Translations under genes and position numbers: made by a program
The notes under the pieces: generated by a model
The model's input: only the letters and a program-made list of their open reading frames with translations
Database searches by the model: none
Told to the model about the DNA's origin: nothing
Shown: positions 1 to 64,000 of the stretch, piece by piece
How positions within the stretch are numbered: the first letter of the stretch is position 1
Layout of the letters: each line of letters starts with the position of its first letter
Source of the DNA: Cystobacter fuscus
GTDB lineage: Bacteria; Myxococcota; Myxococcia; Myxococcales; Myxococcaceae
Assembly (NCBI RefSeq): GCF_002305875.1
Contig: NZ_CP022098.1
Span: 9,238,001-9,302,000 of the forward strand
Length of the DNA: 64,000 nucleotides
Reading direction: 5' to 3'

Positions 1-1221
1 GCTGGCGGTGAGCTGGCCGCCGAACTGGGCCACCAGCTCTCTCGACAGGCTCAAGCCCAGTCCCGTGCCCTTGTCGGGCCCCTTGGTCGTGAAGAAGGGC
101 TCGAAGAGCCGGGGCAACACCTGGGGGGCGAAGCCAGGTCCATTGTCCTCGATGAGGAGCACCACGCGCCCCTCCCCTCCGAGCCCTCGCACCCAGACCT
201 CGCCGTCACGCCTCCCGTGCTCCTCCAGGGCGTCACCCGCGTTGACCAGCAGGTTGAGCACCACCTGCACCAGCCGTTGCCGCACCACGAAGATCGTCGG
301 CAGTGACTCCGGCACCTCCACCCGCAGCCGCACCACGTGCTTGAGCCGGAGCGACGCCAGCTTCACGGCATCTCCCACGACCTCCGCCAGCGCACACTCC
401 GTGGGCTCCCGCGCATCCATGCGTGCGAAGCCCTTCAGGTCCGCGACGACCTGTCGGATGTGCTTCAACCCCTCCCGCGTCTCCTCGAGCACCTCGGCCA
501 GCTCCTCCGGCGGCGCCTCGCCCGGACGCCGCAGCGCGTCGCGCACGAAGTCGACGTTGGACCCCACATAGGCCAGGGGGTTGTTGATCTCATGGGCCAC
601 ATTCGACGCCAGCCGCCCGAGCTCCGCCAGCTTCTCCGTCTGGGCCCGGCGGTGCTCACTGACGGCCAGCAACTCCAGGGACTCGCGCCGGGCGCGCTCG
701 AGCCGCACTTCCTGTTCCGAGCCCTGCGTCAGCCCCACCTGTTGGGCGAGGTAGGTGGAGAACAGGGTAATCGCCAGCACGATGCTCATGCGAAAGAGCG
801 CATCGAGGAGGTGGTGCTCCATCATCCACCCGAGCGCGAAGGTACCCAGGGAGCCCACCGCTCCGCCCAGCAGGCCCGCCCGCGCGCTCCGCCGGTACAA
901 CAAGCAGTTGGCCAGCGGCAGCACCGGCACCAGGACGAAGTAGGGGCTCCGGGTCCCCCCCGTCAGTCCGACGAGCCCCACCACGGAGCACGCGATGACC
1001 ACGATGTGCAGGTCCTCGATCCACCGCGCCCAGGGGTCGGGAAGAACCTCGGAATCGAAAGCCGAGTAGGCCAGCAGCGACAGCGCCCACACCAGACGCA
1101 TTCCCAGCGTCCAGGGGCTGAAACCGCCCAGCATCAGCATGTCCAGACCGTAGAAGCCCACGATGATGACGGTCAGCACCCTGGCGGTCCGCTTGCTCCA
1201 CATGCCCTTCGTCGCGGTCAC
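1..1221 (-). CDS. Membrane-bound sensor histidine kinase (C-terminus cut by window edge)
   Basis: About 407 codons are visible. The N-terminal ~165 residues hold around six hydrophobic helices, followed by a short coiled coil, a HisKA H-box (ASNVAHEINNPL, phospho-acceptor His near residue 210) and an HATPase_c domain with an N-box (LNLLVNAGDALEE) and G-boxes (EDNGPGF, DKGTGLGLSLS). The protein runs off the left edge just after the last G-box, so a receiver domain could follow outside. The GTG start at 1221 is chosen because GGGAGGAG lies 5 nt before it; an in-frame ATG at 1203 has no comparable site. The partner regulator is not visible. The stimulus is unknown; the membrane domain has no recognisable ligand-binding fold. 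Confidence 0.9.
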   Translation of the reverse strand, partial: MTATKGMWSKRTARVLTVIIVGFYGLDMLMLGGFSPWTLGMRLVWALSLLAYSAFDSEVLPDPWARWIEDLHIVVIACSVVGLVGLTGGTRSPYFVLVPVLPLANCLLYRRSARAGLLGGAVGSLGTFALGWMMEHHLLDALFRMSIVLAITLFSTYLAQQVGLTQGSEQEVRLERARRESLELLAVSEHRRAQTEKLAELGRLASNVAHEINNPLAYVGSNVDFVRDALRRPGEAPPEELAEVLEETREGLKHIRQVVADLKGFARMDAREPTECALAEVVGDAVKLASLRLKHVVRLRVEVPESLPTIFVVRQRLVQVVLNLLVNAGDALEEHGRRDGEVWVRGLGGEGRVVLLIEDNGPGFAPQVLPRLFEPFFTTKGPDKGTGLGLSLSRELVAQFGGQLTAS

Positions 1222-1288
1222 CCCACTCCTCCCAACGACGGGAATGTTAGCACTGCGAGAACCGGCGTCATGGGAGGAGCCCCGGAAC

Positions 1289-2455
1289 TCAGACGAGGAT
1301 GCTCAGGAAGAACAGTCGGCCCATGGGGACCACCAGCGCCGCGGCGAGCACGAGCCACATCCCCGCCACGGCCGGGCGCCAGGCAAGCAGGGCCAGCGGA
1401 ACGAGCAGGGACTCGGCGCGATAGAGGCTCACTCCCCGTCCCATGACGAGGGGAAACAGCCAGAAGGCCAACCCATACAACGCGAGCCAGCGCTCCCGCT
1501 GTCCCATCTCCCGCCACCGGGACAGCGGCCGGGCGACGAGGACGAGGACCATCAGGGCCACCAGCAGGGTCTGGACCCGGGGGCTGGCGTTCTTCCAATG
1601 CCTGCTCTCTCCGCGCAGGAGAGGACCCACCACCGCCTCGAGTGCATCGAGGGGATTGCCGAGGCCATGGCCGTACTTCGCCTGGGAGAGGAAGAGCGCG
1701 TTCCAGGCCCCGGTCTGCGCCTGGAACACCGCCAGTGCGGCCACGAACCCCAACATGACGCCCAGCGCCATCACCACGCCTCGCCCCCAGCGCGGCCACG
1801 GAGACCCCTCGGAGCGGCCCGGCGCGAGGAGCTCCGCCCCCAGCACCACGGGGGCCAGGAGGAAACCCGTGGTGTAGGAGAAGGCGGCCACGCCCCCCGC
1901 GAGGCCCGCCAGCACCGGGCGGCGCCGCTCCTGGAAGAAGAGGCAGAGGAGCGAGAAGAAGAGGCACATGGAGATGGGAAACACGGCGTGCTGGTACACC
2001 TGTCCCGGAAACAGCGCCGCGAGGCCCAGCACCGGGAGGGTTTTCGCCCGCTGCCCGAGAAACCCCGTCCAGAGCAGCACGAGCAGACCCAGCGAGAACA
2101 GCGCGGAGAGCAGGACACCCGCCTGGGCGGGTGCCAGGCCCGTGTGCGAGAGCAGGCCGATCAGGCGTGGATAGCCGGGCATCCAGCCGGCGTTTCCGCA
2201 CCAGTTGCTCGGCCCACCGTAGTCGGGGCCGCAGGGGTGGAGGATGAAGCCGTTGGCGGCGATCGACAGGTAATGCCCGGAGTCCCAGCGCACCCAGGCG
2301 TCCGCGAGCCAGGGCACCTGCCCGGCCTTGAACGCGGCGATGAAGAGCAGTCCGCGCGCGAGCACGAAGGCTCCGAGCGGAGGCAGCAACGCGCGTCCCC
2401 ACCGGACGAGGAACGCGGGACGCCCTGGCGGGGGGCTCTGGGTTTCCGTGGCCAT
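1289..2455 (-). CDS. PIG-V/mannosyltransferase-like multi-pass membrane protein
   Basis: A 388-residue integral membrane protein with roughly ten hydrophobic helices. Near residues 57-70 it has a RWDSGHYLSIAANGF motif, typical of the PIG-V-like GT-C glycosyltransferase family (the RWD...Y.x.IA..GY signature in the first lumenal/periplasmic loop). In that family the enzymes transfer sugars from polyprenyl-phosphate donors at the outer face of the membrane. In bacteria such proteins are usually annotated only as mannosyltransferase-like and the substrate is unknown. It ends 67 nt before the sensor kinase start on the same strand, so co-transcription is possible. The fold assignment is fairly secure; the sugar and acceptor are not. 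Confidence 0.75.
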   Translation of the reverse strand: MATETQSPPPGRPAFLVRWGRALLPPLGAFVLARGLLFIAAFKAGQVPWLADAWVRWDSGHYLSIAANGFILHPCGPDYGGPSNWCGNAGWMPGYPRLIGLLSHTGLAPAQAGVLLSALFSLGLLVLLWTGFLGQRAKTLPVLGLAALFPGQVYQHAVFPISMCLFFSLLCLFFQERRRPVLAGLAGGVAAFSYTTGFLLAPVVLGAELLAPGRSEGSPWPRWGRGVVMALGVMLGFVAALAVFQAQTGAWNALFLSQAKYGHGLGNPLDALEAVVGPLLRGESRHWKNASPRVQTLLVALMVLVLVARPLSRWREMGQRERWLALYGLAFWLFPLVMGRGVSLYRAESLLVPLALLAWRPAVAGMWLVLAAALVVPMGRLFFLSILV

Positions 2456-2505
2456 GCGGGAGGCCCTCCTAGCACGCTCGCGCGGCGCCCACGCCCCTCA
2501 CTGCC

Positions 2506-2519
2506 TGACATTCTTGTCA
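2506..2519. promoter_or_regulatory. CusR/CopR-like palindrome upstream of the RND operon
   Basis: TGACATTCTTGTCA is a perfect TGACA-N4-TGTCA inverted repeat, 50 nt before the ATG of the adaptor gene. It closely matches the core of heavy-metal-type OmpR regulator boxes (TGACAA-NN-TTGTCA in the CusR family). The operon itself encodes such a regulator, so autoregulation is the natural reading. Binding is inferred from pattern only. Confidence 0.55.
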
Positions 2520-2569
2520 TCTTCGCGTCATCTCCCTGCCCGCTCCGCCCTCTAGAAGTCGCGGGCAAC

Positions 2570-3742
2570 ATGGCTCCGCACGAACAACGCTCCCGTGGCC
2601 CATGGGCCCGGAAGCCAGGTCTCCTCGCTGTCATCACGCTCGCCGTGGCTTCTGCCTGGTGGTGGCTCGGCCGCACCTCGAAGCCACCCGCCGCCACGAC
2701 GCCGCCAGCGGTCCCCGTGGTCGTCGAGCAGGCCTCCCTCCGCGACGTGCCCTATCTGCTGCGCGGCATCGGCACCGTCCAGTCCCTTCACAGTGTCGTG
2801 ATCCGCACCCAGGTGGAGGGCATCCTCACCGAGGTGGCCTTCAAGGAAGGCCAGCAGGTCAACCGGGGCGATCTGCTCGCCCGCATCGACGACCGCGCGA
2901 TCGCCGCCGAGGTCGCCCAGGCGCGTGCCGAGAAGGCTCGCAACGAGGCGCAGCTCCACGCCGCGCGGCTCGACCTCGAGCGGTACGGCAACCTCGTGCG
3001 CGACGAGGCCATCGCCCGCCAGACGGTGGATCAACAACGGGCCCAGGTCGAGCAGCTCGAGGCCACCCTCCGCGCTAACGAGGCGCTCATCGCCGCGGCC
3101 CAGGTACGCCTGTCCTACACACGCATCACCTCGCCGGTCACCGGGAGGGTGGGTCTGCGCCGCGTCGATGCCGGCAACGTCGTCCGCCCGTCCGACGCGC
3201 AGGGGCTCGTCAGCGTCACCCAGCTCGATCCCATCGCGGTGCTCTTCTCCCTCCCCCAGGACGAACTGCCACGGCTCCAGGCCCTCCTGCGCGACCCGGC
3301 CGGCGCGGCCGTCACCGCGTTCGATCGCGCGGGAGGAATGACGTTGGCCGAGGGGCACTTGTCGATGATCGACAACCAGATCGACTCCTCCACGGGCACC
3401 ATCTCCCTCAAGGCGGAGTTTCCCAACGCCGAGGGCAAGCTCTGGCCGGGCCAGTTCGTCGCCGTCGAGCTCAGGACGGGCGAGAGCCAGGATGCGACCG
3501 TCGTCTCGGCCCGCGCCATCCAGCGGGGGCGCCAGGGCCCGTTCGTGTTCCGTGTCGAGGAGGGCAAGGCCACCGTCGTTCCCGTCACCCTGGGCTACGC
3601 GGACGATGACATCGCCGTGGTGGCGTCGGGGGTGGCGGCCGGAGACACGGTGGTGAGCGATGGCCACTCCCGCCTCAAGGCGGGAAGCGCGGTGAAGACC
3701 ACCACGACCACGGGCCTCGCCTCGAAGGGAGCGGCCCGATGA
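2570..3742 (+). CDS. RND efflux periplasmic adaptor (MdtA/HlyD-like membrane fusion protein)
   Basis: A 390-residue adaptor. An N-terminal signal anchor (about residues 18-36) leads into a biotinyl-lipoyl barrel-sandwich half (VEGILTEVAFKEGQQVNRGDLLARID), a coiled-coil hairpin (about 95-165), the returning lipoyl half (YTRITSPVTGRVG) and a beta-barrel. Adaptors of this family sit in the periplasm and couple the inner-membrane pump to the outer-membrane channel. The ATG at 2570 is chosen over upstream in-frame codons because these are antisense to the membrane gene on the other strand, homology begins here, and the length fits the family. The stop overlaps the pump start as ATGA, so the genes are translationally coupled. 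Confidence 0.93.
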   Translation: MAPHEQRSRGPWARKPGLLAVITLAVASAWWWLGRTSKPPAATTPPAVPVVVEQASLRDVPYLLRGIGTVQSLHSVVIRTQVEGILTEVAFKEGQQVNRGDLLARIDDRAIAAEVAQARAEKARNEAQLHAARLDLERYGNLVRDEAIARQTVDQQRAQVEQLEATLRANEALIAAAQVRLSYTRITSPVTGRVGLRRVDAGNVVRPSDAQGLVSVTQLDPIAVLFSLPQDELPRLQALLRDPAGAAVTAFDRAGGMTLAEGHLSMIDNQIDSSTGTISLKAEFPNAEGKLWPGQFVAVELRTGESQDATVVSARAIQRGRQGPFVFRVEEGKATVVPVTLGYADDDIAVVASGVAAGDTVVSDGHSRLKAGSAVKTTTTTGLASKGAAR

Positions 3743-6700
3743 GCGAGCCCAAGCGCGGCATCTCCAGTTGGTTCGTGACCCATCCGGTCGCCACGACCCT
3801 GCTCACCCTGGGCGTCATCCTCCTGGGCTCCTTCGCCTACCCACGCCTTCCGATCGCCCCCCTCCCCGAGGCGGAGTTCCCGACGATCCAGATCAGCGCG
3901 GCCCTGCCTGGAGCGAGCGCGGAGACCATGGCCTCCGCCGTGGCGACGCCCCTGGAAGTGCAGCTCAGCGCCGTCCCCGGCATCACGGAGATGACGTCGT
4001 CGAGCGCCCTCGGCGTCACCTCCATCACCTTGCAGTTCGACCTGGAGAAGGACATCGACACCGCGGCCCAGGAGGTCCAGGCCGCCATCAACGCCGCCTC
4101 CGGCCGGCTCCCCTCGGAGATGCCGAGCCTGCCGACGTGGCGCAAGGTCAACCCGAACGACAGCCCCATCTTCATCATCCGCGTCCAGTCGGACCTGATG
4201 CCGCTCACCGAGCTCAGCGATGTCACGGAGACGCAGCTCGCGCGGCAGCTCAGCCAGCTCTCCGGCGTGGCGGAGATCAGCATCACCGGCCAGCAACGCC
4301 CCGCCCTGCGCATCCAGGCCTCGCCCGAGCGCCTGGCGTCCCAGGGCCTGACGCTCGCCGACATCCGCGCGGCGGTGCGCGGGGCGAGCGTCAACCAGGC
4401 GAAGGGGGCACTCTTCGGCGGCACCCGGGTCTCGACGCTCTCGACCAACGATCAGCTCTTCCGCCCCGAGGATTATGACGATCTCATCGTCGCCTACCGG
4501 GGTGGCGCCCCCATCCGCCTGCGCGATGTCGCGCGTGTGAGCCTTGGCGCGGAGAACGACTACGTCCAGGCGTGGCAGAACGGCAAGCCAGGGCTCAACC
4601 TGCTCGTCCGCCGCCAGCCGGGCGCCAACCTCATCGAGACCGCCGACCGGATCCTGGAGGCCCTTCCCCGGCTCCGGGAGCAGCTCCCCGCGAGCATCGA
4701 GGTCGACATCCTCATTGACCGCACGCGGACGATCCGCTCCTCGCTGCACGAGGTCCAGCTCACCCTCGTCATCACGATCGCCCTCGTGGTGCTGATCATG
4801 GGGCTCTTCCTGCGGCAGGTGTCGGCCACGCTCATCGTCGGCGCGGTGCTCATGGTGGCCCTGATCGCGACCTTCGCCATGATGTACGCGCTCGGCTTCA
4901 GCTTGAACAACCTCACGCTGGTGGCGCTCATCATCGCCGTCGGCTTCGTCGTGGACGACGCGATCGTCGTGGTGGAGAACATCCACCGGCACCTCGAGGC
5001 GGGAAAGAACCGGCTGGAGGCCGCCCTCGCGGGCTCCGGGGAAGTCGGCTTCACGGTCATGTCGATCAGCCTCTCGCTCATCGCGGCGTTCATTCCACTG
5101 CTGTTCATGGGCGGAATCGTCGGCCGCCTGTTCCGTGAGTTCGCGATGACGGTGACGGCGGCCATCCTCCTCTCGGTGGTCGCGTCGCTGACGCTCGCGC
5201 CGATGCTCGCCTCGCGGTTCATGGAGCCCCTGGCCCATGGCCACGACTCGGGCGGCGGCTTCGCGCGGCGCCTGCTCGATGGCTATGAGCGGACCTTGAA
5301 GTGGGCGCTGGAGCATCAGCGGCTCACCCTGCTCGGCTTCGGGCTGGCGCTGGCCTCCGCCGTGGCCTGCTACGTGTACGTCCCCAAGGGGTTCTTCCCG
5401 GAGCAGGACACGGCCTTCATCCTGGGGACGACCCAGGCGGCGCAGGACATCCCGTACGAGGAGATGATCGCCAGGCACGCCGCGATCGCCGACATCATCG
5501 CGAAGGAGCCCGCGGTGCAGCAGTTCGCGACCGCCGTCGGCGCGACGGGCGGCAGCCAGAGCACGTCCAGCGGACGGTTCTGGATCGCCCTCAAGAATCG
5601 CGCGGACCGTGACGTCTCGGTCGGTGGGTTCATCAATCAGCTACGGCCGAAGCTCGCCCAGGTGCCCGGCATCATGCTCTACCTGCGCCCGTCCCAGGAC
5701 ATCAACCTCGGCGGAGGCCCCTCGCGTGCGCAGTACACATACGCGCTGAAGAGCAGCGACGGCCCCCTGCTGTCCGAGTGGGCCGAGACCCTCACGGCGA
5801 AGCTCACCCAACTCCCGCAGCTGCGCGACGTGTCGAACGACCAGCTGATCGGCGCCAGCGTCACGCGGCTCACGATCGATCGAGCGGCCGCGGCCCGCTT
5901 CGGCATCACGGCCAGTGACATCGACCAGACCCTCTATGACGCCTTCGGACAGCGGCAGATCAACGAGTACCAGACCGAGGTCAATCAGTACCGCGTCATC
6001 ATCGAGCTCGACAAACGGCAGCGCGGCACCGCCCGGAGCCTCGCCTATCTCCACATCCGCTCTCCGCTGACGGGAGAAGTGGTGCCACTCTCCTCGGTCG
6101 CGAAGCTCGAGCCCCTGACGACGGGGCCATTGTCGATCAGCCACAACGGCATGTTCCCGGCCGTGAACATCTCCTTCAACCTGGCACAGGGTGTGGCGCT
6201 CGGAGACGCGGTCACCGCCATCGAGCAGGCCGAGGCCGAGATTGGGATGCCCGCCGCGATCACGCGCAACTTCCAGGGCACCGCGCGCGGCTTCCAGGAG
6301 TCGCTGAAGAGCCAGCCGTTCCTGATCCTCGCCGCGCTCCTCGCGGTCTACATCATCCTCGGCGTCCTCTACGAAAGCTTCGTGCACCCGCTGACGATCC
6401 TGTCGACCCTGCCCTCGGCCGGACTCGGGGCGATCCTCCTGCTCTGGATGATGGGACACGACTTCTCGGTGATGGCGCTGATCGGTGTCGTGCTGCTCAT
6501 TGGCATCGTGAAGAAGAACGGCATCCTCATGGTCGACTTCGCGCTGGAGACCCAGCGGACACGAGGGCTGTCGCCGCGAGAGGCGGTCCACGAAGCCTGT
6601 CTCGTCCGCTTCCGGCCGATCATGATGACGACGCTCGCCGCGCTCCTCGGAGGCATTCCGCTCATGATGGGCTTTGGCACCGGGTCCGAGCTCCGGCAAC

Positions 6701-6858
6701 CCCTTGGAATCGCCATCGTGGGAGGCCTGCTCGTCAGCCAGGTCCTGACGCTCTATTCGACTCCCGTCGTGTATCTGGCGCTCGATCGCCTCTTCCATCG
6801 CCAGCGCGGCCCGTCCACCCCGGAGCCGTCCCGTCCAGCGGAAATGGAGACCACGTGA
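3739..6858 (+). CDS. RND-family proton-driven efflux pump, inner-membrane subunit (MdtB/MuxB-like)
   Basis: A full-length 1039-residue RND transporter with the usual two-fold repeat, each half being six helices plus a large periplasmic loop. TM4 carries the proton-relay Asp pair (VGFVVDDAIVVVEN, D406-D407) and TM10 the lysine region (IGIVKKNGILMVDF, K925-K926). The sequence resembles the MdtB/MdtC multidrug branch (HAE-1) rather than the CusA metal branch, although the regulators downstream are of the heavy-metal type. The substrate is unknown, with drugs, bile-salt-like amphiphiles or self-made metabolites all possible. It overlaps the adaptor by 4 nt and the next gene by 1 nt (TGATG). Confidence 0.95.
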   Translation: MSEPKRGISSWFVTHPVATTLLTLGVILLGSFAYPRLPIAPLPEAEFPTIQISAALPGASAETMASAVATPLEVQLSAVPGITEMTSSSALGVTSITLQFDLEKDIDTAAQEVQAAINAASGRLPSEMPSLPTWRKVNPNDSPIFIIRVQSDLMPLTELSDVTETQLARQLSQLSGVAEISITGQQRPALRIQASPERLASQGLTLADIRAAVRGASVNQAKGALFGGTRVSTLSTNDQLFRPEDYDDLIVAYRGGAPIRLRDVARVSLGAENDYVQAWQNGKPGLNLLVRRQPGANLIETADRILEALPRLREQLPASIEVDILIDRTRTIRSSLHEVQLTLVITIALVVLIMGLFLRQVSATLIVGAVLMVALIATFAMMYALGFSLNNLTLVALIIAVGFVVDDAIVVVENIHRHLEAGKNRLEAALAGSGEVGFTVMSISLSLIAAFIPLLFMGGIVGRLFREFAMTVTAAILLSVVASLTLAPMLASRFMEPLAHGHDSGGGFARRLLDGYERTLKWALEHQRLTLLGFGLALASAVACYVYVPKGFFPEQDTAFILGTTQAAQDIPYEEMIARHAAIADIIAKEPAVQQFATAVGATGGSQSTSSGRFWIALKNRADRDVSVGGFINQLRPKLAQVPGIMLYLRPSQDINLGGGPSRAQYTYALKSSDGPLLSEWAETLTAKLTQLPQLRDVSNDQLIGASVTRLTIDRAAAARFGITASDIDQTLYDAFGQRQINEYQTEVNQYRVIIELDKRQRGTARSLAYLHIRSPLTGEVVPLSSVAKLEPLTTGPLSISHNGMFPAVNISFNLAQGVALGDAVTAIEQAEAEIGMPAAITRNFQGTARGFQESLKSQPFLILAALLAVYIILGVLYESFVHPLTILSTLPSAGLGAILLLWMMGHDFSVMALIGVVLLIGIVKKNGILMVDFALETQRTRGLSPREAVHEACLVRFRPIMMTTLAALLGGIPLMMGFGTGSELRQPLGIAIVGGLLVSQVLTLYSTPVVYLALDRLFHRQRGPSTPEPSRPAEMETT

Positions 6859-8246
6859 TGCGCCGCTCCACGAGACTCCTGGCCCTGCTGCTCACGGTCA
6901 CCGGCTGCGCGAGTTCGACCGCACCGAGCCTGCGTCCTTCCGAACTCCAGACGGAGTGGGAGCATGCTCCCGCCGCGGCCCGGGGCGCGTCGATCGACTC
7001 GGCGTGGTGGCGGTCGTTCGGAGATCCAGTGCTCGATGAGCTGATCTCCCTGGCCGAGCGCCAGAACCTGGACCTGCGCATCGCCGATGCGCGAATCCGC
7101 GAGGCACGAGCGCTGCGGCAGGGTGCCCAGGCGGCGCTCTTTCCCCAGCTCACGGGCACCGCCGGGCTCAGCCGCGGACAGACCGTGGTCCTCAACACGG
7201 AGCGGACCACCGCCACGCTCGGCGTCGAGGCGAGCTGGGAGGTGGACATCTTCGGACGGCTGCGCAAGGAGGCTCGCGCCGCGGACGCGGTCTGGACGGC
7301 GACCCAGGCCGAGCGCGACGGCGTGCGGCTCACGCTGGCCGCCGAGGTCTCACGGGCCTACCTGGAGTACCGCCTCTACCGCACCCAGCACACCATCGCC
7401 GAGGCGAACGCCAAGGCGGCTGAAGAGACACTGCGCATCGCCCGGGCGCGATTCGAGCAGGGGCTCTCCAGCCGCCTCGACGTCGAGCGCGCCCTCACCA
7501 CCCGGGGCGAGACGCGTGCCCTCGTCGCCCAGCTCGCGGAGTCCGCCGACTCCTCCCGCCACCGCATCGTCCTGCTGCTCGCCACCACTCCGGAGGAACT
7601 CGGGAAGGTGCTCTCCGAAACCGGAGCCCTCCCGAGCGCGAGCGCACTCGGCGTGCTCCTGACTCCCACGGAGGTCATCGGCCTGCGGCCCGACGTCCGC
7701 GCCGCCGAGGCCCAGCTCCTCGCGGCCATCGCCCGGCGAGAGGCGGCGGAGGCCCTCCGGTATCCCCGGATCACCCTCGCCAGCATGCTCGGCCTCCAGG
7801 GTGGCGCGGAGACGAGCACCTTCCTCTCGGGAGGCTCCCTGCTCTGGTCGGTGGGGGCGAACCTGCTCGCGCCGCTGCTCGACTTTGGACGCATTCGCGC
7901 CACAATCGACGCCGCGGACGCGAGACAGGAGCAGGCCTACTTGAGTTACGAGCTGACCGCGCGCACCGGCCTCCAGGAGGTCCAGACGGCGCTCATCCTC
8001 TACACCCAGGGAGAGAGCCGGCGGAACGAGCTCGCCACCGCCACCGAGTCGGCGCGAAAGGCCGCCGGGCTCGCGCGCCGGCAGTACGCGGAGGGGACCC
8101 TCTCGTTGCTGGAAGTCCTCGATGCCGAGCGCACCCTGTACAACCTCGAGTTGCAGGTGGCGCGGGCGACCGCCGACGTGTCCCTGCGGCTCGTCGGCCT
8201 CTACCAGACCATGGGGCTGATGCCCCCGGGACAGGACACCGCATGA
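6858..8246 (+). CDS. NodT-family outer-membrane factor lipoprotein (TolC-like)
   Basis: A 462-residue outer-membrane factor. A lipobox (LLLTVTGC, Cys17) predicts lipid anchoring. Two repeated OEP domains follow, with typical phrases [24 protein letters not shown] and, in the second half, [15 protein letters not shown]. It should trimerise into the outer-membrane and periplasmic tunnel that completes the tripartite pump with the two preceding gene products. The ATG at 6858 forms a TGATG junction with the pump stop; an in-frame GTG at 6855 is the alternative. The stop overlaps the next start as ATGA. Confidence 0.92.
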
Positions 8247-8929
8247 AGCTGCTCATCGTGGAGGACGAGCCGAAGACGGCCGACTATCTGCACCGCGGCC
8301 TCAACGAGCAGGGGTATACGGTGGACGTGGCGCGCACCGGACCGGACGGGCACGCACTGGCCCTGCTGCACGACTATGACGCGATCGTCCTCGACGTGAT
8401 GCTCCCGGAGATGGATGGCTTCGCCGTGCTCCGGGCCATCCGCGCGCGAAAGCAGACGCCGGTGATCATGCTCACCGCGAGGGATCGGGTCGATGATCGG
8501 GTCCATGGGCTCCGGGAGGGAGCGGACGACTATCTCGCCAAGCCCTTCTCCTTTCTCGAGCTCGTCGCGCGCCTGCAGGCGGTGACCCGGCGCGGCCGCG
8601 TGCAGGAGTCGACACAGCTGCGCATTGGCGATCTCGAGATCGATCTGCTCAGTCGCAAGGCCCACCGCGCCGGAAACCGGCTCGAGCTGACCGCGAAGGA
8701 GTTCGCCCTGCTCGCCCTGCTCGCCCGGCGCGAAGGGCAGATCCTGTCGAAGACGGTGATCGCCGAGCAGGTCTGGGACATGAGCTTCGACAGCGACACG
8801 AACGTCGTCGAGGTCGCCATCAAGCGCCTGAGGGCGAAGGTGGACGGGCCCTATGAGCGCAAGCTCCTGCACACCATCCGCGGCATGGGGTACGTGCTCG
8901 AGGTGCGCGACGCGCGGGAGGCGCCATGA
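8243..8929 (+). CDS. OmpR/CusR-family response regulator
   Basis: A 228-residue two-domain regulator. The receiver has the acidic pair (VEDEP), phospho-acceptor D51 ([12 protein letters not shown]) and the conserved Lys (YLAKPFS). The C-terminal winged helix (about 125-222) ends in the usual OmpR pattern ([10 protein letters not shown]). Closest in style to the heavy-metal-response subfamily (CusR/CopR/SilR), it lies in the same overlapping operon as the efflux genes and its cognate kinase. The TGACA-N4-TGTCA palindrome at 2506-2519 is the best candidate operator, giving positive autoregulation. The ATGA overlaps on both sides indicate coupled translation. Confidence 0.93.
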
Positions 8930-10335
8930 AGGCCTCGATCGCCACACGGCTGGCCGTGATGTTCGCGGTGGCCGCGCTCGGGGTCTTCTCGTTGGTGGGT
9001 GTCGCTCTGTACCGGGTGCTCTACCGGGAGCTCGGCCGCCACCAGCTCAGCGAGGTGAACACCCGGCTCGAATACGTGGGCATGATGGTCAACCGCAACG
9101 ACAACGCCGTGTCGTGGCAGAACCTCCGCACGAAGCTCGACACGCTCACACCCGCCGATGACAGCGTGCGGTACTGGGTGCTCGGGCCCGACCCGCGATT
9201 CGTGTACGGCGACGTCCCGGCGGAACTCCGCGAGCGGTTGGGCACCCAGGCACCAAGACCCTTCATGCTCGAGCTGGAGGGCCGCTCGATGCGGGCGGTC
9301 TCTCGCTCCATTCCCCCGAAGGGCGAGCGCCCCGCGGTCCAGATCGTCGCGGCGTTGGATTCGGAGAGGTTCTGCAACACGCTGGACACCTTCGCCGGAG
9401 CGCTCGTCGCGCTCTGCCTCGCGGGTGTCGCGCTCGTGACGTTCCTCGGCTATCGCATCGCCAAGGTCGGACTCGCGCCGCTGAGCAGCCTGTCCCAGGA
9501 GGCCCAGTCCCTGAGTCCGCGAGACCTGTCACAGCGGCTGAGGCTCTCACCACTGCCGCGAGAGCTCTCCGACCTGGCCGCCTCGTTCAACGGTGCGCTC
9601 GACCGGCTGGAGCGTGCGTACGCCCAGCTCGAGGGCTTCAACGCCGACGTGGCCCACGAGCTGCGCACGCCACTCACCAACCTCATCGGCCAGACGCAGG
9701 TCGCGCTGGCGAAGGAGCGGACCGCGGCGCAGCTCGAGGAGGTCCTGCAGTCGAATCTCGAGGAACTCGATCGCCTGCGGAAGATCGTCAGCGACATGCT
9801 CTTCCTCGCCCGGGCGGATCAAGGAGAGACGGCGCTCGACCGGGTACACACCTCGGCCGCGGAGGAGGTCTCGAAGACCGTCGAGTTCCTCGACGTCATC
9901 CTCGAGGAGGCGGGCGTCTCCGTCCGGGTGGAGGGCGATGCCCACGCGTCGTTCGAGCGCTCCCTGTTCCTGAGGGCCGCCAGCAACCTGCTCCTCAATG
10001 CCGTCGAGCACTCCGAGCGCGGTGCCGAGATCGTCGTGGCCATCGCGCGGCGGGAGTCCGAGATGCGCATCGCCGTCACGAACCCGGGGGCACCGATCCC
10101 GGAGCAGCACCTCGGGCGGCTGTTCGATCGTTTCTATCGGGCCGATGGCGCGCGCCGGAACAGCCGGGACAACCACGGCCTCGGGCTGTCGATCGTGAAA
10201 GCCGTGGCCAAGATGCACGGCGGAACCGTCTTCGCGACGAGCGCGGAGGGCCGCAACACGTTCGGCTTCACCCTCTCGGACGCTCCACTGGCCGCGACGC
10301 CTCGTCTGGCGGGGAGGGAGTCACGCGAGGCGTGA
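8926..10335 (+). CDS. CusS-type heavy-metal-sensor-like histidine kinase
   Basis: A 469-residue membrane kinase. TM1 (about 9-30), a periplasmic sensor region of ~125 residues, TM2 (about 155-178), HAMP, HisKA with the H-box [14 protein letters not shown] (His244), then HATPase_c with N-box ([11 protein letters not shown]) and G-boxes ([22 protein letters not shown]). The architecture and the two-gene order match the heavy-metal sensor kinase family. Its partner is the regulator immediately upstream (ATGA overlap). The periplasmic part is not rich in His, Cys or Met metal ligands, so the ligand may be a membrane-active compound instead of a metal. Confidence 0.92.
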
Positions 10336-10356
10336 GCGCGACCCCCGGCGTGCTCG

Positions 10357-11862
10357 TCAGATGCGCTCGTAGACGCGGACATAGTCCACGTACACGCGAT
10401 GCGGGAACAGGCTCATGTCCACGCCCTGGCTGCCCCCCCACGAACCGCCGATGGCCAGGTTCAACAGGAGGTAGTGAGGCTTGTCGAAAGGCCACTTCGT
10501 GCTCGTCCCCTCGTTGAGGAAGGTGAAGTACTTCACCGAGTCCACGAAGAAGTCGATGCGATCCGGAAACCACTCGATGGCGTAGAGGTGGTAGTCGAGC
10601 CAGGGCGAGGACGCCTGGGTACTGCCGCCCCGCGGACCCGCGGAGGAGCCGTGGTAGTAGAACGGCGTGTGGACGGTGCCATGGATGGCGGTGGGCTGGT
10701 AGCCGACGTTCTCCATGATGTCGATCTCCCCGCACGCCGGCCAACCGACCTGGTCGATGTTCGTGCCCAGCAACCAGAAGGCTGGCCACGTTCCCTTGCC
10801 AGTGGGCAGCCGGGCGAACACCTCGATGCGACCCTGGAGGAAGCTCTTCTTGCCCTTGGTGACGAGGCTGGCCGAGGTGATGTCGTGCCCGTTCCAGCCA
10901 TCCTTGCGAGCCTCGAGGATGAGCTGACCATTCTCGCGCCGGGCGTTCTCCAGGCGGCCCTGGGTGTAGTACTGGAGTTCGTTGTTGCGCACGTAGCCGA
11001 CCTCGTAGCCCCAGCGCGTCGGATCCGGCGGACCCGAGCCGTCGAACTCGTCCTGCCAGACCAGCCGCCAGTTCGAGGGCGGGGGCGTGCCCGTCTTCAC
11101 CGCCAGCAGAGTGGGCGCCTGCTCGATCCATTGACCATCGGCGCCCTGGTGACTGGTGAAGACCTTCCAGGTGCCCGCCTGGTCCAACGTCCGCGTCGCG
11201 GACAACGTGACGGATTCCCCTGGCTGGAAGGTGCGCCCGTGGATCGCGGGCGACAGATCCGCCTGTGAGCCATCGGGCCGGCGAGCCGCGATGACCAGCG
11301 TCTGGACGGAGAAGGGGGTGGTGCCGGTGTTCTGGTACGTCACCGTGCCCTGGAGGAGCTCGCCCACGAAGGGAGCGCTCGTGTTGAGCGCCAGGGGCCT
11401 GGTCATGCTCAGGCGGCTCGTGGCGGGCGCCAGGAGGGTGAGGGTGCGCGGTGCTTCCTCGTGCCACGCACCACTGCTGTCCTGCCAACTGGCGAAGAGC
11501 TTCCAGGTACCCGGGGCATCACTGGCGGAGAAGGTACGGCCGGCCGTCAGCGAGAGCGTCTGGCCGGGCGTCAGCGTCCGCGTCCCCGTACCGGGCGAGA
11601 GGTCCGCGTAGCCTCCCGTGGGCGTCCGCATGGCGATGGCGAGGTTGGCGATGACGAGATTCTGGCCCGTGGTGTTCTTGTAGGTGACGGAGCCTTCGAC
11701 GCGCTCGCCCTGGAGGAAGGCGACCTTGTTGAGCGACAGCGGCGCGCTCACCTCGAAGCCCGCGAGCGATTGCTCGACCTGGACCAGGGACTTCTCCTCC
11801 GCGCTGCCCCCACAGCCCACCGCCCACAGGACGGCGAGCATCCGGACCCACTGAAACCTCAT
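10357..11862 (-). CDS. Secreted GH16 beta-glucanase lipoprotein with two N-terminal beta-sandwich repeats
   Basis: 501 residues. A lipoprotein signal ends at Cys17 (LWAVGC). Two homologous ~100-residue repeats follow (about 34-135 and 145-250; shared pattern QG..VTYxNT...ADLSP...PG..V.L.A.R...GTWK.F.S.Q), probably Ig-like. The C-terminal GH16 laminarinase-like domain (about 262-501) starts LVWQDEFDG and has the catalytic GEIDIMENVG motif (nucleophile E379, D381, acid/base E384). GH16 members hydrolyse beta-1,3- or beta-1,3-1,4-glucans, which suits a predator of fungi or a degrader of polysaccharide. The ATG at 11862 has GAGGAG upstream; the longer open frame lacks a signal peptide. It is convergent with the kinase gene to the left. 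Confidence 0.92.
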   Translation of the reverse strand: MRFQWVRMLAVLWAVGCGGSAEEKSLVQVEQSLAGFEVSAPLSLNKVAFLQGERVEGSVTYKNTTGQNLVIANLAIAMRTPTGGYADLSPGTGTRTLTPGQTLSLTAGRTFSASDAPGTWKLFASWQDSSGAWHEEAPRTLTLLAPATSRLSMTRPLALNTSAPFVGELLQGTVTYQNTGTTPFSVQTLVIAARRPDGSQADLSPAIHGRTFQPGESVTLSATRTLDQAGTWKVFTSHQGADGQWIEQAPTLLAVKTGTPPPSNWRLVWQDEFDGSGPPDPTRWGYEVGYVRNNELQYYTQGRLENARRENGQLILEARKDGWNGHDITSASLVTKGKKSFLQGRIEVFARLPTGKGTWPAFWLLGTNIDQVGWPACGEIDIMENVGYQPTAIHGTVHTPFYYHGSSAGPRGGSTQASSPWLDYHLYAIEWFPDRIDFFVDSVKYFTFLNEGTSTKWPFDKPHYLLLNLAIGGSWGGSQGVDMSLFPHRVYVDYVRVYERI

Positions 11863-12008
11863 GACTTGACTCCTCGTGCGGTGGCGACGGGTACCCGGCA
11901 TGCGACAACCGCGTGCGAGCGGAGGCACTTCCAGGAACTCGAAGAATATACTCCATCCGAGTAAAACCTGTAAACGCACCCAACATCCGCTCCCTTGGGA
12001 ACGGGCCA

Positions 12009-12395
12009 TCAAGAAGACCGCTGCCACCACCACCGCACGAGCCACAGCCCGAGCGCTGCCCAGAGGGCAATGATGATGGCGCCAGCGATCCAGTTCGTCT
12101 CGCGCGGGCGCGCCTCTCGAAGGGCCCGCTCCCGGCATTCCGCGAGCACCGTCGGAGGGATGAGCCGGCGGACGAGCAGGATGCCCAGCGGGAGAAGAAT
12201 CAGGTCATCGAGGTAGCCCAGGACGGGGATGAAGTCGGGAATGAGGTCCACGGGACTCAGGGCGTACGCGACCACCGCCGCCGCCAGGAGCTTCGCGTAC
12301 CACGGCACCGCGGGGTGCCGGACCGCGAGGAGCAGCGCCACCACCTCTGTCTTGAGCGCCCGGGCCTTCTGCTTCCACCGCTCCAAGGCCTTCAT
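12009..12395 (-). CDS. YkvA/DUF1232-family small membrane protein
   Basis: 128 residues. The core LLAVRHPAVPWYAKLLAAAVVAYALSPVDLIPDFIPVLGYLDDLILLP contains the DUF1232 signature (Y..SPxDLIPDxxPxxGxxDD). A second hydrophobic segment (TNWIAGAIIIALWAALGLWLV) with a basic end closes the protein. Function in this family is not established. The ATG at 12395 (MKALERWK) is preferred, since the longer frame to 12479 adds an implausible Arg-rich leader. It is divergent from the NACHT gene, with about 180 bp between the starts. Confidence 0.8.
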   Translation of the reverse strand: MKALERWKQKARALKTEVVALLLAVRHPAVPWYAKLLAAAVVAYALSPVDLIPDFIPVLGYLDDLILLPLGILLVRRLIPPTVLAECRERALREARPRETNWIAGAIIIALWAALGLWLVRWWWQRSS

Positions 12396-12572
12396 GGAGG
12401 CACCCTCGCCCCCTGAGTGAGATCCGCGCACCAGCAAGACAAGGCATCGCCTGGGTGCGCGGACACGCACCAGCCCCACGGGCCCGAGAAAGACGCGTAT
12501 CCTCGCGGGCTCACATTCCTCCGCCGAACTCTCCGTACTGTGAGGCCCAGGTCCTTCGGTGCAGGGGAATTC

Positions 12573-14810
12573 ATGTCGTTACGAGTCGAGGAGCAACTGC
12601 TGGCGTTGACCGCGGGCACGGCCTTTCAGCTCGTCTGGGAGGGGCTCAAGGGTCTGAGCAGACGCATCGCCGACCATGACAGGGTTCGACGGGGAATGCA
12701 TGCGTACGCCCGGAACTTCCTGGAGCGGTACGGGAACATCAAGGTCCTCAACATGGATCAGCCTGTTCCCTTGAGGGACATCTACGTGGCCGCCCAGGCG
12801 ATTCCTCCGCGGGCCATGAAGAGCTTCTGCTCGGTGGAAGAGCTGCACAAGTTGTTCCTTCTGCGAGGCAAGCGCTTGTCCTGGCCGAAGGCGCATCCAG
12901 GCAGCAGGACAGACTGCCTGGAGCATTCCAACAAGTCCCGCTTTCTCAACGTCCTCGGTTGCCCTGGGGCGGGCAAGTCCACCTTCCTCCGCCGGCTCGG
13001 CCTGGAGGCGCTCCTACCGCGACGAACCTGGAGCGCCCCCTTGCTCGAATCGCTCGGCCGCGGACCCGACCTCGGCGCCATTGAACTCAGCCGCTACGAG
13101 CACGACTGCCTTCCCGTCCTGATCGAGCTTCGCCGCTTCCGCACGGATGCGATCGATCTCACCCCACTCATCCAGAACGAGTTGGCGATCTGTGGCCTGC
13201 CCGAGTCCGGCGAGCTGGTCAGAACACTCCTGGAGGAAGGACGCCTCCTGCTCCTCCTCGATGGCGTGGATGAGGTCCCCGACTGTCAGCTCGACAAGGC
13301 CATCTCGCACATGAGTGACTTCGTGGACCGCTACAGCGGCAACCGCTTCGTCATCTCGTGCCGGACCGCTTTCTACAAGGGTTACTTCAGCCGCTTCGAG
13401 GATGTGCTCCTGTCCGACTTCGACGACCAGCAGGTCGCCAGCTTCGTCCAGAACTGGTTCCGTTCCGACACGGATCGCCAGTACCGGCTCTCCGAGGAGT
13501 TCTTGAAGTTGCTCGGGGAACCCGCCCACGCCTCCGCCAGGGAACTGGCCCACACGCCCCTGCTGCTGACGTTTCTCTGCCTCACCTACGATGACCGCCA
13601 GCGCCTGCCCGCCAACCGGAGCGAGCTCTACCGGCAGGCGCTGGAGATTCTCATGGAGCGGTGGGCCGCCTCCAAGCGCGTCCACCATGAGCCCATCTAC
13701 CGGGAGCTCCATGCCAGGATGGAAGTACAGATGTTGGCCGAGATCGCCGCGCCAGCCTTTCACGACAACCGCTATTTCTTCACCCGCCGGGAGCTGACCG
13801 AGTCCATCACCCACTTCCTCCGCGAGGAGCTCAATGCGCCCAAGCACCTGAATGGAGACCAGGTGTTGCAGGCCATCGAGGTCCAACAAGGACTCATCGT
13901 TCAGCGGGCCCAGGACGCCTGGTCATTCTCGCACCTCACGCTGCAGGAGTACCTCACGGCCATCTGGCATGAGGACCCCCAGCGGCTCGCGGAGCTCGTC
14001 CGCACGCGCCTGTTCGATGCGCGCTGGCAAGAAGTCTTCATCCTCCTGGCGGGAGCGGTCCGCAAAGCGGATGATCTGTTGCTGCGGATGCAGCAATCCG
14101 CCGAACAGCATTTGGGGAATGCCGTCCGGCTCGTGCGCTGGGCGAGCAGCAAGCACGTGCCCCTGGACGATGCGGAGCAGACCGCGGCCCGACGTGCCTT
14201 CGCCATGGCCCTCGCCTTCGACATCAGCCAGGCGATAGACCTCGACCGCATTCTCGCCGAGGAGTTCGACCCCTATCGCAAGTGCGACTTCTCCGTCTCC
14301 CTCATCATCAACCGGATCGAGGCCCGCGGCCTCGGTTTCGACTTCAATCTGGCTCGCGACCTCGTCCGCGAACTCGGCTCCAGCCACGACATCGCCTACG
14401 ACTTCAACCTCGACTGCAGCTACATCTGGGCTCAGGCCAAGGGCCGGGCCCGGGACTTCTTTGTCAGGCACGCCCGGTGTCTGATCAACGCCTTCGCCGA
14501 ACTGGCTTCAAGCCGGGTCCTCTCGGGGAAGTGGGATGAGGTGGAACCGCGGGTGCAAGTCCTACGTCATCAACTGAGCTGGAATGCTTCGTTCCAAGAT
14601 GTACTCAAGACGTGGAGACAGCTCTTGGGGCTCTTCGTCAGGACGCTGCAACTCTCCCCTGAGCCACGCGAGCTGGTGGAAGGCAGGGCCAGGCTCGAAA
14701 AATACCTGTCGGCGTGCCTGCTGATCGTCCATTGCAAGGACGCGGCGATGCGCGTCAGCCGCTCGGTCTGGGAGGAGATCTGCCTGCGAATGCTCAACCC
14801 TCCGGCGTAG
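12573..14810 (+). CDS. NACHT-domain STAND NTPase, candidate anti-phage protein
   Basis: 745 residues. An N-terminal ~110-residue helical region carries YARNFLERYG..KVLNMDQPVPLRDIYV, as found before NACHT modules. The P-loop GCPGAGKST lies at 129-137, Walker B LLLLLDGVDEVPD near 230, a NACHT sensor-like VISCRTAFY near 265, and a winged-helix motif FSHLTLQEYL near 450. About 280 C-terminal residues are helical and unrecognised. STAND NTPases oligomerise when a sensor domain meets its trigger; bacterial NACHT proteins include characterised phage-defence factors. No nuclease, TIR, protease or pore-forming effector is recognisable, so the output is unknown. GC and codon use resemble the neighbours. 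The ATG at 12573 (AGGGGA upstream) is preferred to the open frame from 12417. Confidence 0.85.
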   Translation: MSLRVEEQLLALTAGTAFQLVWEGLKGLSRRIADHDRVRRGMHAYARNFLERYGNIKVLNMDQPVPLRDIYVAAQAIPPRAMKSFCSVEELHKLFLLRGKRLSWPKAHPGSRTDCLEHSNKSRFLNVLGCPGAGKSTFLRRLGLEALLPRRTWSAPLLESLGRGPDLGAIELSRYEHDCLPVLIELRRFRTDAIDLTPLIQNELAICGLPESGELVRTLLEEGRLLLLLDGVDEVPDCQLDKAISHMSDFVDRYSGNRFVISCRTAFYKGYFSRFEDVLLSDFDDQQVASFVQNWFRSDTDRQYRLSEEFLKLLGEPAHASARELAHTPLLLTFLCLTYDDRQRLPANRSELYRQALEILMERWAASKRVHHEPIYRELHARMEVQMLAEIAAPAFHDNRYFFTRRELTESITHFLREELNAPKHLNGDQVLQAIEVQQGLIVQRAQDAWSFSHLTLQEYLTAIWHEDPQRLAELVRTRLFDARWQEVFILLAGAVRKADDLLLRMQQSAEQHLGNAVRLVRWASSKHVPLDDAEQTAARRAFAMALAFDISQAIDLDRILAEEFDPYRKCDFSVSLIINRIEARGLGFDFNLARDLVRELGSSHDIAYDFNLDCSYIWAQAKGRARDFFVRHARCLINAFAELASSRVLSGKWDEVEPRVQVLRHQLSWNASFQDVLKTWRQLLGLFVRTLQLSPEPRELVEGRARLEKYLSACLLIVHCKDAAMRVSRSVWEEICLRMLNPPA

Positions 14811-14831
14811 TCGCATCCACCCTCATGCGCC

Positions 14832-15986
14832 TCACCTTCCGGAGAAGTCGCGCACCAGCGCCACGACCCGATCCACCTCGGCGGGCTGGATGTAGAAGTG
14901 GGGCGAGAGGCGGATGCGGCCCCGGCGCAGGGAGAAGCTCACGAGGTTCTCGGTGAGGTGCGTGGCGAGCGCCTTCACATCCCCCCGAGGAGGCAGGAAG
15001 GTGAGGATTCCCGCGCGGTGCTCGGGGGTGGGGCCGGTGGAGCACCCCAGGGCACGCAGCTCCGCGTCCGCGTGGACGAGCAGCTCGCGGATGCGCGCCG
15101 CGACGGCGTCCATCCCCACCTCCAGCAGCAGGCCCAGGGCGGCGTGGAGCGCGTAGATGCCCGCGTAGTTGTGGCTGCCCTCCTCGAACTTCCTGGCATC
15201 CGGGCGCAGCTCGAAGTGGGCCTCGTTGAAGTTCCAGGCGTCGGTGGTGGATCGCCAGCCGACGAGCACGGGCCGCACGCGTGGCAACACGTTCCGGTCC
15301 ACGTAGAAGAAGCCGATTCCCGCCACGCCAATCATCCACTTGTGGCTGTCGGCGCTGAGGAAGTGGATGCGGCACTTCTTCACGTCCACGGGGATGCAGC
15401 CCACGCTCTGGATGCCATCCACGCAGAAGAGGACGCCCGCGCGCTCGCACAGCGCGCCAATCGCCTCCAGGTCCGTGCGGTAGCCCGAGGCGAACTGCAC
15501 GGAGCTCACGGCGACGAGCCGGGTACGGGGAGTGAGCGCGGCGGCCACGGCCTCGGGGGTCACCCCGCCCTCGCGCGCCTCGATCTCCCGCACGATCACA
15601 CCGCGGTCACGCAGGTGCAGCCAGGGGTAGACGTTGGAGGGGTACTCGATGGACGCGGCGACGGCGACCTCGTCCCCGGGGCGCCAGTCGAGCCCCTCGG
15701 CGACGAGGCCGAGCCCATGCCCCGTGTTGCGCACGAAGGCGATCTCCTCGGGCTCGGCGCCGATGATGCGGGCGGCGAGCGCCCGGGTGGCCTCGGTGCG
15801 CGCCTCCCAACCCCGCTCGTAGCGCACGCCGTGCAGCAGCAGATCCTCCGACCACTCCCGGATGGCGGTGGCGGCCCGCTGGCTCGTGGGCGAAACACCC
15901 GCGTGGTTGAAGGCGAGCTGCTCGCGCACGATGGGGAACTCGGAGCGGTAGGCATCGAAATCAGGGGACGGAGCCATGCCCGCCAC
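14832..15986 (-). CDS. Class-V PLP-dependent aminotransferase / cysteine-desulfurase-like enzyme
   Basis: 384 residues if the GTG at 15986 is used, 381 from the ATG at 15977. Fold type I PLP enzyme: an N-terminal FNHAGVSPTS entry, CVDGIQSVG (Asp/Gln PLP contacts) and the Schiff-base lysine in SADSHKWMIGVAG. It is closest in pattern to isopenicillin-N-epimerase-like/selenocysteine-lyase-like proteins of the CsdA superfamily; the substrate cannot be read from the sequence. It ends a same-strand run with the catalase-like gene 16 nt upstream and the S9 peptidase beyond, so it is probably co-transcribed with them. GGAG upstream fits the GTG; neither start is decisive. Confidence 0.85.
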   Translation of the reverse strand: MAGMAPSPDFDAYRSEFPIVREQLAFNHAGVSPTSQRAATAIREWSEDLLLHGVRYERGWEARTEATRALAARIIGAEPEEIAFVRNTGHGLGLVAEGLDWRPGDEVAVAASIEYPSNVYPWLHLRDRGVIVREIEAREGGVTPEAVAAALTPRTRLVAVSSVQFASGYRTDLEAIGALCERAGVLFCVDGIQSVGCIPVDVKKCRIHFLSADSHKWMIGVAGIGFFYVDRNVLPRVRPVLVGWRSTTDAWNFNEAHFELRPDARKFEEGSHNYAGIYALHAALGLLLEVGMDAVAARIRELLVHADAELRALGCSTGPTPEHRAGILTFLPPRGDVKALATHLTENLVSFSLRRGRIRLSPHFYIQPAEVDRVVALVRDFSGR

Positions 15987-16002
15987 CCTACTCCGCCCCG
16001 GC

Positions 16003-17094
16003 TCAGGCCGGAATGTCCGAGAGGTCCCGGGGCTCCACGCGCGGGCGCACGTTCATCTCGTGCCGGAAGCGGGAGGACGCCTCATAGGCCGTGCGCCGCA
16101 CGCGCATGATGGAGCCCAGGGGGCGATGCGCCTCGATGCAATGCCAGGGGTTGAAGGACAGCACGTCATCGGCGTAGACGCGGCGCGCGGGGCTGTAGGC
16201 GTCCTGACGAGGCAGGGAGATCCTCGCGATGGGCTGGTGGGGCGACAGGCGCTCGGGCCACTCGACCGAGGCGTCCTCCACCGGCATGCGCTCCAGGTCC
16301 GTGCAGAGCTGGGCCCTCAATTCGTACTCCGCCGGGTGCGAGTCGAAGAAGGCGGTGACGAGGTCGCGCACGCCCGAGGACGGATCATCGATGTCGAGTT
16401 CCCTGCCCGTGAGCCGCCGGAGCTCCGGGGACAAGGGGGCGGCGCTGAGCTTCGCGATGTGGTCCCCGAAGCGCAGCGCGGCCATGCTGTGGAACGTCTC
16501 CCCCAACGGATGGGTGTTGCGCACCGCCAGCGCCTTCACCGTCTCGTTGTGGACGCCGGCCAGCCCCAGCACCTTGTGGGCACCCCGCGCGAGCGTGGAG
16601 GTGAGCTGCTTGGAGAACTCGGAAGCGGAGCCACGGCTCTCGGCGAACCGCTGGACCTTCCAGTAGGCGGCGACATCCCCGAACGGGATGACCGGATGAT
16701 TGACCAGCAGCCAGTCCTGGGTCTTCTCGTCCCGGTGCTCCGGCAGGACCTTGTTCCCCTCCACCCCCAGCATCTTGATGGCCATGCCCCGCTGGGTCGC
16801 GATGCGATCGCTCTGCAGGTCTCCCGGCGCCGAGGAGAAGCGCACCACGATGGGGTAGCTGCGCGGCTCGGCGAAGACGCCCTGGCGCAGGTGCTCTGGC
16901 AGACCGTCGAGCACGGTCAACGTGCCAACGAGCACCCCATGGCTCTTGGCGTGCGCGTCGCGCTGGGCATGGCGGTGGCGCTCGAAGTGAGCGCGGTTCA
17001 CCCGTCCCATCGACGCGACGATCTTCTGGATCAGCGCGTCCTCGTCCGCCTGGCGGACCTCCACGGAATCGGTGTAGCGAATGTAGTGCGTCAT
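16003..17094 (-). CDS. Catalase-family heme protein (y4iL-like clade)
   Basis: 363 residues, shorter than monofunctional catalases (about 480). The catalase-like core is visible: the distal-His region AHAKSHGVLVGTL, VVRFSSAPGD, RGMAIKMLGVEG, LLVNHPVI, and near the C-terminus FNPWHCIEAHRPLGSIMRVRRTAY with the R..xY proximal arrangement. It belongs with the small catalase-like subfamily (heme-binding, often with peroxygenase or unknown activity) rather than true KatA enzymes, so H2O2 dismutation should not be assumed. No signal peptide. It sits 91 nt after the S9 peptidase and 16 nt before the aminotransferase on the same strand. Confidence 0.85.
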   Translation of the reverse strand: MTHYIRYTDSVEVRQADEDALIQKIVASMGRVNRAHFERHRHAQRDAHAKSHGVLVGTLTVLDGLPEHLRQGVFAEPRSYPIVVRFSSAPGDLQSDRIATQRGMAIKMLGVEGNKVLPEHRDEKTQDWLLVNHPVIPFGDVAAYWKVQRFAESRGSASEFSKQLTSTLARGAHKVLGLAGVHNETVKALAVRNTHPLGETFHSMAALRFGDHIAKLSAAPLSPELRRLTGRELDIDDPSSGVRDLVTAFFDSHPAEYELRAQLCTDLERMPVEDASVEWPERLSPHQPIARISLPRQDAYSPARRVYADDVLSFNPWHCIEAHRPLGSIMRVRRTAYEASSRFRHEMNVRPRVEPRDLSDIPA

Positions 17095-17185
17095 CTCGGG
17101 CTTGCCTCCACTCCTCGGGCCAGGCGGCAGAGTGGAGGAACCCGCGGCGGAACTCTGTCGCGGCGGCGACAGAGCCCCGAGAAAG

Positions 17186-19243
<2,058 letters not shown>

Positions 19244-19349
19244 AGGGAATCCTCCGTACGGGTCAACCCGTCACGCCCCGGGACCAGGCCGGGGCGCGCG
19301 GCGACGGGACGGTGCCCGGTTCGACTCCCGGTGTCCACCGCTCTCGCAC

Positions 19350-20000
19350 TCACCCACGGGCCGCGCGCGTGCGGCCCTTGTCTCCCCGTCCGGAGCGGAC
19401 CTTGGACGCGCGCTTGCCCCCGGCCTTCGAGGGCGCCTTCTTCGACGACTTCTTCTTCGAGGAAGAAGTCTTCTTCGCGGACGCCTTCTTCTTGGGCTCC
19501 TCCTTCTTCAGGGGAGCGAGGATGGTGCCCCGGCAAGCGGGAGCGCCACAGCGGCAGACGTAGAGCGCCTCCTCCTCCGGGCCCATGTCCTCGGTGCGCT
19601 CGTAGCCGTAGTCGTAGCTGAGCTCCTCGCCCACGGCGATGTCGCGCAGGGCGTAGATGTAGATGCGCTCGTCCTCCAGGAAGGCCTGGCAGTTGGGAGC
19701 GCACGAGTGGTTGATGAACCGGGCGTCGTTGCCCTCACGCGCCGCGTCGATGACCGTGTCGTCGTCCACGCTGAAGAGGAAGGTGTGGTGGCGCGCCATG
19801 GCGCTGTCGTCGTAGCGCTCATCCGCCTCGTCCTGGGTGATGCGCTCGCCGAGGTACTCGATGATGCGCTCGCCCTTCTTGATGGGACGCGTGGCGAAGG
19901 CGCCCTGGCCCTGGATGGACGAGGGCCGCAGCGCGAAGGGCTGGACCGCGGGAAGGGAGGACTTACGGGAGGTGGGCTTCTTGGGGGAGGGAGCTGGCAT
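19350..20000 (-). CDS. SET-domain protein-lysine methyltransferase with histone-H1-like Lys-rich tail
   Basis: 216 residues. A SET domain (about 22-140) shows GQGAFATRPIKKGERIIEYLGE, the pseudoknot motif FINHSCAPNC and GEELSYDYGY. A post-SET cysteine cluster follows (VCRCGAPACRGT), which with the NHSC-loop Cys could bind zinc as in eukaryotic enzymes. Residues about 163-216 are almost wholly Lys, Ser, Ala, Pro and Arg, like histone H1 or bacterial H1-like nucleoid proteins, and should bind DNA. SET proteins methylate lysines from SAM; here the tail suggests a nucleoid protein as target, or self-methylation. This is inference. It is divergent from the DUF423 gene. Confidence 0.9.
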   Translation of the reverse strand: MPAPSPKKPTSRKSSLPAVQPFALRPSSIQGQGAFATRPIKKGERIIEYLGERITQDEADERYDDSAMARHHTFLFSVDDDTVIDAAREGNDARFINHSCAPNCQAFLEDERIYIYALRDIAVGEELSYDYGYERTEDMGPEEEALYVCRCGAPACRGTILAPLKKEEPKKKASAKKTSSSKKKSSKKAPSKAGGKRASKVRSGRGDKGRTRAARG

Positions 20001-20080
20001 CGGGAGAAAGTAGAGACGCGCTGGACTGGGCGCGGTAGGGTGCCTCGGTCGGACTTCTGAGGAAAGAAAGGCGCTCGACG

Positions 20081-20449
20081 ATGCGTCTGTGGCTCATTCT
20101 CGGCGCGGCAAGCGCGTTCCTGTCGGTGGCGGCGGGAGCTTTCGGTGCACATGCCCTGCGCACGAGGCTCCCTCCGGACATGCAAACCATCTTCGAAACA
20201 GGCGCGCGTTACCACATGTATCACTCGCTGGGACTCATCGCGGTCGGGCTACTCGCGCACCTGCGGCCTGGCCCCCTGCTCAACGGCGCGGGATGGGCCC
20301 TGGTGGTGGGCATCGTGCTCTTCTCCGGCAGCTTGTACGCCCTGGCGCTCTCCGGCGTGCGCGTCCTGGGCGCCATCACCCCCCTGGGGGGCGTGGGTTT
20401 CCTCGTGGGCTGGGTGCTGTTCGCCATCGCCGCCTGGCGCCAGGGCTGA
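20081..20449 (+). CDS. DUF423-family small membrane protein
   Basis: 122 residues with four hydrophobic helices. The first has the family hallmark GAASAFLSVAAGAFGAHALR, followed by the Y.MYHSLGLI segment and SGSLYALALSG....ITPLGG, all typical of DUF423 (YgdD/YwdK) proteins. Function unknown. A GAGGAAAGAAAGG stretch precedes the ATG. It is divergent from the SET-domain gene with 80 bp between starts. Confidence 0.9.
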   Translation: MRLWLILGAASAFLSVAAGAFGAHALRTRLPPDMQTIFETGARYHMYHSLGLIAVGLLAHLRPGPLLNGAGWALVVGIVLFSGSLYALALSGVRVLGAITPLGGVGFLVGWVLFAIAAWRQG

Positions 20450-20594
20450 GTCCGCCCCTCCGCTTATTTCCGGGGACCCGCACCGCCAATCGGCTCGGCC
20501 CCCTCGCTCCGCTCCCCTGCCTGCTTTCCAGAGAGGTGCCAGGCAGGTGCATCCGCCCCGGGTGATCACCACCGTACAACTGGGAGGACGCACC

Positions 20595-21059
20595 ATGGCG
20601 GACGAGCCCGAGCGGATGGAGGACGAGCTACGACTGTTGCGTGAGCGACGACACCGGGCCCGGTGCACCCGGAGCTACGCGCTCTTCCTGGAGAAGCTCG
20701 GCGAGCGGAGCGGCCTGCCCAGGGAACAGGCCCGGCGGGCACTGGTGTCGGTGTTGTGCGCGCTGGAACGACCCCTGCGTCACGTCACGGCGGATGATCC
20801 GCGGGCGTGGCTTCCCCTGAAGCTCCAGGAAGTACTCCAAGGCTGTCCTCGCCAAGGAGACGACGTCCCCGGACCCTCGGGTCTGGAGGCGTTGCTCCAA
20901 CGCGTGGAAGCGGACATCGGGGCGGACCGGGCCCGGGCGGAGAGCGTGACCCGGGCGGTCCTCGCCACCCTCCGCGCCTGTATCACCGAGGGTGAAGCCC
21001 AACAGGTGAGCGACGCACTGCCCGCGGACATGCGGGCACTCTGGGCGCGAGCCTGCTGA
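20595..21059 (+). CDS. DUF2267-like small cytoplasmic protein
   Basis: 154 residues, highly charged and helical, with no signal or membrane segment. The C-terminal half (RAVLATLRACITEGEAQQVSDALPADMRALW) follows the DUF2267 pattern (R.VL..L...ls.gea.dl.aqLP.e.r..w). The first half (ARRALVSVLCALERPL...RAWLPLKLQEVL) looks like a degenerate second copy. Function unknown. TGGGAGGACG upstream supports the ATG at 20595; the longer open frame from 20145 is a shadow of DUF423. It is followed after 37 nt by a CBS-domain gene, a pairing common in stress-response sets. Confidence 0.75.
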   Translation: MADEPERMEDELRLLRERRHRARCTRSYALFLEKLGERSGLPREQARRALVSVLCALERPLRHVTADDPRAWLPLKLQEVLQGCPRQGDDVPGPSGLEALLQRVEADIGADRARAESVTRAVLATLRACITEGEAQQVSDALPADMRALWARAC

Positions 21060-21096
21060 CCTCTCCCGGACAACCCCTGCGAAGGAGCCGTCGATC

Positions 21097-21528
21097 ATGA
21101 AGACCCTCAAGGACGTGATGACGCGCGAAGAAGAAGTGCTCGAGCCCCGCGCCACCCTGCGGCAGGCCGCAGAGATGATGCGCCGGCTCGACGCCGACAG
21201 CCTCCCGGTGTGCGAGAACGGCAAGCTGGTGGGGCTGGTGACGGACCGGGATCTCGTGGTGCGCGGCGTCGCCATGGGACACGACGTGGATGTCTCCCGG
21301 GTGACCTCCGTGATGAGCGAGGACATCGAGGGGTTCTCCCCCGACACCCCCGTGGAGGAGGCGATGCGGAGGATGGAGGACTCGGCCCTGGACGAACTGT
21401 GGGTCGTGGACGAGGAGCGCCACCTGCTCGGCCGCGCGTCCCGGAGCGTGCTCTTCCCCGACGTGCCCCATGCCCCCACGCCGCGCGAGCTGGAGGAGTT
21501 CTTCGGCTCCGGGGCCTCGTGGCACTGA
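21097..21528 (+). CDS. Twin-CBS-domain protein
   Basis: 143 residues forming one Bateman module: CBS1 (about 3-60; DVMTREEEVLEP...ADSLPVCENGKLVGLVTDRDLV) and CBS2 (about 66-125; VMSEDIEGFSPDTPVEEAMRRME...ELWVVDEERHLLGRASRS). CBS pairs bind adenine nucleotides and sense energy charge. The second copy lacks the usual terminal SxxD/TxxD ribose-binding pattern, so only one site may be functional. The stand-alone form probably acts on partner proteins. It follows the DUF2267-like gene in the same direction. Confidence 0.88.
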   Translation: MKTLKDVMTREEEVLEPRATLRQAAEMMRRLDADSLPVCENGKLVGLVTDRDLVVRGVAMGHDVDVSRVTSVMSEDIEGFSPDTPVEEAMRRMEDSALDELWVVDEERHLLGRASRSVLFPDVPHAPTPRELEEFFGSGASWH

Positions 21529-21658
21529 GCCCCCCGCGGCGGGAGCATGAGTCAGGTTTTCTTCCAGTGACTCTTCCCATCAGGTAGGGTCCCGCCACCC
21601 GAGGGGAGGGCCCCGTCCAGGGATTCGGGTACCCTTGTCCCGCGTGGGAGCGCACCCC

Positions 21659-22051
21659 ATGGACGAAACGCCACAACCCGGTCTCGGCACCCGCCTGAGG
21701 ATGGCCCGGACCCGATTGGATCTCACCCAGGAGCAGGTGGCCCATGCCGTGGGGTTCGTCCCCACCGTCTACGGGCGCATCGAGCGGGGGGACATGCTGC
21801 CGAGCGTCCCCAAGCTCCGGGAGTTGTGCGTCGTCCTGGGCATCTCCGCGGACATGCTCCTCGCCCTTCCGCCTCCGCCTTCCGGTCCGGACGAACAGGA
21901 ACAGGCCGAGGAGGAGCTCGAAACGCAACCCGCTCTCCGCCGACTCGCCATGCTCGTGCGCGCCCTGCCCCCACCCCGCTTCCGGCTGTTCCGGGTGGCG
22001 CTCCAGACGCTCCTCGAGCCTCCCGAGGCGGAAGAACCCGGCGAGTCCTGA
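21659..22051 (+). CDS. XRE-family helix-turn-helix regulator
   Basis: 130 residues. The N-terminal HTH_XRE domain (about 10-66; LGTRLRMARTRLDLTQEQVAHAVGFVPTVYGRIERGDMLPSVPKLRELCVVLGI) is complete. The remaining ~65 residues are Pro/Glu-rich then helical, with no known sensor. It may act as a local repressor; no clear operator was found. The ATG at 21659 (MDETPQ) is preferred over an upstream in-frame TTG around 21635. Confidence 0.85.
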   Translation: MDETPQPGLGTRLRMARTRLDLTQEQVAHAVGFVPTVYGRIERGDMLPSVPKLRELCVVLGISADMLLALPPPPSGPDEQEQAEEELETQPALRRLAMLVRALPPPRFRLFRVALQTLLEPPEAEEPGES

Positions 22052-22210
22052 GAGTCCGGCGGGCCACGGACATGCCCCCACCTTCCGCTACCCGGGCGCG
22101 TCGACTGCCCATCCGGTCAGGCTCGTTTGGACGTCTGGTCGTCATTCAGACGACAGAAGGCAGAAGGACTGGCCTGGGTCTGCGTCCCGATAAACGGTAA
22201 AAAAGCGACC

Positions 22211-24028
22211 GTGTCCGACCTGCCGGTTAGCCCGCCCTCCGCCGCCCCCTCGCCGTCTTCCACGCTCTCCCGAGTCGATGTGCTGGCCGTGGATGACACG
22301 CCCGCGAACCTTCGTGCGCTGGAGGTGTTGATGGCTGATCTCGGCGCCAACGTCGTCACCGCCGCGTCGGGCGACGAAGCGCTGCGCCTGCTGCTCGAGC
22401 GGGAGTTCGCCCTCATCCTGCTGGACGTGCAGATGCCCGGAATGGACGGGTACGACACCGCGTCACTCATCCGCATGCGCGAGCGCACGCGGCACATCCC
22501 CATCATCTACATCACCGCGTTCAACCGCAGTGAGGTGAACGTCTCGCGCGGCTACGAGCTGGGCGCGGTGGACTACCTCTTCAAGCCCATCGTTCCGGAG
22601 ATCCTCCGCACCAAGGTGGGCGTGTTCCTGGAGCTGCATCGCAAGAAGGAGGAGGTGCGGCGGCAGGAGGCGCTGCTCAGGCAGGCGGAGAGCCGTGCCC
22701 ACGCCCAGCAGCTCGCCGAGGCGCGGGCACACTACGAGCGCTCCCTTCTGCAGCAGGAAGTCGAGCGCGAGCGCAAGGTGTCCGAGGCGCGCGAGCAACG
22801 CGCCCAGGAGCTCGCGAGGTTGGTGAAGGAGAAGGAGCAGGCCCAGGCGGAGCTGTCCGCGGTGGCACGCGAGCGCGAGCAACTCATCCTCGCGCTGCGC
22901 GAGGCGGACCGCCGCAAGGACGAGTTCCTCGCCATGCTGGCCCACGAGCTGCGCAACCCCCTGGCCCCCGTCCGGCACGCGCTCGAGGTGTTCCAGCTGC
23001 GTGCCCCGCAGGATGAGATCCTCCAGCGTGCCTTCGCCAGCGCGGATCGCCAGGTGAGTCACATGACGCGGCTGGTGGATGATCTGCTGGACGTCAGCCG
23101 CATCACCCGGGGCAAGGTGGAGATCCGGCCCCGCCTGGTCACCTTCAAGGAGATCGTGGATGGAGCCATCCAGGCGTGCGATCCCTTCATCCAGCAGCGC
23201 CACCACGTGCTGAGCGTGAGCCTGCCCGAGGAGCCGCTGATCCTGAACGTGGATCCCACCCGGATGACCCAGGTGGTGGCCAACCTGCTGCACAACGCGG
23301 CCAAGTACACGCCCTCGGGCGGACGCATCGAGCTGACGGCCCGGCGCGACAACGGAGAGCTCGTCCTCTCCGTGCGAGACAACGGCGTCGGCCTGCGTCC
23401 GGAGATGCTCCAGCGCGTCTTCGAGCTCTTCGTGCAGGTGGATCCGGGCAGCGACCGGGCCCAGGGAGGACTGGGGCTCGGCCTCACCCTGGTGCGCAGC
23501 CTCGTGGAGATGCATGGCGGACGCGTGAGCGCGCACAGCCAGGGCCTCTCCCAGGGCAGCGAGTTCATCGTGCGCCTGCCGCTGCCCGCCGAGGCCACCG
23601 CGCCCCTGGCGCTTCCCAACCTGTTGAAGTCCGCCGCCTCGCTCAACCCGGCCCTGAGGCCGCTGAACATCCTCCTCGTGGAGGACAACCCGGACATCCG
23701 CGAGACGCTGCGCGATCTGCTCGAGCTGCACGGCCACCACGTGGAGGAGGCCAGCGACGGGCGCGCCGCGGTGGAGCTGGTCCTCTCCCAGCGTCCCCAG
23801 GTGGCGCTGGTGGACATCGGCCTGCCCGAGCTGGACGGCTATCAGGTGGCGGAGCTGGTGCGCGCTTCCGCCGGTGGCGCCGACACCCGCCTCGTCGCCC
23901 TCACCGGCTACGGCCACCCGGAGGATCGCAAGCGCGCACTCGCCGCCGGCTTCGACGCACATCTCGTGAAACCCGTGTCCTCCGAGGACCTCTCCCAGGT
24001 GTTGAAGCGGTTGTGCAACGCCGCCTGA
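22211..24028 (+). CDS. Hybrid sensor histidine kinase, REC-HisKA-HATPase-REC, cytoplasmic
   Basis: 605 residues. An N-terminal receiver (about 17-135, phospho-acceptor D72 in [11 protein letters not shown]), a long Gln/Glu/Arg-rich coiled coil (about 140-232), HisKA ([16 protein letters not shown], His245), HATPase_c (N-box [12 protein letters not shown]-box [12 protein letters not shown]) and a C-terminal receiver (about 485-603, D535 in [12 protein letters not shown]). No membrane segment, so the input is phosphorylation of REC1 by another kinase. It lies 10 nt before the giant poly-HAMP kinase and probably forms a phosphorelay unit with it and CheR. The GTG at 22211 is the likely start but has a weak ribosome site; the frame stays open to 22127. 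Confidence 0.9.
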
Positions 24029-24038
24029 GCCCCCATCC

Positions 24039-30587
<6,549 letters not shown>

Positions 30588-30592
30588 TCGGC

Positions 30593-31447
30593 ATGACGGA
30601 AGCCAGGCCACGCGCGGAAGGACAAGCCGAGGAAGCTCTCGAGGACATCGAGCTGGATCTCCTCCTCGAGGGCATCCTGCGACGCTATGGCCTGGACTTC
30701 CGGGGCTATGCCCGCATGTCCTTGCGGCGGCGGGTGTGGAACATGGTCCATGCCCTGAAGCTGGAGAGCCTCTCCGCGCTCCAGGCCAAGGTGCTGCACG
30801 ACTCGGCGGCGATGGACATGCTGCTGCAGCACCTGTCGGTGAACACCACCACCATGTTCCGCGACCCCACCTTCTTCCGGGCGTTCCGCGAGCAGGTGGT
30901 GCCCCACCTCTTCTCCGCCCCCTTCGTGCGCATCTGGCACGCGGGGTGTTCCACGGGAGAAGAGGTGTACTCGCTCGCCATCCTGCTGCAGGAGGTAGGG
31001 CTGTACGAGCGCAGCCGCATCTACGCCACGGACATGAACGTGGCCGTGGTGGAGCGGGCCAAGTCGGGCATCTTCCCGCTGGAGCACATGCGCGAGTACA
31101 CGTCCAACTACATGCGCGCCGGCGGCACCGCCGCCTTCAGCGACTACTACACGGCCAACTACGATCACGCGATCTTCAAGGCCTCGCTGCGCAAGAACGT
31201 CGTTTTCGCGCAGCACAACCTGGTGAGCGACGGCACGTTCAACGAGTTCAACGTGGTGCTCTGCCGCAACGTGCTCATCTACTTCGGCGCGCCCCTGCAG
31301 GCACGCGTCCACCGGCTGCTGCACCAGTCCTTGCGCCGCTTCGGAGTGCTGGTGCTGGGACGCGGCGAGACGCTGCGCCACACGGTGCTGGAGAACGACT
31401 ACGACGAGGTGGACGCCGAGGAGCGCATCTACCGGCGCCGGGCTTGA
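30593..31447 (+). CDS. CheR-type SAM-dependent protein-glutamate methyltransferase
   Basis: 284 residues. An N-terminal helical CheR_N domain (about 18-75; LLLEGILRRYGLDFRGYA) precedes the SAM-binding domain with motif I IWHAGCSTGEEVYSLAILL, the acidic SAM contact YATDMN and the catalytic-side NLVS/DVVLCRNVLIYF region (VVLCRNVLIYFG). CheR normally methylates receptor glutamates; no chemoreceptor, CheW or CheB lies nearby. Encoded 5 nt after the poly-HAMP kinase, it may modify that kinase or a partner, an arrangement seen in myxobacterial Che-like sensory genes. AAGGGA upstream supports the ATG at 30593. Confidence 0.92.
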   Translation: MTEARPRAEGQAEEALEDIELDLLLEGILRRYGLDFRGYARMSLRRRVWNMVHALKLESLSALQAKVLHDSAAMDMLLQHLSVNTTTMFRDPTFFRAFREQVVPHLFSAPFVRIWHAGCSTGEEVYSLAILLQEVGLYERSRIYATDMNVAVVERAKSGIFPLEHMREYTSNYMRAGGTAAFSDYYTANYDHAIFKASLRKNVVFAQHNLVSDGTFNEFNVVLCRNVLIYFGAPLQARVHRLLHQSLRRFGVLVLGRGETLRHTVLENDYDEVDAEERIYRRRA

Positions 31448-31454
31448 GGCCGCC

Positions 31455-31772
31455 CTACTCCACCGGCGCGGGCAGGCGGTACAGCTCGTAGACGTCGTCG
31501 TGGTGGAACAGGCCCATGGCCTCGCGCTGCACGATGAGGTACCAGCGCTGCTTGTCCGCCTCGGCCCGCAGCTCCTTGTGCCGCGCCACCCAGCGCGCCC
31601 GCTCGGGGCCTCGCGTGCCGGCCAGGGACTGCTCCACCTGCTTCAACTCCTCCAACAACGACTCCACCCGCGTGGCCACCCGCCGGAGCGCGGACGTCTT
31701 CTCCTTGCGGATCTCCACCTCGATGGCGAGCGTGCCGCCCACGGAATTGGCATTCGAGGACATGCGAGCCAC
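31455..31772 (-). CDS. Small charged hypothetical protein
   Basis: 105 residues from a GTG at 31772, which has GGGGAGGG about 7 nt upstream; an ATG at 31763 is the alternative. Not recognised. It is mostly helical and charged, with a heptad-rich centre (ALRRVATRVESLLEELKQVEQSLAG), then REAMGLFHHDDVYELYRLP at the end. No signal or membrane segment. It is convergent with cheR (7 nt between stops), so its transcript may run antisense to cheR or share a terminator. Confidence 0.65.
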   Translation of the reverse strand: MARMSSNANSVGGTLAIEVEIRKEKTSALRRVATRVESLLEELKQVEQSLAGTRGPERARWVARHKELRAEADKQRWYLIVQREAMGLFHHDDVYELYRLPAPVE

Positions 31773-31813
31773 TTAACGCCCTCCCCGCCCCTCTCGCAAC
31801 CGTCAGACGCCCG

Positions 31814-32251
31814 TCAGTGGGGCCCGTCCGCGCGCGGCTCGTCGGGCAGTTGCCGCTCGGCCTGCTGGCGGATGACACGCCGGGTCGCCACCTCTTCCTC
31901 CTCCGTCCGCTGACGCCGGCGCACCAGCCCCTGCGACTCGTCCACGAACCAGAAGAGCACCCGGAAGAAGGCGGCGATGACGGTGAGGAGGATGGACGAG
32001 AGGAACCAGTTCAGCACCGCTCCCACCCAGCCGCCCACCACCACCCGAATGGGATAGGTGCCCGTGAGCGGTACCAGCACGAAGGCCACGTAGTGCGAGG
32101 TGCAATAAGGGCAGGAGACCAGATAGCCGCACAGCTTCTCCTTGCCCCCCAGCCGCTCACGCAGGGGCTCGAAGAGGCGCTCCCGGGTGATGGTCTGGGA
32201 GATGCCCATGACCACGGCCGACACCGCGAAGAGCTGGAAGAGGTCCGTCAT
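31814..32251 (-). CDS. DUF1360-like membrane protein
   Basis: 145 residues. An N-terminal hydrophobic helix (LFQLFAVSAVVMGISQTIT), an internal Cys pair in CGYLVSCPYCTSHYVA, then two more helices (VRVVVGGWVGAVLNWFLSS, ILLTVIAAFFRVLFWFV) and an Arg/Glu-rich tail. The helix-CxxC-helix layout resembles DUF1360 proteins, of unknown function. The ATG at 32251 (MTDLFQLF) is preferred; the frame open to 32494 adds a low-complexity leader overlapping the MarR gene on the other strand. Confidence 0.7.
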   Translation of the reverse strand: MTDLFQLFAVSAVVMGISQTITRERLFEPLRERLGGKEKLCGYLVSCPYCTSHYVAFVLVPLTGTYPIRVVVGGWVGAVLNWFLSSILLTVIAAFFRVLFWFVDESQGLVRRRQRTEEEEVATRRVIRQQAERQLPDEPRADGPH

Positions 32252-32445
32252 GCCCCCAAGGGTGGAGATACCTTCGCCGCGGCGCGTCGGACGCCGGAAC
32301 GATGGGACGATGGGACGCCCACCAGGCAGTTGGGGAAGCCCTCGCCTGGCCCACGTGCTCGCACCTGTTGTCCGAGGGACGAACACACCGGGCCCGGGTG
32401 AGCGCTCGCGGGTTTCCCCGGGTGACCCCACTATAACTCGGCACG

Positions 32446-32913
32446 ATGAGCCGAAAGCGCCCCCTGAGCCTGACCCTCGACGAGTTCCTCCCATACCGCC
32501 TCTCGGTCGCCGCGAACGTCGTCAGCCAGAGGATCGCACGCGTGTACACGGAGCAATACGGCCTGAGTACGCAGGAGTGGCGGCTCATCGCGGTGCTCGG
32601 GGAAGAGGGCGATCGCACGCAGCTCGAGCTCGTCAGGCGCACGCGGATGGAGAAGGTCCCCGTGAGCCGCGCCGCGCGCACCCTCGAGGAACGAGGCCTG
32701 GTGCGACGCACCACGAGCGAGAGTGACGCACGCTCGCGCCGCTTGTCGCTGACCGCCGCGGGCCGCCGCATCTACGAGCGCGTGGCCCCCGCGGCGCTCG
32801 AGGCCGAGGCAGAGGTACTCGCCGACCTCGAGCCCGGCGAACGGGCGGTGCTGCGCTCGCTGCTCGAACGTGTCGAGCGCACCGCGAACCGCTCCCTGGG
32901 GCGGGACCCGTGA
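32446..32913 (+). CDS. MarR-family transcriptional regulator
   Basis: 155 residues with the winged-helix core and the MarR wing/recognition pattern VPVSRAARTLEERGLVRRTTSESDARSRRLSLTAAGRRIYERV. Regulators of this type usually repress an adjacent catabolic operon and release DNA on binding an aromatic ligand. It lies 39 bp before the homogentisate dioxygenase gene in the same direction, so homogentisate or a related aromatic acid is the likely effector. This is inference from position. The gap between them holds a good promoter. Confidence 0.9.
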   Translation: MSRKRPLSLTLDEFLPYRLSVAANVVSQRIARVYTEQYGLSTQEWRLIAVLGEEGDRTQLELVRRTRMEKVPVSRAARTLEERGLVRRTTSESDARSRRLSLTAAGRRIYERVAPAALEAEAEVLADLEPGERAVLRSLLERVERTANRSLGRDP

Positions 32914-32915
32914 CC

Positions 32916-32943
32916 TTGTCAAACTGGTTTCATCCGTTACTAT
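32916..32943 (+). promoter_or_regulatory. Sigma-70-type promoter of hmgA, with internal palindrome
   Basis: TTGTCA, a 16-nt spacer and TACTAT end only 9 nt before the hmgA ATG at 32953. The spacer contains AAACTGGTTT, an AAAC-N2-GTTT inverted repeat where a MarR dimer could occlude RNA polymerase. The predicted start of transcription falls about 3 nt before the ATG, so the mRNA would be almost leaderless; no Shine-Dalgarno sequence is visible there. Confidence 0.5.
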
Positions 32944-32952
32944 CTGGGCGCC

Positions 32953-34263
32953 ATGGACACCATCCACTACCTCGCGGGCTTCGGGAACGAGCATGCATCG
33001 GAGGCCATCTCCGGCGCGCTGCCTGTCGGCCAGAACACGCCGCAGCGCGTCGCGTTCGGCCTCTACGCCGAGCAGATTTCGGGCACGGCCTTCACCGCTC
33101 CGCGAGGTGTGAACCGGCGGACGTGGTTCTACCGGCTGAGGCCGAGCGCGACCCATCCGCCGTACCGCCGGACGGAGGCACGCCACCTGCGCAGCGGGCC
33201 GTTCGACGAGGTTCCGCCGACGCCCAACCGGCTGCGCTGGAATCCACTGCCGCTGCCGACGGAGCCGACGACGTTCCTCGAGGGGCTGTTCACGATGGGC
33301 GGCAATGGCTCGCCCGCCCTCGGTGTGGGCGCGGCGATGCACGTCTACGCCGCGAACGCGTCAATGGTCGACACCGCGTTCTTCAACGCCGACGGGGAGC
33401 TGCTCATCGTGCCGCAATCCGGGGCGCTCCGGATCGTGACCGAGATGGGTGTGCTGCGGGTTCCGCCCGGGCACGTGGCCCTCATCCCTCGCGGGGTACG
33501 CATGCGCGTGGAGCTGCCGGACGGACCGGTGCGCGGCTACATCTGCGAGAACTACGGCGCGCCGTTCCAGCTCCCCGAGCTGGGCCCCATCGGCTCCAAT
33601 GGCCTCGCCAATGCGCGGGACTTCCTGGCCCCCACGGCGAGCTACGAGGACGTCGAGCGGCCCACGCGCGTCGTGCAGAAGTTCCAGGGCCACCTCTGGG
33701 AGACGACGCTCGATCACTCGCCGTTCGACGTGGTCGCGTGGCATGGCACGCACGTGCCGTACGCGTATGATCTCGCGCGATTCAACACCATCAACACGGT
33801 GAGCTTCGATCACCCGGATCCGTCGATCTTCACGGTGCTCACGTCGCCAAGCGAGACGCCGGGGACGGCGAACTGCGACTTCGTGATCTTCCCGCCCCGG
33901 TGGATGGTCGCCGAGCACACGTTCCGGCCGCCGTGGTTCCATCGCAACGTGATGAGCGAGATGATGGGGCTGGTCCACGGTGTCTACGACGCCAAGGCGG
34001 ACCAGTTCGTGCCGGGCGGGGTGTCGCTCCACAACTGCATGAGCGCCCACGGCCCCGACCGGAAGACCTACGAGGAGGCGGTGGCCGCGAACCTCGCGCC
34101 GCGGAAGCTCGACAACACGCTCGCCTTCATGTTCGAGACGCGCTGGGTCATCGCGCCGACGAGCGCGGCGATGGAGAGCCCGACACTGCAGTCGGATTAC
34201 GACGCCTGCTGGGGTGAGTTCCGCAAAGCCCAGGTGCCCGCGAAGGGAGGTTCCGCACCATGA
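32953..34263 (+). CDS. hmgA: Homogentisate 1,2-dioxygenase
   Basis: 436 residues, the usual length. It opens homogentisate to maleylacetoacetate using Fe(II) and O2. The family opening [13 protein letters not shown] and [14 protein letters not shown] are present, as are the iron ligands in [14 protein letters not shown] (His and Glu) and [12 protein letters not shown] (His). Its stop overlaps the fumarylacetoacetase start (ATGA). With the preceding MarR gene this is a compact tyrosine/phenylalanine catabolic operon. Maleylacetoacetate isomerase (maiA) and 4-hydroxyphenylpyruvate dioxygenase are not in the window, so the pathway is completed elsewhere or by a glutathione-independent route. Loss of this enzyme usually gives brown pyomelanin. 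Confidence 0.96.
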
Positions 34264-35261
34264 AGCTCGCATCCCTGAACAAGGGGCGGGATGGCCGCCT
34301 CGTCGTCGTGTCCAAGGATCTCTCGCGGCAGACGGACGCGTCGTCCGCCGCTCCGACCCTGCAAGCCGCGCTCGACGATTGGGAACGCCATGCGCCGCTG
34401 CTGCGCTCGCTCTCGGAGCGGCTGGAGAGCGGTGCGCTCGAGGGCGAGCCCTTCGACCCCGAGCGGTGCGCGGCCCCCCTGCCTCGGGCCTACCAGTGGG
34501 CGGACGGCTCGGCCTACGTGAATCACGTCGAGCTGGTGCGCAAGGCGCGCAAGGCGGAGATGCCAGAGTCGTTCTGGACAGACCCGTTGATGTACCAGGG
34601 CGGCTCCGATGGCTTCCTCGGCCCACGCCAGCCCATCCCGCTCGCGGACGAGGCCTGGGGTTGCGACATGGAGGGCGAGGTCGTGGTGGTGACCCGCGAC
34701 GTGCCCCTCGGTGCGACGCGCGAGCAGGCGCTCGGGGCGATCGTACTGGTCGGGCTCGTCAACGACGTGTCGCTGCGCAACCTGATTCCGGGTGAGCTGG
34801 CCAAGGGCTTCGGGTTCTTCCAGTCCAAGCCCGCGTCGGCGTTCTCGCCGGTGTTCGTCACCCCCGACGAGCTGGGCACCGCGTGGCGTGACGGCAAGCT
34901 GCACCGCCGCCTCGAGGTCTTCCTCGACGGCCAGCCTTTCGGGCGCGCGGACGCGGGTGTCGACATGACGTTCGACTTCGGCACGTTGATCGCCCACGCG
35001 GCCAGGACGCGCTCGCTGTGCGCGGGGACGCTCATCGGCTCGGGCACGGTGTCCAACCGTGGGCCCGACGGCGGGCCCGGAACGACCGTGGCGGAAGGCG
35101 GCGCGGGCTACTCGTGCATCGCGGAGCTGCGCACGGTCGAGACGCTCCGGAGCGGCGCTCCCAAGACACCGTTCCTGAAGCGTGGCAACCGGGTGCGAAT
35201 CGAGATGCGGGATGAGGCTGGCACGATCTTCGGGGCCATCGACCAGGTGGTCGGAGACTGA
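34260..35261 (+). CDS. fahA: Fumarylacetoacetate hydrolase
   Basis: 333 residues, the shorter bacterial form of the FAH superfamily. Visible are [18 protein letters not shown], the metal-site region [44 protein letters not shown] and the substrate-loop [17 protein letters not shown]. It cleaves fumarylacetoacetate to fumarate and acetoacetate, the last step of tyrosine breakdown; the neighbour hmgA, overlapped by 4 nt, makes this assignment much firmer than sequence alone, since the superfamily also includes decarboxylases and hydratases. Cytoplasmic. Confidence 0.92.
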
Positions 35262-35313
35262 AGCGACGCGCCCCTGGAAAGGCGTCAAGCAATGAGGTCA
35301 GTCCCTGTAATAT

Positions 35314-35342
35314 TTGTATATCCCGTATAACTTGAATAGGGT
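35314..35342 (+). promoter_or_regulatory. Possible promoter of the M14 carboxypeptidase
   Basis: An AT-rich island in otherwise GC-rich DNA, with TTGTAT, a 17-nt spacer and TAGGGT, ends 31 nt before the ATG. The match to sigma-70 consensus is partial, so this is tentative. Confidence 0.3.
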
Positions 35343-35373
35343 GCGCCTCCTCGCTTGCCGTGGAGGAACCCCC

Positions 35374-37029
35374 ATGTCGTCGCCCGTCACTGGAGTTCTC
35401 GCAGCCGCAGCGCTCGCCCTCTCTCCCCTCGTTGCCCAGGCGGCAGCTCCCGCGGAGGAGCCGTCCCGCCCGTCCGTCCTCCTCGCCCGGGTGTCGTTCA
35501 AGTCCCGGGTGGATCTGGATCGGCTCGCCGAGACGCTGGATCTCAGCGCCGCGGTGGATCACGAGAAGAAGACCGTGGAGGCGGTGCTCTCGCCCGAGGA
35601 GTACGACGCGCTGGTGAAGGAAGGCCGTCGCGTGGAGCTCCTCGAGGAACAGACGCGGCTCCTGAACGAGCCACGCGAGGGGCTGAGGTCCCTGGCCGGC
35701 GGTATTCCTGGCTACTCGTGCTACCGCACGGTGGACGAGACCTACGCCGCCATGGCGCAGTTGCCCCTCACCTACCCGAACCTCGCCTCGTGGAATGACA
35801 TCGGCGACACCTGGGACAAGGTGACGGCGGGGGGCAAGCCGGGAGATGACCTGCGGGTGCTGGTGCTGACGAACAAGGCGCGCTCGGGCCCCAAGGCGCG
35901 GTTCTTCCTGATGGGCGGCATCCACGCCCGCGAGTACACGACGGCGGAGCTGGCCACGCGCTTCGCCGAGCAACTCGTGAGCCGCTACGGCACGGACGCG
36001 GATGTCACCTGGCTGCTCGACTACGCCGAGCTACACGTGGTGGTGCAGTCCAACCCGGATGGTCGCCGCGTGGCGGAGACGGGCTTGTCCAAGCGGAAGA
36101 ACACCAACACCACCGAGGGCTCCTGCTCCACGACGACCTACGGAGTGGATCTCAACCGCAACAGCAGCTTCGACTGGGGTGGCTCGGGCGCGAGCAGCAG
36201 CGCGTGCAATGAAACCTACCGGGGTCGCTCGGCGACGTCCGAGCCGGAGACGAAGTCGCTGGAGAACTACATCCTCTCCCTCTTCCCGGATCAGCGTGGG
36301 CCCGCCACCACGGATCCCGCCCCCGCGGACACCACGGGCCTGATGCTCAGCCTCCACAGCTACGGCGGCTACGTGCTCTATCCATGGTCGGCCATCACCG
36401 CGGCGGCGCCGAACGCGACCCAGCTGCGCACCCTGGGGCGCAAGTTCAACTACTTCAATGGCTATCAGGCGTGCCAGGTGAGCACGTGTCTGTACTCGGC
36501 CTCGGGCTCCACGGACGCCTTCGCCTATGGGCGGCTCGGTGTCGCGGCGTTCACCTTCGAAATGGGAGGGGCCTTCTTCGAGAGCTGCACCACCTTCGAG
36601 AACACCATCGTCCCCAAGAACATGCCGGCCCTCTACTACGCCTTCAAGGCGGCGCGGCGGCCGTACCAGGTGGCGGCGGGCCCGGACTCCATCAACCTCG
36701 CGCTGTCGGCGAGCACCGTGGCCCAGGGAACCCCGGTGACGCTCACGGCTCGGGCGGATGACACCCGCTATGGCACCAACGGGGGCACGGAAGGCTCGCA
36801 GGCCATCGCCGCCGCGCGCTACTCCATCGATGAGCCGTCGTGGGTGTCGGGGACGCCCACGTTCGCGCTGAGCGCGGTGGACGGCGGCTTCAACAGCACG
36901 GCCGAGTCGGTGCAGGCCACGGTCTTCACCTCCGGCCTGGCGCCCGGCCGGCACACGCTCTTCGTGGAGAGCCAGGACACCAGCGGAAACTGGGGCGTGC
37001 CCACCGCCATCTTCCTGAACGTGCAGTAG
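35374..37029 (+). CDS. Secreted M14-family zinc carboxypeptidase with C-terminal beta-sandwich domain
   Basis: 551 residues. A signal peptide (cleavage after VAQA, about residue 24) and a ~95-residue propeptide-like region precede the catalytic domain (about 110-435). The zinc site is HxxE in GGIHAREYTT plus the distal His in SLHSYGGYVLYPW; the substrate-binding DLNRN and catalytic Glu in AFTFEMGG are intact. The last ~120 residues (NLALSASTVAQGTPVTLTARADDTRY) look like a bacterial beta-sandwich used for cell-surface or protein binding. It should trim C-terminal residues from peptides outside the cell. A strong GGAGGA lies 6 nt before the ATG at 35374. Confidence 0.94.
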   Translation: MSSPVTGVLAAAALALSPLVAQAAAPAEEPSRPSVLLARVSFKSRVDLDRLAETLDLSAAVDHEKKTVEAVLSPEEYDALVKEGRRVELLEEQTRLLNEPREGLRSLAGGIPGYSCYRTVDETYAAMAQLPLTYPNLASWNDIGDTWDKVTAGGKPGDDLRVLVLTNKARSGPKARFFLMGGIHAREYTTAELATRFAEQLVSRYGTDADVTWLLDYAELHVVVQSNPDGRRVAETGLSKRKNTNTTEGSCSTTTYGVDLNRNSSFDWGGSGASSSACNETYRGRSATSEPETKSLENYILSLFPDQRGPATTDPAPADTTGLMLSLHSYGGYVLYPWSAITAAAPNATQLRTLGRKFNYFNGYQACQVSTCLYSASGSTDAFAYGRLGVAAFTFEMGGAFFESCTTFENTIVPKNMPALYYAFKAARRPYQVAAGPDSINLALSASTVAQGTPVTLTARADDTRYGTNGGTEGSQAIAAARYSIDEPSWVSGTPTFALSAVDGGFNSTAESVQATVFTSGLAPGRHTLFVESQDTSGNWGVPTAIFLNVQ

Positions 37030-37037
37030 TTCAGCAC

Positions 37038-37766
37038 ATGAGCCAGAACGTCTACGACGATCCGGTCTTCTTCGAGGGGTACAGCCAGCTCGCACGCTCC
37101 TTGAAGGGCCTCGCTGGAGCGCCGGAATGGCCGGCGCTCCGTGCGCTCCTCCCCGACGTCAAGGACCTTCGGGTCGTCGACCTCGGGTGCGGGTTCGGCT
37201 GGTTCTGCCGCTGGGCAAGGGAGAACGGAGCCGCTCACGTGCTCGGACTGGATCTGTCCGCGAAGATGCTCGCTCGCGCGAAGGCCGAAACCTCGGATGG
37301 GGCGATCACCTATCAACGGACCGACCTGGAGCAACTGGCGCTCGAGGAAGGATCCTTTGACCTCGCCTTCAGCTCGCTCGCTCTCCACTACGTCGAGGAT
37401 CTGGGACGGCTCCTCGCGACGGTTCACCGAGGGCTGGCACCCGGCGGATGGTTTGTCTTCTCCATCGAGCATCCCATCTTCATGGCTTCGCGCCGGCCAG
37501 AATGGATGACCGACCCGGAGGGGCGCAGAACGTGGCCGGTCGACAGCTATCAGTTGGAGGGGAAGCGCACGACGCACTGGCTGGCGGACGGGGTGGTCAA
37601 GCACCACCGGACGCTCGGGACCACGCTGAACGCGCTCCTGAGACAGGGCTTCACCCCGCGGCACGTCGAGGAGTGGGGGCCGACCGACGCGCAGCTCGCG
37701 GCGCACCCCGAACTGGTCGAGGAGCGAGACCGTCCCATGTTCCTGCTGATCTCCGCGCAGCGATAG
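37038..37766 (+). CDS. Class I SAM-dependent methyltransferase
   Basis: 242 residues with motif I VVDLGCGFGWFC, the acidic residue ending strand 2 (LGLDLSAKML), motif IV FDLAFSSLALHYV and the post-motif LAPGGWFVFSIEHPIF. This matches the Methyltransf_11/25 type acting on small molecules; the substrate is unknown. It begins 8 nt after the carboxypeptidase stop, so the two are probably co-transcribed, although their functions are not obviously linked. Confidence 0.87.
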   Translation: MSQNVYDDPVFFEGYSQLARSLKGLAGAPEWPALRALLPDVKDLRVVDLGCGFGWFCRWARENGAAHVLGLDLSAKMLARAKAETSDGAITYQRTDLEQLALEEGSFDLAFSSLALHYVEDLGRLLATVHRGLAPGGWFVFSIEHPIFMASRRPEWMTDPEGRRTWPVDSYQLEGKRTTHWLADGVVKHHRTLGTTLNALLRQGFTPRHVEEWGPTDAQLAAHPELVEERDRPMFLLISAQR

Positions 37767-37859
37767 GCGCGTCCCCGTCATACCGGTCCCAGTGGATGTG
37801 GCGGGCCTTCCTCTTCGCCGAGGGCGCATTGAGGCCGCCCAGCGTACTATCGGCTCCCG

Positions 37860-39017
37860 ATGCTCCTGCTCATTCCTGGCCCCGTTCAAACCGATCCACG
37901 CGTGCGCGCCGCGATGGCCGCCGACATCGCCCCCTGGGACACGGATTTTCGTACTGAATACGCCGCCATCCGCGCCAAGGTGCTCGAGCTCGCGGGGGGC
38001 CTCCCGGGCGAGCACGCCACCCTGCCGCTCCAGGGCTCGGGCCATTTCATCGTGGAAGCCGCGCTCCGCACCTTCATCCCCGCGGGTGGGCGCTTCCTGC
38101 TGCCCATGAATGGAACCTACGCCGAGCGCATCCACCGCCTCGCCAGCGAGGCCGGGCGCGTGCCCGTGACGATCGAGCTGCCGGACACCCGCCCGGTCAC
38201 CGCGGCCGAGCTGGACGCGGCCTTCGCCGCTCATCCCGAGGTGACGCACCTGTGCGCCGTGGTCAGCGAGACCGGCAGCGGCATCATCAACGACCCGGAG
38301 GTGCTGGGCGCCGCTGCCCGCAGGGCCGGCAAGCGGGTGATCCTCGACGCCGTCAGCGCCTTTGGAGCATGGCCCTTCCGCCTCGCCGATCACCCCGAGG
38401 TCGATGCCCTCGTCTTCACGCCCAACAAGTGCCTGGAAGGAATGCCGGGCGTCGGCTTCGCGGTCTGCCCCGTCGAACGCACCCGCGCTCGCCATGGGCA
38501 AGCGGGTAGCTGGAGCCTCGACCTCGCGGACGTGCTGCTGAAGGCCGAGCTTACGGGTTCCGGTACCCCGCGCTTCACGCCGGCGGCGCAGGTCCTGCGG
38601 GCCTTCGGCGTGGCTCTGCACCTCTATGAGGAAGAGGGAGGCCAGCCCGCGCGCCTCGCCCGCTACCTCGAGAACATGCGCATCCTGCGCGAGGGCATGG
38701 AGGCGCTGGGTCTGCGTCCCTACCTGGCGGCGGAGCACCAGGGCCCCATCATCGGCACCTTCCACCAGCCTGGCGGTGGTTTCGAGCTTCAACGCTTCGT
38801 GGACGCGCTGAAGCGTCGCGGCGTGCTGATCTCGAACTTCTACAACACGACGGAGCCCACCTTCCGCATTGGCTGCATCGGTACCGTGGCGCCCGACGAC
38901 ATGCGCCACGCCGTGAGAGTCATCGGCGACGTGCTCCGGGAGCTGAACGCCCTACCGCCCGAGCTGGAATCCCAACTCATGGCGCGTCCCGGGTTGCCTC
39001 CAGGGGACATCTTGTAG
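37860..39017 (+). CDS. 2-aminoethylphosphonate:pyruvate aminotransferase-like class-V aminotransferase
   Basis: 385 residues, fold type I PLP enzyme. The opening MLLLIPGPVQTDPRVRAAM...WDTDF and the lysine region VFTPNKCLEGMPGVGFAV are the patterns of PhnW-type transaminases, and SAFGAWPF gives the PLP Asp/Ser neighbourhood. PhnW converts 2-aminoethylphosphonate to phosphonoacetaldehyde. No phosphonatase (phnX), dehydrogenase (phnY) or phosphonate transporter is adjacent, so alanine-glyoxylate or serine-pyruvate transamination remains an alternative. Expressed alone, between a methyltransferase and a convergent LysR gene. Confidence 0.85.
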   Translation: MLLLIPGPVQTDPRVRAAMAADIAPWDTDFRTEYAAIRAKVLELAGGLPGEHATLPLQGSGHFIVEAALRTFIPAGGRFLLPMNGTYAERIHRLASEAGRVPVTIELPDTRPVTAAELDAAFAAHPEVTHLCAVVSETGSGIINDPEVLGAAARRAGKRVILDAVSAFGAWPFRLADHPEVDALVFTPNKCLEGMPGVGFAVCPVERTRARHGQAGSWSLDLADVLLKAELTGSGTPRFTPAAQVLRAFGVALHLYEEEGGQPARLARYLENMRILREGMEALGLRPYLAAEHQGPIIGTFHQPGGGFELQRFVDALKRRGVLISNFYNTTEPTFRIGCIGTVAPDDMRHAVRVIGDVLRELNALPPELESQLMARPGLPPGDIL

Positions 39018-39047
39018 AAAGCCTCACGACGAAGCCCGGTCCCGGGC

Positions 39048-39959
39048 CTACACCCGGTGGGTGGCCGCACGAACGAAGCGCTCCCTCAGCCACTGATGCG
39101 CGGGATCGTGCTGTGCACGGGCATGCCAACCCATCGCGAGATCGAATGGCTGCATGGCGAACGGCAGTGGCAGGAGGTCGAGACCCGACGCGTAGCGTTG
39201 GAGGAGCTTGCTGGGGAGCGTGGCGACACAGTCCGTATCAGCGAGGACGAGGGCGACCTGGTTGTAGTTCGGGACGGTGATGGCGACACGGCGCGCCTTG
39301 CCATGCCGCGCGAGGGCGTCGTCGACCGCGCTATGAAAACCACCCCCCTGGGAAACCATGACATGACTGAGCTGGCAGTAATCCTCGAGCGTGGGAGCCT
39401 TCTCGCCTCTGGGGTGCGCCTTGCGCTGGGCGAAGCAGAACCCGTCGGTGAGCAGGCGGCGGCTCTTGAGCGCATCGGGAATCTTGGTTGAAAGCCCGAC
39501 GTAGAGGTCGATCTCTCCACGTTCCATCCGGTAGGTCAGATTCTCCTCGACCGGCGCGACGAAGCTGAGACGGATACCGGGTCCACCAAGACCAAGGACA
39601 TCCCGGGCCACGGCGAGACCGATGGTCGTGAAGATGTTGTCGTTGAGCGCGATCGTGAAATGGCGCTGCGCCTCCTGGGGGTTGAACTCCACGCGGCTCA
39701 CGACGGCGCTTTGCAGATCGAGCAGCGCCTGGTGCAAGGCCGGCTGCAACTCGAGCGCCCGCGGTGTGGGGGTCATTCCTCGACCCGCCTCCGAAGGAAC
39801 GAGCAGGGGATCCTTGAACAGCTCACGCAAGCGGCCGAGCTGGGCGGAGAGCGCCGGCTGGCTCACGTTCAACCGGCGCGCCGCACGTGTCACATTCAGC
39901 TCCTCGAGCAACACGTCCAGGGAAATGAGCAAGGGCAGGTCCGCCCGCCGGATATCCAT
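39048..39959 (-). CDS. LysR-family transcriptional regulator
   Basis: 303 residues. An N-terminal winged HTH (LLEELNVTRAARRLNVSQPALSAQLGRLRELFKDPLLV) of the NodD/SyrM/LinR-like branch is followed by the periplasmic-binding-protein-like effector domain (about 92-300). It is divergent from the MBL-fold hydrolase with ~110 bp between starts, the classical arrangement for a LysR activator and its target. The ATG at 39959 has AGGAGG 10 nt upstream; the frame open to 40172 reads through the divergent promoter and the neighbour gene. Confidence 0.9.
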   Translation of the reverse strand: MDIRRADLPLLISLDVLLEELNVTRAARRLNVSQPALSAQLGRLRELFKDPLLVPSEAGRGMTPTPRALELQPALHQALLDLQSAVVSRVEFNPQEAQRHFTIALNDNIFTTIGLAVARDVLGLGGPGIRLSFVAPVEENLTYRMERGEIDLYVGLSTKIPDALKSRRLLTDGFCFAQRKAHPRGEKAPTLEDYCQLSHVMVSQGGGFHSAVDDALARHGKARRVAITVPNYNQVALVLADTDCVATLPSKLLQRYASGLDLLPLPFAMQPFDLAMGWHARAQHDPAHQWLRERFVRAATHRV

Positions 39960-40068
39960 CCCGCCTATACCTCCTATAAACACGCGCAACTCACGACGAG
40001 CACGGGGCAACCGTATGTATCTCCCACCGGGGTTCGACCGAACCCACGGCATCCCAACAGGAGAAAAC

Positions 40069-41067
40069 ATGCGTTTCCATCGATTTCTTCTCGACGGCGT
40101 GGTCGCGGCAGCGGCCCTGTTCTCCAGCGCCATGCCACTCACCACCGAGGCGGCACCGCCGGCAGCCGACACCAGCGTTGCCCAGGCGCGAGCACAGGTA
40201 CCGGGTGTCTACCGCTACCGCGTCGGTGACTTCCAGGTGACCGCGCTGTCCGACGGCACCGTGCCGCAGGACCTGCACGCGCTCCTCAGGGGGGCATCAC
40301 CCGCGGAGGTCGACAAGATGCTCCACCATGCCTTCCTGAGCAATCCTGTCGAGGCGTCCATCACGGCCTTCCTGATCGATACGGGAAACCGGCTGATCCT
40401 GGTCGATACCGGCGCCGGCGGCTTGTTCGGACCGGGCAGTGGCGGCAAGCTCCTCGGCAGCCTCAAGTTGGCGGGCTACGAGCCAGAGCAGATCAACGAC
40501 ATCCTGCTGACGCACATCCACACGGACCACAGTGGCGGCCTCGTCAGCGAGGGCAACCGGGTGTTTCCCAACGCCACGCTGCACGTCGGCAAGCCGGACC
40601 TGGACTTCTTCCTCAATCCCGCGAACCAGGGCGGCACCCATGGCTACGACAAGAAGTACTTCGAGGAGGCAGTCAAGACGGTCGGGCCGTACATGCAGGC
40701 CGGGAAGGTTCAGGGGTTCACCCGCGAAACCCAGCTCTTCCCTGGCATCAAGGCCATCCCCACGCCCGGCCATACCCCCGGGCACGGTTTCTACCAGGTG
40801 GAGAGCCGGGGCGAATCCATCACGTTCATTGGCGACATCGTCCACGTGGCCTCCGTGCAGTTCCCGAACACGGCGATCACGATTGTCTACGACGTCAACC
40901 CCAAGGATGCCGCGGCTCAGCGTGAGAAGCAGTTCGCCGTGGCGGCGAGCACTCGCGCCCTGATCGCGGCGCCGCACCTGCCCTATCCGGGGATTGGCCA
41001 CATCCGCGCGGAGGAGCATGGCTACACGTTCGTCCCGGTGGACTACCGCGATCGCCATCAACCCTGA
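40069..41067 (+). CDS. Secreted metallo-beta-lactamase-fold hydrolase (lactonase-like)
   Basis: 332 residues with a signal peptide (about 1-27). The di-zinc motif THIHTDHSGG (HxHxDH), the later GHTPGHGFY His, FIGDIVHVA (bridging Asp) and a C-terminal HLPYPG His make a complete metal site. The domain matches the MBL-fold group that includes N-acyl-homoserine-lactone lactonases and methyl-parathion-hydrolase-like enzymes; export would suit degradation of extracellular signals or xenobiotics, but the substrate is not proven. CAGGAGAAAAC precedes the ATG at 40069. It is divergent from, and probably controlled by, the LysR gene. Confidence 0.9.
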   Translation: MRFHRFLLDGVVAAAALFSSAMPLTTEAAPPAADTSVAQARAQVPGVYRYRVGDFQVTALSDGTVPQDLHALLRGASPAEVDKMLHHAFLSNPVEASITAFLIDTGNRLILVDTGAGGLFGPGSGGKLLGSLKLAGYEPEQINDILLTHIHTDHSGGLVSEGNRVFPNATLHVGKPDLDFFLNPANQGGTHGYDKKYFEEAVKTVGPYMQAGKVQGFTRETQLFPGIKAIPTPGHTPGHGFYQVESRGESITFIGDIVHVASVQFPNTAITIVYDVNPKDAAAQREKQFAVAASTRALIAAPHLPYPGIGHIRAEEHGYTFVPVDYRDRHQP

Positions 41068-41086
41068 ATGACCGGGCGCGCTCGCT

Positions 41087-41623
41087 CTACTTCGACACGG
41101 TGGACCCGGCGGGGACCAGGATGGACTCGTGGAAGTGTTGATAGAGCCAGCGCCCGTCCCGCTTGACCAGGACGAAGGTGGCGCGAGTGGGCTGCTCCAG
41201 CGTGGAGCCCCCCGGTCCAGTCATATAGACCCAATTGTAATGACAGAACGCATACGCCGTGTCGCCATTCAAGAAGACTCGCAGATCCGTGACGTTTCCG
41301 CCGTGAACGGTGAAGGGGCTGTTCAGGAAACCCTGGTAGTAGCCTTGCAGGTTCGAGATCCCGAGAATGGGCTGATCCAGTTCCACCGCGACGTATGACA
41401 CCGGGCTGCGCGTGTCCCAGAGGCCCAGCAGCAGCCCCATGTCTTTTTGGATGAATCCCTTCGCATAGTCCTCGATCGCCCGGAGGATGGCCTGCTCCTC
41501 GACCCCCAGAGTGTCCACGTTCATCGACGTCACCGCTCCCTTGCAACACGGCTCCGCGGCCTCGCTGGAACCCTGAAATGCAGTCACGACCATGAGAACG
41601 ATGATGAACTGAATGGCTCGCAT
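41087..41623 (-). CDS. Secreted SnoaL/NTF2-like protein, copy A
   Basis: 178 residues: a signal peptide (cleavage near EAAE, residue 23), a vicinal Cys pair (EPCCKG) just after it, and an NTF2-like domain (AILRAIEDYAKGFIQKDMGLLLGLWD...AFCHYNWVY...RATFVLVKRDGRWLYQHFHES). NTF2/SnoaL folds serve as isomerases, cyclases or ligand binders; no catalytic dyad is evident. It is a close paralogue of the gene at 41944-42507 (same length, motifs and upstream elements), so the pair arose by tandem duplication including the promoter. GAGGGAAAATC before the ATG fits a ribosome site. Confidence 0.87.
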   Translation of the reverse strand: MRAIQFIIVLMVVTAFQGSSEAAEPCCKGAVTSMNVDTLGVEEQAILRAIEDYAKGFIQKDMGLLLGLWDTRSPVSYVAVELDQPILGISNLQGYYQGFLNSPFTVHGGNVTDLRVFLNGDTAYAFCHYNWVYMTGPGGSTLEQPTRATFVLVKRDGRWLYQHFHESILVPAGSTVSK

Positions 41624-41729
41624 TGATTTTCCCTCTTGGCCGGCTCTGGCTCGCGGATTGAAACGACGTGTCCTGGATGGACCCATTTTCCGGGCGCCCA
41701 ACCTGACATCGGATGCGCTCACATGCAAC

Positions 41730-41745
41730 TGCCAGAACGATGCCA
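41730..41745 (-). promoter_or_regulatory. Sigma-54-like -24/-12 promoter of NTF2-like copy A
   Basis: Read on the minus strand this is TGGCATCGTTCTGGCA, with the invariant GG-N10-GC spacing of sigma-54 promoters (consensus TGGCAC-N5-TTGC). The predicted transcription start is near 41719, giving a ~96-nt leader. The same element, at the same distance, precedes copy B, which makes chance unlikely. It lies in the 320-bp gene-free stretch 41624-41943, where I see no open reading frame of interest. Confidence 0.55.
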
Positions 41746-41805
41746 TTGCCCAGGAGGGTGATGCGGCGGCACACCCCTGGTGAAACATCCTGGAATCCCT
41801 GAAGG

Positions 41806-41836
41806 TGTGATTTACTTCACACCTCCCGATGGGAGG
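41806..41836 (-). promoter_or_regulatory. Palindromic upstream activator-like site of copy A
   Basis: TGTGATTTACTTCACA (41806-41821) is TGTGA-N6-TCACA, abutted by the hairpin CCTCCCgatGGGAGG (41822-41836). The palindrome is centred about 95 bp upstream of the predicted sigma-54 start, the usual distance for an enhancer-binding protein. Both parts recur before copy B. The half-sites also equal the CRP consensus. Confidence 0.55.
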
Positions 41837-41943
41837 GTCAATCCTCCGGGGGAGAGTCAGTACACACCCAGACGTCCATTCCCGACTCCGCATTCCACTG
41901 TCCGTGAGCCGAGGCGGGCCCCTTCCCAGACTCCGCGTGTCTC

Positions 41944-42507
41944 CTACTGGATGACCGTTCCCATCAGGCTCGGAGCAGCAGGGGCTTCGTAATGGAACGA
42001 GATGGACTCATGGAAGTGATGATAGAGCCATCGCCCGCCACGCTTGCGGAGTACGAAGGTGGCGCGAGTGGGCTGCTCCAGCACCTGCCCTCCCGCCCTG
42101 ACGCGGTAGACCCAGTTGAACTGGCAGAAGACATACGCCATGTCACCCTTGAGGAAGATCCGTAGATTCGTGACCTCTCCGCTGTAGACGATGAGGGTGT
42201 TCAGGAAACTCTGATAGTAAGCGCGCAATTCCTCCGCCCCGGAGAGGGGCTGATCCAACTCCGCGGCGACATACGACACTCCCTCCGGGGCCCTGTGATC
42301 CCAGAGGTTGAGCAACAGCCGCATGTCCTCTCGGATGAAGCCTTCCGCGTAGCCCTCGACAGCCCGGAGGATGGCCCGCTCCTCGACCCCCCCCATCTCC
42401 GCTGTCACCGCGGGTGACGACGTGTCACAGCAGGAGTCCGACGCCTTGCTGGAACCCTGGAAACCCATCACGAGAACGAGAACGGAAACAAATGGAATGG
42501 TCCGCAT
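41944..42507 (-). CDS. Secreted SnoaL/NTF2-like protein, copy B
   Basis: 187 residues, paralogous along its whole length to copy A: signal peptide (about 1-22), Cys pair in SDSCCDTSS, AILRAVEGYAEGFIREDMRLLLNLWD, VAAELDQPL, MAYVFCQFNWVYRV, QPTRATFVLRKRGGRWLYHHFHES. The conserved post-signal CC and the C-terminal H(F)HES may be functional. The ligand or reaction is unknown. Copy B lies upstream of copy A on the same strand with its own complete promoter region, so the two could be expressed independently or in response to the same signal. Confidence 0.87.
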   Translation of the reverse strand: MRTIPFVSVLVLVMGFQGSSKASDSCCDTSSPAVTAEMGGVEERAILRAVEGYAEGFIREDMRLLLNLWDHRAPEGVSYVAAELDQPLSGAEELRAYYQSFLNTLIVYSGEVTNLRIFLKGDMAYVFCQFNWVYRVRAGGQVLEQPTRATFVLRKRGGRWLYHHFHESISFHYEAPAAPSLMGTVIQ

Positions 42508-42613
42508 GATCCCCTCGAAGCCAGAATAATCAACACACCGAAGTGACAGTTCCTGAATGGTCCTGCCCTATGGCACCCACTCGCGTTCCTGCCTGGATGC
42601 GAATGCAATCAAT

Positions 42614-42629
42614 TGCCAGAAGGGTGCCA
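42614..42629 (-). promoter_or_regulatory. Sigma-54-like -24/-12 promoter of NTF2-like copy B
   Basis: On the minus strand TGGCACCCTTCTGGCA: a perfect TGGCAC -24 box, N5, and TGGCA at -12 (one mismatch from TTGCA), again GG-N10-GC. The predicted start near 42603 leaves a ~96-nt leader, as for copy A. Confidence 0.6.
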
Positions 42630-42690
42630 CGCCGCTTCACCGGTCTCGTGGCGCATTCCTCACGGTGGAGTTGCTTGTAATTGCTAGGGA

Positions 42691-42723
42691 TGTGAAGGAC
42701 TTCACACCCTCCAGGTGGGAGGG
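42691..42723 (-). promoter_or_regulatory. Palindromic upstream activator-like site of copy B
   Basis: TGTGAAGGACTTCACA (42691-42706) followed by CCCTCCaggtGGGAGGG (42707-42723). The palindrome starts 184 bp from the copy B ATG (183 bp in copy A) and is centred about 96 bp from the predicted transcription start. The half-sites are conserved between copies while the 6-nt spacer differs, the signature of a real protein-binding site. Confidence 0.58.
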
Positions 42724-42982
42724 TCAGCCCCTCCCCCAGGAGTCAATCTCTACCCGGACGCGAGGGCAGGGAATGAAGGGCAACGCGAAGAGGCGCGGGC
42801 AGCTGAAGAGCCCGGTACGAGGGAGCGCCAGGAAAAAGCCGAGCCCTTCGAGAGGAGGGGCTCGGCTGGAATCAAGGGAAGGTCGGCTCCTCCCGCGGCT
42901 GGAACATCTCCCGCGAGAAGCTGTTGCCGCATGGACAGGTGTCCGAATGCTGCTCTTCACCCCTGTCCTTGGACGTCGTTGC

Positions 42983-44617
42983 TCAGGACGCCCCGAGGAT
43001 GAGCCGGCCGCAACGGTCGCCGATCATCATCGCGGGGGCATTGGTGTTGCCCGAGGTGACGAAGGGCATGATGGCGGCGCTCGCCAGCCGCAATCCCTTG
43101 ACGCCACGCACGCGCAGTTCCGGGTCCACCACCGACAGCTCATCCGTGCCCATCTTGCACGTACCCACCGAGTGGAAATCGGACTCGGAGTTCCGCCGAA
43201 GCGCTTCCACCCACTGCTCGTCGGTAACGACCTCCGGACCGGGGGTGTGCTCCACGTCCTCGACCCAGTCGCGCAGGCCCGGCGCGCCGAGCAACTGGCG
43301 GACGAGCTTGTAACCCTCGAGCTGGTTGGAGACGTCCTCCTGCGTGCCCAGGAAGTTCGGATCGATGACGGGAGCGTCCTGGTGGTTGGCCGAGCGCAGC
43401 TTCACGGTGCCACGGCTCGTGGGGTGCAGGTTGATGAGACCGAAGGCCAGTGCCTCGGAGGGATAGGATCCCCAGCCGTAGCGCATGTAGTACGTCTGGA
43501 CCTGGAACTTCGGAGACCCTGGGCGAGGACCCTGGCCCGTGAAGATGTTCACGTCCATGGTGGTGAGATGGGTATCGGGCTCGGGCCGCCGGAGCTTCCT
43601 CACCGCCACCGAGACGAGATGGTCATGCAGGTTCTTCCCCACCCCCGCGACCTTCGCCACCACGGGGATGCCATGGGGCTCGAGGTCCACCGGGTCGCCA
43701 ATGCCCGAGAGCATCAGCAGGTGGGGCGTCTGGATGGTGCCCGCGCAGACGATGACCTCGCGCCGCGCCTCCACGGAGAGCTCGCCGCTGTCGCCATCCA
43801 GGATGACGCGCTCGAGCTTCTTCGCGCTGTCGAAGGAGAGTCGCTTCACCCGGGCATTCAGCATCAGCGTGAGTCGGGGATTGGCCAGGTATTGAGACAC
43901 GAAGGTGGAGAAGGCGTCCTGGCGGATGCCGTCCACCACGTTGAGCTGGCTATAGGTGACACCCAATTGGTCGTCGCCGTTGTAGTCCTCGTTGAAGGGA
44001 TGGCCGAGACCCACCGCGGCCTGGACGATGGCCTGGGACAGCGCGTTGCGCGCGGTGAGCTCGTTGGAGGGGCGGATGGGACCAGTCAGGGCCTGGAAGG
44101 AAGGAAGGACACTCGCGAAGTCCCAGCCACGGCACCCGGCCGCGGCCCAGCCATCGTAGTCGGCCCGGTTGCCGCGCACCCAGACCATGCCGTTGATGGA
44201 GCTGCTGCCACCACTCACCCTGCCACAGGAGTAGGACTGGGGCCTGCCGTTCAACGAGGCCTGGGGCTCGGACTTGTAGGCCCAGTCGGTCTCGGCGCCC
44301 GGCTGGGTCAACTTGTAGGACTGGGTGAAGTCCCTGATCTCCGGACGATCATGAGTGCCTCCCGCCTCGATGAGGAGGACGCGGGCGTCCGAGTCCGCCA
44401 GAAGCCTGGCGGCCAGCGTGCAACCCGCGGAGCCCGCGCCGATGATGATGTAGTCGTAGTCCCGCGAGTCCGAGCACCCGATGAGGGTCGGCATCCCGAG
44501 CGCGGCGGTCGAGAGACCGAGCAGCCTCAGCAACTCACGGCGGGAGTACCTGCCCTCGGCCGCCACCTGGAGGAGGTCCTTCATGTCGGAGGTGGAGCGT
44601 GTCTTGTTCCTGCTCAT
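42983..44617 (-). CDS. Exported GMC-family FAD-dependent oxidoreductase (choline-dehydrogenase-like)
   Basis: 544 residues. A twin-arginine-type leader (YSRRELLRLLGLSTAALGM) leads to a possible lipobox (LIGC), so it is probably exported folded with FAD and lipid-anchored. The Rossmann motif YDYIIIGAGSAGCTLAARL, GMC signature 1 (GRVSGGSSSINGMVWVRG), signature 2 (CAGTIQTPHLLMLSGIG) and the catalytic His pair region (DFHSVGTCKMG, SGNTNAPAMMIG) are intact. GMC enzymes oxidise primary alcohols; choline, long-chain or aryl alcohols are all possible. The next gene on this strand (FAD monooxygenase) lies 75 nt upstream, suggesting a two-gene oxidative unit. Confidence 0.93.
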   Translation of the reverse strand: MSRNKTRSTSDMKDLLQVAAEGRYSRRELLRLLGLSTAALGMPTLIGCSDSRDYDYIIIGAGSAGCTLAARLLADSDARVLLIEAGGTHDRPEIRDFTQSYKLTQPGAETDWAYKSEPQASLNGRPQSYSCGRVSGGSSSINGMVWVRGNRADYDGWAAAGCRGWDFASVLPSFQALTGPIRPSNELTARNALSQAIVQAAVGLGHPFNEDYNGDDQLGVTYSQLNVVDGIRQDAFSTFVSQYLANPRLTLMLNARVKRLSFDSAKKLERVILDGDSGELSVEARREVIVCAGTIQTPHLLMLSGIGDPVDLEPHGIPVVAKVAGVGKNLHDHLVSVAVRKLRRPEPDTHLTTMDVNIFTGQGPRPGSPKFQVQTYYMRYGWGSYPSEALAFGLINLHPTSRGTVKLRSANHQDAPVIDPNFLGTQEDVSNQLEGYKLVRQLLGAPGLRDWVEDVEHTPGPEVVTDEQWVEALRRNSESDFHSVGTCKMGTDELSVVDPELRVRGVKGLRLASAAIMPFVTSGNTNAPAMMIGDRCGRLILGAS

Positions 44618-44692
44618 CTGATGTCTGCCTTTCCTGGAGTGGACGTGCGTCGGGGTGCTTCGTACTACAAAGAGGGACCCCGCCCCTCGTTG

Positions 44693-45868
44693 TCACGGCA
44701 CCAGGAAATCGTAGCCCACCACACGGCGAAGCTGGTCGAGCGCCACGGAGGACGGAAGGGTCCGCATCAGCAGATCCCGCCCCCACCGCGCCACCGGGTT
44801 GCGGAGGTACCGGATGGCGCCTGCCCGCCGACTCAGCTCGGAGACGTACGCCGTGCGAGGCCGGCGTCTCGCCTCGTAGGTCCGCAGCGCCCGGACCCGG
44901 TCGGAGTCCTCGCGCAGCAGCTTCGCCAGCACCAGGGCATCCTCGACGGCCTGACATGCACCCTGCGCGAGGTCGGTCACCATCGCGTGCGCCGAGTCGC
45001 CCAGCAACGTGACCGGGCCCTCTCCCCAGCGCGGCAGCGGCTCCAGGTCGTGGATGTCCGTGCGAACGATGTGGGACTCCGGCGTGGCACGCACCAGGGA
45101 CTCGACGGGCTCGCACCAGCCCCGGACATGACTCAGCACCGCCTCCTGGTGGCCTCCCTCCGCGTCTCGCCCGCCCTCGGGCGCAGGGACCAGCAGGAAC
45201 CAATACATCCGCCACATCCCCCCCGGTCCCCGACCGATGTGGGTGATGCCGAAGCGGGCTCCCGGACCGTAGAACTCGAATTGGCCCCCCTCGGGAATCA
45301 CCTCGGATGCGACATTCACGACCCCGCGCCAGGAGGTCCGGCCGCCGTACCGCGGCCTCACCTCTGGAAGCAGCCGCTGGCGGACAACCGAGCGCAGTCC
45401 GTCCGCGCCGATGAGACAGTCACCCCTCACCTGCTGACCATCGGCGAAGGTGACTCGTACCCCCTCATCCTCGACGTGAAAGTCCGTACAGGCGGCGCCC
45501 AGCTGAACCACGTCCGGCCCGAGCGCCCGTAGCAGCACCTGCTGGAGCTCCGCGCGGGGCAACCCCACCGTTGGCTGCCCCATCTCCCGGCACAGCGCCT
45601 CCAGCGACAGGCGGGAGAGGACCTTGCCATCCCACCGGTGTATCACCGTCTCACGCCACGAGGCCCCCACGCCGGCCACCTCCCGAGCCAGGCCCAGCGC
45701 CTCGAATGCCCTCATGGCGTTCGGCCAGAGCGACAGCCCGGCACCGAGCGGCCGATAGGCCTCGGCCCGCTCGTACACCGCGACCTCGAGGCCGGCTTGC
45801 CGGAGCGCGATGGCGGCACACAGCCCACCAATACCCCCACCGATGATGACGACTCCGCGTGAAGGCAT
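44693..45868 (-). CDS. Group A FAD-dependent monooxygenase
   Basis: 391 residues. N-terminal FAD motif VVIIGGGIGGLCAAIALRQ, the middle motif CLIGADGLRSVVR (DG) and the second FAD motif VTLLGDSAHAM with downstream GACQAVEDALVLAKLL. This is the PheA/UbiH/zeaxanthin-epoxidase-like fold that uses NAD(P)H and O2 to hydroxylate or epoxidise aromatic or isoprenoid substrates. No terpenoid or polyketide genes are immediately adjacent; the exported GMC oxidoreductase follows downstream. The substrate is unknown. AGGGGGAGGG precedes the ATG at 45868. Confidence 0.9.
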   Translation of the reverse strand: MPSRGVVIIGGGIGGLCAAIALRQAGLEVAVYERAEAYRPLGAGLSLWPNAMRAFEALGLAREVAGVGASWRETVIHRWDGKVLSRLSLEALCREMGQPTVGLPRAELQQVLLRALGPDVVQLGAACTDFHVEDEGVRVTFADGQQVRGDCLIGADGLRSVVRQRLLPEVRPRYGGRTSWRGVVNVASEVIPEGGQFEFYGPGARFGITHIGRGPGGMWRMYWFLLVPAPEGGRDAEGGHQEAVLSHVRGWCEPVESLVRATPESHIVRTDIHDLEPLPRWGEGPVTLLGDSAHAMVTDLAQGACQAVEDALVLAKLLREDSDRVRALRTYEARRRPRTAYVSELSRRAGAIRYLRNPVARWGRDLLMRTLPSSVALDQLRRVVGYDFLVP

Positions 45869-46002
45869 GATGCCCTCCCCCTTGCATCGAGGACGGGCTC
45901 CGGAGCGCGGACACGACCCGATGACCGCGCATCCACCGTCCCACCGACGTACTCACGATGGTCCGCGGCGGAGCGGTGGGTGTCAACGCCGTTGTTTCGA
46001 GA

Positions 46003-47184
46003 TCAGTTCAACGGGCAGAAGACGATGTCGAAGTCCTCGGCGTTGCACGCCGCCATCACCGAGTCATCGCCCGACCACGAGTACGACTGCGAGCACATCG
46101 CGTCGAAGTACCTCGCCACGACGCTGTTGGGGTTGTCGCGGTCGCGGCTCACGCAGGAGATGATCTGGCCGGCGGCGTTGCGCAGCTGGCCCTCCGCGGG
46201 GCAATTCGCCAGCATGTCCATCGGGCAGCTGCGCGTCTGGCCCGTGCAGGTCGTCCCACCCGCCAGATCGTAGGGAATGATCTTCAGGGGGAGGTTGTGG
46301 GCATCCACGTGGCTGAGATTGAACCAATCCCAGCTGTTGTAGGAATAGAACACCTCGTTGAAGCCGAACTCCGCCAGCGAGTGATGCTCGAAGCCCGGGT
46401 CCTCGCCCTTGCGGAAGCCCCAGTAGCGCTTGGTCAGCATCATGTCCGTGACGGAGCCGATGGTCCGGCACGCCTCCTGGCCCGAGTTCAGGTCTCCCCC
46501 GGTGATGTTGTTGCCAGCGAAGGTGACCGGGAAGGAGCACCGGTTGATGAAGCGCAGGCTCGTCTTCCCATCATTGGTGCCCAGACACCCCTTGCCCGAG
46601 GACGGAGGCGGAGTAGTGCCGCCATCCACCCGGTCGAAGGTGAAGAGCTGGTTGGCGGCGCCGGTATAGGTATACTGGACATACTCCGTGCCGTTGTCCG
46701 CCGAACCCCAGTACAGATCGATGGCCAGGTTCGTGTGGCGCGGATGGAAGCTGAACTGGTTGTTGCCCCGGCTCACGAACTTGAATTGCTGGTTGGCCCC
46801 GCCAACGTACGACCACTGATGCACCTTGGCGTTCAACGCGGTGCTGACGTCGATGATGTCGAGCCCCTTGCCGCTGGCGAGGTTGATGATCTTCCAGTAC
46901 CCGTCCGACGTCGGGGAGATGTGGAACTTCTGCGCGTTGCTGCCATTGCAGTCGTACTGCTGCACCTTGGCGCCATCCGCGGTGCTCCCCGAGGCCACGT
47001 CGACACACTTGTTCGTCATGACGGAGCGGATGACATAGTCCCCCTCCGTGATGCTCGACACGATGGCCTCGCGCTCGAGCTGCCCGGCCTGCTCGGCGGT
47101 CTCCACCTCGGCGACATTGCATCCACCCACTCCCGCCAGGACGCTCAACAGGGACACACAACGAAACGCCGTCTTTCGCGACAT
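46003..47184 (-). CDS. Lipoprotein with ricin-type lectin and thaumatin-like domains
   Basis: 393 residues. The lipobox VLAGVGGC (Cys22) predicts lipid anchoring. Residues about 45-185 form a ricin B-type beta-trefoil (GDYVIRSVMTNKCVDVASGS..., NAQKFHISPT, repeated QxW/F motifs), binding carbohydrate. After a Pro/Ser linker, residues about 205-393 match the thaumatin-like fold: FINRCSFPVTFAG, the acidic-cleft region SLAEFGFNE...WFNLSHVDAHNLPLKI, then Cys-rich CTGQTRSCPMDMLANCPAEG and a closing FDIVFCP. Thaumatin-like proteins of plants and fungi bind or cleave beta-1,3-glucan. With the GH16 enzyme at 10357-11862 this suits attack on fungal walls. The ATG at 47184 follows GAGGAGAAC. Confidence 0.87.
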   Translation of the reverse strand: MSRKTAFRCVSLLSVLAGVGGCNVAEVETAEQAGQLEREAIVSSITEGDYVIRSVMTNKCVDVASGSTADGAKVQQYDCNGSNAQKFHISPTSDGYWKIINLASGKGLDIIDVSTALNAKVHQWSYVGGANQQFKFVSRGNNQFSFHPRHTNLAIDLYWGSADNGTEYVQYTYTGAANQLFTFDRVDGGTTPPPSSGKGCLGTNDGKTSLRFINRCSFPVTFAGNNITGGDLNSGQEACRTIGSVTDMMLTKRYWGFRKGEDPGFEHHSLAEFGFNEVFYSYNSWDWFNLSHVDAHNLPLKIIPYDLAGGTTCTGQTRSCPMDMLANCPAEGQLRNAAGQIISCVSRDRDNPNSVVARYFDAMCSQSYSWSGDDSVMAACNAEDFDIVFCPLN

Positions 47185-47535
47185 GATGTTCTCCTCGTGA
47201 GGGAAGAAAGGGGGTTGTTCCCTCTCGCGGCCGCTCCAAAGCAACCTCCATGCCGTTTTCCTGATTTTTCATTATTTCATGTTTTAACGTTTTCATGGCC
47301 TGGTCTGTGTCGCGCACGAGACGGTTATCATTGCCTCCTGATGACACGAGTCACCACCCCTGATGACACGAGCCACCAGGGGACTCAGGCAGGAGGCTCC
47401 ACTCTCGATTCAATTTTATTCGTGGGCTGCATGCGCGAGGCCGCGGTGGCTCACCGTGCGGCCCTCGCGCACCATCCCGAGGTGGCCTCACCTTCGCAAG
47501 GCCCCCCGTATTACCGTCTAAAAGGAGTTTTCAGC
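47185..47535. other. 351-bp intergenic region with AT-rich segment and direct repeats
   Basis: No gene seen. The left part (about 47255-47300) is unusually AT-rich with three TTTTCAT/TTTCATG-like words and may hold the promoter of the lectin-thaumatin gene. The middle holds the 20-bp direct repeat listed separately. The right end has AAAGGAG before the broken glycosidase gene. Confidence 0.5.
47337..47378 (+). repeat. Two 20-bp direct repeats, 22 bp apart
   Basis: CCTGATGACACGAGTCACCA (47337-47356) and CCTGATGACACGAGCCACCA (47359-47378) differ at one base. The 22-bp period is two helical turns, placing both on one face of DNA, as for tandem regulator sites. They lie between divergent genes, ~155 bp from each start. 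Confidence 0.6.
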
Positions 47536-47862
47536 ATGTACCGGTTCATTGTTGGAATGGGAGTCCTCACGCTGTTGGGGGTAGCACCCGAAGCGCACGC
47601 CAGACGCGCGCCGGAGACGCTGACGATCTCGGGCAAGCAGCTCTTGCTCAATGGCCAGCCGTTCATCGCCAAGGGCGTCAACTACCAGCCCGTGCCCCGA
47701 ACAGGCCCGCGCAACTGGCCCGATGACTGGACCATGAACCGGGCCGTGGTGTTCAGCGACATGGCCAAGATGAAGGAGATGGGCGTCAACCTCATCCGCT
47801 CCAGCACTGACGTCCGCCCAGTAGGGTGCACCTGCTCGGGGGTGACGCGAGCCTGCGCGTGA
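47536..47862 (+). pseudogene. Truncated N-terminus of a secreted glycoside hydrolase
   Basis: An open frame of 108 residues with a good ribosome site (AAAGGAGTTTTCAGC) and signal peptide (cleavage after AHA, about residue 22). Residues 28-90 (ISGKQLLLNGQPFIAKGVNYQP...MAKMKEMGVNLIR) are the start of a TIM-barrel glycosidase of the GH2/GH5 type, whose catalytic Glu residues would follow 100-250 residues later. Instead, from about 47805 the frame enters unrelated sequence and stops at 47862. No continuation is found in other frames downstream, so the rest was deleted rather than frameshifted. Probably non-functional. Confidence 0.7.
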
Positions 47863-48027
47863 GCGATGGAGACGCTCGCCACGTGTGCGCGCTACCGAAC
47901 GCGAGGCGCGGAAACGCAGCCTCGTCCCTGAACCGGCACAGTCCCCCATGCAACGTTGCTCCACGCGAAAGCAGGAGGAGCTGAACATGGCTGACGGGTC
48001 AGCTCGGCTGACAGCCGCGACTGACCG

Positions 48028-48759
48028 TCAAAGCGTCCATTTCACCACGGCCGCCGCGACGGGGCGGTGATCAGACAACCCGTGATGGTCGAGCACGCGC
48101 AAGTCACTGAGCTCCGCGCCGTGGACCAGCAGGTGGTCGATGTCGGCGCCGCCAGTCCCGCCCTCCGCGGGGCGCGTGCGCGGCGAGTCGGGAGGCAGCG
48201 CGCCCACCACCACGTCCGCGCCGAACGCGCGCACCAGCACCTCGCGCTCGGCATTGAAGTCACCACCGATGCAGACGGGCGCGCTCGACGCGTGGAACAA
48301 CTCCCGCAGCGCGGCCAACTGCGCCTCGCCCTTCGGTCCCCAGCTCACGTGCGTGCTGGCGACGACCAGCCCCGAGGGCACGGTGACCGCGAGCACGCCC
48401 TTGCCGGGGTCGCCCTCGAAGGTCCGCGCACGGAACACCGTCGAACCTTCGGGTGCGATGACCACCAGATGCTCTCTCAGGTCGCGCATCGGCGCACCGG
48501 GCCGCTTCTGCCTCGGCACGCGCGGGTACGGGTGGTTGAGCACGGCCCACATCGGCAGGTGGCCGCGCAGGGACTCGAGTACGTCGCCACTCACCTCCTG
48601 CAACAACACGGCCTCGAAGCCGTCGACGCGCAAGGCCTTCGACACGAGGTCGACGACGCGACGCACGCGCTCGAGCTCATCGCGCCAGCGGTGAATGGCC
48701 GGCTCGCCGTGGTTCTCGGCGTGCACACGGTGGAGGACGTTCCAGGTCAGCACCTTCAC
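48028..48759 (-). CDS. Endonuclease/exonuclease/phosphatase (EEP) family protein
   Basis: About 243 residues from a GTG at 48759 that gives the usual VKVLTWNV opening; GTG 48768 and an ATG at 48801 are alternatives. EEP-family motifs: LTWNVLHRV (metal Asn), VLLQEVSGD (metal Glu), STHVSWG, CIGGDFNAE (catalytic Asp-Asn), and GLSDHRPVAA (Asp-His). No signal peptide, so it is intracellular. Substrates in this superfamily range from DNA to lipids and inositol phosphates and cannot be told here. It lies downstream of the XapX operon beyond a hairpin, and close to the broken glycosidase gene. Confidence 0.85.
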   Translation of the reverse strand: MKVLTWNVLHRVHAENHGEPAIHRWRDELERVRRVVDLVSKALRVDGFEAVLLQEVSGDVLESLRGHLPMWAVLNHPYPRVPRQKRPGAPMRDLREHLVVIAPEGSTVFRARTFEGDPGKGVLAVTVPSGLVVASTHVSWGPKGEAQLAALRELFHASSAPVCIGGDFNAEREVLVRAFGADVVVGALPPDSPRTRPAEGGTGGADIDHLLVHGAELSDLRVLDHHGLSDHRPVAAAVVKWTL

Positions 48760-48936
48760 GACTACCACTCTAGCAGAACCCGCCTTCCCCGGCCCGTCCA
48801 TCTCACGAGAGGACCTCGGCCATTTTCTCGCCGTCCCGAAGTCAGCATGCAGCCGTCAAGACATCATGCGAACCGTCGCCCGCGGTACCGGAAAGCCGTC
48901 CGCGCATTGAGGCCGCCCCGTCCGAGGAGTAAGCAT

Positions 48937-48964
48937 CCTCATCCCGGATCTGCTTGGGATGAGG
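48937..48964 (-). terminator. Stem-loop downstream of the XapX operon
   Basis: CCTCATCCC and GGGATGAGG form a perfect 9-bp stem around a 10-nt loop, 109 nt past the last stop of the minus-strand operon (49073). No T-run follows, so it is either a Rho-assisted terminator or an mRNA-end stabiliser. The surrounding gene-free DNA (48769-49072) shows nothing else. Confidence 0.5.
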
Positions 48965-49072
48965 TGAAGACGATGGCTTCACGTTCAGTGAGTCTCGCAC
49001 TCATACCCAGCGATGTCTGGAGCCTGATTGCTCTCACCAAGTTCCTCACCATTCCCGACAATGATTGTCAAC

Positions 49073-49231
49073 TCAACCCAGGAGATGATCGCCGAGCAGA
49101 TAGCCAACGGTCATTGCCAGCACCAGCAGCGCGCCTTGCAGCTTCGGCGGGGCGGGCAAGGGAATGTCGAGGAGGCGGCAGCCGGCACCAATGGCCAACG
49201 CCAGGACAGGACCGACCAGGAGTTCCATCAT
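49073..49231 (-). CDS. XapX-domain miniprotein 1
   Basis: 52 residues, not an obvious gene because it is so short. It reads MMELLVGPVLALAIGAGCRL then LDIPLPAPPKLQGALLVLAM and TVGYLLGDHLLG: a hydrophobic helix, a Pro-rich turn (PxPAPP) and a second helix, the XapX (DUF1427) pattern. Its ATG overlaps the stop of the second XapX gene as ATGA, and CAAGGAG lies upstream. Function unknown; XapX proteins are small membrane proteins often beside xanthosine or nucleoside-linked and efflux genes. Confidence 0.8.
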   Translation of the reverse strand: MMELLVGPVLALAIGAGCRLLDIPLPAPPKLQGALLVLAMTVGYLLGDHLLG

Positions 49232-49455
49232 GTGCGCGGCTCCTTGGTATCACCGCTGGGCCCGCCGCAGTCGTGGCGATGACGCGCGGGGTGCGCCGCG
49301 ATGAAATTGTCGGCCAGCAGGTAGCCGCTCGTCATGGCGACAACGAGTGAAGCGCCAACCAGCACGGGCGGCGCGGGTACGGGAATTCCCAGCCAGCGGC
49401 AACCAAAGCCGATGGCAAGGCCGAGCAGCAGGCCAACACCTAGTTTCCAGCTCAT
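49228..49455 (-). CDS. XapX-domain miniprotein 2
   Basis: 75 residues: GVGLLLGLAIGFGCRWLGIPVPAPPVLVG...VVAMTSGYLLADNFI repeats the two-helix XapX layout of its neighbour, with an extra polar His/Arg-rich tail (AAHPARHRHDCGGP). ATGA overlaps link it to the MFS gene upstream and to XapX 1 downstream, so all three are translationally coupled. The pair is likely a tandem duplication forming a hetero-oligomeric membrane unit. That is inference. Confidence 0.85.
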   Translation of the reverse strand: MSWKLGVGLLLGLAIGFGCRWLGIPVPAPPVLVGASLVVAMTSGYLLADNFIAAHPARHRHDCGGPSGDTKEPRT

Positions 49456-51077
49456 GAGACGTTCTCCAACGCGACGAGGTAAGAGCTTGATGGCGTGGCG
49501 CCGACGAAGTGGCGCACGGACGGTGGCCGCGCGTCGAGATGCAGGGCACGAAGCCTGTCCTGCAAGCGCTGCTCCTCGTGGGTGACACGCTCATGCTGGC
49601 GGAGGTGCTCCAGCCAGGAATCGACGATGAAATATTCGAGAAAGCGACCCGGCTGCGCCGCGTCTTCCATCACCCCCCACTGCACCGCACCGTCGCGCTG
49701 GCGAGTGCCTCCGAGTTGATGGATGTGGTGCAGGAACTCCTCGCGATTCGTTGGCCCGATGAGGTATTCCACCGTCACGAGCACCGGACCTCGGGCATGA
49801 TCGATCTTCGCGGCCACGGCCGGCTGCGGCCAATGTGCGGACGGGGCGGTATCCCGCGCCATGGCCACGCTCAGACGGAAGCGCAGCGAGAAGACCCCCG
49901 CGAGCACCGCCAATACCGCCGCCACCGTCAGCGCGAACCCGGTGCCGGCGTGCTGCGCGAGCGTCCCCCAGATCAGGCTGCCACCCGCCATGCCCGCGGA
50001 GAAGACCATGATGTAGAGCGACAGCGCCCGGGCGCGAACCCAGGCGGGTACCGAGACATGCGCGGCTGTCTGCAGCGATGACAGCACGGTGATCCACGAC
50101 ACGCCGTTGGCCAGCATCGCCACGCAGAGGAGCCGCAGATCGCGGATGCCCGCCAGGGCCAGCATGGTGAGGGAGTAGACCAGGGTCGCGGCTGGCACCA
50201 GCCTGTCGGCATTGAACCGCTCGCGGAGCTTCGGCAAGACGATGGCTCCACCGATGGCACCCGCACCGATGAACCCCAGCAACATTCCATAGGTGCCCGC
50301 TCCAGCGGAGAGCTGCTGTCGAACCACGATCGCCAGCTGCGAGGGGAGAGCACTGGCGAACACGAAGAAGCAGGCCGACTTGACCAACACCGACCGGAAC
50401 TCGCCGGCTCGCACCGCATAGCGCAACCCCGCGCGCAGTGCTCCTCCGAAAGACTCGGCGGGCAGGGTCGAGACGGACTGCACCGGCCTCCACCGCCACA
50501 GGACGAACACCACCCCCAGGAACGACAGCGCATTCAGTGAGAATGCCCAGGCCACGCCGAATCGCGCCACGACCAGCCCGCCCAGGGCGGGGCCGATGGA
50601 TCGCGCGATATTCATACCAATGGAGCTCAAGGCCACTGCCGGCGCCAGCACCGTGCGCGGGACCAGGTCGGCGGTGGTCGCGGCCTGTGCGGGCATCGCC
50701 ATCGCCGCGCCCGTGCCGAGCGCGAATGTCAGACACAGCAGGGACCAGGCACCGAGCCGGCCGGCATGTGCCTGCAGGGCGACCAGGGTGACCACGAGGA
50801 GCATCCACAGCTGCACCCCGAGCAGGTATCGCCGACGATCAACGATATCCGCCAGGGTGCCGGCAACGAGCGCGAACGCCACGACCGGCAGCGTCGTCGC
50901 GGACTGCACAGCCGCGACCATGAGCGGTGAGCCCGTCCGCTCCGACATGAACCAGGAGGCGGCGACATCCTGGACCCAGGTTCCGACGTTGCTGGTCAGA
51001 ACCGCCAGCCAGAGCGCACGGAACCTGGGATGGCGAAGCGGTGCCCATGCGCCAATCGCCGGAGCATCAGAAGGCAT
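49452..51077 (-). CDS. MFS exporter with C-terminal antibiotic-monooxygenase-like cytoplasmic domain
   Basis: 541 residues from the ATG at 51077. Residues ~12-405 hold twelve hydrophobic helices of the EntS/DUF894-like MFS group (LWLAVLTSNVGTWVQDVAASWFMSERTG, LADIVDRRRYL loop). The last ~120 residues (VLVTVEYLIGPTNREEFLHHIHQLGGTRQRDGAVQWGVMEDAAQPGRFLEYFIVDSWLEHLRQHERVT) form an ABM-like ferredoxin fold, a fusion common in this group. It probably exports a small metabolite. The start overlaps the amidohydrolase end by 11 nt and the stop overlaps XapX 2, so this is operon member three. Confidence 0.9.
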   Translation of the reverse strand: MPSDAPAIGAWAPLRHPRFRALWLAVLTSNVGTWVQDVAASWFMSERTGSPLMVAAVQSATTLPVVAFALVAGTLADIVDRRRYLLGVQLWMLLVVTLVALQAHAGRLGAWSLLCLTFALGTGAAMAMPAQAATTADLVPRTVLAPAVALSSIGMNIARSIGPALGGLVVARFGVAWAFSLNALSFLGVVFVLWRWRPVQSVSTLPAESFGGALRAGLRYAVRAGEFRSVLVKSACFFVFASALPSQLAIVVRQQLSAGAGTYGMLLGFIGAGAIGGAIVLPKLRERFNADRLVPAATLVYSLTMLALAGIRDLRLLCVAMLANGVSWITVLSSLQTAAHVSVPAWVRARALSLYIMVFSAGMAGGSLIWGTLAQHAGTGFALTVAAVLAVLAGVFSLRFRLSVAMARDTAPSAHWPQPAVAAKIDHARGPVLVTVEYLIGPTNREEFLHHIHQLGGTRQRDGAVQWGVMEDAAQPGRFLEYFIVDSWLEHLRQHERVTHEEQRLQDRLRALHLDARPPSVRHFVGATPSSSYLVALENVS

Positions 51078-52932
51078 AGCACAAGCATCCCAACGCACCC
51101 CAGAAGTCGCGCAGCCCGCCGCCTGGCGTCGGGTGGTGTGCGGCGTGATCCTTGCCATGACCATGCACGGCACACGACGTTCCGTGTGAGTGAGAATGCC
51201 GTTGCGCTCGAGCGAACATGGCACGGGCCTGCGCCTGGGTGCCGCCCTGGTAGCCTCCAAACCGGTTCACCGGCGACCAGTCCGGCATGGGCTTGGGCAG
51301 CGAGGGGGCGAGCGGGCCGAAGTCACCACCGCCGTGCACCACCTTGCCACCCACCACGGTCAACACGCTGGTGATGTCCTTGATGGCTTCTTCCGGCACG
51401 TGGAGGAAGTCCGAGGACAGCAGTGCGAAATCGGCATACTGGCCAACCTTCAGGATGCCCTTGCGATCCTGCTCATGGGAGAGCCACGCGCTGCCGTGCG
51501 TGTACAGGCGCAGCGCTTCTTCTCGTTCCAGCAGGTTGTCGTCGCCATACATCGACAGACCGCCCACGGTGCGGCCGGTAACCATCCAATACAACGCCAC
51601 CCACGGGTTGTAGCTGGCCACGCGCGTGGCATCGGTGCCGGCGCCGACCGGCACGCCCGCCTCCAGCATCTTGCGCACCGGCGGAGTGTTCCGGGTCGCC
51701 GCGCTGCCGTAGCGCTCCGCGAAGTACTCGCCCTGGTACGCCATGCGATGCTGGATGGCGATACCGCCCCGCAGGGCGCGCACGCGTTCGATGTTGCGAT
51801 CGGAGATGGTCTCGGCGTGGTCGATGAACCAGTGCAGTCCGTCGAAGGGCACCTCGCGATTCACCTTCTCGTAGACATCGAGCACGCGGCTGATGCTCTC
51901 GTCGTAGGTGGCATGGATGCGGAACGGCCAGCGGCGCTGCGCCAGCAGGCGAACCACGTCTTCCAGCTCGCCCTCCATGCCCTGCGGCAGCTCCGGGCGC
52001 GGTTCACGAAAATCCTCGAAGTCCGCCGCCGAGAAGACCAGCATCTCGCCCGCGCCGTTGTGACGCAGCATGCCGTCGCCCTGGAGCGGCGTCAGCATCC
52101 GCGACCACTTGTCGAAGTCCGCGAGCTCGCCCCCCTTCTTCTGGGTGAACAGGTTGTAGGCGATGCGCACCGTCAGCTCGCCGTCGGCATGCAGCTTCTG
52201 GATGATTTCGTAGTCTTCCGGGTAGTTCTGGAAGCCTCCGCCGGCATCGATCACCGAGGTGATGCCCAGCCGGTTCAGCTCGCGCATGAAATGGCGGGTG
52301 GAGTTGAGCTGGAACTCCGGCGGCAGCTTCGGTCCCATCGCCAACGTCGCGTACAGGATCAGCGCATTGGGTTTGGCCAGCAGCAGGCCCGTGGGATTGC
52401 CGGCATGGTCTCGCTCGAGCCGCCCACCGAGAGGCTCAGGACTGTCCTTGGTGTATCCGACCGCGCGCAAGGCGGCGCGGTTGAGGAGTGCCCGGTCGTA
52501 CAGATGCAGGATGAAGACCGGGGTCTCCGGCGCGGCCTCGTTGAGCTCCCGCAGCGTCGGCAGCCGCTTCTCCGCGAACTGGTGCTCGCTGAAGCCGCCC
52601 ACCACCCGCACCCACTGCGGTGCCGGTGTCCGCGCCACCTGCTCCTTGAGCATCGCCATCGCGTCGGCCAGCGTGCGCACGCCGTCCCAGCGCAGCTCCA
52701 TGTTGTAGTTCAGGCCACCGCGGATCAGATGGAGGTGGCTGTCATTGAGGCCGGGGATGAGACGCCGGCCTCCGGCATCGATGATCCGGGTCCTGGCGGT
52801 GGCATGCGCCATCACCGCGGCCTCTTCGCCGATTGCCAGCAGGTTGCCATCGGCGACGGCCAACGCCGTCGCCGACGGGTTATCCCGGTCCAGGGTGGTG
52901 ATCCGGGCATTTTTGACGATCATGTCGGCCAT
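51067..52932 (-). CDS. YtcJ-type amidohydrolase (amidohydro_3)
   Basis: 621 residues from the ATG at 52932 (AAAGGAT upstream). Typical of the amidohydro_3 family: IVKNARITTLD, the metal HxH in GLNDSHLHLIRGG, later metal His in HATYDES and WFIDHAETISD, and catalytic Asp in GAGTDATRVASYNP. These enzymes hydrolyse exocyclic amides or N-formyl groups of unknown substrates. The C-terminus is unusual: about 45 residues rich in His (HSHSHGTSCAVHGHGKDHAAHH) that could bind metal. Its last codons overlap the MFS start. It is preceded by the isochorismatase-like gene with an 83-nt gap. Confidence 0.9.
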   Translation of the reverse strand: MADMIVKNARITTLDRDNPSATALAVADGNLLAIGEEAAVMAHATARTRIIDAGGRRLIPGLNDSHLHLIRGGLNYNMELRWDGVRTLADAMAMLKEQVARTPAPQWVRVVGGFSEHQFAEKRLPTLRELNEAAPETPVFILHLYDRALLNRAALRAVGYTKDSPEPLGGRLERDHAGNPTGLLLAKPNALILYATLAMGPKLPPEFQLNSTRHFMRELNRLGITSVIDAGGGFQNYPEDYEIIQKLHADGELTVRIAYNLFTQKKGGELADFDKWSRMLTPLQGDGMLRHNGAGEMLVFSAADFEDFREPRPELPQGMEGELEDVVRLLAQRRWPFRIHATYDESISRVLDVYEKVNREVPFDGLHWFIDHAETISDRNIERVRALRGGIAIQHRMAYQGEYFAERYGSAATRNTPPVRKMLEAGVPVGAGTDATRVASYNPWVALYWMVTGRTVGGLSMYGDDNLLEREEALRLYTHGSAWLSHEQDRKGILKVGQYADFALLSSDFLHVPEEAIKDITSVLTVVGGKVVHGGGDFGPLAPSLPKPMPDWSPVNRFGGYQGGTQAQARAMFARAQRHSHSHGTSCAVHGHGKDHAAHHPTPGGGLRDFWGALGCLCYAF

Positions 52933-53015
52933 CGGTACAATCCTTTCCATTCCGGCGACTCGAGCCGGAGACAATCGTTATCACCTACGACATCCGATGG
53001 CCGCATGGCCATCAA

Positions 53016-53675
53016 TCAGTGACCGCCTTCGGACGCTCCGAACATCGTCTTGGCGTACTGCAAGCCGATTCCGTAGCCGCCACCGTGGGTCTTGGCGATG
53101 CCGGTGGTCAGGCCGTACGTGGCCTCGCGCGCCCAATCGCGCTGCAGCTCGAGCAGGTACTGCAGGCTGGTCATCGGAACCGCACCGGCCTGGATCATCC
53201 GCTGCACCGCACGCTCGTGCGCCTCGTCGGACACATCACCGCAGGCATCGGTGATGACGAACGTCTTGAAGCCCTGGTCGATCGCCGACACGACGGGACC
53301 CACGATACACACGCCCGTCCACAGTCCCGCGAACACCAGCCGCTCCTTCTCGAAGGCGTTGATCTGGGTGATCACCTGCTTGTCTTCCCAGGCATTCATG
53401 GAGGTGCGGTCGTAGACCTTCGCACCAGGAAACGCCTCGGTGATCTCCGGGAACAACGGCCCCGAGAAGCTCTTCTCCGCGACCGTGGTCAGCAGGGTCG
53501 GGACGCGGAAGCCAGCGGCGGCCTTGGAGATGAGCGCGGTGTTGTTGCGCAGTTGCGCGATGTCGATCGAATGCGTCGCGAAGGTCATCTGCGACTGGTG
53601 ATCGATCAGGATCAAGGCATGGTCGGTGGGCGACAGGAGGCCCTTTCCGGGCGTGGGGGAGGCTTTGGGCGGCAT
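53016..53675 (-). CDS. Isochorismatase-superfamily hydrolase (YcaC-like)
   Basis: 219 residues. Cysteine-hydrolase fold: ALILIDHQSQM (catalytic Asp), the middle Lys region around LTTVAEKSF, and the nucleophile in FAGLWTGVCIVGPVVSAIDQGF (Cys). YcaC-like members act on amides or ureides, not isochorismate. As first gene of the operon with an amidohydrolase and an exporter, it may start a detoxification or amide-degradation path. A tandem-repeat operator lies 64-98 bp upstream of the ATG. Confidence 0.9.
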   Translation of the reverse strand: MPPKASPTPGKGLLSPTDHALILIDHQSQMTFATHSIDIAQLRNNTALISKAAAGFRVPTLLTTVAEKSFSGPLFPEITEAFPGAKVYDRTSMNAWEDKQVITQINAFEKERLVFAGLWTGVCIVGPVVSAIDQGFKTFVITDACGDVSDEAHERAVQRMIQAGAVPMTSLQYLLELQRDWAREATYGLTTGIAKTHGGGYGIGLQYAKTMFGASEGGH

Positions 53676-53738
53676 GGGACTGTTCCTCTTCGGTTTGGGT
53701 TATGCCAAACAGACTAGAGCGTCAGGACTCGAGAAAAA

Positions 53739-53773
53739 ACACTCGAAAGCGCAGGAAGCGGATCACCCGAATG
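53739..53773 (-). promoter_or_regulatory. Tandem-repeat operator upstream of the isochorismatase-led operon
   Basis: On the plus strand ACACTCGAAAG (53739-53749) and TCACCCGAATG (53763-53773) are 24 bp apart. A roughly 44-bp block around them is about three-quarters identical to the block at 59141-59184 upstream of the alpha/beta hydrolase gene, in the same orientation relative to its gene. This points to one regulator acting at both places. Confidence 0.6.
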
Positions 53774-53797
53774 GGGGAGTGAACGCCCACCGGCCCG

Positions 53798-54169
53798 TTA
53801 CTCATCAACGCGGGTCTTCTTGCGCGGCGGCAGGGTGACAACACGCCTTCCGAACAACCACGCATCCACCGAGTGAGCGCCGGGTCCGAGGAGCGCCAGT
53901 GCACCCGCGGCGAGCAGCTCGATACCCGCTTCAGGCAGGGTCACGCCGCCCATGACCATGAAGTCGTAGAAAGAGAACAGGAAGCACACGACCGCGAGGG
54001 TAGGTGTCAGAACGCCCAGGCAGAGTCCGATGGCCAGGAGCGCGAGCATCGCATTCATCAGCGGTCCGCCGGAGAGGTGGGGCAGCAGGGACAGGGCGAC
54101 CGACAGGCGCAGCAACAGCAGTCCGACCCCGGGGCCACCTTCGGGAAACATGGAGAAGAGGCGTTGCAC
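53798..54169 (-). CDS. DoxX-family membrane protein
   Basis: 123 residues with four hydrophobic helices: GLLLLRLSVALSLLPHLSG, MNAMLALLAIGLCLGVLTPTLAVV, CFLFSFYDFMVMGG, GIELLAAGALALLGPGAHSVDAWLFGRRV. The closing GPG..S.D.....RR motif is the DoxX hallmark. DoxX proteins are linked to redox stress or quinone metabolism; the exact role is unknown. It stands upstream of the isochorismatase operon on the same strand, 122 bp away, with the shared operator between them. Confidence 0.85.
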   Translation of the reverse strand: MQRLFSMFPEGGPGVGLLLLRLSVALSLLPHLSGGPLMNAMLALLAIGLCLGVLTPTLAVVCFLFSFYDFMVMGGVTLPEAGIELLAAGALALLGPGAHSVDAWLFGRRVVTLPPRKKTRVDE

Positions 54170-54402
54170 CGGTCCATCTTACCCCCCCTGGTGCGGCGCG
54201 ATTGTATCTGAGATAAGGGAGCCCGGCCTCCCCATTTCGGGGGATTCCAACGATGTCGATGACGGGTATCCAACGACCGTTCGCTGGTCGAGCTCAACGG
54301 GACGGAGCCGATGTTTCCACGACGAAGGGTGATGACTGCGGGTGGAACGGCCTCGCGGGGCGACATGGGCCTCTCCGGCCGCCCGGCGGAGGGCGCTGAG
54401 CG

Positions 54403-55035
54403 ATGAGCTCCACGAACCCGCCCATTCGCATCCTGATTGTCGACGATCATCCGCTGCTGCGCGAAGGGCTCAGCAGCATGATCGCCGGGCAACCGGACAT
54501 GAAGCTGGTCGCCGAGGCGGAGAATGGAGAGCAGGCCCTGCAAGCCTTCCGCGACCACCTGCCAGACATCACGCTGATGGACGTGCAGATGCCCACGATG
54601 AATGGCATCGATGCGATCACGGCGATCCGCACCGAGTTCCCCACCGCGAGAATCATCATCCTGACGACCTACAAGGGCGACATGCAGGCGTTGCGCGCCA
54701 TCAAGGCAGGCGCGTCCGGATATCTGCTCAAGAGCATGTTGCGCAAGGAGTTGGTGGAAACCATCCGCAGCGTGCATGCGGGACGTCGCCGCATCGCCGC
54801 GGATATCGCCACCGAGATGGCCGAGCACGTGGCGGACGACGAATTGACGGCACGGGAATGTGACGTCCTGCGCCTCGTGGCCAGCGGCAGCGCCAACAAG
54901 GAAGTCGCCGCCCGGATGGGCATCTCCGAGGAGACGGTCAAGACGCACATGAAGAACGTCCTGACCAAGCTCGGCGCCAAGGACAGGACGCATGCGGTGG
55001 TCGTCGCGCTGAAGCGGGGAATCATCGATATCTGA
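54403..55035 (+). CDS. NarL/LuxR-family response regulator
   Basis: 210 residues. Receiver (about 8-125): VDDHPLLREGL, phospho-acceptor D60 (DITLMDVQMPTMNG), conserved Lys in YLLKSMLR. The C-terminal LuxR-type HTH (about 145-205) is LTARECDVLRLVASGSANKEVAARMGISEETVKTHMKNVLTKLGA. It is followed after 49 nt by its likely kinase. The tandem repeats that flank this locus on both sides (53739 and 59144) are candidate targets. GGAGGG upstream supports the ATG. Confidence 0.93.
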   Translation: MSSTNPPIRILIVDDHPLLREGLSSMIAGQPDMKLVAEAENGEQALQAFRDHLPDITLMDVQMPTMNGIDAITAIRTEFPTARIIILTTYKGDMQALRAIKAGASGYLLKSMLRKELVETIRSVHAGRRRIAADIATEMAEHVADDELTARECDVLRLVASGSANKEVAARMGISEETVKTHMKNVLTKLGAKDRTHAVVVALKRGIIDI

Positions 55036-55084
55036 GCGTGGCCGCGCGGCGGCAGCGGCTCGTATCCGTCGAGGTAGAATACCG

Positions 55085-58000
55085 ATGGTGGGGACGAGGC
55101 TCAGGGGACCCGTCAGGTTCTGGCAGCAGGCGCTGTTCCTCGGACTCGTCGCGGTGCTCACGTTCTTCGCGGACACGGCGCGGGCATTCAGTCAGGACCG
55201 ACGCCTCACTCAGTTCCACCACACCCGGTGGACGATCAAGGAAGGAGCTCCCGGCCAGATCTCCGCGATCGCTCAGACAGAAGACGGGTATCTGTGGCTT
55301 GCCGCGGCCGCTTCGTTGTACCGGTTCGAGGGCATCCGCTTCGAACGGTTCGAGCCGCCCTCGGGCGATCCCTTCTCCACCATCCAGACCTTGTACGCCC
55401 CGCCCGACGGTGGGCTGTGGATCGGCTTCCAGCTCGGCGGCGTCGCGTTCCTGAAAGAGGGACACTTGACCCGGTATCATGGCACCGAGGGCGCACCGAC
55501 CAGGTCGGTTTCCGCCTTCGCCACGGATCGGGACGGCAACGTCTGGGCCTCCGAAATGCGTGGAGGACTGTTCCGTCTGTCCGGCACGCGCTGGGAACAG
55601 ATTGGAGAATCCTGGGGGTATCCGGGCAGCAAGTCCCGGCACCTGTTCGTGGATCGGGACGGCACGCTGTGGGTCGCCACCGAGAAGACCCTGTTGTATC
55701 TGCCGCGCGGCGCGCACAGGTTCGTGCCCACGGACGTCAGCGTCGGGTGGGTGTTCCAGTTGAGGCAGGCACCGGATGGAAGGATCTGGATGACGGAATC
55801 GGGCGGTGACGTGCGACCGATTCCGGTGCCCGGCCACGGACAGACGGAGAATCCCCCCACCCTGCATGTGGAGTCGGCGGGCATGTTGTTCGCCCGCGAC
55901 GGGAGCCTGTGGCTCACCACCCTGGGTGATGGGGTCCGCCGCCTCGCCCATCCCGAGCGCTCGTCGGCCGGAGACGCGGCGGAGGTGGGTGGGGAGGTGG
56001 AGTCCTTCACCGAGAAGGATGGCCTGAGCGCGGATTACGCATGGCCAGTGCTCGAGGATCGCGAGGGCAATGTCTGGGTGGGCACCAGCGGCGGGCTCGA
56101 TCGCTTCCGCACCAGCTCGATGGTGCTGGCGGAGTTCCCGCGCGGTTCGCACGATTTCGCCCTGATCGCGGGGAATGCCGGCGAGGTCTGGGCGGGTACC
56201 ACCAACCGTCCGCTCATGCGCTTGCACGACGGCGAGGTCTCGTTCGAGCAGCTCGGCTCCCCGGTCCGCTCCGCCTACCGCGACGAAGAGGGTGTGGTCT
56301 GGCTGGGAGCGGACGACGGCCTGTGGCGGGTGGAGGACGGCCGCCTGAGTCGCGTCACGCCACTGCCGGATCCGCTCGCGCAGGTGCAGGCCATGACTCG
56401 CGATCGCCATGGCACACTCTGGGTGTCCCTGACGACCGGTGGACTGATGCAGTGGGAGGATGGCCGTTGGCACTCGGTGGAGGAGCCGCTGGGTCCTTTG
56501 GATGGCGAGAGCATCCACACCGCGATGACCGATGGTCGCGGACGGGTATGGCTGGGCCATCAGCGGGGCATCATCACGCGGGTCGACGGCGACGAGGTCC
56601 GGCGGTTCACCGAGGACGACGGGCTCAGGCTGGGGGTGGTCGCCGCCCTGACCGCCGGCCGCCGGTATGTGTGGGTCGGCGGCCAGTTCGGACTGGCCTT
56701 CCATGACGGTGAGCGCTTTCGTCCACTCGTCGCCGACGGTGACGAATCGTTCCGCAGCGTGAGCGGCATCATCGAGCGCCCCGATGGCAGCCTGTGGGTG
56801 CATGCCGTGCCGGGGGTCTTTCACGTCCCGGCGGAGGAGGTCCGGCGCGCGGTAGGCGATCCCGGCCATCGCGTGCGCTATGAGTTGTTCGACTTCCTCG
56901 ACGGGCTTCCGGCCAGGCCGACGCTGCTGCGTCCGTTGCCCACGGCCATCGCGGGCGGCGACGGGCGTCTGTGGTTCGCCACCAGCAACGGTGTGGTCTG
57001 GATCGATCCCGAGCGGATCGCCCGCAATCCGTTGCCTCCACCGGTGTCCATCCTCTCCGTGAAGGCCGATGGCCGCCGGTACGCGCCAGCAGCGGACGTG
57101 ACGCTTCCGATCCATCCCGCCAACCTGGAGATCGACTATGCCGCGCTCAGCCTGTCCATCCCCGAGCGCGTGCGTTTCCGCTACCGGTTGGAAGGCGTGG
57201 ACGAGCACTGGCAGGACGTCGGTACGCGGCGCACCGCCTATTATGGCAACCTGGCGCCGGGGCAGTACCGCTTCCACGTGATCGCATCGAACAACGACGG
57301 CGTGTGGAACGAGCACGGCGCGAGCCTCGAGTTCGTCGTTCCGCCCGCGGTCCACCAGACCTGGTGGTTTCGCACGCTCTGCATGGCGGCCGGACTGCTG
57401 CTGCTCTGGCTGATGTATCTGCTGCGTCTGCGCCAACTGACCGCGAAGATGCGCGGCCGTCTGGAGGAGCGGCACGCGGAGCGCGAGCGGATCGCCCGGG
57501 AGCTGCACGACACCCTCCTGCAGAGCGTGCAGGGGCTGGTGCTCCGGTTGCAGGCCGTCGCCGAGCAGCTCCCCGAGCACGAGCCGGCACGTCAGGCGAT
57601 GGAGAAGGCCCTGGATCGCGCGGACGAGGTACTGGCCGAGGGCCGCGACCGGGTGATGGATCTGCGCTCGTCCGCCCACGCGGGTCGCGACCTGTCGGAC
57701 GCGCTCGTGCGGGTCGGGAAGGAGTTGGCGGAGAACCTCCCGATGTCGTTCCGTCTGGTCACGGAAGGTGTGCCACAAGAGTTGAACGCCGCCGTGCAGG
57801 TGGAGATCTTCTTGATCGGCCGAGAGGCCCTGCTCAACGCGTTCCAGCACGCGGGAGGCACGGCCGTGGAAGCAGAACTCCACTACGACTCCGACGAGTT
57901 GCGCGTGCGGATCCGGGACGACGGCGCGGGCGTGGACCCGGAGGTTCTCGAAATGGGCGGCCGTCCGGGGCACTGGGGCCTCGCGGGGATGCACGAACGG

Positions 58001-58159
58001 GCAGCGAGGATCGGGGCTACATTGCAAGTGTGGAGCCGGACCGATGCCGGCACGGAAGTGGAATTGAAGGTCCCAGCCGAGATCGTCTACCGGCGGAGGC
58101 CGAAAGCGGCCTGGTGGAGCAGGCTGAAGGATATCGCCCGCCTGGCGCGAGGGAGATGA
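55085..58159 (+). CDS. Membrane sensor kinase with periplasmic two-component beta-propeller (Reg_prop, Y_Y_Y, HisKA_3)
   Basis: 1024 residues. An N-terminal signal-anchor (about 14-35) is followed by repeated Reg_prop blades (…GNVWVGTSGGL, GRIWMTESGG, GTLWVATEKT, GRVWLGHQRG) up to ~680, a Y_Y_Y domain (about 690-758; RFRYRLEGVDEHWQDVG...PGQYRFHVIASNNDGVWNE), TM2 (about 762-783), HisKA_3 (ARELHDTLLQSVQGLVLRLQ, His808) and HATPase (about 915-1010). Such Bacteroidetes-style sensors bind extracellular oligosaccharide or other ligands across two propellers; here it pairs with a NarL-type regulator directly upstream, which fits HisKA_3. Its ligand may belong to the surrounding hydrolase or terpene pathway. 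Confidence 0.93.
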   Translation: MVGTRLRGPVRFWQQALFLGLVAVLTFFADTARAFSQDRRLTQFHHTRWTIKEGAPGQISAIAQTEDGYLWLAAAASLYRFEGIRFERFEPPSGDPFSTIQTLYAPPDGGLWIGFQLGGVAFLKEGHLTRYHGTEGAPTRSVSAFATDRDGNVWASEMRGGLFRLSGTRWEQIGESWGYPGSKSRHLFVDRDGTLWVATEKTLLYLPRGAHRFVPTDVSVGWVFQLRQAPDGRIWMTESGGDVRPIPVPGHGQTENPPTLHVESAGMLFARDGSLWLTTLGDGVRRLAHPERSSAGDAAEVGGEVESFTEKDGLSADYAWPVLEDREGNVWVGTSGGLDRFRTSSMVLAEFPRGSHDFALIAGNAGEVWAGTTNRPLMRLHDGEVSFEQLGSPVRSAYRDEEGVVWLGADDGLWRVEDGRLSRVTPLPDPLAQVQAMTRDRHGTLWVSLTTGGLMQWEDGRWHSVEEPLGPLDGESIHTAMTDGRGRVWLGHQRGIITRVDGDEVRRFTEDDGLRLGVVAALTAGRRYVWVGGQFGLAFHDGERFRPLVADGDESFRSVSGIIERPDGSLWVHAVPGVFHVPAEEVRRAVGDPGHRVRYELFDFLDGLPARPTLLRPLPTAIAGGDGRLWFATSNGVVWIDPERIARNPLPPPVSILSVKADGRRYAPAADVTLPIHPANLEIDYAALSLSIPERVRFRYRLEGVDEHWQDVGTRRTAYYGNLAPGQYRFHVIASNNDGVWNEHGASLEFVVPPAVHQTWWFRTLCMAAGLLLLWLMYLLRLRQLTAKMRGRLEERHAERERIARELHDTLLQSVQGLVLRLQAVAEQLPEHEPARQAMEKALDRADEVLAEGRDRVMDLRSSAHAGRDLSDALVRVGKELAENLPMSFRLVTEGVPQELNAAVQVEIFLIGREALLNAFQHAGGTAVEAELHYDSDELRVRIRDDGAGVDPEVLEMGGRPGHWGLAGMHERAARIGATLQVWSRTDAGTEVELKVPAEIVYRRRPKAAWWSRLKDIARLARGR

Positions 58160-58182
58160 GAGCGCGCGCCGAGGCGGATACG

Positions 58183-59058
58183 TCAGGCGACGGCGCCTGC
58201 CCGGGCACGCGGCACCGGCTGGGCGTCGAGGAAGGAGCGCAAGGCGGTCGCGAAGGGCTCCGGCCGCTCGAAGAATGGGAAGTGCGAGCCCCCCTCCTCG
58301 GCGGTGAAGATGCGCAACTGGGCGCCCGGGATTTGCTCGGCGCTCCACTTCTGCGAGGCCGGGTTGACGTGGCTGACCTCGCCGGCCATCACCAGCGTCG
58401 GCACGTCGATGCGTGGCAGCACGTCGCGCCAGTCCTGCATGATGTGGTCCAGCAACAGCCGTGAGCCGAAGCCGCCCTCGAGCTTGAGGTTCTCCTGGTA
58501 GAGCCACGCCAGATCCGCGCTGGAGATCTGTTTGGTGAGCATGGAGACGAGGAAGTCGTGCCGCACGGCCGCCGCGTCGGGACCGAGGACGCCCTTGCAG
58601 AAGGCCTCGGCACCGGGGAAATCCAAGATGGCCCCCACTTCGGTCGCCTCGACCTTGTTCAACCAGGGGAGAACCGTGCAGGCACTGGGCTGGTCGATGA
58701 TGATGAGCGAACTCACCTTCGCGGAGCCGAACAGGTCGAGGTAGCTCCACAGCACCGACGCCCCCATGGAGTGGCCCGCGAAATCCGCCCGCTCGATCCC
58801 CAGGTACGTCAGGAGTTCGTCGAGGTCACGCGCGAGCCGGGCGATGCGAGCGCCGTGCGGAGGATGGCCGGACTCACCGTGGCCACGCTGGTCGTAGCTG
58901 ACGACACGGTAATGACTGGCGAGCATGGGGATGACCCGATCGAACATCGCGCGCGACTGTGACCAGCCGTGCAGCAATACCAGGGTACGCTCGCTCGAAC
59001 TCGAACCCGCGAGGTGATAGTCCAGTTCGCATCCGTCGGCGGTGGTGAAGGTGCTCAT
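58183..59058 (-). CDS. Alpha/beta-hydrolase fold protein
   Basis: 291 residues. LVLLHGWSQSRAMF (oxyanion HG), DQRGHGES, nucleophile Ser in GHSMGASVLW, a late Asp (TLVMAGEVSHV region) and His in GGSHFPFFERPEPF complete the triad. No signal peptide. The overall pattern resembles epoxide hydrolases, haloperoxidase-like esterases or lactonases; the substrate is open. It is divergent from the P450-terpene synthase pair, so it may act on the terpenoid, or on the compound handled by the isochorismatase operon with which it shares an operator. Confidence 0.9.
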   Translation of the reverse strand: MSTFTTADGCELDYHLAGSSSSERTLVLLHGWSQSRAMFDRVIPMLASHYRVVSYDQRGHGESGHPPHGARIARLARDLDELLTYLGIERADFAGHSMGASVLWSYLDLFGSAKVSSLIIIDQPSACTVLPWLNKVEATEVGAILDFPGAEAFCKGVLGPDAAAVRHDFLVSMLTKQISSADLAWLYQENLKLEGGFGSRLLLDHIMQDWRDVLPRIDVPTLVMAGEVSHVNPASQKWSAEQIPGAQLRIFTAEEGGSHFPFFERPEPFATALRSFLDAQPVPRARAGAVA

Positions 59059-59143
59059 GATGTCTTCCTTGGGGGTGCGCTCGGTTCAAGGCCAGAGACG
59101 CCAGGTCCACTCGCACCAGTAGCGTGTCGGACATGGGAGGAAA

Positions 59144-59178
59144 TCACCCGAAAGCACATGCAAGGCTTCACCCGAAAG
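59144..59178 (-). promoter_or_regulatory. Tandem-repeat operator between the alpha/beta hydrolase and P450 genes
   Basis: Two perfect copies of TCACCCGAAAG (59144-59154 and 59168-59178) are 24 bp apart on the plus strand, in the 175-bp divergent intergenic region. The hydrolase ATG is ~86 bp to the left and the P450 ATG ~56 bp to the right. See the matching site at 53739-53773. Confidence 0.65.
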
Positions 59179-59233
59179 AGGGAGCGAGCACTCACCATTG
59201 CACTCCACGAACAGGAATGAGAGATGGGACGGC

Positions 59234-60607
59234 ATGCAACTCGTAGAGGAAGAGACGTCACGAGCGGCCCCGATGCGGGTCCCGACCGCCCCCGCTCGTT
59301 GGCCACTTCTCGGACATTCCTGGCCCCTGCTCTCCAGACCACGAGATTTCCTTCTCTCGTTGGAGAAGGTCGGGAGTCTCGTCCGTGTCTACATCGGGCA
59401 GATGCCCATGGTGGTCATCACCGATCCCGAACTCACGCGTCAGGTCCTGCATGACAGCGCCACCTTCGATAAAGGAGGCTCCCTCTACGAGAAGCTGAGC
59501 GAGCTGACGGGCAATGGGCTGCTCACGAGCCAGTCGGAGCCGCACAAACGACAGCGTCGCCTGGTGCAGCCCGCCTTCAAGAAAAGTTCGATCAAGGACT
59601 ACTCGTCCGTCATGGCCGGGGTCGTCGAGGTGGCGCTCCGCGACTGGGAAGATGACGCCGTGGTCGACATGAAGGCCGCCGCCTATCACATCGTCTCCCG
59701 CATCGCGGCGCGATCGATGTTCTCGGCTGAAATGGCCGACGCCTCCATCGCGAGAATCGCCGAGGCCCTGTCCATCTACCTCAACGGCCTCTTCGTGCGA
59801 ACGGTGGGGCCGGGTGTGCTCTTCGAGCGGCTGCCCACTCCTGGCAACCTCCGCTACAAGCAGGCGCTCGAGGTGCTGCATCAGGAGATCAGCAGGATCA
59901 TCTCGGAGTACATCGCGTCCGGAGTGGAACGCGAGGACGTGCTGTCCATCCTCCTGAGGGAAAAGGACGAGGGCGATGGCGCGGGACTGTCCCCCCAGGA
60001 GGTCCACGATCAAGTCACGACACTGCTGCTGGCGGGAATCGAGACGTCGGCCGCGACCCTGTGCTGGTGTCTGTACCTGCTGAGCCACCATCCGGACGTC
60101 ACCCAACGGCTCCAGGCCGAGTTGGACGGTGTTCTCGGTGGGCGGGCCGCACAATGGGATGACATCCCCGAGCTGAAGCAAACACGTCGAATCGTCATGG
60201 AGGCGCTGCGCCTCTATCCACCGGGCTGGCTCTTCACCCGGGTGACGATGCGTGACACCGTCCTCGGCGCCTACCCGCTCCCGCGGGGAACCGGGATCGC
60301 GTACAGCCCCTATCTGCTGCACCGCAGCCCCAGTTCCTTCGAACAGCCGGACCGCTTCGATCCCGACCGGTGGCTCCCCGAGCGCTCCAACCGCCTGTCG
60401 ATGAACAGCTTCGTCCCCTTCGGTGGGGGGGTTCGCCGCTGTATCGGGGAGATGCTCGGGGTGACCGAGGTCATGCTGACCCTGGCGACGATCGCCTCGC
60501 ACTGGGAGGCGCGGTGCGTGCGCGAGGGGCCGATCGAGCCCGCGCCAGCACATGTCTCGTTGATCCCGAAGCAGTTGCGGATGCGGGTCACACGTCGGAA
60601 GAGGTAA
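59234..60607 (+). CDS. Cytochrome P450, terpene-tailoring type
   Basis: 457 residues. Proline-rich start (VPTAPARWPLLGHSWPLL), I-helix LLLAGIETSAATL (AGxET oxygen-activation), K-helix EALRLYPP (ExxR), meander FDPDRWLPER and heme loop FVPFGGGVRRCIGE (Cys403 thiolate). It resembles bacterial CYP170/PtlI-like enzymes that oxidise cyclised sesquiterpenes. The terpene synthase starts 4 nt later, so the P450 most likely oxidises that product. Electron-transfer partners (ferredoxin, reductase) are not in the window. No membrane anchor. Confidence 0.93.
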   Translation: MQLVEEETSRAAPMRVPTAPARWPLLGHSWPLLSRPRDFLLSLEKVGSLVRVYIGQMPMVVITDPELTRQVLHDSATFDKGGSLYEKLSELTGNGLLTSQSEPHKRQRRLVQPAFKKSSIKDYSSVMAGVVEVALRDWEDDAVVDMKAAAYHIVSRIAARSMFSAEMADASIARIAEALSIYLNGLFVRTVGPGVLFERLPTPGNLRYKQALEVLHQEISRIISEYIASGVEREDVLSILLREKDEGDGAGLSPQEVHDQVTTLLLAGIETSAATLCWCLYLLSHHPDVTQRLQAELDGVLGGRAAQWDDIPELKQTRRIVMEALRLYPPGWLFTRVTMRDTVLGAYPLPRGTGIAYSPYLLHRSPSSFEQPDRFDPDRWLPERSNRLSMNSFVPFGGGVRRCIGEMLGVTEVMLTLATIASHWEARCVREGPIEPAPAHVSLIPKQLRMRVTRRKR

Positions 60608-60611
60608 CCTC

Positions 60612-61610
60612 TTGAGAGTCCAAGTGAATCAACAGTCCATCCACCAGACGTTGGAAACGGTCGACTGGGGGCCTCCGCCGCCCCTCAACAAGCACTACCC
60701 GGGGATCCATCGGGAAGCGGATCTCTGGCTGGAGAGCGTGGGACTGACGGACAAGCCGGGCCGCCTCGCGAAGCACCGGAGGATCGAGGTTCCCCTGTTC
60801 GCGGCCATGGCCTATCCCACAGCCTCTCGCGACAACCTGCTCCTGGCCCATGACTGGATGGCCTGGCTGTTCGAGTACGATGACCAGTTCGATGAGGGGG
60901 ACGACGGTCACAGCACCGACAGGGCCCGGCAATCCCGGGAGAGCCTGTTGTCGATCCTCGACGACACGTCCACCGTGGCGCGGGAGGTCCCTCGGAGAAC
61001 GCTCCAATCAGGGCTGAGTGACATCTGGTCGAGACTGCGGGCCGTGGCCCCTCCTGGCCTGCGGGAGCGCTTCGCGGGGCATGTCGCGGACTACCTCGAG
61101 TCCTATGAATGGGAGACCCACAACCGCCGCGTCGGGTACTGCCCGGACGTCGAGGAGTATCTGGCAAAGCGACAGCACACGGGCGCCGCCCATCCCTGCT
61201 TCGACCTGGTCGTGCCCGCGGCGGGAATCCAGTACGGCCGTGTGGATTGGACGAATGCCAGGAGGGGGCGCCTCGAATACCTCTCGTCGGAGATCATCAC
61301 GCTGTCCAACGATCTCGTCTCATTTCCAAAGGAAATGGAGCAAGGAGACGTCCACAACATCGTGATCATCCTCATGCGGCGGCACGGACATCCGGAGCAA
61401 GAGGCGGTCCTTCGGACGGTGGGCCTGCTCGAGTCGCGCATCGCGGACTTCGAGCGGGAGGCGAGTGGACTGGCGCGAGCCCCCCTCGGCCTGAATGACG
61501 ATACGAAGCTTTACATCCACGGCCTGAAGGTCTGGTACCAGGCCAACTATTTCTGGTCGTTGAAATGCCGTCGCTTCATCGTCGACCAGGTGGATGAGGC
61601 GGCCCACTGA
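60612..61610 (+). CDS. Class I terpene synthase (sesquiterpene cyclase-like)
   Basis: 332 residues from a TTG at 60612 (GAGGTAAC upstream; a GTG at 60624 is the alternative). It has the aspartate-rich metal motif DDQFDE (D90-E95) and the NSE triad NDLVSFPKE (N233, S237, E241), both complete, which bind three Mg2+ and the diphosphate of farnesyl or geranylgeranyl diphosphate. Length and motif spacing match bacterial sesquiterpene cyclases, not the two-domain geosmin synthases. The C-terminal YIHGLKVWYQANYFWSL contains an aromatic/Trp-rich helix where an RY pair is usual; I see no clear RY. The product is unknown. Confidence 0.92.
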   Translation: MRVQVNQQSIHQTLETVDWGPPPPLNKHYPGIHREADLWLESVGLTDKPGRLAKHRRIEVPLFAAMAYPTASRDNLLLAHDWMAWLFEYDDQFDEGDDGHSTDRARQSRESLLSILDDTSTVAREVPRRTLQSGLSDIWSRLRAVAPPGLRERFAGHVADYLESYEWETHNRRVGYCPDVEEYLAKRQHTGAAHPCFDLVVPAAGIQYGRVDWTNARRGRLEYLSSEIITLSNDLVSFPKEMEQGDVHNIVIILMRRHGHPEQEAVLRTVGLLESRIADFEREASGLARAPLGLNDDTKLYIHGLKVWYQANYFWSLKCRRFIVDQVDEAAH

Positions 61611-62042
61611 GCCGCCTCATCAGTGGACAACCTCCATGGGAGGCGGCGAGGAGAGCCCGATGAGTCGAACCGTGGAATTTTCCAAGAATCCGTCATTGGG
61701 AGCGGAGTCTCACGGCTCCGTCACGGCGACCACGGGTTCCCCTTCCATGCCCGCGAAAGGAGTTGCGAGGACATGGCGGAGCCGGGAAGAAAACCACGCT
61801 ACGAACGAAACATGGTTGTTTGAGTTGACAAACCGACAACGCCTGCCTTAGAGATCCTTCCGGCTTTCCTCTGGATTTCTGGACGCTTCCGATAATCAAG
61901 GTGTGCGGTAGCACGAAGAAAGCGACGGGCTGCACGCGAGCACTGGCTCGACGGTAGCGGTTGCCGGTGTCACGGGTGCGGCAGGGGGCGGCGCGTCGTC
62001 GACGGACGCGCGGTGGCACTCAACATCAAGGAGCACCGATAC
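61611..62042. other. 432-bp gene-free region before the S8 peptidase
   Basis: No supported gene. A short plus-strand frame around 61594-61851 has no homology-like features and skewed composition. TTGACA (61825-61830), a 17-nt spacer and TTAGAG (61848-61853) make a fair sigma-70-type promoter ~190 bp before the peptidase ATG, within the imperfect inverted sequence GTTGTTTGAG/CAAACCGACAAC. Confidence 0.4.
61825..61853 (+). promoter_or_regulatory. Candidate promoter of the S8 peptidase
   Basis: TTGACA-N17-TTAGAG: a perfect -35 box with a weaker -10. The implied leader is about 180 nt. AT-rich surroundings are locally unusual. Confidence 0.4.
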
Positions 62043-64000
62043 ATGCGAAAGTCGTCTACGTGGCCGGTGGGCGGAGTACGCCCGCTGAGGGCCATGGTGG
62101 TGGGTTGTGCCCTCGTAGCTCCTCTGTCCGCCATCGCGGGCCCGTCCGACACGAAACAGCCACCTGCCTCCGCGCGCGGCGTCTCGCTGCCTCCGGCGGT
62201 GCTCGTCAGTGATTCGCGAGAGGTCTCCGCGGGTGGAGCCAGGGGTTACTCGCTCGTGACGCCGGCCGGGCTCGTCATCCACCGCACCGAGCGGCCTGTC
62301 CTGGCGCTGCGCTCCATCCAGGTTCCCGGCACGGCCATCCAACTGCATACGTGGCAGGAATCGCAGACGAACGGGATGCGCCAGAGCTACACGGCCTATA
62401 CGCGCGGCGGGACGGAGGCGGTTGGCCGTGTCAGGGATACCAGCTACCTGGTACGTCTGGACGCGGCGCAGTTCGACCCGCTCCAGGTCACGCAGCCGCT
62501 GGCCACCCGTCTGCTCGCCGCGGATCCGGACAACACGCTGCACCTGGTGCAGTTCCTCGGGGCGCCGCTGCCGGAGTTCCGCGAGGCCATCGAGCGCCAG
62601 GGCGGCAAGGTGTTGCGCTTCCTCACCGACCACACCTTCGTGGTGGACATGGACGCGGACGCGCAGAAGCGCGTCGCGGAGCTGCCCTACGTGCGCTGGG
62701 TGGGGCCCTACCACCCCGAGTACCGGCTGGAGCGCGAGCTGCGGGAATCCCTGATGGGGCTGGCGCCGGCGCTGGCACCGCAGCGCTACTCCATCATGCT
62801 GGGTGAGAGCGGCGCCGGACGGCAGGAAGAGGTGGCCGCCCTGGTGCGCAAGCTCGGCGGCACGGTGGAGCTCATCGAGCAGGGAGGCCTGCGCGTGGAG
62901 GCCACGCTCACCGCGGCCCAGCTGCGCCAGGTGGCTCGCTCCAACGCGGTGCAGTTCATCGACCGGTGGGGTGGCCCCGGTGGCGTGGACATGGACATCG
63001 TCCGCGACGTGGGCGGCGCCAACTACCTGGAGGGGCTCGAGGGCTGGACGGGCCAGGGCGTGCGCGGGGAAATCTTCGACACCGAGCTGCTCACCACGCA
63101 TCAGGAGTGGAGCACCGCCCCCATCATCCACAGCACGGGCACCACGGGCTCGCTCCACGGCAGCAGCTGCTACAGCAACAACTTCGCCCGGGGCGCGAAC
63201 CCGGCCGCGCGCGGCATGATTCCCAGCGGCCAGGGCATCTTCTTCCGCTACAGCGAGTCCACCCAGTTCGGCGGCACCAAGTCCCGCTACGACATCAACA
63301 AGGAGCTCATCAACCCGGCCGGGCCCTACCGCGCCGTGTTCCAGACCTCCAGCGTGGGCAGCGCCCAGGGCACCGCCTACACCACCATCTCCGCCGAGGT
63401 GGACGACTACCTCTTCAAGCACCCCATCCTCAGCACACAGTCGCAGAGCAACACGGGCAGCCGGAACTCACGCCCGCAGGCGTGGGCGAAGAACATCGTC
63501 TCCGTGGGCGCGGTCCAGCACCAGAACACCGCCAGCCGCGCGGATGACCGCTGGAACTACACCGGCAGCATCGGGCCCGCGGCGGACGGCCGCATCAAGC
63601 CGGACCTGTCCTACTTCTACGACTCCATCCAGTCGGCGACTGGCAGCGGCAACGCCAACTACACCCAGTTCGGCGGCACCAGCTCCGCCACACCGCAGAC
63701 GGCGGGCCACTTCGGTCTGCTCTTCCAGATGTGGCACGAGGGCGTCTGGAGCGGCTTCGGCGGCAAGGCGGACGTGTTCGACAGCCGCCCCCAGATGGCC
63801 ACCGCCAAGGCGCTGATGATCAACAACGCCTACCGCTACAACTGGCAGGCCGGCGGCTCCAACGCGGACGTCGACCGCTACAAGCAGGGCTGGGGCACCG
63901 CCGACATCCGGCGCCTCTACGACCGCGCCCCGAAGACGAGCGTCATCGACGAGACGGACCTCCTCACACCGCTGGGTGTCAAGACGTACGACGTCACCGT
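62043..64000 (+). CDS. Secreted S8-family subtilisin-like serine peptidase (cut by right edge)
   Basis: 652 codons are visible before the window ends. A signal peptide (about 1-33, cleavage near AIAG), a ~290-residue propeptide/inhibitor-like region, then the catalytic domain: Asp in RGEIFDTELLTTH, His in SLHGSSCYSN and Ser in GGTSSATPQTAGH. The His region is HGSS instead of the usual HGT and the Asp motif FDTE instead of DSG/DTG, so this is an atypical S8 clade. The frame is still open at TYDVT, with room for C-terminal P/homB or binding domains outside. AAGGAG lies 9 nt before the ATG. Confidence 0.92.
   Translation, partial: MRKSSTWPVGGVRPLRAMVVGCALVAPLSAIAGPSDTKQPPASARGVSLPPAVLVSDSREVSAGGARGYSLVTPAGLVIHRTERPVLALRSIQVPGTAIQLHTWQESQTNGMRQSYTAYTRGGTEAVGRVRDTSYLVRLDAAQFDPLQVTQPLATRLLAADPDNTLHLVQFLGAPLPEFREAIERQGGKVLRFLTDHTFVVDMDADAQKRVAELPYVRWVGPYHPEYRLERELRESLMGLAPALAPQRYSIMLGESGAGRQEEVAALVRKLGGTVELIEQGGLRVEATLTAAQLRQVARSNAVQFIDRWGGPGGVDMDIVRDVGGANYLEGLEGWTGQGVRGEIFDTELLTTHQEWSTAPIIHSTGTTGSLHGSSCYSNNFARGANPAARGMIPSGQGIFFRYSESTQFGGTKSRYDINKELINPAGPYRAVFQTSSVGSAQGTAYTTISAEVDDYLFKHPILSTQSQSNTGSRNSRPQAWAKNIVSVGAVQHQNTASRADDRWNYTGSIGPAADGRIKPDLSYFYDSIQSATGSGNANYTQFGGTSSATPQTAGHFGLLFQMWHEGVWSGFGGKADVFDSRPQMATAKALMINNAYRYNWQAGGSNADVDRYKQGWGTADIRRLYDRAPKTSVIDETDLLTPLGVKTYDVT

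Follow-up and report, generated by a model that had tools for sequence, protein, structure and literature searches.

What would read the similar sets of short sequence elements that precede two neighboring genes of Cystobacter fuscus, here called A and B (Table 1)? Both genes lie within the window, the whole 64,000-nucleotide stretch of DNA analyzed, which belongs to a genome consisting of one 12.35-Mb contig (G000). Protein A matches the SnoaL_3 (E 3.3e-8) and DUF4440 (E 6.9e-7) profiles above their curated cut-offs, protein B likewise exceeds both cut-offs, and the two proteins are 61% identical over residues 1–170; judged by eye, both N-termini look like signal peptides. Protein matches at E ≤ 0.001 occurred in 13 of 96 family genomes and at E ≤ 1e-12 in four (G000, G033, G003, and G007), and a 195-genome sample of the phylum contained no relatives at E ≤ 1e-12 beyond these four. 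A peptide-pattern search of genome contigs returned 31 stretches, none of them a relative. The 12 clear family members are thus A, B, and a third copy, C, in G000, the orthologs of all three in G033, five copies in G003 (a genus-level group other than that of G000), and one distant copy in G007. Two minus-strand open frames that flank G003_1 (L080:7622-8191 and 9320-9922) have a near-identical stretch near the N-terminus in common, so that this copy may lie inside a local duplication.

Table 1. Genes and upstream elements of A and B, in window coordinates.
Feature	Position	Strand	Basis
Gene A, exported SnoaL_3/DUF4440 (NTF2-like) protein, 178 aa	41087..41623	-	Pfam and ORF
Gene B, paralog of A, 187 aa	41944..42507	-	Pfam SnoaL_3, E 3.4e-11
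Sigma-54-like -24/-12 box of gene A, TGGCATCGTTCTGGCA	41745-41730	-	consensus and conservation
Sigma-54-like -24/-12 box of gene B, TGGCACCCTTCTGGCA	42629-42614	-	consensus and conservation
CRP-type palindrome of gene A, TGTGATTTACTTCACA on +	41806-41821	.	center ~-95 of predicted start
CRP-type palindrome of gene B, TGTGAAGGACTTCACA on +	42691-42706	.	center ~-95 of predicted start
CCTCCC/GGGAGG inverted repeat of A	41822..41836	.	sequence present
CCCTCC/GGAGGG inverted repeat of B	42707..42723	.	sequence present
Candidate activator site of gene A, TTGACCCTCCC	41831..41841	-	alignment
Copy of this motif farther upstream of gene A, CTGACTC	41854..41860	-	alignment
CTGACCCTCCC element of gene B	42717..42727	-	alignment
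TTGACTC element of gene B	42740..42746	-	alignment

The element nearest each gene resembles a sigma-54 promoter. An earlier note on this DNA had placed such a box ~107 bp before both start codons, and the distances are correct, each box lying 107 bp from its own start codon; the predicted transcription starts would fall near 41719 (A) and near 42603 (B). Both boxes deviate from TGGCAYG-N4-TTGCW at two positions, and when GG-N10-GC was made obligatory and up to two mismatches to this consensus were allowed, the whole window, both strands included (∼128,000 positions), held only four sites, two of which are the A and B boxes. A box precedes 9 of the 12 clear family members in three genomes (A, B, and C of G000 and of G033, and G003_1, G003_2, and G003_5), with its GG 117–130 bp upstream of the start of the protein match in eight copies and 72 bp upstream in G003_5. 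The remaining three members (G003_3, G003_4, and G007_1) have no box, their best upstream GG-N10-GC showing 5 to 7 mismatches. The 16-mer TGGCAYCNTTCTSGCW occurs 11 times in 58 genomes, eight times in modules of this family and three times within long open frames. Together with an rpoN gene in G000 (one PF04552 match) and 55 matches to the sigma-54 activator domain PF00158, 49 of them above 70 bits, the GG and GC dinucleotides intact in all nine modules, including lineages that were new to the earlier note, bear out its reading of the box as sigma-54-like, and we infer sigma-54 use at A and B. In the protein tree (15 rows, one of which, G025_1, is a 41-residue fragment), the box label takes 3 changes vs. 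a shuffled mean of 2.8, and so gives no sign of a single origin.

Because A and B are tandem paralogs, and because the G033 ortholog of B is still 89% identical to it outside the boxes, their upstream similarity could be a functionless leftover of duplication. The wider alignment, in which the 161-base module of G000_B served as reference, argues strongly against this. Identity to the reference outside the boxes is 0.47 in A, 0.50 in C, 0.69 in G003_1, 0.45 in G003_2, and 0.42 in G003_5, that is, 42–50% in four of the five lineages, whereas the boxes keep 81–100% save for the lost palindrome of C. The module also recurs at copy C, 6.6 Mb from A and B along the contig, and in the separate genus-level group of G003, and a leftover of this kind seems to us extremely unlikely. 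Listed in the order A, C, G003_1, G003_2, and G003_5, the positions kept relative to G000_B are 14, 15, 16, 13, and 13 of the 16 in the sigma-54-like box (GG and GC 4/4 throughout), 10, 10, 10, 9, and 9 of 10 in the upstream element TGACCCTCCC, 6, 7, 7, 6, and 7 of 7 in TTGACTC, and 10, 6, 10, 10, and 9 of 10 in the palindrome half-sites. The earlier observation that half-sites and boxes are kept between A and B while the spacers have drifted thus extends to other lineages, with 42–69% identity elsewhere in the module. In the four lineages new to the earlier note (C, G003_1, G003_2, and G003_5), the numbers of blocks that score at least as high as a given element, the element itself counted, are 2/146 (box), 4/152 (TGACCCTCCC), 5/155 (TTGACTC), and 8/146 (palindrome). 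The box and the palindrome had been named beforehand from A and B; the TTGAC elements were picked from this same alignment, so that their ranks are no independent test, and the lineages, as paralogs of common descent, are not independent of one another.

Conservation upstream of relatives was the test that the earlier note had set for its proposal, and there the box survives and the palindrome is only partly kept. Seven of the nine modules have the palindrome within one change. In copy C of both G000 and G033 the box and the upstream repeats are intact and the palindrome is gone. G003_4 shows the reverse: TTGACTC and TGTGGAGTATTTCACA are kept along with a one-change palindrome, and both TTGACCCTCCC and the box are missing, with a TACAAT starting 22 nt past the palindrome, at class II CRP spacing. 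Its neighbor in the protein tree, G003_5 (support 94/89, slightly below the 95/80 that the program sets as its mark), combines the box with a TACATC at offset 22. G003_3, which groups with C, has lost the whole module, and the distant G007_1 carries two tandem one-change palindromes, the second of which is followed by a TA at offset 24 (the start codon of this copy is provisional). Across these copies the palindrome is separable from the promoter box, which suggests that either part can be lost on its own.

What, then, would bind the palindrome? The earlier note had correctly located TGTGA-N6-TCACA at matched distances of 183/184 bp before the two genes. These are the sole matches in the window at ≤1 mismatch, both with 0 mismatches, and their count alone is unremarkable, given that shuffled windows contain on average 1.35 matches (≤1 mismatch) and that 41 of 100 shuffles contain two or more. 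Genome-wide the pattern is different: the exact palindrome occurs 15 times in G000 against ∼0.55 expected in 12.35 Mb (derived from the 5-mer counts of the window), and a backwards control pattern occurs 0 times. Within the same genus the palindrome outnumbers its backwards control by 12 vs. 1 in G033, 6 vs. 1 in G032, and 7 vs. 0 in G034, and each of eight further genomes has 0–4 palindromes; G003 is left out of these genomic counts.

Spacing at these other sites is informative. In class II CRP promoters the site is centered at −41.5, and a TA at the corresponding distance is the start of the −10 box. We compared 44 oriented sites, which represent 22 palindromes at 20 loci (the 13 other sites of G000 and 9 of 23 others from G032, G033, and G034, these 9 lying on seven selected stretches; L089 and L092 are duplicates of each other, so that fewer than 20 loci are independent). 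A TA lies at offset 22–23 past the palindrome in 9 of the 44, compared with 16 in total over the other 42 of the offsets 1–44, and TANNNT lies there in 4 of 44 vs. 2 elsewhere; 35 of the 44 have no TA at this position. Scored per palindrome, a TA stands 22–23 nt downstream in one direction at 6 of the 13 other G000 palindromes and at 3 of the 9 from G032, G033, and G034. The palindrome is most likely a CRP-family operator, a reading that draws on its separability from the box, its enrichment in the genome, and the TA at class II spacing. As a set, the palindromes suggest that this group of myxobacteria has a CRP-type regulon whose operator is clear and whose spacing is that of class II promoters. 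The MrpC consensus TGTY-N8-RAC, as given in an excerpt of PMC4320627, is a different one, the half-sites of the palindromes here being TGTG and CACA.

The earlier note had preferred to see the palindrome as the sigma-54 activator's own site, which alone would drive a specific small regulon. Its center at ∼−95 of the predicted start suits this idea, as does the conserved spacing from the start of the palindrome to the GG of the box, 77/78 in A, B, and G003_1 and one helical turn further, 88/89, in G003_2 and G003_5, and NifA provides a model: according to a passage of PMC2820453, its upstream sites read TGT-N10-ACA and are usually 100 bp or more from the start. A and B resemble NifA–sigma-54 promoters, so far as that passage describes them, in having TGT-N10-ACA upstream of a −24/−12 box, and differ in that TGTGA...TCACA is more specific and that copy C is without it. 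In the C copies the box stands without the palindrome, in G003_4 and the distant G007_1 one-change palindromes stand without a box, and at other loci the same palindrome is accompanied by a TA at class II spacing more often than at other offsets. We therefore regard an activator at the palindrome as unlikely, and the alternative named in the earlier note, a CRP-family protein, fits better, with TA over-represented at class II spacing from the same palindrome elsewhere.

A CRP-type operator need not imply sigma-54. If housekeeping RNA polymerase read A and B as class II CRP promoters, the box would be some other conserved element; the palindrome does equal the CRP consensus, the TAs at the other loci concentrate at class II spacing, and G003_4 (TACAAT) and G003_5 (TACATC) have a plausible hexamer at offset 22. 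Against this, offset 22–23 is without a TA in A, B, G003_1, and G003_2, and C, although it has no palindrome, retains a box identical to that of B at 15 of 16 positions. A and B have the same operator as the other sites in G000 and as class II CRP promoters, TGTGA-N6-TCACA; unlike class II promoters, they place it at ∼−95 of a sigma-54-like box. We consider the class II reading of A and B quite improbable and retain the combination of a sigma-54-type promoter with a CRP-family operator.

Some of the other palindromes have features of their own. At L086:2200-2260 (G000:C1:319233), tandem palindromes, one of them imperfect, lie between divergent genes for a response-regulator-type sigma-54 activator and an FAD-binding oxidase, and on the side that faces the oxidase a TAGTCT stands at class II spacing. 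At L099, L101, L105, L089, and L092, palindromes precede genes for predicted lipoproteins or exported proteins and have flanks in common (TCGACATGA before and ATGTGGCA or CTGTGGCA after the palindrome at L099 and L101), which suggests a second repeated promoter element.

One CRP-family protein (cNMP_binding E 2.6e-26, HTH_Crp_2 E 2.3e-14) is a putative candidate for binding the palindrome. Close relatives of it are present in all 10 genomes searched, G000 itself having a second one, and the helix RES(V/A/T)NKWL appears in the best copy of 8 of the 10, the patterns missing G007 and G004. Its best full-length matches among solved structures are CRP/FNR-family regulators, and the aligned CRP/FNR-family chain 4byy reads RETVNK. 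Six genomes (G000, G003, G002, G007, G006, and G004; L106-L111) have one or two TGTGAA-N4-TTCACA-like palindromes beyond the CRP-family gene, 241–378 bp from its 3′ end, and in G000 these palindromes lie between convergent genes according to our gene calls; in G028 and G037 such a palindrome instead precedes the gene, by 101 and 126 bp, respectively. Autoregulation by the CRP-family protein was considered as proof of the operator and set aside: the palindromes lie beyond the 3′ end in G000 and five relatives, and upstream only in G028 and G037.

A better candidate than the palindrome for the activator's site is a direct repeat just upstream of it, TTGACTC...TGACCCTCCC (minus strand, 41831-41860 and 42717-42746), which the earlier note had overlooked. 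With it the conserved module of B extends to 42746, past the 42723 at which that note had ended it. TTGACTC and TGACCCTCCC are each within one change of B in all nine modules, and the distance from TGACTC to the GG of the box is 115–117 bp in seven modules and 126–128 bp in G003_2 and G003_5. The extra spacing is about one helical turn, as would be expected for looping, and in these two copies it may stem from a single common insertion. A search for the activator gene covered G000: among the 150 of 178 candidates that were scored, no activator match above 100 bits lay within ∼187 kb of A and B or ∼117 kb of C. A local activator gene was set aside, the nearest strong match in G000 being far off and the neighborhoods of the copies outside the window being judged by the first 60 residues of their open frames. 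Between palindrome and box, ∼6–30 bp downstream of the palindrome, there is also a partly conserved ATTnCAAGnnnTTCCACC/ATTnCAAnnnnTTC, kept in copy C as well even though the palindrome is lost there, which is a possible, loosely IHF-like element.

The TGACCCTCCC element also bears on the CCTCC/GGGAGG hairpin that the earlier note had described beside the palindromes. An inverted repeat with arms of 6–7 bp does adjoin both palindromes; its registers differ between A and B, and as a structure it lacks covariation support. Over the nine copies 83% and 81% of the cells pair in the two registers. The first pairs better than its own slid versions and includes one pair changed on both sides, a result matched by 99 of 500 shuffles, and the second includes none. 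Rfam at its gathering threshold had no match in the window, and the repeat is located 5′ of the predicted start. On these grounds it is very unlikely to work as an RNA hairpin or as a terminator; the inverted repeat is probably the TGACCCTCCC element beside G/C-rich bases, with no functional hairpin.

How far the module extends beyond this family was assessed with searches for the full module in 96 genomes and in 10 genomes, and for the box alone in the 58 genomes mentioned above. In the 96 genomes, strong matches to model R1 were its own nine training copies only, the next best having E 0.0097; this search scored 30 candidates per genome, so that weak copies may escape it. Model R2 recovered the same nine copies in the 10 genomes, with the untrained G003_4 at E 0.25 amid chance-level matches, and the exact pattern TTGACTCN{5,20}TTGACCCTCCC gave three matches in 145 genomes, all known modules. 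The small regulon that the earlier note had foreseen therefore stands insofar as, among the limited number of candidates scored, genes outside this family did not turn up with the full module upstream. Among the papers listed in a literature search, none dealt with the promoter series or with a CRP-type regulon of this group, which is a thin basis for calling either unpublished.

Our best explanation, which we hold with moderate confidence, joins a sigma-54-type promoter, an activator at the TTGAC repeats, and a CRP-family modulator at the palindrome. Each gene would have its own sigma-54-type promoter ∼107 bp before the start codon. A putative sigma-54 activator would most likely sit on the direct repeat, TTGACTC-N11/12-(T/C)TGACCCTCCC, which spans about −145 to −115, and reach the promoter by looping, and a CRP-family global regulator would most likely occupy the adjacent palindrome at ∼−95, adding a nutritional or second-messenger input. 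It would probably compete with or hinder the activator, as with MrpC vs. MrpB, although help instead of repression is possible. The sequences themselves establish the elements, how they are conserved and how they separate among copies, and the excess of the palindrome across the genome; from these patterns we infer the identity of both regulators and whether the CRP-family protein helps or hinders.

The closest known arrangement is the mrpC promoter of Myxococcus xanthus, presumed to be sigma-54 dependent, at which the activator MrpB and the CRP-family protein MrpC compete (PMC10701913, in the portion relevant here). As described there, it is likewise a myxobacterial promoter of sigma-54 type, with upstream sites ∼182 bp from the start codon and CRP-family and activator sites together; the two kinds of site overlap at mrpC, whereas here the palindrome sits beside the repeat, and mrpC encodes the CRP-family protein itself, whereas A and B encode predicted exported NTF2-like proteins. 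Inhibition of a sigma-54 promoter, Pu, by CRP-cAMP is described in an excerpt of PMC3900584. The putative M. xanthus sigma-54 boxes in a passage of PMC9765219 include TGGCACC-N4-TCGCG, of Nla28 type, to which the A and B boxes are close; the Nla28 half-site CT(C/G)CG(C/G)AG, compared by eye, differs from the repeat here.

The G003 copies also allow a more tentative reading, in which most copies would use a sigma-54 promoter with the operator at ∼−95. Given that G003_5 has the box plus TACATC, and that G003_4 has no box and a near-operator plus TACAAT, one family's promoter may have switched sigma factor while keeping its CRP-type operator, the C copies having dropped the operator instead; we regard this as possible, if doubtful. 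If true, the switch would make these copies a natural series in which sigma-54 control is gained and lost. The family offers a compact series of single-element changes that bears on how promoters enter and leave sigma-54 control, and on what a CRP-family protein does there.
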